DNA of 36,190 nt, taken from the NCBI GenBank assembly GCA_030756895.1, contig JAVBIX010000034.1:1-36190 (forward strand). The letters run 5' to 3'. This stretch comes from Synechococcus sp. SP2 MAG. Lineage in GTDB: Bacteria > Cyanobacteriota > Cyanobacteriia > PCC-6307 > Cyanobiaceae. Within the stretch, counting starts at the first letter, position 1, and each line of letters starts with the position of its first letter. This document shows positions 1-36,190 of this stretch, one piece after another. The notes under the pieces were generated by a model. The model was not told where the DNA came from, ran no database searches, and was given only the letters and a program-made list of their open reading frames with translations. Both the position numbers and the translations under genes were made by a program.

Positions 1-117
1 GATCCTAAAGAGAATGGTGGCTTGGATAATCCAGCTAACCGTCATAAGGACAAAGTCCTTGACGATATCTGCGATACCCACCCTGGCTCACCCATGTGCA
101 AAGTTTTTGATTGCTGA
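1..117 (+). CDS. C-terminal fragment of a small protein with a CP12-like cysteine tail (cut by window edge)
   Basis: An open frame enters from the left edge and stops at TGA 115-117, leaving 38 residues. It is rich in Asp and Lys and ends in a tail reading CDTHPGSPMCKVFDC. Two cysteines eight residues apart, with a Pro-Gly between them and a basic-hydrophobic-aromatic-acidic run after the second, resemble the C-terminal metal/redox loop of CP12. CP12 is the small disordered protein that binds GAPDH and phosphoribulokinase in the dark. The extra final Cys is not typical of CP12. The start and most of the protein lie outside the window, so this could equally be an unrelated small cysteine protein. 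Reading frame likely real; identity tentative. Confidence 0.45.
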   Translation, partial: DPKENGGLDNPANRHKDKVLDDICDTHPGSPMCKVFDC

Positions 118-613
118 TCTTAAACTGTCGATTAATCTGTTTAGGATATTTAATTAGCTGTGAGTCTGCATCTTTTTGATGCTTTTTCGCAGTATTTTTT
201 TTGTATATTTTCTTGGATATTTTGTGTAAGAATATATTTTGCAAAAATATCTGCTTGCTGTAGTTTTTGGATGACATTTGCTCATCATCTTTCTTGGCTT
301 CCCAAAATTTTGGTTACGCTGTTTGTATATATAGGACCTATGTTTTTTGCCTTCTGCTCATTGATCATTCTTGTGCATTCGGTTTACTTCTGTAAGTTCG
401 TCTGCAATCGAGTATTTCTGTTTGTAAGTGTGATGGCAGTTTTGTGAGCCTGATTCTCTTTTGCTTCACCTCTCGTTTTTCAGCCTCTAGCCATCAAGCC
501 ACTAGTGGCAGCAAGAGGCGGACCACGTACTTTAGATTTCCTTTACATTCCGCCATCTAAGTTGGCATTCTTTTTTCGAGTGGGTTAGAGCTGTAGTAGT
601 TAGGGCTGAATCT
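118..613. other. AT-rich stretch without a convincing gene; contains one palindrome-centred hairpin
   Basis: This stretch is rich in T on the plus strand. The only long open frame (GTG at 160 to 447) encodes mostly Phe, Cys, Ile and Val, as random T-rich DNA would, so it is not called. At 483-519 there is a two-part inverted repeat: outer arms GCCTCT (483-488) and AGAGGC (514-519) enclose a perfect 12-base palindrome GCCACTAGTGGC (498-509). No T-run follows, so a Rho-independent terminator is unlikely. It may be an operator or a remnant. Confidence 0.5.
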
Positions 614-910
614 ATGAGTTATGAAGCTAAGGAGCGAATGCCATTTCCCTATGGACAGGTTGCTTATCCTGCCTTTCTTGGTGTGAAACCCGGTGACTAC
701 ATCATTGTGAAAGGGGAAAATCAAGTAACACTCAAGAAAGACCACAGCTGGTGGATGGGGCAGGTTGTGTCCTGTAAGAAGGAAGCTAGAGACGCCAGCG
801 GTCAACACGTGATTCAAGTTGTTGATGTTGATGACGAAAAGACTAGTTGGGTCAATGTGGATGAAATATCACATGTGCTTTATGGGCTGGATGGATTGAC
901 AAATGATTAA
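614..910 (+). CDS. DUF3104-family small protein (left copy)
   Basis: This 98-residue protein has the hallmarks of DUF3104, a family of unknown function I know mainly from marine picocyanobacteria. A hydrophobic start (FLGVKPGDYIIVKG) is followed by WWMGQVV near residue 50, then QVVDVDDEKTSWVNVDEISHV in the C-terminal half. The alternating beta-type pattern suggests a small SH3-like barrel (inference). A second, clearly related copy sits at 35834-36133 and shares PGD/AGD, WWMGQ, ARD, VDVDD/VADVDD, WVN, DE and LDGL. The ATG at 614 is the first in frame; no strong ribosome binding site precedes it. The gene stands alone among orphan genes. Function unknown; family call fairly secure. Confidence 0.8.
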   Translation: MSYEAKERMPFPYGQVAYPAFLGVKPGDYIIVKGENQVTLKKDHSWWMGQVVSCKKEARDASGQHVIQVVDVDDEKTSWVNVDEISHVLYGLDGLTND

Positions 911-1067
911 CTCTGATTCTTTCTCATGTCCTACTGATTGATTTTTATCAAGCTCAAAATGCTTTGTATTGCTTATCATTCCTGTTAGTCTTTAACTGGC
1001 TAGTTTATTGGTGGTCTAAGTATTCTTTAAGCTGAGTGCTTTCTGTTGAGTTTTAGTAAAATCTCAC

Positions 1068-1325
1068 TTATACGTATAGCGCCATAAATTCTGTTAGTGT
1101 AAGGCCTTCATTTTCTGCAGAATTACAGCAATCCTTGAAAAGTTCATCGTCAGTCTCGGTGCGAGCCAAGTCCCGAAATTGTTCAGAACTTAGTTGATTT
1201 TGATCATTGCTTTTGTTGCACATTGAATTCCATTTGGCGCAGAGTGAGTCAACCATTTCTTTTCGTGAATAAGGAAGACTAGTTTTTTTCTCTTTTGCCA
1301 AATTGCTGAGCCTCCAGTCCGTCAT
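1068..1325 (-). CDS. small hypothetical protein
   Basis: The frame encodes 85 residues from the ATG at 1325 (a TTG lies one codon upstream). The protein is hydrophilic and mixed-charge, with a predicted helical character and four scattered cysteines, two of them adjacent (DCCNSAENEG). It ends in LTLTEFMALYV. It has no signal peptide or membrane segment and I do not recognise the family. The amino-acid mix, with balanced Glu/Asp/Lys/Arg and sensible hydrophobic spacing, argues against chance, unlike other open frames in this T-rich area. No clear ribosome binding site is visible. It lies among orphan genes in the AT-rich accessory stretch. Moderate confidence that it is real; function unknown. 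Confidence 0.45.
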   Translation of the reverse strand: MTDWRLSNLAKEKKTSLPYSRKEMVDSLCAKWNSMCNKSNDQNQLSSEQFRDLARTETDDELFKDCCNSAENEGLTLTEFMALYV

Positions 1326-1556
1326 CAAACTCTAGAGACTCACCATTTTTTTACACTAAATCTTCGTGGTTATACATTTTATGTTTAGGATGTGACATTA
1401 TTAATGCTTCTTTGCTCATTATCGCGAAGATATTTTGTTTCGATGACTTTCATAATCTACTAATTAGGGGAACGCTTGATTCATTGTAGATTCATGAGTT
1501 GGTTCGTTTTGGCTTATCAGCAAATATTTACTAACCTTCTCATTTAGGTTTTAGTC

Positions 1557-1820
1557 TCAACTTGCCAGTGTCTGGAAAGAAGCAAAGTCATTATTCATTC
1601 GTGATCGCCATCTTCTAAGTTCATAATGATCCAGCATGGTTCGGCGAGATTTTTCAGCATTAGCGAGACGTTTGATCAATGCATCGGTGTCATGGGTTGA
1701 AAGCTCTCCATCCGAATCCCATTTCATGCAGAAAACAGCTTTTCTGGGAGTTTTGACCATTGGATTGACCTGCCCTGTTCTGTCACGGTATGCGCACACA
1801 AGTCCTTCGCTATGGAGCAA
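1557..1820 (-). CDS. small basic hypothetical protein
   Basis: The frame encodes up to 87 residues. The first possible start is TTG at 1820, just after an in-frame stop; GTG near 1799 and ATG near 1760 are alternatives. A beta-rich first half (GLVCAYRDRTGQVNPMVKTP, then AVFCMKWDSDGE) is followed by an amphipathic, strongly basic helix with RLANAEKSRR and ELRRWRSR. The composition looks like a genuine soluble protein, perhaps nucleic-acid binding because of the Arg/Trp-rich helix (inference). It is not a family I recognise. Lack of an ATG at the natural N-terminus could mean the 5' end has been lost. No neighbour suggests a role. Confidence 0.5.
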   Translation of the reverse strand: MLHSEGLVCAYRDRTGQVNPMVKTPRKAVFCMKWDSDGELSTHDTDALIKRLANAEKSRRTMLDHYELRRWRSRMNNDFASFQTLAS

Positions 1821-1825
1821 ACCTT

Positions 1826-2314
1826 AAGAAGTCTTGGGTGCGACTCTTGCGACGGTTAATCATTCTCTTGATTTGTATTGTTGGCTTTAAATTTCCCAGA
1901 CCGTCAGGAGGCCCGGCACAAAATGCTGACTTTCCTGAATGGCTCTTCCTTCTATCTACGGAGAGGGTCAACCCAAGTTTGATGGTGGGTGACCCGAAAA
2001 ACTCTTTATTGATTTGTTTGAGTTCGTTTTTTACGATTATCTATATCTTTTATGTTTGCATTTAATTATTCTTTGCTGTTCAATGCTTTGCTGCTCCCAG
2101 ATAGGGTTAAATTCTTGATATCTACGTTATTTTTACTATCAACTGCTCTTTCGTTAGTGAAAGGTTCAGTTACTTGCTAGATTTCAGCGTATCTCTACAA
2201 TTCGCGCGAAAATAAGCACGTTAATATAGTTAGGAACGCTTATGGTTGTCCCAGTTAGCTCTTAAGGACCTTCATCTGCGTCATTGTGTTGGTTTGGATG
2301 GATCAGTGCTCATT
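1826..2314. other. AT-rich intergenic stretch with a strong hairpin
   Basis: No convincing gene. A plus-strand open frame running to 2065 starts inside the opposite-strand gene and has a low-complexity hydrophobic end; it is not called. At 1965-1995 an inverted repeat stands out: GGGTCAACCCA (1965-1975) pairs with TGGGTGACCC (1986-1995) with one bulged base and a 10-base loop. The sequence after it on the plus strand is A-rich then T-rich but has no clean T-run, so it could be a weak terminator or an RNA structure. Confidence 0.45.
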
Positions 2315-2572
2315 GTGAGGTTCTTGCTGATCACAGCGTTATCAATAGTCATTTCTGGTGGGCCGGCATTGTCTGATTGTGTCTCGCGTTACAAAGCCAA
2401 CGAGTGCAATAGCCGCGGCGGAGACGCTGATGATTAACGCGGATGCAGTGTTGAGGCCACCGATTCCTGGTACAACATCAGAATCTGGAATGGGAAGCTT
2501 GAAAGTGACAAGGTCTGTGACAAGAACCCGCCCAGTGGCTACTGCGCCTGTGCTGTCTATGGGATTTATTGA
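2315..2572 (+). pseudogene. secreted cysteine-rich small protein split by an in-frame TAA
   Basis: From GTG 2315 (GTG 2306 is an alternative) the frame gives a signal peptide (VRFLLITALSIVISGGPALS) and a short mature part with two cysteines, DCVSRYKANECNSRGGDADD. It stops at TAA 2435-2437. The same frame then continues without a stop for 44 residues of very protein-like sequence containing SWYNIRIWNGKLESDKVC and a tail SGYCACAVYGIY, with four more cysteines, ending at TGA 2570-2572. Together the halves form an 84-residue secreted, probably disulfide-bonded protein of six cysteines. The simplest reading is a recent nonsense mutation. A functional 40-residue peptide, readthrough, or a sequencing error are alternatives. 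No family recognised. Confidence 0.5.
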
Positions 2573-2730
2573 CTGTTTGAAGTTTCAGCAAGCCTTGACA
2601 ATTTGCGCCCAATAATGTATGCAAAATTGTTCATATTTGCTTCAGATTGCCTTACGTGCATGCAAACTGCCTATGCCTGAACGAAGCGTGAAAGATAGAT
2701 TTAAACTATTCTTTTGGAGACAACATATTG

Positions 2731-3537
2731 TCATGTTGCAACTTTCATGGTTTGCTCTTCCAGAAACATATTGAATTCCAATAATTGTTCATCACTAAGG
2801 TGTTGACGTGATGTTGCCCCTAGTTTTGATTGAAGGAAGCTTTTTGCTCGTTCTTGATCCCATTTCAGCGTTGTGAGCATTTCGTCTCCTTGAGTGATTA
2901 AGTCGCTTCTGCGTAGTGGAGTCTGTACTGCACCGGCTTCAGCTCCCACTTCGAGGCTTTTAAGCTTATTGAGATAGGAAACTAAATCGCTGTATCTCGT
3001 TAATTTGTGCCTGCTTCCATGTCCGTACGCTCGTTCTAAATACATGTGTTCATGTTCACGGGTCCATCCGATGCGTTTGAGCTGTAGATCGATGGCGGTG
3101 AGCTCTTCACTCCAATCGTCTGGGTCTGTGGGTGCTTCGCTCGGTTCTTGGATCTGTTCTGCGTTCGGTTCTGAGATCTGTTCTGTGAATTGTCCTGAGA
3201 CTGCTTTTGGTTGAGATGTCTGATCTTCAGACAGTGGAATTGAGGATGTTTTTGATTGGTTTTGCTCCTTATTGGTTGCACCTTTTTGGCCTTTGAGCGG
3301 ATTGACCACGCCCTGCTCTTGCTTTTTTATGGGTCCTTCAGTGGTTTTCTTTCGTTCTGGGTGCGAATTTGTCTTAGACACTCGTTCCATCAGCCGCTCT
3401 CGTGCACGGTCTTCTGCTTGTTCTGCATCAGCAGCCTCTCCTAGTGAGCTGCCTAGAACCTGATCGCCTTCGATGCCGCTGACACGCACCACACATCGGT
3501 TGCTATCGATGTGGCAAATCTCGACCTTTGTCTTCAT
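2731..3537 (-). CDS. conserved linker-rich protein with a duplicated C-terminal helical module
   Basis: 268 residues from ATG 3537. Residues 1-50 form a compact beta-alpha unit (VEICHIDSNRCVVRVSG, then a Glu/Ala/Arg helix). Residues 55-135 are a Gln/Glu/Pro/Ser-rich disordered linker with a repeated EQI.EP motif, ending in TDPDDW at 137-142. The C-terminal part contains two gapless copies of a module of about 34 residues, starting at W158 and W226. Both share W..E.....L....G..SR..L.....L. The pattern reminds me of the small helical C-terminal modules of phage-type single-strand annealing or recombination proteins, which is a weak analogy. It diverges from the TerC gene with only 37 bases between starts. 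Function unknown; the gene is certainly real. Confidence 0.8.
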   Translation of the reverse strand: MKTKVEICHIDSNRCVVRVSGIEGDQVLGSSLGEAADAEQAEDRARERLMERVSKTNSHPERKKTTEGPIKKQEQGVVNPLKGQKGATNKEQNQSKTSSIPLSEDQTSQPKAVSGQFTEQISEPNAEQIQEPSEAPTDPDDWSEELTAIDLQLKRIGWTREHEHMYLERAYGHGSRHKLTRYSDLVSYLNKLKSLEVGAEAGAVQTPLRRSDLITQGDEMLTTLKWDQERAKSFLQSKLGATSRQHLSDEQLLEFNMFLEEQTMKVAT

Positions 3538-3574
3538 GCCTCTGGAGGGGGGTAACCATTTCTAAGCTGTTGGG

Positions 3575-4297
3575 ATGGATTCAGCAGCCTTACCATCTCT
3601 AACTCCTTTTCTCGATGGTGTTGATCGATGGGCTGAGCTTTTACCACTGCTTCCAGTGCTTGTGGCCTTGGAGCTGGTGCTCTCTGCCGACAACGCTATT
3701 GCTTTAGCTGCTGTTGCTCGAAAGCAAAAAGACCCGGTTAAGGAAAAAAAAGCTCTCAACTACGGAATTGCAATTGCTTTTTTTCTCAGAGTTGCCTTGA
3801 TCTTATTGGCACAGTGGGTTTTAGCTTTCAAACCGTTGCAACTTCTCGCGGGTATTTATCTGCTGTGGCTTTTCTTGTCTCATATTTGGTCTAAGCCATC
3901 AAACTCTGATACTCCTACGGGATCCTCTGGGCCTTCATCCACGTTTTCCTTCCCTAGAACGATTGTTGCATTGGCCTTAACTGACCTAGCTTTTTCAATT
4001 GATAGTGTTGCTGCTGCTGTTGCGATTAGTGACCAACTTATTCTTGTCATTACGGGGGCTTTGATTGGTGTTGTTGCACTACGATTTACTTCGGGTCTGT
4101 TTATTCGATGGCTTGATATTTATACACGCCTAGAAACTGCTGGTTATCTTGCAGTTGCTTTAGTTGGAATCAAACTTATCTTTACATTGATCTTCTCGGA
4201 ATTACATCTGCCTGAATGGTGGACGTTGTTGACCGTAGCGCTACTGATGATTTGGGGTTTCTCTGAGCGCAAAGAGCCATCGGCAAGCGAAGTCTGA
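3575..4297 (+). CDS. TerC-family integral membrane protein (probable metal ion transporter)
   Basis: 240 residues, starting at ATG 3575, about seven membrane segments. Two signature acidic motifs of the TerC/Alx/YkoY family are present: ALELVLSADNAIAL at residues 31-44 and ALTDLAFSIDSVAA at 134-147. Asp39 and Asp137/Asp143 lie within membrane segments where they could bind a cation. Family members export Mn2+ (Alx, MeeF/MeeY) and plant chloroplast TerC is needed for thylakoid biogenesis. A Ser/Thr/Pro-rich loop at 108-126 separates the halves. The next gene starts four bases after the stop, so at least three genes form an operon. The exact substrate cannot be read from sequence. Confidence 0.85.
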   Translation: MDSAALPSLTPFLDGVDRWAELLPLLPVLVALELVLSADNAIALAAVARKQKDPVKEKKALNYGIAIAFFLRVALILLAQWVLAFKPLQLLAGIYLLWLFLSHIWSKPSNSDTPTGSSGPSSTFSFPRTIVALALTDLAFSIDSVAAAVAISDQLILVITGALIGVVALRFTSGLFIRWLDIYTRLETAGYLAVALVGIKLIFTLIFSELHLPEWWTLLTVALLMIWGFSERKEPSASEV

Positions 4298-4301
4298 TCT
4301 G

Positions 4302-4643
4302 ATGATTGTTGAATTACGTCAGTCTGTGAACCTCGTTTTGCTCGACCGCTTGGAGTTGAATGATCCTCCAATGCCCGGGCAATGGTTTAAACATAATCAG
4401 TCTAGCTACCTTGTTATGCAAAGACGTCATCGTTATAAGTTGCACTCGGGCTGCTATGAACTTTCTTCGATTGTTTTGCTTGTCAAAGTGCAGAAGCAAC
4501 CTACTGATGCTCGCTTTGTTGGTCATGGTTGGGTGATTGGAGATCCCGATTGTCGCTTCAATGCTTTGAGCCCCTTGCTTCGTTGCGCCGTTTTACCTGA
4601 TGGACCTTGTGATCGTTGTGTTCACAGAGAAGCGCGTTCATGA
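4302..4643 (+). CDS. cyanobacterial DUF6464-like protein with four C-terminal cysteines
   Basis: 113 residues. A beta-rich first part (MPGQWFKHNQSSYLVMQRRHRYKL abbreviated, residues 24-47) is followed by a C-terminal motif GDPDCRFNALSPLLRC and a GPCDRC cluster. The four cysteines (two in the first, two in the second) are arranged as for a Zn or Fe-S site (inference). This matches my memory of the DUF6464 family found across cyanobacteria, function unknown. It sits four bases after the TerC gene and its TGA overlaps the ATG of the next gene (4640-4643), showing translational coupling. A link with metal handling is suggested only by the TerC neighbour. Confidence 0.7.
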   Translation: MIVELRQSVNLVLLDRLELNDPPMPGQWFKHNQSSYLVMQRRHRYKLHSGCYELSSIVLLVKVQKQPTDARFVGHGWVIGDPDCRFNALSPLLRCAVLPDGPCDRCVHREARS

Positions 4644-5131
4644 TGTCGCTGAGCTGGCATGCTGCTGTTCTTCTTGAGGGACACGGAGTCGCATCTGGTC
4701 AAGCTTTGAATGCAGGCCAATTAAAAACGTCTCCCTACCCCAAGGGCACTATTGCAATGCAATTGCCCTTTTTCGCTGGATTAGGTCTTGATCTCTCTAC
4801 GTTCTGGCCTGGCACGTTAAATCTTTCATTTGCTCCTGCCGAGTTACGGCTTGGTAGCCCAGATTATTTGTTTCAGAATCTGGAATGGACTCACTTGCAT
4901 CCGCCTGAGACTTTTTCTTTTTGGAAGATTCGATTGCGTTCGGCTGGTCATTGCGATTTTAACGTGCCTGGTTTGGTTTATTATCCTCATCCGGATACGA
5001 AAACAAGACATTGGCAAGGTTCATCTGTCCTGGAGATCCTGGTCCCCTTTGTTGGTCCTGTTTGTTTAAATCAACGGTTTGAGCTAGGGGTGAATCCTGC
5101 GGCCATTCAAGTTGTCTGCTCTTCTACATAA
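4640..5131 (+). CDS. DUF120/archaeal riboflavin kinase-like protein (tentative)
   Basis: 163 residues from ATG 4640, overlapping the previous stop by four bases (the frame extends a little upstream, and ATG 4643 is equally possible). Short motifs resemble the archaeal CTP-dependent riboflavin kinase family (RibK, DUF120): an N-terminal HGVASGQALNAG glycine region, then FWPGTLNLSF near residue 55-64, and a late hydrophobic strand VLEILVPFV followed by a LNQRFELGV tail. In RibK the Thr and Asn of GTLN hold Mg2+ and nucleotide. No P-loop or signal peptide. Cyanobacteria normally use bifunctional RibF for FMN/FAD, so this may be a divergent relative with another substrate. The RibK link is inference from motifs only. 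Confidence 0.6.
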   Translation: MMSLSWHAAVLLEGHGVASGQALNAGQLKTSPYPKGTIAMQLPFFAGLGLDLSTFWPGTLNLSFAPAELRLGSPDYLFQNLEWTHLHPPETFSFWKIRLRSAGHCDFNVPGLVYYPHPDTKTRHWQGSSVLEILVPFVGPVCLNQRFELGVNPAAIQVVCSST

Positions 5132-5367
5132 TTCTCTTATCGCTGGTTGTCATATTGTTTGACCTAGCATGTTTGCCAATGTTTGCAATCTCAATGGCTT
5201 CTTTTTGTTATTTGCTTGTAGACCTTTTGTGTTTTGTTTAAGTTGATAATTTTGGTGTGTCTCTTCACTCTGCTTTGCTTCTGCATAACCCCTGAGAATG
5301 TCTCGATCGGTGCTTTCTAATGAGCAACACTTAGTGATTGGTTCTAAATTTTTTTGGTGGAAACTTG

Positions 5368-5580
5368 ATGACGGATGCTGAACGCATCAAAACTCGCTCA
5401 GTACTGCTTGAATTTTTGAAATTCAGGGTTCTAGCGGCGGGTCAGGAGTTTTTTGATGGAACGGGTTTTGAGCATCGACGTCAGTGGTTGGGGCTGGTGC
5501 ACCCGCAAGCGCTTGCGCTGTCTGATGACGACCTAGAGCAGATTTGGAATCAGGCTCGCTTCCTTTATACGGAGTGCTGA
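5368..5580 (+). CDS. small conserved-looking hypothetical protein
   Basis: 70 residues from ATG 5368, chosen because GGTGG (5356-5360) sits seven bases upstream as a ribosome binding site; an upstream TTG at 5338 is less likely. The protein is soluble, helical and mixed-charge: MTDAERIKTRSVLLEFLKFR, then GQEFFDGTGFEHRRQWLGLVHP, and an acidic helix LSDDDLEQIWNQ. No known motif or membrane segment. It lies 29 bases before the DEAD-box helicase start and could be co-transcribed with it. Function unknown, but codon pattern and ribosome binding site make a real gene likely. Confidence 0.65.
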   Translation: MTDAERIKTRSVLLEFLKFRVLAAGQEFFDGTGFEHRRQWLGLVHPQALALSDDDLEQIWNQARFLYTEC

Positions 5581-5609
5581 AGGTGTGGATCTAGGCTGAT
5601 CCTTTCGCC

Positions 5610-6893
5610 TTGCCGGCCATTTCCGCTTCCCCTGTTGTATCTGAGTCCGCAACCTCTGGTTTTGATTCCCTTGGTTTGAGTCAGCCGTTGCTGAAGGCTC
5701 TGCAGGAGAAGGGATATACCGCTCCGTCGCCGATTCAGTTGCAGGCCATTCCTGCTGTGATCTCTGGGCGGGATGTGATGGCTGCTGCACAAACAGGCAC
5801 GGGTAAAACCGCAGGGTTCACGCTTCCGATGTTGGAGCGCCTAAACCATGGCGCTCGTCCAGGGCGAGGTCAAATTCGTGCCTTGGTTCTCACCCCAACT
5901 CGCGAGCTTGCTGCCCAGGTGCTGGCAAGTGTTCGCGACTACAGCAAACATCTTCCACTCACGAGTGATGTGGTGTTTGGTGGTGTGAAAATCAACCCTC
6001 AAATTCAGCGGCTTCAGAAGGGTATTGATGTCTTGGTGGCTACTCCAGGCCGGTTGTTAGATCTGCTCCAGCAAGGGGCTGTGCGATTTGACCGGGTTGA
6101 GTTTCTAGTCCTTGATGAAGCCGATCGCATGTTGGATATGGGCTTCATTCCTGACATCCGTCGGGTGATTGCTCGTCTTCCTGACCGTCGTCAAACCTTG
6201 ATGTTTTCGGCCACTTTTAGTGCGCCAATTCGAAAGCTGGCAACGGGGTTGCTTAACCACCCTGTGCAAATTCAGGTTGCTCCTGCCAACCAAACGGTGC
6301 GATCTGTTGAGCAAGTTGTTCACCCTTGCGACATGGTCCGCAAGATTGATTTGCTGAGCCATCTCATCCGTAATGGTGAATGGCTCCAGGTGTTGGTGTT
6401 TTCCCGCACCAAGCACGGTGCGAATCGTGTCGTGGAACGCTTGAGTCAGCAGGGGCTTTTAGCGGCTGCTATTCACGGCAACAAAAGCCAGGGTGCGAGA
6501 ACACGGGCCTTGCAGGGATTCAAGGATGGTTCGGTGCGCGTTCTTGTTGCTACGGATATCGCTGCGCGCGGGATTGATATCCAGCAGCTGCCTCACGTGG
6601 TGAATCTCGACCTTCCCAACGTTGCCGAAGACTATGTGCATCGCATTGGACGCACAGGTCGTGCTGGAGAAACCGGTCACGCTATCTCTCTGGTTGCTGC
6701 TGAAGAGGCACTGCTCTTGAAGGCGATTGAGCGCCTTACCGGTGAGTCTTTGCGTCGTGAAAATGTTCCCGGGTTTGAGCCCACTGTTCTCAGCGCTCCC
6801 CCCCTCGATCTAAGCGGTGGGCGGGGTCGTCGTTCAGGAGGTTCGTCGCGCCGGCGACAAGACACACGCAGCACGAGGACGTATCGCCGCTAA
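5610..6893 (+). CDS. DEAD-box ATP-dependent RNA helicase (RhlE-like)
   Basis: 427 residues. All superfamily 2 helicase motifs are visible: Q motif ([12 protein letters not shown], 37-48), Walker A AQTGTGKT (60-67), PTRELA (96-101), TPGRL (145-149), DEAD (169-172), SAT, HGNKS with [23 protein letters not shown] and [10 protein letters not shown]. The C-terminal 40 residues are Arg/Ser/Gly-rich, as in RNA-binding tails of RhlE/CrhR-type helicases. It would unwind RNA duplexes in ribosome assembly or mRNA decay. Cyanobacterial CrhR is cold- and redox-regulated, but no regulation can be read here. The start is probably TTG 5610, as no ATG precedes the Q motif; a GTG downstream is possible. It converges with fmt. 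Confidence 0.93.
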
Positions 6894-6903
6894 CGCATTA
6901 ACG

Positions 6904-7932
6904 TCACGTGAACGTGCCGAATAGCTGTTTGGGCTGGGCATCTAATTGTTGAATAAGTGAGTCGCCATCGCTCCGTCCTTTGCCTTCGAGCTGTGCAGCA
7001 CGAACCAGGATCGGACATCCACTTGTGCTGATCACGATGCCGATTCCCTTGACACAGTCGAGCACGATTCCTGGTGGATCACCTCCTGTGGACCAGCGCC
7101 CGATGAGTGGGTGTATCTCGGCAGGGAGCTCCTCTTTCAGTCGTTCGATGAGCGGTTCGCAATGCAGAAGTTTGAGTCGTTTGTTATTCCAAATCGTTAC
7201 TGCATTGGGATAAAGCGCCATCACTTTGCGGTGAATGGTGAGTGCTGAGGCGGACCAGTCAATCTGGTGGTCTTGTTTGGTGAGCATGCGGGCGTAGCTC
7301 GTTTCTCCAGGGCGATCGGCTTGGTCGCTCACCTTGAGCCTTGCTCTGCGTTCGGGCTCGCTTCCATGTCCTGCTGATTCAATTAAGGGCATGGCTTCCA
7401 CCATGAGATCAGCGGTGAGAGCGCTCATGCGTTCAGCCAGGGTGTGGCCGTTATCGAGCAACCCAATCGGTAGGTTTCGCTCAATCAGAACAGGGCCAGT
7501 GTCGAGTCCCTCTTCCATCGCCATTACACCCACGCCAGTTTCAGGATCTCCTTCGAGCAGCGACCACTGAATCGGTCCGGCACCGCGCCATCGAGGGAGC
7601 AGAGATCCATGGCCGTTCCAGCAGCCCAGCGGCGGTTGATCCAGCACACTTTTAGGCAAAATTTGCCCAAAGGCCACCACCACGGACAGGTCTGCTTTGA
7701 GCTCAGCGAGTTGCTCTTGGCAGCTTTCGTCCTGCTTGATCCGTTGCGGCGTGAATACTGTCAAGCCCATCTCAAGGGCTTTGGCCTTCACGGGCGATGG
7801 AATCAATGTCTTCCCGCGCCCCCGACGTCGATCCGGTTGGGTGACTACTCCCACCAGCGTATGGCCGGCTTGCTGCAGTGCCACCAGTGTTGGCACTGCA
7901 TAGTCGGGTGTCCCCCAGAACAAAATGTTCAT
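6904..7932 (-). CDS. fmt: methionyl-tRNA formyltransferase
   Basis: 342 residues from ATG 7932. It transfers formyl from 10-formyl-THF to Met-tRNAi for translation initiation. The catalytic triad matches the E. coli enzyme by position: Asn106 and His108 in CWNGHGSLLPRWRG, and Asp144 in EGLDTGPVL. The N-terminal MNILFWGTPDYAVPTL and the loop QPDRRRGRGK are typical. The C-terminal domain (from about residue 210) has the usual beta-barrel motifs SYARMLTKQD..IDW and HRKVMALYPNA. It lies 10 bases after tldE as the last gene of the minus-strand block and ends 10 bases from the convergent helicase gene. No anomalies. Confidence 0.96.
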   Translation of the reverse strand: MNILFWGTPDYAVPTLVALQQAGHTLVGVVTQPDRRRGRGKTLIPSPVKAKALEMGLTVFTPQRIKQDESCQEQLAELKADLSVVVAFGQILPKSVLDQPPLGCWNGHGSLLPRWRGAGPIQWSLLEGDPETGVGVMAMEEGLDTGPVLIERNLPIGLLDNGHTLAERMSALTADLMVEAMPLIESAGHGSEPERRARLKVSDQADRPGETSYARMLTKQDHQIDWSASALTIHRKVMALYPNAVTIWNNKRLKLLHCEPLIERLKEELPAEIHPLIGRWSTGGDPPGIVLDCVKGIGIVISTSGCPILVRAAQLEGKGRSDGDSLIQQLDAQPKQLFGTFT

Positions 7933-7942
7933 CGATGAGGGC

Positions 7943-9310
7943 TCAGGCTTCGCCTGTTATCGCTAGGCCATCCACCCAAACATGGGGTGAAACGCCTTGA
8001 TGGGTCACCACTTCGTTTGGTTCTAAGTGAACAATCCCTTTAAGAACGTCTCGGATGTCGCCAGCGATCGTGGCTGCTTCCACAGAGATGCGCTCTCCAT
8101 CCTTCACGAGCCAGCCATCAAACGGAAGAGAGAAGGCTCCTTGGCTGGCCTTTACGCCTGCATGGAGTGCATTCAGGCTTTCGATCAACACGAAAGTCTC
8201 GCTCGCGTTGCGGTGGTCGAGTTGTTCCGCTGGCTGACTAGATCCTTTGCTTGAGCTCACTTCAAACCAATCGGGTCCAACGGAGACTTTGGCTCCTAGT
8301 CCGGCGTGACCAGTGGGATGCACACCAAACTGACGTGCCGTGGCCTCGGAATGAAGCAGATTCTCCAACGTGCCGTTGCCAATTAAGCAGAGACGTTTGG
8401 TTGGTGTGCCTTCTCCATCAAAGGCAGCTGCTCCAACATGAGCGGGGTGCAAACCGTTGTCGTGCAAATTGAAAAATGGCACGGCGAGTTGTTGGCCAAG
8501 CGATTCCTTGTTGCTCAGGCTGACGCCATCCAGAATGGATCTGGCATTCATCATGCTGCTGAAGGCACCAAGAAGGTCTAGGAATGCCTCCGGTGTGAAA
8601 CAGACCAAATATCGACCGGTATCGATCGGTTGGTAGTTGAGATGGCTGATGGTGCGTTCGGCTGCTTCCTGAATGCAGCCACCGAGGTCAAGATCAGCAC
8701 TGCCAAGAGCTACACGAACCGCCCCACCGCTGCGTGGTTTTCTACCGCTTTCTTCAGCGCGGGCATAGAGGTAAAGGCTGGCTTGCGTTCGTTGCATATG
8801 GCGCAGAGCCCCCTCGCTGTTGAGGTAGATCCGCTCGCTATTGCCTTCGCTTAAACCGTTGTATGGGACGGTTTCAATCGCAGGGTGTTTGGCAAGCAAC
8901 TCACCTTCTACATCTTTCAGAGTGCTGAGCAACGTCTGAATGCTCTGAGAGGGTTTAAGCGGCCGATCAAGCTCTGGGATCGGTGCAGTGGCCAGTGGCG
9001 AAAAGCCGGGGATGTCTTCAGCGTTGCCAAAGGAACTGGCCTGATAAGCGCCCTTCAGGGCTTTTTCGAGTCCTCCCGGTGAAAGGTCAGACGTGCTTGT
9101 CACCCCAACCAGTCCTTGCTCATTCCAAACGCGCACCGTGATCGAGCTGCGTTGAGCCGCCTTCATTTGCTTGGCTTCACCCCGATCCACTTGAACCGAA
9201 GCATTCATGCCTCGACTGGCTCCAAGATCCCACTGACGAATCCCGTCCCTGGTTGCTAGGGCGTGGAGCTGATCCCGCAGCTCCTGCACATTGAGAGGTG
9301 TATGGGTCAT
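7943..9310 (-). CDS. tldE: TldE/PmbA-family metalloprotease subunit
   Basis: 455 residues from ATG 9310. TldE pairs with TldD to form a heterodimeric zinc protease that trims peptides (microcin B17, CcdA in E. coli). TldE is the non-catalytic partner and lacks the HExxxH metal motif, as is the case here. Family features include the N-terminal region around SITVRVWNEQGLVGVTSTSDLSP, the middle DLGGCIQEAAER, and the C-terminal GWLVKDGERISVEAATIAGDIRDVL with LAITGE at the end. It begins two bases after tldD ends, so the two are translated together. In cyanobacteria the pair's natural substrate is unknown; processing of ribosomally made peptides is possible. Confidence 0.92.
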   Translation of the reverse strand: MTHTPLNVQELRDQLHALATRDGIRQWDLGASRGMNASVQVDRGEAKQMKAAQRSSITVRVWNEQGLVGVTSTSDLSPGGLEKALKGAYQASSFGNAEDIPGFSPLATAPIPELDRPLKPSQSIQTLLSTLKDVEGELLAKHPAIETVPYNGLSEGNSERIYLNSEGALRHMQRTQASLYLYARAEESGRKPRSGGAVRVALGSADLDLGGCIQEAAERTISHLNYQPIDTGRYLVCFTPEAFLDLLGAFSSMMNARSILDGVSLSNKESLGQQLAVPFFNLHDNGLHPAHVGAAAFDGEGTPTKRLCLIGNGTLENLLHSEATARQFGVHPTGHAGLGAKVSVGPDWFEVSSSKGSSQPAEQLDHRNASETFVLIESLNALHAGVKASQGAFSLPFDGWLVKDGERISVEAATIAGDIRDVLKGIVHLEPNEVVTHQGVSPHVWVDGLAITGEA

Positions 9311-9312
9311 GG

Positions 9313-10776
9313 TCAGCGGCCTCCCACCGTGATCGAATCAACCTTGATGTGGGGTTGCCCCACCGTGACAAAAATGCTGCCGCTCACCGATCCGCAGTAG
9401 CCAGCAGCCAAATCGAGATCGTTGGCACACATGGAAATCCTTGGCATCACTTCCTTGGCTTCACCGATCAGCGTTGCTCCCTTTACGGGACGGCCGAGTT
9501 GGCCGTTCTCAATGATGTATCCCTCTTCCACAGAGAAATTAAATTGGCCAGTTGGTCCCACGCTTCCACCGCCCATGGACTTGCAATACAAGCCACGGTC
9601 GACCGATTGGATCAGTTCATCGGTGCTGTGGGGACCTGCAGCGATATAGGTGTTGCGCATGCGGCTCGCAGCTGCGAAGCCATGGTTTTGCCGCCTTCCG
9701 CTACCGGTACGTGCATGACCGGTTCGCAGTTCTCCGGCGCGATCACTCAGGAATCCTTTTAAGACGCCCTGCTCGATTAAGACCGTGCGCTGTGATTCCA
9801 TCCCCTCGTCGTCCATGGACAGGGATCCAAAGGCGCCGGTGCTGAGACCTTCATCAATTGCGGTCACGGCAGGGTTGGCAATCGTTTTTCCAACTTGATC
9901 GGCAAACGGGGTTGTGCCGCGTTCCACCTGGGTGGTTTCGAGTAGGTGGCCGCAGGCTTCATGGAAGATCACGCCACCAAATCGATTCGCGAGGACCACG
10001 GGCATCTGTCCTCCGTCTACGTAATCGGCATGAAGCATGGTTGCTGCACTGCTGCACACTTCATTGGCCGCTGCATCCACATCCCATTCCCGTAAATCAT
10101 CCGGGCGGTCGCTAGATCCAAATCGTCGAGCAATGCTGGCGCGATGCTCGCCTTCTGCTGCTAACACGCTGAGACCACTGGACTGGTGCAGGCGGATATC
10201 GCGGGCGTAGGTCCCATCACTCGCAGCGACAAGAACCTCTTGCCAGTCGCGTGAAAAGCTGCCGCGACGCACCTCAAGGTGCTGTCCAAGCTGATCGAGT
10301 CGTGCTGTTCCTTCCAGCAGTCGTTGCGTGATTTCGCTGAGTTCAGGTGACTGAGCAAGCCAGGCGTCTTTCTTGGCCCCAAAATCTCTGAGCTGACGGA
10401 GTCCTTCAAAGCCTCGCTCATGTTGAAGAGCGTTGTGCTCCAATTCGAGCATGGCCAAGGCTTGATCAAGGGCTTGGGCGAGACCGGATTCACTGAGATC
10501 GTTCGTGCTCACGAATCCGTCTCGATGTCCAAGGAAGACGCGGATTCCAGCGCCCATTCCGAAGGATGGAGACACACTCGTGATGCGCTCCTGTTCTGCA
10601 AGAACTCCTATGTGATCTGTGCGTTCTAGGAACACTTCAACCAGATCAGCGCCAGCACGAACCCCTGTCTGAAGGAGCGTTTCCAGGCGATCTTTCCAGG
10701 GTGTGTGGCTCGGATCCAGAGTGAAGGTCTGGTTAAGAGCGGGATGGGTTTCGACCAAGCCCCTCGTCTGCGTCAA
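9313..10776 (-). CDS. tldD: TldD metalloprotease catalytic subunit
   Basis: 487 residues from ATG 10776. It is the catalytic half of the TldD/TldE protease. The zinc motif HExxxH reads HEACGH at 272-277, and a cysteine in AAGYCGSVSGSIF near the C-terminus is the likely third ligand, as in TldD. Other family features are FGGVIFHEACGHLLET, GSLSMDDEGM and GGGSVGPTGQFNFSVEEGYII. The start is well placed: ATG 10776 precedes VETHPALNQTFTLDPSHTPW, and upstream is a 61-base gap to acsF on the same strand. TldD and TldE are side by side in the order tldD-tldE. Confidence 0.94.
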   Translation of the reverse strand: MTQTRGLVETHPALNQTFTLDPSHTPWKDRLETLLQTGVRAGADLVEVFLERTDHIGVLAEQERITSVSPSFGMGAGIRVFLGHRDGFVSTNDLSESGLAQALDQALAMLELEHNALQHERGFEGLRQLRDFGAKKDAWLAQSPELSEITQRLLEGTARLDQLGQHLEVRRGSFSRDWQEVLVAASDGTYARDIRLHQSSGLSVLAAEGEHRASIARRFGSSDRPDDLREWDVDAAANEVCSSAATMLHADYVDGGQMPVVLANRFGGVIFHEACGHLLETTQVERGTTPFADQVGKTIANPAVTAIDEGLSTGAFGSLSMDDEGMESQRTVLIEQGVLKGFLSDRAGELRTGHARTGSGRRQNHGFAAASRMRNTYIAAGPHSTDELIQSVDRGLYCKSMGGGSVGPTGQFNFSVEEGYIIENGQLGRPVKGATLIGEAKEVMPRISMCANDLDLAAGYCGSVSGSIFVTVGQPHIKVDSITVGGR

Positions 10777-10837
10777 CCTTGATTATGGAGAATCGCGGTG
10801 GAAATCGGAGACAGAGGCTCCAGTTAATTGCCAGCTC

Positions 10838-11923
10838 TCAACGAACGCTTGGGTGGTATCGCTCGCTGCGAATCGGTGCCATCAAGAAAAGGGATGCCAT
10901 CTGAGCGCCGTTGGCCACCCAATGGGGAAGCTTGCGTAGCAGTTTGATGGGTGCAGGAGCTTGCGTTGCATCCACGGCGCTGAGCGCAGCGTTGTTGTTC
11001 ACCAAGCGTTCTAGACCATTGAAAAAGCGTGGATTCTTGACATCAAGAACAACTGGAAACACCCGTGCAGTGTTTTCGTTGGTTTTGTCGATGACCAAAC
11101 GGTCGTATTCACGAGCATCCAGACCCAGCGATTCGTAAAACTCCTTGCGTGCCACATCACGCACATACATGGTGGCAAACACCGCTAAAAGAAAGAAACG
11201 GCACCACAGTCGTGCGCGCAATCCCCTAACAGTGTCTGGCTGAGATTTCATCAATGCGTCAAAGAAATCACCGTGGCGATTTTCGTCTTGACACCAATTC
11301 TCGAAGAAGTTGAAGATCGGAAAAATCTTGCAGTCGGGATTTTGTTCAAAATGGCGGAAGATAGTGATATAACGCCAGTAACCAATTTTTTCAGACAGAT
11401 ATGTGGCGTAAAAAATAAATTTTGGTTTGAAGAATGTATAGCTCTTACTGGCTGTTAAGAAGCCAAGATCCAGTTGCAGGCCAAAATCGCTCATTGACTT
11501 GTTGAGGAAGCCAGCATGCCGCGCCTCATCACGGGCCATATGCGAGAAGCATTCGGCGAGTAGGGGATTTTTGGTTTTGATCCGACGGCTGAGCTCTTTG
11601 TAAAGCAAAAACCCGGAAAACTCAGACGTGCAACTTTGTTCTAGAAATTCAACGAATACTTTGCGAGTTTCTGGGTCAAGCTGATCTGCCGCCCCATCAA
11701 ATTCGCCATTGCGAACAAAGTGATGGCGGTTGTAATCCTTTCGAAACTCTTCGCAAATGGCTTCTAGTTCTGCCTCATTCGGACGCAGATCCATGGCGGC
11801 CATCGCCTCGAAATCTGTCGTGTAAAAACGAGGGGTCAGGATTGTGTCCTTCTCCGGGTCTTTCGCCGTAACGTTGGACCCTGGTGCTGCTGTGGCTTCC
11901 GTCACGGCTGTTGGAGGCACCAT
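10838..11923 (-). CDS. acsF: aerobic Mg-protoporphyrin IX monomethyl ester oxidative cyclase
   Basis: 361 residues from ATG 11923. AcsF (CycI, ChlA) is the di-iron oxygenase that closes ring E to give protochlorophyllide in chlorophyll synthesis at the thylakoid. Iron ligand motifs are clear: [20 protein letters not shown] (92-111), DEARH (132-136) and DENRH (213-217). The region [19 protein letters not shown] is highly typical. The first 30 residues are Ala/Thr/Val-rich and disordered, as in other marine Synechococcus AcsF. It lies downstream of DUF2996 and upstream of tldD in the same direction, with gaps of 74 and 61 bases that could hold promoters. Oxygen-dependent activity implies aerobic chlorophyll synthesis. 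Confidence 0.96.
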
Positions 11924-11997
11924 CGATTGCGTCAGTCACTACGACTCATCGTAGGTCGCCCTCCGGTAACGAACAGCCCAGTGTTACGACCTCTCAG

Positions 11998-12447
11998 TTA
12001 ATTCCCACCCAGCCATTTTTGTCCGTTCAGCCGCTGCAGCAATCGCGACTGGAGAAGGGCCAGGTTGATGCGCTTCTCATCGATCAAAAAGGATTCCAAC
12101 AGGCTTGGCTCCGTTCCGGATTCTGCAAGCGCAATCGTTTTACCGGATGTAATCGAATCCGATTCAAAGCAGACCCAGAACCGCCGATCGCCAGGTAATT
12201 CACCGGCGACCATCCAGCAATTGCCTCCTACAACAGGACGGTCCCCTTCGATCAGATCGATCGAAGCGGTGATCTGATGATTTGTGCTCAGCGCTTTGCT
12301 GAGGGATGGGATGAGATCGTCCTTGATGAACGCCTGAAAGGGCTTGTCCTCCAGCTTGGGCTTCGGAGCAGGTTTTGCTGCCGGCTTGGCCGCTGGTTTG
12401 GCATCTGCTTTGGCTGCAGCTTTGGCTGTTTCGGGAGTTTCGCTCAC
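11998..12447 (-). CDS. DUF2996 family protein
   Basis: 149 residues from ATG 12447. The first 35 residues are a low-complexity Ala-Lys-Pro tract (KADAKPAAKPAAKPAPKP) that is probably disordered and basic. The folded part starts at KLEDKPFQAFIKDDLIPSLSKAL and includes DRPVVGGNCWMVAGELPG and RRFWVCFESDSITSGKTIALAESG. This matches DUF2996, a family found in cyanobacteria and plastids; plastid relatives are annotated as chloroplast proteins (one is implicated in PSII assembly). It lies directly upstream of acsF in the same direction, which fits a photosynthetic assembly role, although that is inference from context. No signal or membrane segment. Confidence 0.85.
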   Translation of the reverse strand: MSETPETAKAAAKADAKPAAKPAAKPAPKPKLEDKPFQAFIKDDLIPSLSKALSTNHQITASIDLIEGDRPVVGGNCWMVAGELPGDRRFWVCFESDSITSGKTIALAESGTEPSLLESFLIDEKRINLALLQSRLLQRLNGQKWLGGN

Positions 12448-12492
12448 CGGACTTTGATTGCTGGGCGAACTGTAGACAGCCCAGGGCTCTCT

Positions 12493-13029
12493 CTACCAAT
12501 CATCGCCAATCTGTTGATTCCAGTCGTCGGGATCAGTCGATGCTCCTCCCCCTGCATCGGCAGCAGATGGATTGGCCTGTTGTTCCTTTGGCTGGATGGG
12601 GTTGGTGTCTTTTGATTGGGTTGGTGTTGCTTTGGCCTGGCTGCCTCGATGCACCACTCTGAAGGGCACTGAGACGGTTGGGGCTGGATCGCGCACGTCA
12701 CGTTCAGGCCATGGCGTGGGTTGAGCCGGTCTGGCCTGATGTTGTTGCTCACGAGGCAACGGCTCTTGAAAATCGGGCCCTTTTGCCGGCCGACGAACCT
12801 CTCGGCGCAGCACAGGATTCGAGGTCACCATCGCCAATCCAGCTACAGCGCTGACCCCTGATCCCAGGACCGTAGCGACCGCGATCCAGGCACCAATGGG
12901 CAATGTGGGCAATCTCCATGTGAGCACCCGCAACGATGACGCTTGTCCGAGATTGAGTGAGGCGATCAACAACATCAACACCACCGGACTCAGACAAGGA
13001 ATCAGCAGCAAGCGTTGAAAGGGTGTCAT
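12493..13029 (-). CDS. two-helix membrane protein with a long disordered tail
   Basis: 178 residues from ATG 13029, whose ATGA overlaps the stop of ubiX. Two hydrophobic helices (about residues 6-25 and 39-63) form a hairpin. A long Pro/Gln/Arg-rich tail follows (VRRPAKGPDFQEPLPRE) and then a Ser/Thr/Ala stretch. It ends in STDPDDWNQQIGDDW. The tail's TDPDDW is also found in the protein at 2731-3537. I recall similar tail-ended proteins in Synechococcus genomes next to acsF, of unknown function. It could be a thylakoid or plasma-membrane anchor whose tail docks partners (inference). Start at the overlap is favoured over TTG 13047, which would lie within ubiX. Confidence 0.75.
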   Translation of the reverse strand: MTPFQRLLLIPCLSPVVLMLLIASLNLGQASSLRVLTWRLPTLPIGAWIAVATVLGSGVSAVAGLAMVTSNPVLRREVRRPAKGPDFQEPLPREQQHQARPAQPTPWPERDVRDPAPTVSVPFRVVHRGSQAKATPTQSKDTNPIQPKEQQANPSAADAGGGASTDPDDWNQQIGDDW

Positions 13030-13670
13030 GGCTGGCGACCCTGCCAACGTTTCAGAGGACTTAAATCTTCGCCGAGGGAATCGAAGAGTCTCACCACTAA
13101 GAAATCAACCATCTCGCTGAGATTTTGGGGCTGGCTGTACCAGGCAGGGATGGGTGGTGCAATTCTTGCTCCCGCCTCAGCCAGAGCTGTGAGATTGCGG
13201 AGATGAATCAGGCTCCATGGCATTTCTCTAGGGGCCAGCACCAGTGGTCGTCCTTCCTTGAGATGAACATCAGCACAACGTTCGAGCAGATCACTGGCCA
13301 CTCCGGCCGCAATACGCCCGACGGTGCCCATCGAACAAGGAACAATCACCATGCCTCGGGTTGCCACACTTCCACTGGCAATCGTTGCGGCTTGATCTCC
13401 CCATCGATGGCAAATCAATGATCCTGTTTCAACATTCAACCGCGATCTCCAAAACCGCTCCTGAAGCGCAGGGTCGACGGGAACCTGGATGGATTGTTCG
13501 GCGAGCCAAACCTCATGAGCCCCCCGGCTCATGATCAGGTGAACGCTGCGGTCCTGTTGAAGCAAAAGTTGTAGGGCCCGCTCAGCAAGCGGTTGGGCTG
13601 AGGCGCCGCTCACCCCTAAGACATAGGGACGATCAGGTTGCTCCAAGAAGGACACGCCCCTAACCCTCAC
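13026..13670 (-). CDS. ubiX: flavin prenyltransferase UbiX
   Basis: 214 residues from GTG 13670 (GTG 13655 also possible). UbiX joins dimethylallyl phosphate to FMN to make prenyl-FMN, the cofactor of UbiD decarboxylases; in cyanobacteria these serve plastoquinone synthesis. Visible features: VLGVSGASAQPLAERALQLL with the flavin-binding GxSGAS turn, ATRGMVIVPCSMGTVGRIAAG (phosphate site), and RPLVLAPREMPWSLIHLRNL with the conserved APRE.P. The start overlaps the end of the RNB-fold gene by 11 bases and its stop overlaps the next ATG, so it sits in a translationally coupled chain. No UbiD is present in the window. Confidence 0.93.
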   Translation of the reverse strand: MRVRGVSFLEQPDRPYVLGVSGASAQPLAERALQLLLQQDRSVHLIMSRGAHEVWLAEQSIQVPVDPALQERFWRSRLNVETGSLICHRWGDQAATIASGSVATRGMVIVPCSMGTVGRIAAGVASDLLERCADVHLKEGRPLVLAPREMPWSLIHLRNLTALAEAGARIAPPIPAWYSQPQNLSEMVDFLVVRLFDSLGEDLSPLKRWQGRQP

Positions 13671-16044
13671 TCACGGCCACAGGCATTGGTGACTCGTCTT
13701 GTTGTGCTTGTTCTGGGGTCATCACGATGTCTAGGTCGATCTGATTGCGCAGGACGTCCACCTTGGTTACCCGAACCGTGACGGGATCTCCAAGTTTGTA
13801 AACCCGGCGATTACGGCGACCCACAAGCCGGTTTTGGCGCGAGCGATATTCGTACCAATCGTCGTTTAAGGAGCTGACATGCACCAGACCCTCCACCATG
13901 GAGGGGGCAATTTCCACGAAGAATCCATAACTCTGAACGCCGCTGATCACTCCTTGTTGTTCATGATCGAGCATCGGTTCGGCGCTTCGTGCTTGAGCCA
14001 TCGCAATGACATCTCTGCGTAGCTCTGTCTGCTGGCGACGCCGAGAATTAAGCCGTTGCAGTTGGCGTTCTTGGAGAAGCTCCTGCAAGCGTTGTTGGAG
14101 CGACCCGCTAAACAGCGGCCAAGACAAGCTTGAAGCGGCACCTTTACTGCCCAGGTTGACCGTTTCTTTCTGGCGAACGCTGGGACGATCCTTGCCATCA
14201 TTGAGCAGCTGACACAACACCTGCTGGTTCAATAAATCGGCGTAATGCAGGCCGGGACAGCACCAAGGAGCCAATAAGGGAGTCGATCCATCCTGAGCAG
14301 GAGATGACATCTCATCAGAGTCGTTTGCAGTGTCAATGGCCTCAAGACAGTCTTCTGTCTCAGTTGCTGATCCATCGTCTTCACCGGCGAGTGCGATGTG
14401 CTTGGCCTTTGCCTGGATCAGGCGGTACTGGGGATCCGGGAGGGTGTGTCGCAGCTGCAGATTGAGCACCCGTCTCGATGGGCTTGCGATCAAGGCTTGT
14501 GCGAGTTCGGATGCTGAGGTGGTGCCCTCTTCATCGAGAGAAAGAGGCAGCTCTAAGGCAATGGCTGCTTTGGCGACATCATTCAGAGGTCCACTGTCGG
14601 GATCATTGGCTTGCAGCACCAGAGCTGGAAGATTGAAATCCAGGCAATGCTCAGTCCAAGTGGCATGAGCTGCTCGCAGAAACACAGCCAAGATTGAAAA
14701 GGGATCCTCGTCCCTCAGCGGTTCAATCCACTGCCGGTTGCCACCATCAGGTTCGGTGGCTCGCAGGTCTCCCAGAGTTTCCAAATTGGGTGTTGGGAGA
14801 TCCAATTCGATTTTGCCCTGTCTTAGATCTGCGGCGTGAAGAGCTTTGGCGCAAAAGATCAGAGTCTCGAGTTGTCCGATTTGATCTTTGATCGATTTGA
14901 GTGCTGCTGGGATGGCACGAGATCGGGGCTTGCGCCCCGCCAAAGCAGCCAAAGCCTCCGACGTCACTTCAGCGACAGGTCGAATCTGAGTCAGACAAAA
15001 TTCCCAGCCGCGAGCTTCGCCTTCAGCATCGAGATCAATACGAAGACTCACCGCTGATTGTGAGTCTCCAACCTTGAAAGCGGCCGCTTTGGAGATGTTG
15101 GCGCTCAGCAACGGGATCCATTTATTGCCCAAACAAAGCGCTTCGCTTTGTTCGCACAGCCATTGATCAAGACTGTTGCCGGGGTTCACGCGTTCTGCGA
15201 CAGCAGGGGCATGAATCCACAACTGGGTTCCACCGTCATGGGGGATGACATGGACTGCAGGCAGGAGGGGGGCACCATCAATCTCCCAGTTGTTCAGTAA
15301 TAAACAGGGCTGATCGGTGAGGTCTTTGCGTCGTTTATCTGCTGGAGCCTTAATCGTTGTTCTTGGGGCACTGGCCCTGGAGTGCAAATGGGCCTTGGTG
15401 AGTAGGAGATCGCGATCAGCATCGACACCGCCGTTGAGTGGCAGCGAACGGGCCACATGGCCGCGGGCTGGGTGTTGAGCGATCGGGTATCGATCCAGCT
15501 GCACTTCCACCACTGATGTGACTGGTCCCTCGAGTTGGTAGTCGCTATCTCCCTCGGGTAGCTCGATAGAGGCGAGAAGACGATCATCGAGAGGAACGGC
15601 GAGCAGTCGTTCATCTTGTTGCTCCACTTGGGCCAAAAGACTCGTGGTTGCCCTTTGCAAAATGCATTGCACCCCGCCCTCTGGAGATCGACGACGGCCT
15701 GCATCACGGATGATGCGCACCAACACTCGGTCACCATTCCAAGCGTGATTCAGCTGATGGTCACGGATGTAGATGTCTTCGTCGCCGTCATCACGAATGG
15801 CAAAACAGAACCCTTTGCTGCTGCAGCGCAAACGGGCTTCAATCAAGCCGATGTCGTCGCTTCGGGAGACCGAACTCTCCTCTTCAAGGTTCAGTACACC
15901 AAGGCGATCAAGGCCCTTCAGCGCAATGCTGAGTGACTGTTTGTCGGCTCTGTTGGTTAGACGGAGAATCTTCTCGAGTTTGCTGACCTCAAGTGAGCCG
16001 TCTTGGGGGACCTGGTCGAGAAGGTCGGCGACCGTGAATTTCAT
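13660..16044 (-). CDS. RNase II/R-family protein with a degenerate RNB catalytic site
   Basis: 794 residues from ATG 16044 (the frame opens earlier at 16089, but MKFTVADLLDQVPQDG is the natural start). Domain order follows RNase R: winged-helix N-terminus, cold-shock OB domains (SSKGFCFAIRDDGDEDIYI), RNB-like core, C-terminal S1 domain (ISGVQSYGFFVEIAPSMVEGL abbreviated, then DPVTVRVTKVD). The core seems inactive. Where active enzymes have IDGEDARDFDDA, this has IDGAPLLPAVHV (255-266), losing the metal-binding Asp cluster; where they have TSPIRRYPDL, it has CCPGLHYADL. RNA binding may remain, giving a decoy or regulatory role (inference). Annotation as an active exoribonuclease would be unsafe. 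It overlaps ubiX by 11 bases. Confidence 0.85.
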   Translation of the reverse strand: MKFTVADLLDQVPQDGSLEVSKLEKILRLTNRADKQSLSIALKGLDRLGVLNLEEESSVSRSDDIGLIEARLRCSSKGFCFAIRDDGDEDIYIRDHQLNHAWNGDRVLVRIIRDAGRRRSPEGGVQCILQRATTSLLAQVEQQDERLLAVPLDDRLLASIELPEGDSDYQLEGPVTSVVEVQLDRYPIAQHPARGHVARSLPLNGGVDADRDLLLTKAHLHSRASAPRTTIKAPADKRRKDLTDQPCLLLNNWEIDGAPLLPAVHVIPHDGGTQLWIHAPAVAERVNPGNSLDQWLCEQSEALCLGNKWIPLLSANISKAAAFKVGDSQSAVSLRIDLDAEGEARGWEFCLTQIRPVAEVTSEALAALAGRKPRSRAIPAALKSIKDQIGQLETLIFCAKALHAADLRQGKIELDLPTPNLETLGDLRATEPDGGNRQWIEPLRDEDPFSILAVFLRAAHATWTEHCLDFNLPALVLQANDPDSGPLNDVAKAAIALELPLSLDEEGTTSASELAQALIASPSRRVLNLQLRHTLPDPQYRLIQAKAKHIALAGEDDGSATETEDCLEAIDTANDSDEMSSPAQDGSTPLLAPWCCPGLHYADLLNQQVLCQLLNDGKDRPSVRQKETVNLGSKGAASSLSWPLFSGSLQQRLQELLQERQLQRLNSRRRQQTELRRDVIAMAQARSAEPMLDHEQQGVISGVQSYGFFVEIAPSMVEGLVHVSSLNDDWYEYRSRQNRLVGRRNRRVYKLGDPVTVRVTKVDVLRNQIDLDIVMTPEQAQQDESPMPVAVSEG

Positions 16045-16170
16045 CGGAGCGTGCAAGAAACCGGCCTTCAGGACCGGGAGTTGAATCAAAACCGTTGCAC
16101 TCGAAGAGTTGGTAATGCAATCAGTAATGACAAATCAACTCTAATCGTCCGTCTGAACGCAATCCCCCTC

Positions 16171-16476
16171 TTAGTCGTCGGTCTGGCTGGATCCCAATCC
16201 GGCTTGGAGCATGGGCATCAGCAAGCGGCCTCCAATCACCAAAAATCCAGTGGAAGCCACCAGTTGCAGCCAGTCGGCGGGAATCACAGCGGATAATGAC
16301 CCTCCTGCCACAGCACCAATCAAGCTGGCGAGTACTAAGGCGCTCGAGGATCCGAGAAACACCGCCAACGGTCGATCGGATGTGCCGCTGATTGCCACAG
16401 TTGCCAGTTGGGTTTTGTCACCGAGCTCTGCCAAGAACACGGTCACAAACGTGGAAATGAGAAGGGTGAAGTCCAT
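16171..16476 (-). CDS. Gdt1/UPF0016 half-transporter, second half
   Basis: 101 residues from ATG 16476, three membrane helices. It carries one family signature FVTVFLAELGDKTQLATVAIS at the N-terminus (ExGDK), then GSSSALVLASLIGAVAGG. UPF0016 proteins are Mn2+/Ca2+ transporters; most have two copies of the signature in one chain (six helices), while some bacteria and cyanobacteria encode two single-repeat subunits. Here it starts seven bases after the sister half at 16484-16813, so a heterodimer is expected. In cyanobacteria the fused version (Mnx, sll0615) protects from Mn overload and loads the thylakoid lumen. Confidence 0.9.
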   Translation of the reverse strand: MDFTLLISTFVTVFLAELGDKTQLATVAISGTSDRPLAVFLGSSSALVLASLIGAVAGGSLSAVIPADWLQLVASTGFLVIGGRLLMPMLQAGLGSSQTDD

Positions 16477-16483
16477 AAAAATT

Positions 16484-16813
16484 TCAGAGTGATTGGGTCT
16501 CTATCAGTGACTTCAAGGCCTGACTGCCCAGCCACAAACCCAGTCCAACCATCAGCAAACCTGCCATTTGTTCCAGGCGTTCTGGGGGAAGGATGGTGGA
16601 TAGCCAACGTCCCACCAGAACTCCCACCAGGCTTGAACAGATCAATGCAAGCGCGGCTCCGATAAACACCAACCATGGTTCGCCGGATTGGGCGGAAAGG
16701 AGAAGGGTGGCTAATTGGGTTTTGTCACCCAATTCAGCGAGGAATACGGTGGTAAAAGTGCTCAGCAGAACGGCATTAAACCCAAGCTTGTTGTCGCTAC
16801 CTGCTTCAGTCAT
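16484..16813 (-). CDS. Gdt1/UPF0016 half-transporter, first half
   Basis: 109 residues from ATG 16813, three membrane helices. The signature FTTVFLAELGDKTQLATLLLS sits at residues 19-39, followed by GAALALICSSLVGVLVGR. It is strongly similar to the adjacent half-gene, including the ELGDKTQLAT core, but each copy has its own loops. It overlaps the stop of the YkgJ-like gene by eight bases and precedes the other half by seven, making a three-gene operon. The likely function is Mn2+ (or Ca2+) transport for thylakoid metal supply. The N-terminus is short and polar, so no cleavable signal is seen. Confidence 0.9.
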   Translation of the reverse strand: MTEAGSDNKLGFNAVLLSTFTTVFLAELGDKTQLATLLLSAQSGEPWLVFIGAALALICSSLVGVLVGRWLSTILPPERLEQMAGLLMVGLGLWLGSQALKSLIETQSL

Positions 16814-17180
16814 CGGCGTCCTGAGGTGAGCGGATCAACCGTTCGAACTTACGCAGTTCCAAGCTTCTTCCGCCATGAACCGATCGAATTTGCTGTCTAC
16901 AGCAATCAATAGCGAAGGCATTGACCTCCTCCGCAGGTACCGCAAATAAGTCAGCTAAACCGCTCACCCTGCAAAAGTCAGGGCGGTCTTCATAAATCCT
17001 GCAGCGCCGGCCTCCCTGGTCGAAATTCCTGCACCATCCGTCCTCCCCCACCATCTCCAGATAGATCGTTTGCTGATCGTCCGATAACGCTTCAAGAGCT
17101 TCCTGTCGTTCAGCCGGAGCAAGCCTGCAACAGGCACCGCAGTGATTCAGGCAGGACCAGTGAAGAGGCGGTCGGCTCAT
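16806..17180 (-). CDS. YkgJ-family cysteine cluster protein
   Basis: 124 residues from ATG 17180. Cysteines are arranged as CLNHCGACC at the N-terminus (C-x3-C-x2-CC), followed by GWCRNFDQGGRRCRIYEDRPDFCRV, and a CC pair later (DCCRQQ). This is the YkgJ/UPF0153 pattern, proposed to bind zinc or an Fe-S cluster; the function is unknown. In marine Synechococcus it sits with Gdt1 halves, here as first gene of the three-gene operon with an eight-base overlap. A metal-linked partner role with the transporter is plausible but unproven. It diverges from psb30 across a 118-base region. Confidence 0.88.
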   Translation of the reverse strand: MSRPPLHWSCLNHCGACCRLAPAERQEALEALSDDQQTIYLEMVGEDGWCRNFDQGGRRCRIYEDRPDFCRVSGLADLFAVPAEEVNAFAIDCCRQQIRSVHGGRSLELRKFERLIRSPQDADD

Positions 17181-17298
17181 GGTTCAAATCAGAGGTTGCT
17201 GTGACAAGGCATCACATTGATACCTCTTAATAAGGGCAATGCGGTGGAACGCCCCGTAACCTTTTGGAGGCATCACGCTGATCAACTGCTTTCCTTCC

Positions 17299-17406
17299 AT
17301 GGGATTTGATATCCACCTGATTGCAAATTTTGGGGCTCTTGCTCTCATCACGCTTGCTGGCCCAGCAGTGATCTTCATCCTCTTCTATAGGCGCGGAGCT
17401 CTCTGA
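17299..17406 (+). CDS. psb30: photosystem II subunit Psb30 (Ycf12)
   Basis: 35-residue protein missed by a 60-residue cutoff. It reads [20 protein letters not shown], then [15 protein letters not shown]. This is the single-helix PSII subunit Psb30/Ycf12, whose typical form has the HLIANF start, the [10 protein letters not shown] helix and the YRRGAL end. It sits at the PSII periphery near PsbJ/cytochrome b559 and stabilises the complex. ATG 17299 is the only sensible start. A GGAGG at 17266-17270 is too far away to serve it. The last 22 bases overlap the end of the convergent ClC gene. Its 118-base upstream region is shared divergently with the YkgJ-Gdt1 operon. Confidence 0.95.
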
Positions 17407-18749
17407 AGCTTTGCAAGTGCGTGATACACCGGTGTTCGTGAGACCAACCGGCCGGTGTAAGCGGCAATCACGGCTGTAAGGCAAGCTCCTGCAAACAATT
17501 GTTGATCGCCTACGAGTCGCCAGGAAAAAATTAAAGAGACCAGTGGCAATTGGGTGGCTCCGGCCAATCCTGCTGCTAAGCCAAGACCTACGCCTACTTG
17601 GGTGCTGAATCCAATCACCGCACAGACCGTGTAGCCGAGAACGGCACCGAACGTGAGTGATGGATCGATTAATCCGCCTGGAACGCCTGGTGCGAGGGCA
17701 AGCATGGGGCCGATCACCCTGACAACGGTGATCCAAATGCTCACGATCCCTGAGCGGAAATCAGAGTGCTCTGAGCCAAGTTCCGGCAAGCCTCGTTCGA
17801 GCAGTTGTTTCACGAGTGCTTCACCATCTGCAGTGCTTGTACCCCAGCTCAATAGGGCGAGCACACTGAGTCCGGCGCCAAGGCACAGTCCGGTGCGTAG
17901 CGGACGCTGCCGGACCATTGGAGCTAAACGCGCTGTGGTCCAAACCAGTCCTCGATTGAAGAATCCGCCTACAAGACCAGCGGCGATTCCAATCGGAATC
18001 GCCAGCATCAGTTGTTCTTTTTCCGGCGCGTACACATTGATTAGACCTAAGCCGAAAATCGGTTCTCCTCCAAGGTTTGAAAATCCAGCCGCGGCGACAC
18101 ACACCAGCAAAGCTGGCCAGATCGTGACGATTGAATATTCAGCTGTGAGCTCCTCAAGCATGAACACAACGCCAAGCAGAGGGGTGTTGAAACCACCAGC
18201 TAGGCCGGCTCCTCCGCCAATGGCGACCATCTGTCGTTCGGTGAGAGCTGGCATCCAATTGGGCCAACGTTTTTGTGTGGCGCGTGCCACTGCGGCGCCA
18301 AATTGCACCACTGGACCCTCCCGTCCCAGAGGAAACATGGCTGCTGTCGCCACCGACCAAAGGATTCCTCTATGCAGAGTGCTGCTTGCTTCCATCGCAT
18401 CTGGCATCAACGATGGATCTTCAAGCGCGTTCATCGTTGAAGGAATTCCTGATCCAGCGCCGCCTCGCCATGGTCCCCGTTGAAGAATCAATAGGACTGG
18501 CATCACCACAATGGGAGCCAGGGCAATCAGCAGACCAATGGAGGTCCAAGGGCTTTGGCCGGTTGTTGGCAAGAAATTGAAGAGCCACTCCTGAACGCGA
18601 TCAACGAGATTCAGGGGGAGGCAAGCCAGGCCAATCAAGACGCCAACAACAAGCAAGCCAATGAAATGGCGTGCAAGTCGCTTGATCTCGTTCAAGACCG
18701 AGGCTGGGCCACGGAACCGTGAGCTGGTTGTGTTGAGTTCAGAGGTCAT
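17385..18749 (-). CDS. ClC-family chloride channel or H+/Cl- antiporter
   Basis: 454 residues from ATG 18749, whose ATGA overlaps the recJ stop. Filter motifs of the family are present: [13 protein letters not shown] near residue 100, [14 protein letters not shown] (gating Glu), [11 protein letters not shown] (internal proton Glu as in exchangers), and [15 protein letters not shown]. About ten hydrophobic helices follow the standard ClC pattern. No CBS domains at the C-terminus, so it is a short bacterial type. Both glutamates suggest a 2Cl-/H+ exchanger rather than a channel (inference). Relatives act in acid resistance or thylakoid ion balance. The C-terminus overlaps psb30 on the opposite strand by 22 bases. 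Confidence 0.93.
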
Positions 18750-20656
18750 GGAAGAAGGCCAAGGCCGATGCAAGCGTCTTGAATGAGGCCAGCAACGTAA
18801 GGGTGTCTTGCCCTGTTGTCTTCACTTACAAAGACTCCGTTGCTGTTGACCAACCCAGACAGCCGTTCTCCAGATGGATTCTGAATCTCAATGGTTGATT
18901 CTTGGGGGCTTGTGCAGCGATAAACGCCAAGGCCGCGGTGCAGATCTAAACAGGCGTGATGTTCTCGTAGAGCCTGGATTTCGAGTTGCAGTTTTGCTTC
19001 TCCTTGCCAGCGGTTGAGGCTGATTCGAAACGCCACATCCACGATTGCGGGGAGTGGTTGAGTTTGTTGCCAGCGCCAAGCAATGGCTTCCCGCTCACAG
19101 TCGTTTTGCGCCAAGGTGAGTTTCAGGTGACCGCCGCGGAGCAATCGTTGGGATGTCACCCTGCAAGCTCTCGACCAAAACAGTGGCGCTGGATGCCCGA
19201 TCCCAAAGGGTTCGAGAGAGAGCAACGCTGACCAGAGTTCGTGATTGATCGCTGTTAACGACAACAGTGCTTCTGGTTCCACCAGGATTCCCTCTCCACG
19301 CTCTTGAATCCAGGTAAGGGCCAAGGCATTGAGCTCCTCATGCAGGCGATGCACCTGCTTGGCTTTCACCGTGAATCCTCCTGCGGCGGGGTGGCCGCCA
19401 TGGCGCTCTAGTAAGGCTGTGCAGTGGTCGAGAGCGCTGTCGACGGCGAACCCTGCTGGAGCGCGCACCGAGGCTCGCATCAGGCCATCGCCATCAGCAG
19501 CCAGTAAGGCTGTTGGACGTTGGAATCGTTCCATGAGGCGTGCAGCAACGATGCCAATCACCCCGTGATGCCAGTGGCCTTGAGCAAGAAGAAGAAATGG
19601 TGGTAATGGATCACGGTCAGACTCCAATAGGGCCAAAGCTTCTGCCTCAATGGCATCACACAGTTCTCGGCGCTGTCGGTTGAGACTGTCGCATTGGCGG
19701 CCTAGCTCAATCGCACTGTTTTGGTCGTCTGCGGTGAGTAAATCCACCACCAATTGGGGATCGCCGATCCGCCCCACCGCGTTGATTCTGGGGGCCAGTT
19801 GAAAGCCGATGTCATCGGCGCGCAGTGGCCGATCACCGAGTCCTGCAAGTTGCTGCAGGGCGCGCACTCCTGGACAGTTGCTTCGATGGAGATGAAGCAA
19901 CCCTTCTCTCAGGAGTGTCCTATTGGCACCTGTCAGCGGTGCCATATCAGCCACCGTTCCGATGCAAAACAAATCACGAGCACTGGCGATGGCTTCTGGT
20001 TGGCGCATGCGTTCTGCGAGTTCGCGCGCTACGACGTAGGCGAGCCCAACGCCTGCTAACCCGCGATACGGAGAGTGATCCGGCGTGGTGGCTGGATGAA
20101 TTAAAGCGAGAGCTTTGGGGCGTGTTTTTGGGAGCGTGTGGTGATCCGTGAGCACCACCTCCATGCCCAGATCTTCAGCTCTATTCAAGGCCTCGTAAGC
20201 AGCCACTCCGTTGTCGACAGTGACAATCAGCCGCACTCCAGCGTCGTGGAGTTCATTCACCATTGAACAGTTCAAGCCGTAGCCATCAGCCATACGGCTT
20301 GGGATCGCTGCTTGGGGTTCCGCTCCCAAAGTGCGCAAGGTGCGCAGCAACAACGCCGTACTCGTCATGCCATCGGCGTCGTAGTCACCACAGATCGCAA
20401 CGCGTTCTGCCTTTAAACAGGCCTGATGCAAGCGTTGGACGGCCTTTTCCAATTCAGGGAAGTGGCCATCAGGCTTGGGTAAGGGGGAATCGATCAGTAG
20501 TGCATTCACCTGATCTGGATCTGTCAGACCGCGGCGGAATAACAGTGCAAGGAGGGGCAGAGGAAGGGGAACCGCATCCAGAGCAGTGAGGTCAATACCC
20601 CGCGGTAATTGCCATTGCTGAATCGAGGCGGCAGACGGCAACGGGCAGGAGCTCAA
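18746..20656 (-). CDS. recJ: single-stranded-DNA-specific exonuclease RecJ
   Basis: 636 residues from ATG 20656. RecJ degrades ssDNA 5'->3' in recombination and mismatch repair. Catalytic DHH-family motifs: DYDADG (91-96), VTVDNG (146-151), TDHHTLP (170-176) and, in the DHHA1 domain, HGGHPAAGGFTV; Mn2+-binding aspartates and histidines are all kept. An OB-fold and a C-terminal cyanobacterial extension follow. Its stop overlaps the ClC start by four bases, suggesting translational coupling although the functions look unrelated. The gene diverges from the CbbY-like gene across about 37 bases. Confidence 0.95.
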   Translation of the reverse strand: MSSCPLPSAASIQQWQLPRGIDLTALDAVPLPLPLLALLFRRGLTDPDQVNALLIDSPLPKPDGHFPELEKAVQRLHQACLKAERVAICGDYDADGMTSTALLLRTLRTLGAEPQAAIPSRMADGYGLNCSMVNELHDAGVRLIVTVDNGVAAYEALNRAEDLGMEVVLTDHHTLPKTRPKALALIHPATTPDHSPYRGLAGVGLAYVVARELAERMRQPEAIASARDLFCIGTVADMAPLTGANRTLLREGLLHLHRSNCPGVRALQQLAGLGDRPLRADDIGFQLAPRINAVGRIGDPQLVVDLLTADDQNSAIELGRQCDSLNRQRRELCDAIEAEALALLESDRDPLPPFLLLAQGHWHHGVIGIVAARLMERFQRPTALLAADGDGLMRASVRAPAGFAVDSALDHCTALLERHGGHPAAGGFTVKAKQVHRLHEELNALALTWIQERGEGILVEPEALLSLTAINHELWSALLSLEPFGIGHPAPLFWSRACRVTSQRLLRGGHLKLTLAQNDCEREAIAWRWQQTQPLPAIVDVAFRISLNRWQGEAKLQLEIQALREHHACLDLHRGLGVYRCTSPQESTIEIQNPSGERLSGLVNSNGVFVSEDNRARHPYVAGLIQDACIGLGLLP

Positions 20657-20693
20657 GCAGCCTGCATTGTGCTTCGTCCTTCAAGCTGTTGCC

Positions 20694-21467
20694 ATGAATT
20701 GCATGGCCGTCATGCCTGTCTTGAAGACCGTGTTTTGGGATGTGGATGGCACCCTTGCTGACACTGAAATGGATGGGCATCGACCAGCCTTCAATCGAGC
20801 TTTCGTTGAACAGGGTTTGGATTGGAGCTGGGATCCAGAGACCTACAAGCGTTTGCTCAGCATTCCTGGTGGAAGCCTTCGCATGAAAACCTTTGCGCAG
20901 GAGCAGGGTGAGGTCTTGAGCGATGCTCAGTTTGCTCAGTTGCGCCTCTCCAAACAGCGTCACTATCTCGATGCAGTGCGTGCCGGAGCTGTGTCTCTTC
21001 GCCCAGGTGTGGAAAGACTTCTTCGTGAGCTTCAGGCGCGGGCGATTCCTCAATGGATTGTGACCAGTAGTGGTGGTCCTTCCGTATCCGCGTTGTTAAA
21101 CACCTTGTTTCCCGGCGACGACCATCCGTTTGCTGGTGTGATTAGTGCCGATGATGTATCGAGGCATAAACCCAATCCTGATCCCTATTTGAAGGCGCTT
21201 GAATGCAGTAACACCGATCCGGATTCGGCTTTGGCGTTTGAGGATTCAACGCCGGGCCTTCGCTCTGCAGGAGCGGCTGGCCTTCGATGTCTGCTGATGC
21301 CCTCCCCGTGGGATCAGGAGCTCCATCGTTATCAAGATCAGGCCGTGGCGGTGCTGGACCATCTAGGGAGTGCCCAGATTCCATGCACTGTTTCGAGCGG
21401 CCCCCCTTGTCTGGACGGGCTTGTCACGCTGGAGTACTTGCAGATGCTTTTCGTCTTACCCGATTGA
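20694..21467 (+). CDS. CbbY-like HAD phosphatase
   Basis: 257 residues from ATG 20694 (ATGs at 20703 and 20712 are also possible). HAD motifs: WDVDGTLADTE (motif I, both nucleophile Asp), VTSSGG (motif II), KPNPDP (motif III Lys) and FEDSTPG (motif IV). The combination with DGHRPAFNRAF points to CbbY, the xylulose-1,5-bisphosphate phosphatase that removes a Rubisco inhibitor. Other HAD sugar phosphatases cannot be excluded. Its TGA shares one base with the ATG of the next gene (Ycf20), and glycerate kinase follows. So the three form an operon linked to Rubisco by-products and photorespiration (inference). Confidence 0.82.
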   Translation: MNCMAVMPVLKTVFWDVDGTLADTEMDGHRPAFNRAFVEQGLDWSWDPETYKRLLSIPGGSLRMKTFAQEQGEVLSDAQFAQLRLSKQRHYLDAVRAGAVSLRPGVERLLRELQARAIPQWIVTSSGGPSVSALLNTLFPGDDHPFAGVISADDVSRHKPNPDPYLKALECSNTDPDSALAFEDSTPGLRSAGAAGLRCLLMPSPWDQELHRYQDQAVAVLDHLGSAQIPCTVSSGPPCLDGLVTLEYLQMLFVLPD

Positions 21468-21805
21468 TGACGACCCATCTCACTCGTTATGAACAGTTTC
21501 AGAGACGGATTGGTGTTCAACTATCACGAGCGCTAACCGGATCTTGGCGTCGCCGCAGCCTGGGTGTTCTCTCCCTGCTGTTTGGCTTTCTTTTGGGCAG
21601 CAACTTCACCATGTATTGGTATCAAAAAATGGACGGTCAACGTCCGTTTGTGGTGCTCTCGATGGTGATCGTGGTTGAGCTGTTGGTGCGAGCAAGGACG
21701 TACGTCAAACGCGAACCTTGGCCGATTGGTTGGCTGGCGATCGACAACATCCGAATTGGAGCCGTCTTTTCAGTTGTGTTTGAGGCCTTCAAGCTTGGCT
21801 CTTGA
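21467..21805 (+). CDS. Ycf20-like (DUF565) membrane protein
   Basis: 112 residues from ATG 21467, which overlaps the previous stop (TGATG). Two to three hydrophobic segments: LGVLSLLFGFLLGSNFTMYW and FVVLSMVIVVELLVRARTYV, with a short third LAIDNIRIGAVFSVVFEAFKLG. This is the DUF565/Ycf20 family of cyanobacteria and plastids. In Chlamydomonas and Arabidopsis, relatives affect non-photochemical quenching and thylakoid proteins. Function in cyanobacteria is not settled. The upstream extension of the frame lies within the CbbY-like gene and is not used. It overlaps the glycerate kinase start. Confidence 0.85.
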   Translation: MTTHLTRYEQFQRRIGVQLSRALTGSWRRRSLGVLSLLFGFLLGSNFTMYWYQKMDGQRPFVVLSMVIVVELLVRARTYVKREPWPIGWLAIDNIRIGAVFSVVFEAFKLGS

Positions 21806-22736
21806 CCCGTTTCAACTGGCTCCTAAAGGGTTGCCTTTGCTCCTTGAATCCTTGGGTTGGTCAGATCCCGAGCTCTGGTGGAGCCATTGGCAGCAACGCG
21901 GTGGTTTTGAGCTTGCGCGTCGCGTCTGGCCCGCGGAAGTGAAAGATGAATGGCTTCTTGGTGTGGCCTTGCCATTGCTTTCACAGGCCGAGTCTCTTCT
22001 GGAGATGGGTGGCCGTTCTCTGCTCGGATTGAGTGCTCTCCCTGGATGTGGAAAAACCACCCTTTGCGATTGGCTTGTGCAAGCCAGCTCCGAGTTGGGA
22101 TGGTCGATCGATGTTCTTTCGATCGATGATTTTTATTGGCCTGGTCCAGAGCTTGATCGACGGATGGCAGGAAATCCCTGGGGAGTGCCCAGGGCCATAC
22201 CGGGTAGTCACGATCTGGAGTTGATGGCCACGGCTCTCGATCAGTGGCGAGAGACGGGGGTGTTGTATGCGCCTCGCTTTGACAAAGCCTTACGTCAAGG
22301 TCGAGGCGATCGCAGTGAATGGGTTCGCTCCACTCCTGATTTAGTTGTGCTTGAGGGATGGTTCGTGGGCGTTCTTGTTTCCGATCAGTTGCCTTCGGTT
22401 CAAAACACCCATCAGCTTGAGCTCACGACGGAAGAACTGGTGTATCGCGAACAGCTCATTCAGCTCCTACCTGACTACGCACCTCTCTGGGACCGAATCG
22501 ATAAGCTCTGGCATCTCAAAGCTCAAAGCGGTACGTCAAGCAGGCTTTGGAAGAAACAGCAAGTGGATACCCAAGCCAAGACCACTGGGGTTCACGTGCC
22601 TCAAGCAGCTCTTAGAAATTTTGTTCGAATGATTGAAGCTGCATTTCCAGTTTCATGGCTGCAAGATCTCCATCGATCCGATGTTGTGATTGATCTCACG
22701 AACCAACGCGCTGTTCGTGAGATCACCTTGAAATGA
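21795..22736 (+). CDS. glyK: D-glycerate 3-kinase (plant/cyanobacterial type)
   Basis: 313 residues, probably starting at TTG 21795 (LALDPFQLAPKG), overlapping the previous gene by 11 bases; the frame is open further upstream inside that gene but no better start exists. Walker A LPGCGKTT at 82-89 and a kinase core (DVLSIDDFYWPGPELD; VVLEGWFVGV) match the plant-type D-glycerate 3-kinase family, related to uridine kinase and phosphoribulokinase. It phosphorylates glycerate to 3-phosphoglycerate, the last step of photorespiration returning carbon to the Calvin cycle. It ends three bases before the convergent rpmF. Confidence 0.88.
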   Translation: MALDPFQLAPKGLPLLLESLGWSDPELWWSHWQQRGGFELARRVWPAEVKDEWLLGVALPLLSQAESLLEMGGRSLLGLSALPGCGKTTLCDWLVQASSELGWSIDVLSIDDFYWPGPELDRRMAGNPWGVPRAIPGSHDLELMATALDQWRETGVLYAPRFDKALRQGRGDRSEWVRSTPDLVVLEGWFVGVLVSDQLPSVQNTHQLELTTEELVYREQLIQLLPDYAPLWDRIDKLWHLKAQSGTSSRLWKKQQVDTQAKTTGVHVPQAALRNFVRMIEAAFPVSWLQDLHRSDVVIDLTNQRAVREITLK

Positions 22737-22738
22737 AT

Positions 22739-22915
22739 TCAGTCCTCGCTGTCATCAGCATCAGCAACCGGGTACACAAAACCTTGCGCGCGGCCACTCA
22801 ACACTGATTTGCCGATTGACATGGCACGTTGTGCAGCAGTGGCTGCTTTTGCCTTCCAAACAGCATGCCGTTGATTGCGCTTGCCTTTAGATGTTTTCTT
22901 CTTCGGTACAGCCAT
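22739..22915 (-). CDS. rpmF: 50S ribosomal protein L32
   Basis: 58 residues, below a 60-residue cutoff, read on the minus strand from ATG 22915 to TGA 22739. It begins [20 protein letters not shown], exactly the bL32 signature ([20 protein letters not shown]), and continues with Lys/Ala-rich [18 protein letters not shown]-like sequence, then an acidic tail (DADDSED) common in cyanobacteria. No CxxC zinc motif, so it is the zinc-free form. It converges with glyK with two bases between stops and diverges from ftsH across 87 bases. Sits alone, not with rpmF-plsX or fab genes as in many bacteria. Confidence 0.95.
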
Positions 22916-23002
22916 TGCAGCCGGAACTCTTCCAAACGCCCATAATCTACTTTCGAGAGTCCGCCCGTCAAATCGCTACTCTTAATACATCGCAGGAACG
23001 GT

Positions 23003-24898
23003 GTGAGTTCAGGTCCGGAAGATCGTGAAATCATCGTCTCCCAGGCATCTGGGACCGATGCCAAGGAAAGGTCCACCAATCCGTTTGCTCGTTTTGAATC
23101 GGATCCCCCGCCGAGTTACAGCGAGTTATTGACGCAAATTTCAGCGGGGAAAGTCAAAGATCTGCAATTGGTTCCCGCACGTAGGGAAGTGATCGTGGAA
23201 TACGACGACGGCCGCAATGCCACTGTTTCCACCCTGGCCAACGATCAACAGATCTTGCGTACAGCTGAAGCTGCTGGCGTTCCTTTGACGGTGAAAGATG
23301 TTCGTCAGGAACAAGCGTTAGCTGGTTTGGCCGGGAATGTGGCCCTGATCGCCTTGATTGTGGTCGGTCTTTCCTTCCTGCTTCGTCGCTCAGCGAAGGC
23401 CGCAAACAAGGCCATGGGCTTTGGTCGCAGTCAAGCGCGGATCCGCCCTCAAGATGAAATCACCGTTCGATTTGAGGACGTTGCCGGAATCAGCGAAGCC
23501 AAGGAGGAACTTCAGGAGGTCGTGACCTTTCTCAAGCAGCCGGAAGGTTTTATCCGTCTTGGAGCGCGGATCCCTCGGGGTGTTCTGTTGATAGGACCGC
23601 CGGGAACGGGAAAAACATTGCTCGCCAAAGCCATTGCTGGGGAAGCTGGGGTTCCGTTTTTCTCGATTGCGGCATCTGAATTTGTAGAGCTGTTCGTGGG
23701 CGTTGGTGCCAGTCGTGTTCGCGATCTATTTCGCAAAGCCAAGGAGAAATCGCCTTGCATCATTTTTATTGATGAAATTGATGCCGTTGGTCGTCAACGC
23801 GGTGCAGGAATCGGGGGTGGAAATGATGAGCGGGAGCAGACCCTGAATCAGTTGCTCACTGAAATGGATGGCTTTGCTGATAATTCAGGTGTCATCCTTC
23901 TTGCCGCCACCAATAGGGCTGACGTGCTTGATACGGCATTGATGCGTCCAGGCCGTTTCGATCGACGTATTCATGTCGACCTGCCTGACCGCAAGGGGCG
24001 TGAGGCGATTCTTGCGGTCCATGCCCGAAGTCGGCCTCTTTCAGACGAGGTGTCTCTGGCTGATTGGGCCTTGAGAACTCCAGGATTTTCAGGAGCTGAT
24101 CTGGCCAATCTCATCAATGAGGCCGCGATCCTTACGGCGCGATATGACCGTTCATTTGTGGGCAGCTCAGAATTAGAAGCAGCTCTCGAACGCATCACAA
24201 TGGGCTTATCGGCGTCTCCACTGCAGGACAGTGCCAAGAAACGGCTGATCGCTTATCACGAAATTGGCCACGCCCTGGTGGCAGTCCATACGCCTAATGC
24301 CGATCCTGTGGACAAGGTCACCTTGCTTCCACGGAGTGGTGGAGTGGGCGGATTCACACGATTCTTCCCTGATGAGGAGGTGATTGATTCCGGCCTGGTC
24401 AGCAAGGCTTATTTAAGGGCGCGTCTCGTAATGGCTCTCGGTGGACGTGCTGCAGAGACGGTGGTTTTTGGTCCTGGTGAGATCACCCAGGGAGCTAGTG
24501 GAGATCTGCAAATGGTGTCTCAACTCGCCAGAGAAATGGTGACTCGCTTTGGATTTTCATCTCTGGGGCCCGTTGCTCTTGAAGGTGGAGATCAGGAGGT
24601 GTTTTTAGGCAGAGACTTAATCCATACCCGTCCCTCTTATGCAGAGAGCACAGGTAAAGCGATTGATGCTTGTGTCCGCCAGCTGGCAATCCAAGCTCTT
24701 GATGAGGCGATCGCTTTATTAGAGCCCCGTCGCGAGGTGATGGATCGTCTTGTTGAGGCCTTGATTACGGAAGAAACGCTTTCTAGTTCGCGCTTTTATG
24801 AAATAGCGGGATTAGACAGGCCTCAAAGTGGAGAGAATCAATTGAAGATTGATGATTTTCATAAACCTTTTCTGGCTGAAAAGCCAGCTGCGACTTGA
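23003..24898 (+). CDS. ftsH: FtsH-family ATP-dependent zinc metalloprotease lacking the first membrane helix
   Basis: 631 residues from GTG 23003, with AGGA at 22994-22997 as ribosome binding site. Domains: lumen/periplasm-type region (33-105), one membrane helix (about 108-127), AAA+ ATPase with Walker A GPPGTGKT (198-205), Walker B FIDEID, second region of homology RPGRFDR, and protease with HEIGH (419-423) plus the Asp in ASGDLQ. Catalytic residues are intact. Normal FtsH has a second, N-terminal helix before the external domain; here none exists, and the frame upstream is closed at 22943. FtsH degrades damaged PSII D1 and other membrane proteins. It overlaps the UPF0182 gene by four bases. 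Confidence 0.94.
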
Positions 24899-27717
24899 TT
24901 CGCTCCACCCCAGTGGCAAAAATCATCCAGATGATGGGGCGTTTTGGGATCTTGTTGATCCCACTGATTGTGATCGTTTCAAGGTTGCAGGTGGAGTGGT
25001 ACTGGTTCGATCAATTTGAACTCGGATCTGTTTATAGCAAACGTTTATTCCTTCAATTAGCAGGCGCTCTGTTTGCGTTTTTGTTTGTTGGTAGTTGTGG
25101 GCTTTGGCGTCAGTCTTGGCTTCGCCCGCCTGAATCCGAAACCGATGAGCGAAGACCTGTACTAACTGGCTATCGCTACGGGTTCTGTCTCGTGGCGTGT
25201 CTCCTGGTTCTGCTTTCCGTTCTCGCGATTGATACACGTTTGGCTTGGCTGGCCTGGAGTGAACCATTCTCATTGGCGTACTGGTGGAGTCTTCCCTTTT
25301 CGACAGGGTGGCCGCTGCTGAGCGCATCCATTCTGGCGCTGACATTGATCTTGTTCGGCCTCACTCGCAGCCGACGATTAGGTCTTGCCCAGGTTTATGG
25401 AAGTATCTGCATTTGTTTGATCGTCGCCCGGAGCTGGGGACTCTGGAGCCTTGCTCTCGCGATTCCTGATCTCGGTCGTCTCGAACCGATGCTCGGCTCT
25501 GATGTGAGCTTTGGTTTGGGTCGTTTTTCTGCAATCGCGCTTGGCCTTGAGTTAGTGCTTTTGCAGCTTTCACTCACTCTCAGTACAGCTTTATGGAGTC
25601 GATTAACACGTTCAACCTGCATCAGTGATTGGGTTTTTCCAGGATTAACCGTGCGTCAGCGACATGGTTTGAGACCTGGTTTTGCTTTGGTGCTGATTAC
25701 CTGCTCCGGTCTGATGTGGCTCTCAAGGCACCAGTTGCTTTGGACACAAGATGGAATCGTCGCAGGTGCCGGTTGGCTCGATGTTCATCTGCTGCTTCCA
25801 TTGCGATCCGTGGGCTCGATTGCGCTGCTCGTGTTGGCATTTGTTGTTTTGCCATCACCCTTCTCCAGTCTTCGTCGTCGCCAGTTACGGCTGATCCTGG
25901 CCTGTATTGCCGTTGCGTCGTTTGGCTTGGAGATGGTGTTGTTCCCTCTGATGCACTGGCTTGTATTGCGTCCGCGGGAATTACAACTTGAGAGTCCTTA
26001 TATCAGTCGTGCGATTGAGGCCACACGTCAGGCTTATCAGTTGGATCGAATTACCACCACACAGGTTGAACCTTCTCCTCGCTTAAGCCCTCAGGACCTC
26101 AAGGACGGCGAAAGTACCTTGCGCAATATCAGGTTGTGGGATAGCCAGCCTCTTCTCGCTACCAATCGACAGCTGCAGCAGCTCAGGGTTTACTACCGCT
26201 TCACCAATGCAGCAGTTGATCGCTATCAGTTGCGTCCTGATTTGCTTGAACGTCAGCAGGTGATTCTCGCTGCGCGTGAACTCGATCAGGCAGCTCTCCC
26301 CAAGCGGTCACGCACCTGGCAAAACCGTCACTTTGTGTTTACGCATGGCTATGGATTCACATTGAGTCCGGTGAATTCAAGCGGAGAAGATGGTCTTCCG
26401 GATTATTTCATTAGTGATATCGGTCGTTCAGCGCGTATTGAAGGCAATGAATTCCTAGATATTAGTCGCGCCGATGTCAAAAAGAATGTTCCGATTGGAA
26501 GGGCTGCCCTCTATTTTGGGATGCTTCCTTCTCCCTATGCCGTTGCACCAACTCAAATTGAGGAGTTCAATCATCCAGAAGGTGACGAAAACACATATAA
26601 CCATTATTCAGGACGAGCTGGCATCCCATTGGCATCTTTAGGGCAACGGATTGCTGCATCGGTTTACATCCGAGATCCAAGGTTGCTGAATACGGGCGTC
26701 TTGCAAGCTGATTCAAAATTATTGCTTCGACGCGATGTCAAAAAGCGCGTGAAGGCTTTGGCACCATTTTTGCAGTTAAAAGGTGATCCCTATCTTGTCT
26801 CCGTTCCCATGGAGTCTGATCTCAATGAGTATCAGGAAGATCAACATCAATATTGGATTGTTGATGGATACACCAGCTCTAACACCTATCCCTATGCCTC
26901 AACGCTTCCTGACGGACAAGAGATGCGCTATGTACGCAATTCTGTCAAGGCGATTGTTGATGCCTACAACGGAACGGTACGGCTGTATGTGAGTGAACCG
27001 GACGATCCGATGATTCGTGGTTGGCAGAAGGTGTTTCCCGAATTGTTCCAGCCCTTGGCCGCTATGCCTTCGTCTTTGCGACAGCATTTGATGGTTCCTA
27101 GTGCCCTGTTTGAGTTACAGGTGCAGCAATTGCTTCGATATCATGTTACAAATCCACGTATTTTTTATAGCGGAGATGATGTTTGGCAGGTTCCAATGGA
27201 GCTTTATGGAAAAACGCAGATTCCTGTAGCTCCATATCATATTACTGCGCAAGTAAAGCCAAGCGTTGACTCTGAATTCTTACTCTTACAGCCACTTACT
27301 CCGCTCGCTCGCCCCAATCTTTCTGGTTGGTTGGCAGCAAGAAACGATGCTGACCATTACGGAGAGCTCATCTTGCTGCGCTTTCCTAGTGATGTTCCGA
27401 TTTTTGGCCCTGAGCAGATCCAGGCTCTGATCAACCAGGAACCTTTGATCAGCCAACAGTTTGGCCTCTGGGACCGAGCGGGCTCTCAAGTCGTCCAAGG
27501 GAATCTTTTGGTCGTACAGCTCGGAAATGCTCTTCTCTATGTTGAGCCGATTTATCTAAGAGCACGACGAGGTGGTTTGCCGGCCTTACGGCGTGTGGTT
27601 GTCAGTGATGGCAGTCGTGTGGCGATGGCCAAGGATTTGCGTACGGGACTTGATGCACTCGTGCAAGGGAGTGGGTCTAGAGATGTTGTTGTGCAGGAGC
27701 TGGATAAGGCCTTATAG
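24895..27717 (+). CDS. UPF0182 family multi-pass membrane protein
   Basis: Up to 940 residues from TTG 24895 overlapping the ftsH stop; GTG 24913 or ATG 24931 are alternatives. The N-terminal 370 residues carry about seven membrane helices (starting FGILLIPLIVIVSRLQVEWYW), the rest is a large soluble domain. Family markers: RPRELQLESPYISRAIEATRQAY, NIRLWDSQPLL, LPDYFISDIG, QYWIVDGYTSSNTYPYA, AYNGTVRLYV. UPF0182 (COG1615) is found in actinobacteria and cyanobacteria with no proven function. The overlap with ftsH suggests co-translation, and perhaps a functional link to membrane quality control. The length is typical. Confidence 0.88.
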   Translation: MIRSTPVAKIIQMMGRFGILLIPLIVIVSRLQVEWYWFDQFELGSVYSKRLFLQLAGALFAFLFVGSCGLWRQSWLRPPESETDERRPVLTGYRYGFCLVACLLVLLSVLAIDTRLAWLAWSEPFSLAYWWSLPFSTGWPLLSASILALTLILFGLTRSRRLGLAQVYGSICICLIVARSWGLWSLALAIPDLGRLEPMLGSDVSFGLGRFSAIALGLELVLLQLSLTLSTALWSRLTRSTCISDWVFPGLTVRQRHGLRPGFALVLITCSGLMWLSRHQLLWTQDGIVAGAGWLDVHLLLPLRSVGSIALLVLAFVVLPSPFSSLRRRQLRLILACIAVASFGLEMVLFPLMHWLVLRPRELQLESPYISRAIEATRQAYQLDRITTTQVEPSPRLSPQDLKDGESTLRNIRLWDSQPLLATNRQLQQLRVYYRFTNAAVDRYQLRPDLLERQQVILAARELDQAALPKRSRTWQNRHFVFTHGYGFTLSPVNSSGEDGLPDYFISDIGRSARIEGNEFLDISRADVKKNVPIGRAALYFGMLPSPYAVAPTQIEEFNHPEGDENTYNHYSGRAGIPLASLGQRIAASVYIRDPRLLNTGVLQADSKLLLRRDVKKRVKALAPFLQLKGDPYLVSVPMESDLNEYQEDQHQYWIVDGYTSSNTYPYASTLPDGQEMRYVRNSVKAIVDAYNGTVRLYVSEPDDPMIRGWQKVFPELFQPLAAMPSSLRQHLMVPSALFELQVQQLLRYHVTNPRIFYSGDDVWQVPMELYGKTQIPVAPYHITAQVKPSVDSEFLLLQPLTPLARPNLSGWLAARNDADHYGELILLRFPSDVPIFGPEQIQALINQEPLISQQFGLWDRAGSQVVQGNLLVVQLGNALLYVEPIYLRARRGGLPALRRVVVSDGSRVAMAKDLRTGLDALVQGSGSRDVVVQELDKAL

Positions 27718-27730
27718 ACCTAGTTTTTGT

Positions 27731-27748
27731 TTGGATAAACTTATCCAA
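27731..27748. terminator. bidirectional hairpin between UPF0182 and DUF805 genes
   Basis: Arms TTGGATA (27731-27737) and TATCCAA (27742-27748) enclose a four-base loop, fourteen bases after the UPF0182 stop and overlapping the stop of the convergent DUF805 gene. The minus-strand side is followed by ACAAAAAC and the plus side by TTTG, so T-runs are weak on both strands. Its position between two convergent gene ends supports a shared terminator. Confidence 0.5.
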
Positions 27749-28160
27749 TTTGACGACGTGCTTCTCTCAATGTTTTTCCAGGTTTGAATAAAATAAATAG
27801 GCCCCAAAGCAATAAAGGTATGATCACTAATAATGTATAGGCGCCAACCTGTGGTGAACCATCAAGAGGTTCTGGAATCTGGCTCAGGAACCAGACTGGT
27901 ACTAACCACCAAGGACTGATTCCAATGTCGTTTAATCTTCGAATATCTACTGGCACCATGATCGCAAATCCTGCAATTGTTGTGAGTGATAGATTTTTAT
28001 CCCAGGTTTCCGGGGTGATCTCTAATCCTACTAATAAGCATAGTCCAATATTGATACCAAGGATTAATGACAGAATAACCAATCGCTTGATGATCTCTTT
28101 TAAGTAATCTAGGCGTCCAAGTTCACCTCTCCAGTCGAAGAATTGCGGAAAATCTTTCAT
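27741..28160 (-). CDS. DUF805-like membrane protein
   Basis: 139 residues from ATG 28160, preferred because AAAGG lies eight bases upstream; ATG 28175 would add five residues. Starts MKDFPQFFDWRGELGRLDYL, where the FxGRxxRxxYW motif typical of DUF805 appears in altered form (WRGELGRLDYL). Four membrane helices follow, with the conserved VDIRRLNDIGISPWWLVP loop (RRLHDxxxSxWW in the family) and KPGKTLREARRQIG at the end, the family's GxxxxNxYG position replaced. DUF805 proteins are small membrane proteins of unknown function. The gene is convergent with UPF0182 and shares a hairpin with it. Confidence 0.75.
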   Translation of the reverse strand: MKDFPQFFDWRGELGRLDYLKEIIKRLVILSLILGINIGLCLLVGLEITPETWDKNLSLTTIAGFAIMVPVDIRRLNDIGISPWWLVPVWFLSQIPEPLDGSPQVGAYTLLVIIPLLLWGLFILFKPGKTLREARRQIG

Positions 28161-28228
28161 CGTTAGCCTTTGCATATCATTTTAGATGGAATGGACGATC
28201 TGTTCTGAGCAACGTGCAAACGTTTGCT

Positions 28229-28471
28229 CTATTTGGTGCAGAAGGTTTTGGCTTGCTCCACGCCTTTGTTGTTTTTCATCTCCTTCACGACGCAATTGCA
28301 GGTGGCATTCAAATGACTCAATAGCAGTTGTTTGTCAGCTTTCTCGTATTCCTTTCTCATGGCAGAGGAGCACTTGCTGAAAATGATGTTGTCCACCATG
28401 CCTGCACGGGCTGGAAAAACAGTGATTGAAGCAATTGCAGCAAAAGCAATCACGCCTGGCAATCGAGGCAT
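28229..28471 (-). CDS. small secreted cysteine-containing protein
   Basis: 80 residues from ATG 28471. The N-terminus is a signal peptide, MPRLPGVIAFAAIASITVFPARA, with cleavage after ARA. The mature part (about 57 residues) is helical and carries four cysteines: C in FSKCSS, CNC in NATCNCVV, and one in KTFCTK, so it probably forms disulfides in the periplasm. No known family. It is similar in type to the split secreted gene near 2.4 kb but not in sequence. No clear operon; the next gene upstream on the strand is the peroxiredoxin, separated by about 600 bases. Confidence 0.6.
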   Translation of the reverse strand: MPRLPGVIAFAAIASITVFPARAGMVDNIIFSKCSSAMRKEYEKADKQLLLSHLNATCNCVVKEMKNNKGVEQAKTFCTK

Positions 28472-28987
28472 TCATTCAATGGGCTATTGGCTTCATGGCA
28501 AGGTTGGCCAGACGACGGGTGATTGTCCGTAGTGATACATACTCATCTTCTTCGCATTTGCAACTGAGCAGCTGCAAAAGTGTTAGCAGTCTTTACTCAT
28601 CCATAAGCCTGAGACATAGGGTGGCTGCTACGACAAGACAGCTAGCAACAACAAGGAGTCCCATCAGGATGAGCCGAAGATAGTCTCATCATTTGTCTTT
28701 TAGTCATCAATCGCCTGTCTCCGATGACACTGATTACTTCATTCGCGCACCAGCCACAGTCAGCAACGTGCTGTCCCGTTGGATCAGCTCGCAATTTTCC
28801 TTTGTTTGAGCGACGACCGACAAGACGTGTTGGCATGCTTTTACGTTCACAACGGCAAAGTGCACAAGCTTGGACGGAATTCCGATGGCGATTTGTCGAA
28901 TTCGATATCCAGCCAGGAGATGCGTTTGACTGGCCCACAAGCAGGACGACGCACTAGCTGAAATCACAGAAAGAGAAGACAAAAAAA
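28472..28987. other. non-coding or decayed stretch with overlapping candidate frames
   Basis: Several open frames of 60-98 codons overlap here on both strands and none is convincing. The most protein-like is a plus-strand frame from TTG 28779 to 28961 (LDQLAIFLCLSDDRQDVLACF, then YVHNGKVHKLGRNSDGDLSNSI). A second plus-strand frame ends with WRFVEFDIQPGDAFDWP. Joined by one frameshift near 28890 they would make a single plausible protein, so this may be a decayed gene. No RNA gene or repeat was seen. Confidence 0.35.
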
Positions 28988-29016
28988 AACGGGATAGATC
29001 ATTGACCTATCCCGTT
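28981..29016 (-). terminator. Rho-independent terminator of the peroxiredoxin gene
   Basis: On the minus strand the arm AACGGGATAG (29007-29016) pairs perfectly with CTATCCCGTT (28988-28997) over ten base pairs with a nine-base loop. It is followed by a T-run from the nine A's at 28981-28989 on the plus strand. It lies 73 bases downstream of the peroxiredoxin stop and faces that gene. Confidence 0.9.
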
Positions 29017-29088
29017 GCTTCGATCATGAGGCGATACGACTTCAAGTCCCTGCAAGAGCAGATACTTAATGGGTTATGACGGAATCGA

Positions 29089-29691
29089 TCAGCCGATCGC
29101 AGCAAAAAACTCTTTGCTGCCTTTGGGATCAGGCTTCATGGTCTTCTCGCCTGGTGTCCAGTTTGCGGGACAGACTTCATCAGGATTGGACTGCACATAC
29201 TGGAACGCCTGAAGGACGCGCAAGGTCTCGTCAACATTCCGGCCAACGGGCAGGTTGTTGATCGTGGCGTGCATGATCACACCTTCTGGGTCGATGATGA
29301 ACAAACCACGCAGAGCTACGCCTTCAGCGTCATCGAGAACGTTGTATGCAGTGGAAATTTCCTTCTTCAGGTCTGAAACGAGCGGATAGTTGATATCGCC
29401 GATACCGCCTTGATTGCGTGCGGTTTGGATCCAAGCCAGGTGACTGAATTGGCTATCGACGGAGATACCGAGAACTTCAGTGTTTTTGCTCGAGAAATCA
29501 GAGTAGCGATCGCTGAACGCTGTGATTTCTGTTGGGCAAACGAAGGTGAAGTCCAGAGGGTAGAAAAACAGCACCACGTACTTGCCGCGGTACTGAGACA
29601 AGCTGATCTCTTTGAACTCTTGATCAACTACAGCGGTAGCGGTGAAATCAGGGGCCTGTTGGCCCACGCGCAGGCAACCGTTGTCGGTCAT
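29089..29691 (-). CDS. 2-Cys peroxiredoxin
   Basis: 200 residues from ATG 29691. It reduces H2O2 and organic peroxides, using thioredoxin. Peroxidatic Cys52 lies in FTFVCPTEI and resolving Cys174 in EVCPANW. GGIG (95-98) and a C-terminal KEFFAAIG stand where overoxidation-sensitive forms have GGLG and YF; both differ conservatively, so sensitivity is uncertain. The protein is the standard length for typical cyanobacterial/plastid 2-Cys Prx and is probably cytosolic (no signal peptide). It has its own terminator downstream and a 15-base palindrome upstream, so it is likely a single-gene unit. Confidence 0.95.
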
Positions 29692-29742
29692 GATGAAAGG
29701 TCGATGGGTACGTGACGGAAGCAGCGGACCAGACTCAATCCA

Positions 29743-29757
29743 AAGTCGGTCCGACTT
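29743..29757. promoter_or_regulatory. palindrome upstream of the peroxiredoxin gene (candidate operator)
   Basis: AAGTCGGTCCGACTT is a perfect palindrome around a central T, 52 bases upstream of the peroxiredoxin ATG. Part of it (GGTCCG, 29748-29753) can also pair with CGGACC at 29725-29730, so alternative hairpins exist. It could be a regulator's binding site (inference). Confidence 0.4.
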
Positions 29758-29851
29758 CTAGTTACATCCCTTAATTTATCACGCCCTCTCCTGGCTTGTA
29801 GTGGGATGAACCGCGGACAGTTTTTTGCTGATGGAGTCCTAAAATCATTAG

Positions 29852-30145
29852 ATGATTGATCAACCCATGTCTTGGGATCAGGCCCTACTGCGGAAATTCA
29901 GCAGTACAGGTCATTTCCGACTCTTAAATCAAGTCCGCAGCGAGCTCAAAAGTCAGCCACTGAACCGTGATGCCCAGACTAGAAAGCTCACGCTTCAGGC
30001 AAGGCCTCACCATGGGCAATCTGTACGACAACAGCGGCGGCCAAATCCTGTTCCAGAAGATCAACCAATATTGACGCTTGAAGAAACGACGAATGACAAC
30101 CCAACATCATTCAGAGAGCGATTAAATGCCATAGAAATGCGCTGA
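29852..30145 (+). CDS. small conserved cyanobacterial protein of unknown function
   Basis: 97 residues from ATG 29852 (ATG 29867 is an alternative). The first 40 residues, MSWDQALLRKFSSTGHFRLL followed by NQVRSELKSQPL, look strongly conserved and resemble the start of a small protein I recall across cyanobacteria. A basic Gln/Arg/Pro-rich disordered middle follows, then a helix RERLNAIEMR at the end. No signal or membrane segment. Probably soluble and possibly nucleic-acid binding, as Arg is abundant (inference). It stands alone and faces the tRNA-Met gene. Confidence 0.65.
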   Translation: MIDQPMSWDQALLRKFSSTGHFRLLNQVRSELKSQPLNRDAQTRKLTLQARPHHGQSVRQQRRPNPVPEDQPILTLEETTNDNPTSFRERLNAIEMR

Positions 30146-30183
30146 AAAACAGTCGCATTAAAACGGTCTAATTAGTACAAAAA

Positions 30184-30257
30184 TGGCTCGGGGGAGACTT
30201 GAACTCCCGACCTTGGGGTTATGAATCCCACGCTCTAACCAGCTGAGCTACCGAGCC
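30184..30257 (-). tRNA. elongator tRNA-Met (CAU anticodon)
   Basis: A full cloverleaf on the minus strand: acceptor GGCTCGG with CCGAGCC (7 bp), D-stem GCTC/GAGC, anticodon loop TTCATAA with CAT, T-stem GGGAG/CTCCC (5 bp) around loop TTCAAGT, discriminator A at 30184, CCA not encoded. The anticodon stem (TGGGA/CCCCA) has one A-C mismatch next to the loop. The first pair G1-C72 rules out the initiator (C1 unpaired). tRNA-Ile2 also has CAT, but its acceptor usually begins GGGC or similar, so Met is more likely. It follows the LysM/M23 gene by 35 bases on the same strand, perhaps co-transcribed. Confidence 0.9.
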
Positions 30258-30292
30258 GTAACTTTTAAATTTTAGACGATCGCCTGTACGTC

Positions 30293-31294
30293 TTAAGCCC
30301 GACGACGTGCTGGGAGCTTTGCCATTGGATCTAAGGCTGAACCACCGCGCTTGCGTATTTCGAAGTGCAGATGAGGCCCAGTGCTTCTTCCAGTACTGCC
30401 CATGAGTGAGATTTTCACTCCCTGGGGAATGATCTGTCCCTTGCGAACCAAGAGCCGGCTGTTGTGGGCGTAACGGGTGGATGACCCATCGGAGTGAGCT
30501 AACTCCACCAAATAACCGTATCCGCTGCTCCAGCCAGAAAATTTCACAAGGCCATCTCTTGCGGCAACGATTGGGGTTCCAACGTTGTTTGCAATGTCAA
30601 TGCCCTTATGCATACGGCCCCATCTCCACCCAAAGCCAGAGGTAAAGACCCCTTTCGTTGGCCACATGAAGGTTTGATTCCCTGCTGCACCATTTTCCAT
30701 TCCAGGCAATGGGGGCAGTGCTGGGAAGCTTGCGCCACCAGAAACTGTTGGACGAATCGCCAAAAGGGCCCGCGGTGAAGCCTTGGCAACACGCACTTCG
30801 CTACCGATGGCCAAACGGGCTAGATCTAAACCGGGATTGAGTGAACGCAATTCACTCAAGCTGACCCCTTGGTCTCGAGAAAACGTTGAAAGGGATTCGT
30901 TGGCTTTGATGCGCACAACGGATTGCGGATCTGGAGGAGACAGGAGCGGTGCTTTGTGAAGAACCGTCGTTCTGTCAAGGCTGTCTACGCTTGCGAGGCT
31001 TTCCTCAGCGTCAGCAGGGAGAACGATCCAAGAGCCAGCCTGGAATGTCTCAAAGGATGACTGGTCGTTAAGAGCAGTTAAATCAGAGGAGGAAAGGCCG
31101 AGATCCTTGGCTATACCTTTAAGTGTGCTCTTCGTCGAGACCTTTACCCAAATTCTGCTTTGGGTCGCTGGTGCCGATGCCAGAAGAAAAGGTTCATGTA
31201 CGTGGCCAGCATCCGCAAAACCTGGATGCTGTGACAAAACAGATAAAGACGTTCCTGATGCGATTGCCGTAACGAGAACGAGAAGGGGCTTCAT
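30293..31294 (-). CDS. LysM-domain M23 peptidase (murein hydrolase)
   Basis: 333 residues from ATG 31294, chosen because MKPLLVLVTAIASGTSLSVL is a signal peptide; the frame is open 119 codons further upstream but there overlaps trmL. Two LysM repeats (about 49-93 and 126-170) bind peptidoglycan. The M23 peptidase domain (about 211-322) has its zinc motif HxxxD as H229 and D233 in HKGIDIA, H277 in RYAH, and HLH (308-310). The catalytic residues are complete, so it is an active endopeptidase or an amidase activator (EnvC-like). It belongs to a minus-strand run from terB-like to this gene. Confidence 0.9.
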   Translation of the reverse strand: MKPLLVLVTAIASGTSLSVLSQHPGFADAGHVHEPFLLASAPATQSRIWVKVSTKSTLKGIAKDLGLSSSDLTALNDQSSFETFQAGSWIVLPADAEESLASVDSLDRTTVLHKAPLLSPPDPQSVVRIKANESLSTFSRDQGVSLSELRSLNPGLDLARLAIGSEVRVAKASPRALLAIRPTVSGGASFPALPPLPGMENGAAGNQTFMWPTKGVFTSGFGWRWGRMHKGIDIANNVGTPIVAARDGLVKFSGWSSGYGYLVELAHSDGSSTRYAHNSRLLVRKGQIIPQGVKISLMGSTGRSTGPHLHFEIRKRGGSALDPMAKLPARRRA

Positions 31295-31403
31295 CTGAAT
31301 CAGCAATTGATAAGGCTCCTGGAGAAGCCGCCACAGCTCAGGAACGGCCTGAAAGTAGCGGGTGTAGGAGATTGACGCAAGGGCTGAAGTGTCAGCTTGC
31401 CAA

Positions 31404-31949
31404 TTACCACAACTGAAGTTGGGAACCTGCTTGGTGGCTGACGATGGCACAAGCCACAGAAAGATTGAGGCTTCGCACGCCCCCTTGGCCATCTTCTCCG
31501 GCGCTGCAGGGCATCGAAATGGTTGTGATTTGAGTGCAGCGGCTGCGGGTTGCGTCCGATAGGCCGGTGTCTTCTCGACCGAACAACAAAACATCTCCCC
31601 TTTGGAACTGCATGTCTTGAAGAGGAACCCCTCCTCGACGGCTACAGCCAATCACCCTTGAGGATTGCGCAAGCGACTCAAAAAATGCGTCGACGTTCTT
31701 GTGGATGGTGATGTCAACGTGAGGCCAATAATCAAGTCCTGCTCTTTTCAAATAACGATCTTCAAGGCTGAACCCAAGTGGTTCAATTAAATCTAGTGGT
31801 AAACCAAAAGCAGCACAAGTACGGGCAATATTTCCTGTATTTGGAGGAATCCTTGGTTCAAATAGTGCCACCCTCAGAGGCTTTTGGATCAAAGACGGTT
31901 TATCCAATGAATGATTACTTGTGCATTGATTGTTTGAAGCTTTCTTCAC
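31404..31949 (-). CDS. trmL: tRNA (cytidine/uridine-2'-O-)-methyltransferase TrmL-like
   Basis: 181 residues from ATG 31949, overlapping the cobU stop by four bases. SPOUT-family motifs: VALFEPRIPPNTGNIARTCA (motif 1), LLFGREDTGL (motif 2) and the knot GGVRSLNLSVACAIV (motif 3). TrmL methylates the 2'-O of the wobble base (34) in tRNA-Leu; some relatives act on other tRNAs. The start includes about 25 extra N-terminal residues; VALFEPRIP would be the natural start, so ATG 31949 is probable but not certain. An extra AGEDGQGG loop precedes the knot, as in other cyanobacterial members. Next gene is cobU. Confidence 0.88.
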   Translation of the reverse strand: MKKASNNQCTSNHSLDKPSLIQKPLRVALFEPRIPPNTGNIARTCAAFGLPLDLIEPLGFSLEDRYLKRAGLDYWPHVDITIHKNVDAFFESLAQSSRVIGCSRRGGVPLQDMQFQRGDVLLFGREDTGLSDATRSRCTQITTISMPCSAGEDGQGGVRSLNLSVACAIVSHQAGSQLQLW

Positions 31950-32512
31950 GGAACGAGTATGCCTAATTGAGTGAGATTTAAAGCCCTTCCTTGAACAACG
32001 AGCCAGCTGTCTGTCGCCTGTTGTTCTAATCGTTGGGCCAGCCAGCCTTGCCGGTCCCGAAACAACCCGCCAATCTTTGTGGCTGGTACTACTCCCCAGC
32101 CTGTTTCTTCAACCACGACCACGGTGGGGCGTGTTCGCGTGAGAAGACTTTCAATCAGCGCTCCTGTTTCTTGCTCCCACTGAAGATCATCGTGATCGAG
32201 GAGCCCTGCTGTAAAGCCGCCGAGGGCATCGATCAGCAAGGGGTGATTGGCCTCTTCTTTGCGAATGCATTCAGCAAGCTTTGATCCCGGTTCGCGAAGC
32301 TGCCAGTGAACGGGTCTTCGTTCTCGATGCTCTCGCATTCGTTCATCCCAGCTGGGATCATTCGAACGATGAGCGGAGGTTGCGACGTAGATAACCGTTT
32401 CTTGAGAGCTGAGCAAATGTTCAGCCCACCGGCTTTTCCCTCCACGGCTTGGTCCGCTCACAACAATGAGCCCGTTTGGAACCTCTGGTCTTTGCTTGTT
32501 TGAATGAGTCAA
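31946..32512 (-). CDS. cobU: adenosylcobinamide kinase / guanylyltransferase
   Basis: 188 residues from ATG 32512. CobU (CobP) phosphorylates and guanylylates adenosylcobinamide in the late nucleotide-loop assembly of B12 or pseudo-B12. P-loop GPSRGGKS (19-26), IYVATSAHRSNDPSWDERM, HRERRPVHW (the GMP-accepting His), LIDALGGFTAGLL and VVVEETGWGVVPA (the usual VxNExGxGxVP with E for N at one position) all fit. Marine Synechococcus make pseudocobalamin, so this fits. It lies four bases after pxcA and overlaps trmL by four, so it is operon-internal although its role differs. Confidence 0.9.
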   Translation of the reverse strand: MTHSNKQRPEVPNGLIVVSGPSRGGKSRWAEHLLSSQETVIYVATSAHRSNDPSWDERMREHRERRPVHWQLREPGSKLAECIRKEEANHPLLIDALGGFTAGLLDHDDLQWEQETGALIESLLTRTRPTVVVVEETGWGVVPATKIGGLFRDRQGWLAQRLEQQATDSWLVVQGRALNLTQLGILVP

Positions 32513-32516
32513 GGCT

Positions 32517-33665
32517 TTATCCGCCTCCGTTCATCCCTCTCAATGTGGCGACAGAGGATGGACTGACACGATTGAGGTAGCGGAAGATCCAATATTTGAA
32601 AATTGTCGCCAAAATCACCGGGAACGTAGCGATGAATAGAAGAATAAAGTTTTCACGAGCTGGAAATCCAAAGTGATTAGCAATGCCATCCAGAAGCACA
32701 GTCCAGCCTTCTGGACTATGAAATCCAACAAAGATGTCGGTGAAGAGAATGATCGCAAACGCTTTGGCTGAGTCGCTTAATCCGTAAACAGCTTCATCAA
32801 AAAAGCCGCGAAGAACTCTGAGCTCTTCGCGGCTGAATAGGCAAACCATGACGAAAGCAAGCGTGGCTGAAATGTCCGCTAAGACATTTTTCACAGCATG
32901 GGTACTTTCAGCGTCAGCCTCTTCTTTAAGCTCAGCAGCCTTTTTCCCTAATTGTTGTTGTAGTTCTTCTTGACTTGGGATTGAGTCACCGCGAAGAAGA
33001 GCATCGAATTCAATTTCTGCCTTATACACTCTCAACTTTTCTACTGCCTGTTCTTCAAGTTGTGGCTTTGGGTAACTCAAGAAAGGCAGATCTGGAGCAA
33101 AGCGGTCGACAGCAGGACTGATGATGTAAGTACGGCTGACCTGTTGGACTAACAGCGGTACCAGAATCAGCAGTAAAAGAACCTTCAACGAGATCAGAGT
33201 CGAATCCCTGCGTCTGCGAAAGCCTGCAACTAAGGTTGCTTCTCCAGCTGGATTGAGCTGCCTGCGCACCTTGTCGAAGACCCCCAGCAGTGAGCGCGGC
33301 AGCGGATCTGGAGCGCGAGTCATGGTCGGAGCGGCCGAAGCCCGTTTAGGGCTATACCGGTTCACGACACTTTCAATGAGCTGAAGTTGACGTAATTCTT
33401 GGGGATCCAGCTGGGCACGCTGGTACTCCAGTTGATCTAGCGACGCACGACAAACATTGATCGCAACTCGAAATTTGCGCAGTACTGTTGCCTGCACTGA
33501 TTTCGGGACAGAAAGCTCAAGTTCGGGACGGATGGGTCGGTCGCCGTAATACTCCAGCTCCAAGCTCTGGATTAATAAGGCTGCTTCATAGCCCCGATCG
33601 AGATCAGAGTTGACATCCAGCGCGCTGGCTTTGCCAAAGGCTCCTATCCAATTGCGAAATGCCAT
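32517..33665 (-). CDS. pxcA: proton extrusion protein PxcA (CemA/CotA family)
   Basis: 382 residues from ATG 33665. PxcA/CotA is the light-dependent plasma-membrane proton extrusion protein; plastid CemA (Ycf10) is its homologue. N-terminal soluble region 1-150, then helix STLISLKVLLLLILVPLLVQ (156-175), a cytosolic or lumen loop with a Glu-rich coiled coil, and three C-terminal helices: ISATLAFVMVCLF, AFAIILFTDIFVGFHSPEGW, ENFILLFIATFPVILATIFKYWIFRYLNRVSPS abbreviated; the FHS.EGW and FKYWIFRYLNR motifs are family hallmarks. It follows the Psb32-like gene by six bases. Confidence 0.92.
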   Translation of the reverse strand: MAFRNWIGAFGKASALDVNSDLDRGYEAALLIQSLELEYYGDRPIRPELELSVPKSVQATVLRKFRVAINVCRASLDQLEYQRAQLDPQELRQLQLIESVVNRYSPKRASAAPTMTRAPDPLPRSLLGVFDKVRRQLNPAGEATLVAGFRRRRDSTLISLKVLLLLILVPLLVQQVSRTYIISPAVDRFAPDLPFLSYPKPQLEEQAVEKLRVYKAEIEFDALLRGDSIPSQEELQQQLGKKAAELKEEADAESTHAVKNVLADISATLAFVMVCLFSREELRVLRGFFDEAVYGLSDSAKAFAIILFTDIFVGFHSPEGWTVLLDGIANHFGFPARENFILLFIATFPVILATIFKYWIFRYLNRVSPSSVATLRGMNGGG

Positions 33666-33671
33666 AGCGGA

Positions 33672-34352
33672 TCAGCGCGAGAAAACCCACCAGGTGGCCA
33701 TCGGCACGATGGTTCCCACCACCAGCAGCACAATCACCCAGGTGAAGGCGTTGCTTTCGCTCGTTTCCTCAACAGTGGGAACGTTTGTGGGGAGAGCGGT
33801 GCGTTCAATTTGAATCGGTGGGCCTGGATCTTCGCCCCCATTGAGAACCACTGCAATGCGTTCAATTCCATCCATAGATGCCTGGCGGAATCTCTCGCCA
33901 TCTCGCATCGGCTGGCTCATTGTTGTGCGCGCGGTACTGCGGAGCAAGGCGTCTGGCAGTTGATCACTTAGCTCAGCTGAGACAACAACCGCAGCTTGTT
34001 TGTTCTGAGTTTCTTCAAGGAAAAGAATTAGCGGACGCTCACTCCTGTTGTCTTTATTGGACCAACGTTCCACCAATTCTTCTCCGAATCCCGTGAGACT
34101 CAGCCCGTAGTCCAGTTTCCGCAGGGTGATGACTCTGGCGTCCACCTTGGAGGACTCCAGTTGATTCAGCCGAGTTTCAATTTCATTCTTGCCAGCCCGA
34201 CTCAGCACATCAGCTGAATCAAGGACGGCATTATCTGGCGGCTGAGCTGGTAGGTCTTGGGGAGATAAGGCAAAACCCGCTGGCACTGCCAAAAAGAAAC
34301 AGAGACTTGCGGCGATGAGTAGCTGCAGAGACTTGAAGGGGCTAGGCATCAT
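33672..34352 (-). CDS. Psb32-like TPM-domain protein
   Basis: 226 residues from ATG 34352. An N-terminal signal peptide (LLIAASLCFFLAVPAGFA, ending near residue 28), a TPM domain (about 40-175) with DNAVLDSADVLSRAGKNEIE and RPLILFLEETQNKQAAVVVS, and a C-terminal membrane helix FTWVIVLLVVGTIVPMATWW (203-222). The arrangement matches cyanobacterial Psb32 (sll1390), which protects PSII from photodamage and speeds repair from the lumen. Same-operon genes: terB-like (27 bases before), pxcA (6 after). Enzyme activity (acid phosphatase) is reported for plant TPM relatives only. Confidence 0.85.
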   Translation of the reverse strand: MMPSPFKSLQLLIAASLCFFLAVPAGFALSPQDLPAQPPDNAVLDSADVLSRAGKNEIETRLNQLESSKVDARVITLRKLDYGLSLTGFGEELVERWSNKDNRSERPLILFLEETQNKQAAVVVSAELSDQLPDALLRSTARTTMSQPMRDGERFRQASMDGIERIAVVLNGGEDPGPPIQIERTALPTNVPTVEETSESNAFTWVIVLLVVGTIVPMATWWVFSR

Positions 34353-34379
34353 GAGGCGTTCGATGGGTGGAGTCTGCCG

Positions 34380-34787
34380 TCAGCTGGCAAGGCTGTCGTG
34401 ATTCAAGGCCATGATCGCGTCCATCACGGCTTTGGCTTTGCCCTGAGGGAGTTCGACGCTTTGAACGAGTTCGTCGAGAAACGTTTGTTCTTCATTGGTC
34501 ACGGTCCTATCAGCGTGAACCAGCTGCACTGCCACAGCGAGAGCTGTTTCCTTTTGGGTTTCTTTGAGCTGGGGCAGGGCATCTTTGATCAATTGACTTG
34601 ATCCTTTCTCGCGAAGGCGTTTGAGTAGTTGGTCAAACAACATTGCCATCTCGCTCTCGCTTCGATCCTTATATGGGGTTCGATATTCCAGTTGACGTCT
34701 TAAAGCATGTGCTTCATCTTTGCCCAGCACTCCATCGCAAGCCACTGTGGCCAGCGCGATCGCTGCAAAGGCTTCGGATTCGGTCAT
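34380..34787 (-). CDS. TerB-like protein
   Basis: 135 residues from ATG 34787, an all-helical fold. Two acidic loops, CDGVLGKDEA (17-26) and ADRTVTNEEQ (residues 91-100), are spaced as in the TerB (tellurite resistance B) fold, which binds metals through similar acidic clusters. TerB proteins appear in the Ter stress system and also alone in cyanobacteria, here with no other ter genes beside it, apart from the distant TerC-family gene at 3.6 kb. It leads the operon into the Psb32-like gene, 27 bases away, and diverges from the CCB-like gene. Role unknown; Ca/metal-dependent scaffold is a guess. Confidence 0.78.
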   Translation of the reverse strand: MTESEAFAAIALATVACDGVLGKDEAHALRRQLEYRTPYKDRSESEMAMLFDQLLKRLREKGSSQLIKDALPQLKETQKETALAVAVQLVHADRTVTNEEQTFLDELVQSVELPQGKAKAVMDAIMALNHDSLAS

Positions 34788-34855
34788 TAGCGTTGGAGGA
34801 TTGACCTCTATTTCAGCAAAAGTGCATTGATCTGACTGCTCATGAGTTGCAAAAC

Positions 34856-35500
34856 ATGTTGAGATCCCACCAATGGTGTTTGCTTGCAGGTGTTCTTGTT
34901 TTGGGGCTTTCCATCCTTAACGCCAGCACCGCTGAAACCATTACTCCAAGCTTGGAGCGAGCTGATGTTCTCGCCGGGATGGCAGGCGTTGGCTTCATGC
35001 TGGTTTCAATCCTCTGGACCCGGGCCTCTCCACGCAGTCCGGAGGCGGTTGAACTGGAGGGTGAGCAGGGTTTTGTGCTCTCCTCTGATTTGGCCGATGC
35101 GGTTCGAGCTGAAATGGCTTGGGGTAGCCATCAGTTCCTGACTGCGACTTCTGCGGCCACGATCCTTGTCTTTTGGAAGGGCTCGGTCCTGCTTCGCCGG
35201 GGCCTTTTGGGCTCTGGCGATTTTGAACCTGGTGAGATCTGTCGACGATCCGTTCAAAAGCAAGAACTGATTTCCCTTGTAAAAACAGCCCTCTACCCAG
35301 GGAAAGCAGAATTTGACCCCGTCTTGCCCGGCTTGCCTTCCGTGATGGTGCAACCCCTTGGAGAGAGTGGGTGGGTTGTGATTGGTGGCTGGTCGGAACG
35401 ATGTTTCACTCGATCCGATGAGCGTTGGCTTACGGGTTGGGCTGAACGTCTTAAAACGACATTGAGTGTTGAAGAATTAGAAGAAGAAACTCAGTTTTAG
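34856..35500 (+). CDS. cofactor assembly of complex C subunit B (CCB2/CCB4-like)
   Basis: 214 residues from ATG 34856 (TTG 34847 is an alternative). Two membrane helices near the N-terminus (LLAGVLVLGLSILNAS and ADVLAGMAGVGFMLVSILWT) precede a soluble domain (GFVLSSDLADAVRAEMAWG, TSAATILVFWKGSVLLRRG, VMVQPLGESGWVVIGGWSER, FTRSDERWLTGWAERL). This pattern is the CofassemB family, homologous to plastid CCB2/CCB4, which attach the heme ci to cytochrome b6. It diverges from terB-like across 68 bases, so regulation may be shared. Confidence 0.8.
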   Translation: MLRSHQWCLLAGVLVLGLSILNASTAETITPSLERADVLAGMAGVGFMLVSILWTRASPRSPEAVELEGEQGFVLSSDLADAVRAEMAWGSHQFLTATSAATILVFWKGSVLLRRGLLGSGDFEPGEICRRSVQKQELISLVKTALYPGKAEFDPVLPGLPSVMVQPLGESGWVVIGGWSERCFTRSDERWLTGWAERLKTTLSVEELEEETQF

Positions 35501-35833
35501 CAGTCGGTCTTGGCTGTTACGGTTTGCAGTTACCCTCACGGGATCCGGCAACTATCTGTCGCCAACTTTGAATGCTGAACTGATTCCAGTAGGAAAGGCT
35601 TCTCTGTTGTTTCTGATGGCCTTCTGTGCATCCAACCAACCTCTGGTTCGTTAGGCCTATCGATGGAATGACTGCGTCGATCACGTCGCCGAGTCACTCA
35701 ACTCACATCAATAGGGCAGAGGAAATGCTGAGGCCGTGGTCACATGTAACGGCGGTCAACGAGCTAACGGTTGGTGAGGCTTGACCAAGTGATTCAATTG
35801 CCTTAGAACTCGCTTAGTAGTTCAGGTGTATTA
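35501..35833. other. intergenic region before the right-hand DUF3104 gene
   Basis: No open frame, RNA gene or strong hairpin was seen. The only functional element noted is AGGTG (35824-35828), a ribosome binding site five bases before the GTG start at 35834. A promoter for the DUF3104 gene should lie here but no clear -10/-35 pair could be picked by eye. Confidence 0.5.
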
Positions 35834-36133
35834 GTGAGTGTTGATCGTGTTTCGTTAGCTGTCAGTTCACTCGAAGGGATCAAGCCGCCGACATTCCTAA
35901 GCATCAAGGCTGGTGACTTTGTGATCATCCAAGCAACACAGCAGGTTGCTCACCAAGTCAATGACGATTGGTGGATGGGACAGATTGTTTTCTGCGAAGG
36001 AGGTGCCCGTGATCCACGAGTGAACACAATGTTTCAGGTGGCGGACGTCGATGACGGTGGAATCTTCTGGGTCAACGGTGATGAAGTCACGCATGTCGTC
36101 CGATCACTGGATGGATTGGCGTTGAATGCTTGA
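35834..36133 (+). CDS. DUF3104-family small protein (right copy)
   Basis: 99 residues from GTG 35834, with AGGTG (35824-35828) five bases upstream. The conserved core FLSIKAGDFVIIQ, DDWWMGQIVFCEGGARDPR, FQVADVDDGGIFWVNGDEVTHVV and a LDGL tail match DUF3104 and align without large gaps to the protein at 614-910. This copy is closer to the family consensus as I remember it (CEGGARxP, FQVADVD), while the left copy has diverged (CKKEARDAS). Function unknown. It stands alone, with the next element being a terminator for an opposite-strand gene outside the window. Confidence 0.82.
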   Translation: MSVDRVSLAVSSLEGIKPPTFLSIKAGDFVIIQATQQVAHQVNDDWWMGQIVFCEGGARDPRVNTMFQVADVDDGGIFWVNGDEVTHVVRSLDGLALNA

Positions 36134-36151
36134 GCTCGTTGATGCTTAGAC

Positions 36152-36178
36152 AAAAGAAAACCCCGCCAAAGGCAGGGT
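36152..36178 (-). terminator. terminator for a minus-strand gene beyond the right edge
   Basis: Arms ACCCCGCC (36160-36167) and GGCAGGGT (36171-36178) pair over eight positions with one C-A mismatch and a three-base loop. Read on the minus strand, the stem is followed by TTTTCTTTTG, a good T-run. No such run follows on the plus strand, so it most likely ends a leftward gene starting beyond 36190. Confidence 0.8.
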
Positions 36179-36190
36179 CTCTCGGCTTCT

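Follow-up and report, generated by a model that had tools for sequence, protein, structure and literature searches.

Zam, a cyanobacterial protein of the RNB (RNase II/R) family described by Thomas et al. in 2022 (PMC9145284), is the closest described system to the gene analyzed here. According to the portions of that paper available to us, Zam proteins (acetazolamide resistance proteins, among them Synechocystis sll1910 and Synechococcus PCC 7002 A1543) form a cyanobacterial clade of their own with an extremely degenerate active site. Their first cold-shock domain (CSD1) carries two redox-active cysteines, C73 and C79 in PCC 7002, which are termed invariant; recombinant Zam shifts its mobility in gels with redox state, and mutation of either cysteine in PCC 7002 copies the phenotype of the zam deletion, that is, a mild growth defect, less phycocyanin and an altered PSI:PSII ratio (PMC9145284). 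An acetazolamide phenotype of zam has been published for PCC 6803 (PMC9145284), and in a Synechocystis CRISPRi screen repression of zam harms growth in lactate (PMC7125299). Purified PCC 7002 Zam displayed neither nuclease activity (data not shown there) nor RNA-binding activity, with a caveat about aggregation (PMC9145284). Thomas et al. also identify Anabaena Alr1240 as Zam; a review describes Alr1240 as binding RNase E and raising its activity, and reports it as an RNase II-type enzyme that degrades unstructured RNA. The published descriptions of Alr1240, as an active RNase II in one case and as Zam in the other, are in conflict.

The window, meaning the whole stretch of DNA that was analyzed, comprises 36,190 nucleotides of the Synechococcus sp. 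SP2 MAG (contig JAVBIX010000034.1). Its zam gene lies on the reverse strand at 13660-16044, with a coding sequence that runs from an ATG at 16044 (the Met that matches the start of Zam relatives) to a stop at 13660: 794 codons without internal stops, as in the intact 794-residue frame read in an earlier note made from the letters of this DNA alone. The note had placed its feature at 14230-15282; the open reading frame is real, but that span is just a portion of its RNB domain. The domain order given there is largely recovered, in that CSD1 (OB_RNB, 15667..15834, reverse strand, Pfam E 8.9e-19), the RNB domain without catalytic residues (14200..15330, reverse strand, E 2.9e-42) and the S1 domain (13729..13968, reverse strand, E 8.2e-12) all score above the Pfam cut-offs and follow the order CSD, CSD, RNB, S1, while CSD2 falls slightly below threshold (24.9 bits against a cut-off of 26.2). 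For the winged helix also named there, no Pfam model is among the matches to the protein; the N-terminal part is helical by prediction and is covered solely by the NCBIfam RNase R model, whose match starts at residue 19 of the 809-aa frame. This model, TIGR02063, is the best NCBIfam match of the protein, at 193.7 bits, far under its cut-off of 597.85, and so the NCBIfam rule would not name the protein RNase R. The expectation that automatic annotation would call the gene an exoribonuclease fails for that rule, and is borne out more generally by the many genomes in which Zam is annotated as an exonuclease, as stated in the available text of Thomas et al. (2022; PMC9145284).

That this gene is a zam orthologue, and an ordinary member of the known cyanobacterial family, we regard as almost certain. 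With Zam as far as described in the available text (PMC9145284) it shares the domain order, a degenerate RNB domain and the C-x5-C pair, as well as the position of a second RNB gene beside an intact Rnb and membership in a cyanobacterial clade. In a phylogenetic tree all 144 Zam sequences group together, separately from the 14 Rnb sequences, with moderate local support (0.82), and the 46 members of the window's family, which we call picocyanobacterial (Cyanobiaceae) on gene content, form one clade nested within Zam (support 1.0). CSD1 of the window protein reads RCSSKGFCF, with both Zam cysteines in place (C74-x5-C80, 15805..15825, reverse strand, equivalent to C73/C79 of PCC 7002); the pair occurs in 42/46 members of the window's family and 95/98 other Zam, and is absent from all 14 Rnb. 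The second RNB gene of the same genome (L001) encodes a protein of 700 aa in which IDDEDTRDIDDGIAL and TSPIRRYGDL are intact, and lies beside rpsR and rpmG. Cyanobacterial Rnb/RNase II proteins, such as this one and Synechocystis sll1290, have the RNB fold in common with the window protein but are only 16-19% identical to it, and they adjoin rpsR and rpmG in 8/14 loci. Zam is an RNB-family paralogue distinct from the cell's catalytic RNase II/R, and most likely one that no longer cuts RNA. Since Zam was described by Thomas et al. (2022; PMC9145284, as far as that text was available), the core of this finding is already known: the Zam pseudonuclease is in print and the case in the window is a rediscovery. 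No other paper devoted to Zam was among the matches listed in our literature search, from which subscription journals were mostly missing.

The state of the active site was read from an alignment of 161 RNB proteins: 144 Zam, 14 Rnb, L162 (see below), and E. coli RNase R and RNase II. Three of the 164 loci with an RNB frame were dropped, L002 as a duplicate of L033, and L025 and L112 as truncated. Outside the window's family, 30 Zam loci (including L025, dropped later) were taken as the best RNB scorers and the others were hand-picked for spread, and the residue counts hence apply to this sample and not to cyanobacteria at large. The locus used for E. coli RNase R ends 95 bases before the end of the gene, and L152 has masked bases near the Asp loop. 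Numbering was anchored on the N-terminal residues that we assign to E. coli RNase II and RNase R; the RNase II metal ligands, which we take to be D201, D207, D209 and D210, and the catalytic arginine, taken to be R500, agree in letter with the fetched RNase II sequence.

The metal-ligand positions D201, D207, D209 and D210 of RNase II correspond to N251, P259, L261 and P262 of the window protein, in the former four-Asp loop (N251-P262, NNWEIDGAPLLP; 15259..15294, reverse strand). R500 is replaced by L599 in the former TSPIRRYPDL block, now WCCPGLHYADL (W594-L604; 14233..14265, reverse strand), and Y253 by C304. The 161-protein alignment thus bears out the central claim of the earlier note, that an RNase II/R-like protein has lost both catalytic motifs, including its reading of the C-terminal block as CCPGLHYADL without the catalytic Arg. 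A pairing of 'IDG' with 'IDG' made there proved out of register: in the family alignment, and by phmmer against E. coli RNase R, the ancestral 'TIDGE' aligns with 'LNNW' of the window protein, followed by a two-residue insertion, and the first catalytic Asp matches N251. D256 of the window's 'IDG' is Asp in only 7/46 family members.

The comparison with other cyanobacteria that the note had proposed found all four catalytic acids in 14/14 canonical Rnb and in 0/144 Zam, and the latter count is conservative because 30 of the loci outside the window's family were chosen for their best-scoring RNB domains. Among the 98 Zam outside the family, three acids are kept in 14, two in 47, one in 22 and none in 15; within it, 37/46 members keep none and 9/46 keep one. 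The catalytic Arg is present in 14/14 Rnb, 60/98 Zam outside the family and 0/46 members of the family. On these counts of acids and Arg per group, catalysis is lost by degrees across cyanobacterial Zam, as far as it can be judged from residues, and furthest in the window's family; the window protein very probably has no nuclease activity. This stepwise loss, from three acids remaining in some lineages to one at most in the window's family, is one of the points that the survey adds to the published family, beside the natural cysteine variants described below. Unlike Zam as described in the available parts of Thomas et al. (PMC9145284), the window's family lacks ligands in the Asp loop as well as in the Arg block, and has new conserved residues in both segments, plus a further cysteine, C127. 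With no intact site among the 144 Zam sampled, the RNA degradation reported for Alr1240 conflicts with its identification as Zam.

The structure of the window protein was predicted from 46 sequences; a further 80 Zam loci (of 252 matches) were used for gene order (80/80) and for this fold alignment (45/80), not for residue counts. As the earlier note had suggested it might be worth doing, the prediction gives an RNase R-like fold, of middling quality: mean pLDDT is 67.7 and pTM 0.60, with pLDDT <50 at residues 254-259 and 546-598, the latter preceding the old Arg block. Among PDB entries, Foldseek matches it best to RNase R structures (E 1.0e-38 and 1.9e-38), and VIA-align matches it to RNase R chain 8cdu_C with Z 30.7 over 599 residues (span 64-776). 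The likeness to E. coli RNase R thus extends from the best NCBIfam model to the top structural matches; the difference lies in the missing catalytic residues and in the score far under the RNase R cut-off.

The old catalytic segments of the window's family contain residues that are conserved within it and rare elsewhere. In the old Asp loop these are W253 (43/46, against 0/98 other Zam), P259 (45/46, against 4/98) and L261 (44/46, against 0/98), and around the old Arg block P593 (44/46, against 4/98), W594 (42/46, against 1/98) and N606 (46/46, against 16/98). In the old segments, 6/30 columns reach at least 90% conservation within the family while being rare in other Zam, compared with 16/315 in the rest of the RNB domain (Fisher p = 0.007, a generous value, as related sequences were treated as independent and the segment limits were self-chosen); with ancestral columns such as A263 and Y601 included, conserved columns number 9/30 and 38/315 (p = 0.012). 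The third cysteine, C127 (15664..15666, reverse strand), is Cys in 46/46 family members and 0/98 other Zam. C74, by contrast with the invariance claimed for its PCC 7002 counterpart, is Ser in 4/46 (L148, L150, L155 and L156), which occupy three places on the tree and use the codons TCC, AGT and AGC, implying at least three changes; C80 and C127 are retained in each of the four. One or both cysteines of the CSD1 pair are also missing from three Zam outside the family (L087, L100 and L108). A C74-C80 disulfide is therefore not universal, and these natural variants conflict with a simple one-disulfide model; in PCC 7002 a change of the C74-type cysteine is null (PMC9145284, from the text available). 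A second metal or thiol site formed by C304, C595 and C596 was considered but is not supported, all three being present in just 19/46 family members. Neither the family-specific residues nor C127 appear in the available portions of Thomas et al. (2022; PMC9145284), and together with C74S they are possibly new, at most as a small addition. It is conceivable, if in our view improbable, that picocyanobacterial Zam took a second step beyond the published loss of catalysis, in which the dead pocket and the residues around it became fixed anew as a conserved surface (W253, P259, L261, E284-R285, P593, W594, N606), while the addition of C127 rewired the thiol switch; C80 would then be able to pair with C127, and C74 would be dispensable for that reason.

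Could the changes at the active site reflect error, decay or a displaced activity? A sequence or frame error is ruled out, as the earlier note had maintained, by the stop-free frame, by a full-length orthologue in a congener that is 94% identical, and by dN/dS values of 0.13 and 0.08 for zam against two congeners (dS was saturated in two further pairs). For the RNB part against the same two congeners dN/dS is 0.15 and 0.11, and all four parts measured have ratios clearly below 1. A decaying pseudogene might be suspected from the absent catalytic motifs and from an RNB domain that evolves more quickly than CSD1 and S1 (the share of family-alignment columns with at least 90% conservation is 50% in CSD1, the best conserved domain, 39% in S1 and 13.6% in RNB); set against the open frame, the low dN/dS and the presence of a zam relative in 46/46 family genomes searched, this reading is hardly credible. 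The sequence data indicate that picocyanobacterial Zam is a maintained non-enzyme and not a decaying nuclease, which fits the proposal in the earlier note of a pseudo-enzyme under selection for something other than nuclease activity; the 'decoy' and 'chaperone' roles mentioned with it find no support. We also consider it very unlikely that the window protein retains RNA-cutting activity at some unconventional site. Such activity would accord with the RNase II-type behavior reported for Alr1240, called Zam by Thomas et al. (PMC9145284), with the Zam outside the family that retain three acids or the Arg, and with eight other RNB positions, outside the old site, that hold Asp or Glu in at least 90% of family members (241, 284, 293, 426, 483, 489, 498 and 506). 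However, positions 241, 293, 483 and 489 are also acidic in at least 13/14 active Rnb, where they are not metal ligands, and position 506 is acidic in 74/98 other Zam, so that only 284, 426 and 498 are new to the family, with 426 inside a stretch of pLDDT <50. Three new acidic positions are fewer than the four ligands needed, and the supply of acids from elsewhere in the chain, named in the earlier note as a finding that would overturn its reading, is not supported by the alignment. The near-complete loss of acids and the complete loss of the Arg within the family tell against residual cutting as well, as does the inactivity of purified PCC 7002 Zam, with the caveat given above.

If Zam is not a nuclease, what is it kept for? 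The best explanation overall, to which we give somewhat better than even chances, is that it is a maintained non-enzyme that regulates RNA turnover under redox control. Its basis in the sequence is the kept domain order and predicted fold, the loss of catalytic residues, the purifying selection on the gene, and the strongest conservation in CSD1, with its cysteine pair, and S1. As the main mechanism, redox gating of RNase E and of RNA turnover seems to us about evenly balanced between right and wrong. By analogy with other species, CSD1 and S1 would bind RNA and/or RNase E, oxidation and reduction of the CSD1 cysteine pair would switch this binding, and RNA turnover, and by way of it pigment and photosystem synthesis, would track the redox state of the cell; the dead RNB core may act as a scaffold or interface. 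The role is suggested by the PCC 7002 cysteine mutants and by the binding and activation of RNase E by Alr1240 (PMC9145284, in the parts available, and the review). Counted against the mechanism are the lack of RNA binding by PCC 7002 Zam, the replacement of C74 by Ser and the RNA degradation reported for Alr1240, and against a role in RNA turnover, that zam adjoins ubiX and GDT1 genes, not RNA-decay genes. The RNA-binding role assumed in the earlier note likewise finds no backing in the purified PCC 7002 protein, which showed no RNA binding, subject to the aggregation caveat (PMC9145284, available text).

Two other roles deserve comparison with this one. Zam may act like yeast Ssd1, as a pseudonuclease whose outer surface binds selected mRNAs and which regulates their translation independently of RNase E, a possibility we rate as clearly less probable. 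Ssd1 is an RNase II-family protein that the cell keeps despite the loss of its four catalytic acids and that has an alternative RNA-binding surface (PMC8934651, available text); the predicted fold of the window protein matches Ssd1 (7am1; Foldseek E 2.6e-24, VIA-align Z 26.7), less well than RNase R, and conservation concentrated in CSD1 and S1 would suit this role. But 7am1 ranks 33rd by Foldseek and 26th by VIA-align, as expected for any RNB protein; to our knowledge no bound mRNA is known for Zam, and PCC 7002 Zam was not seen to bind RNA (PMC9145284). Ssd1 differs, moreover, in being eukaryotic and Dis3L2-related, with a channel closed off by loops that an insert specific to Ssd1 keeps in place, and the available portions of PMC8934651 describe no CSD1 cysteine switch such as that of Zam. 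Alternatively, the RNB domain, including the old active-site region, may have become an interface for a non-RNA partner (for example UbiX, GDT1 or a photosystem assembly factor), with any RNA role secondary or lost. The interface reading, which we think unlikely, draws on the enrichment of family-specific conserved columns in the old catalytic segments and on gene order: ubiX lies downstream of zam on the same strand in 42/46 family loci, and the GDT1 pair lies upstream in 46/46. Gene order alone does not show contact, however; 16 of the 22 family-specific conserved columns lie outside the old site, the enrichment carries the limits stated with it, and conservation is higher in the family's RNA-binding domains, CSD1 and S1, than in RNB.

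In the window, the ubiX-type flavin prenyltransferase gene (13026..13670, reverse strand, identified by NCBIfam/Pfam match) is a conserved neighbor of zam and overlaps its end by 11 nt if the ubiX GTG is the start, and the two half-size GDT1 cation antiporter genes (16171..16813, reverse strand) are directly upstream. Adjacency of zam and ubiX was also seen in 52/100 other Zam loci, examined with short flanks, and in 64/80 further loci. The gene order on the reverse strand at 10838-17180 is: CxxCxxCC protein, GDT1, GDT1, zam, ubiX, an ORF, DUF2996 and acsF, so that this relative of RNase R is surrounded mostly by metal and photosynthesis genes; the fourth gene downstream of zam is acsF, which serves chlorophyll synthesis. 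The ORF after ubiX (12493-13047, reverse strand) has no Pfam or NCBIfam match and occurs in 28/46 family loci, within short flanks. Searches for zam on plasmids and phages returned 28 plasmid and 27 phage matches, each with less than 60% identity and less than 80% coverage of the query; among the 15 listed of each, those annotated under the match are labeled ribonuclease R, VacB/RNase II family or nuclease. Lastly, L162 (genome G160) represents a third RNB protein, a 644-aa frame with the four acids and the Arg intact, which belongs to neither the Zam nor the Rnb clade.
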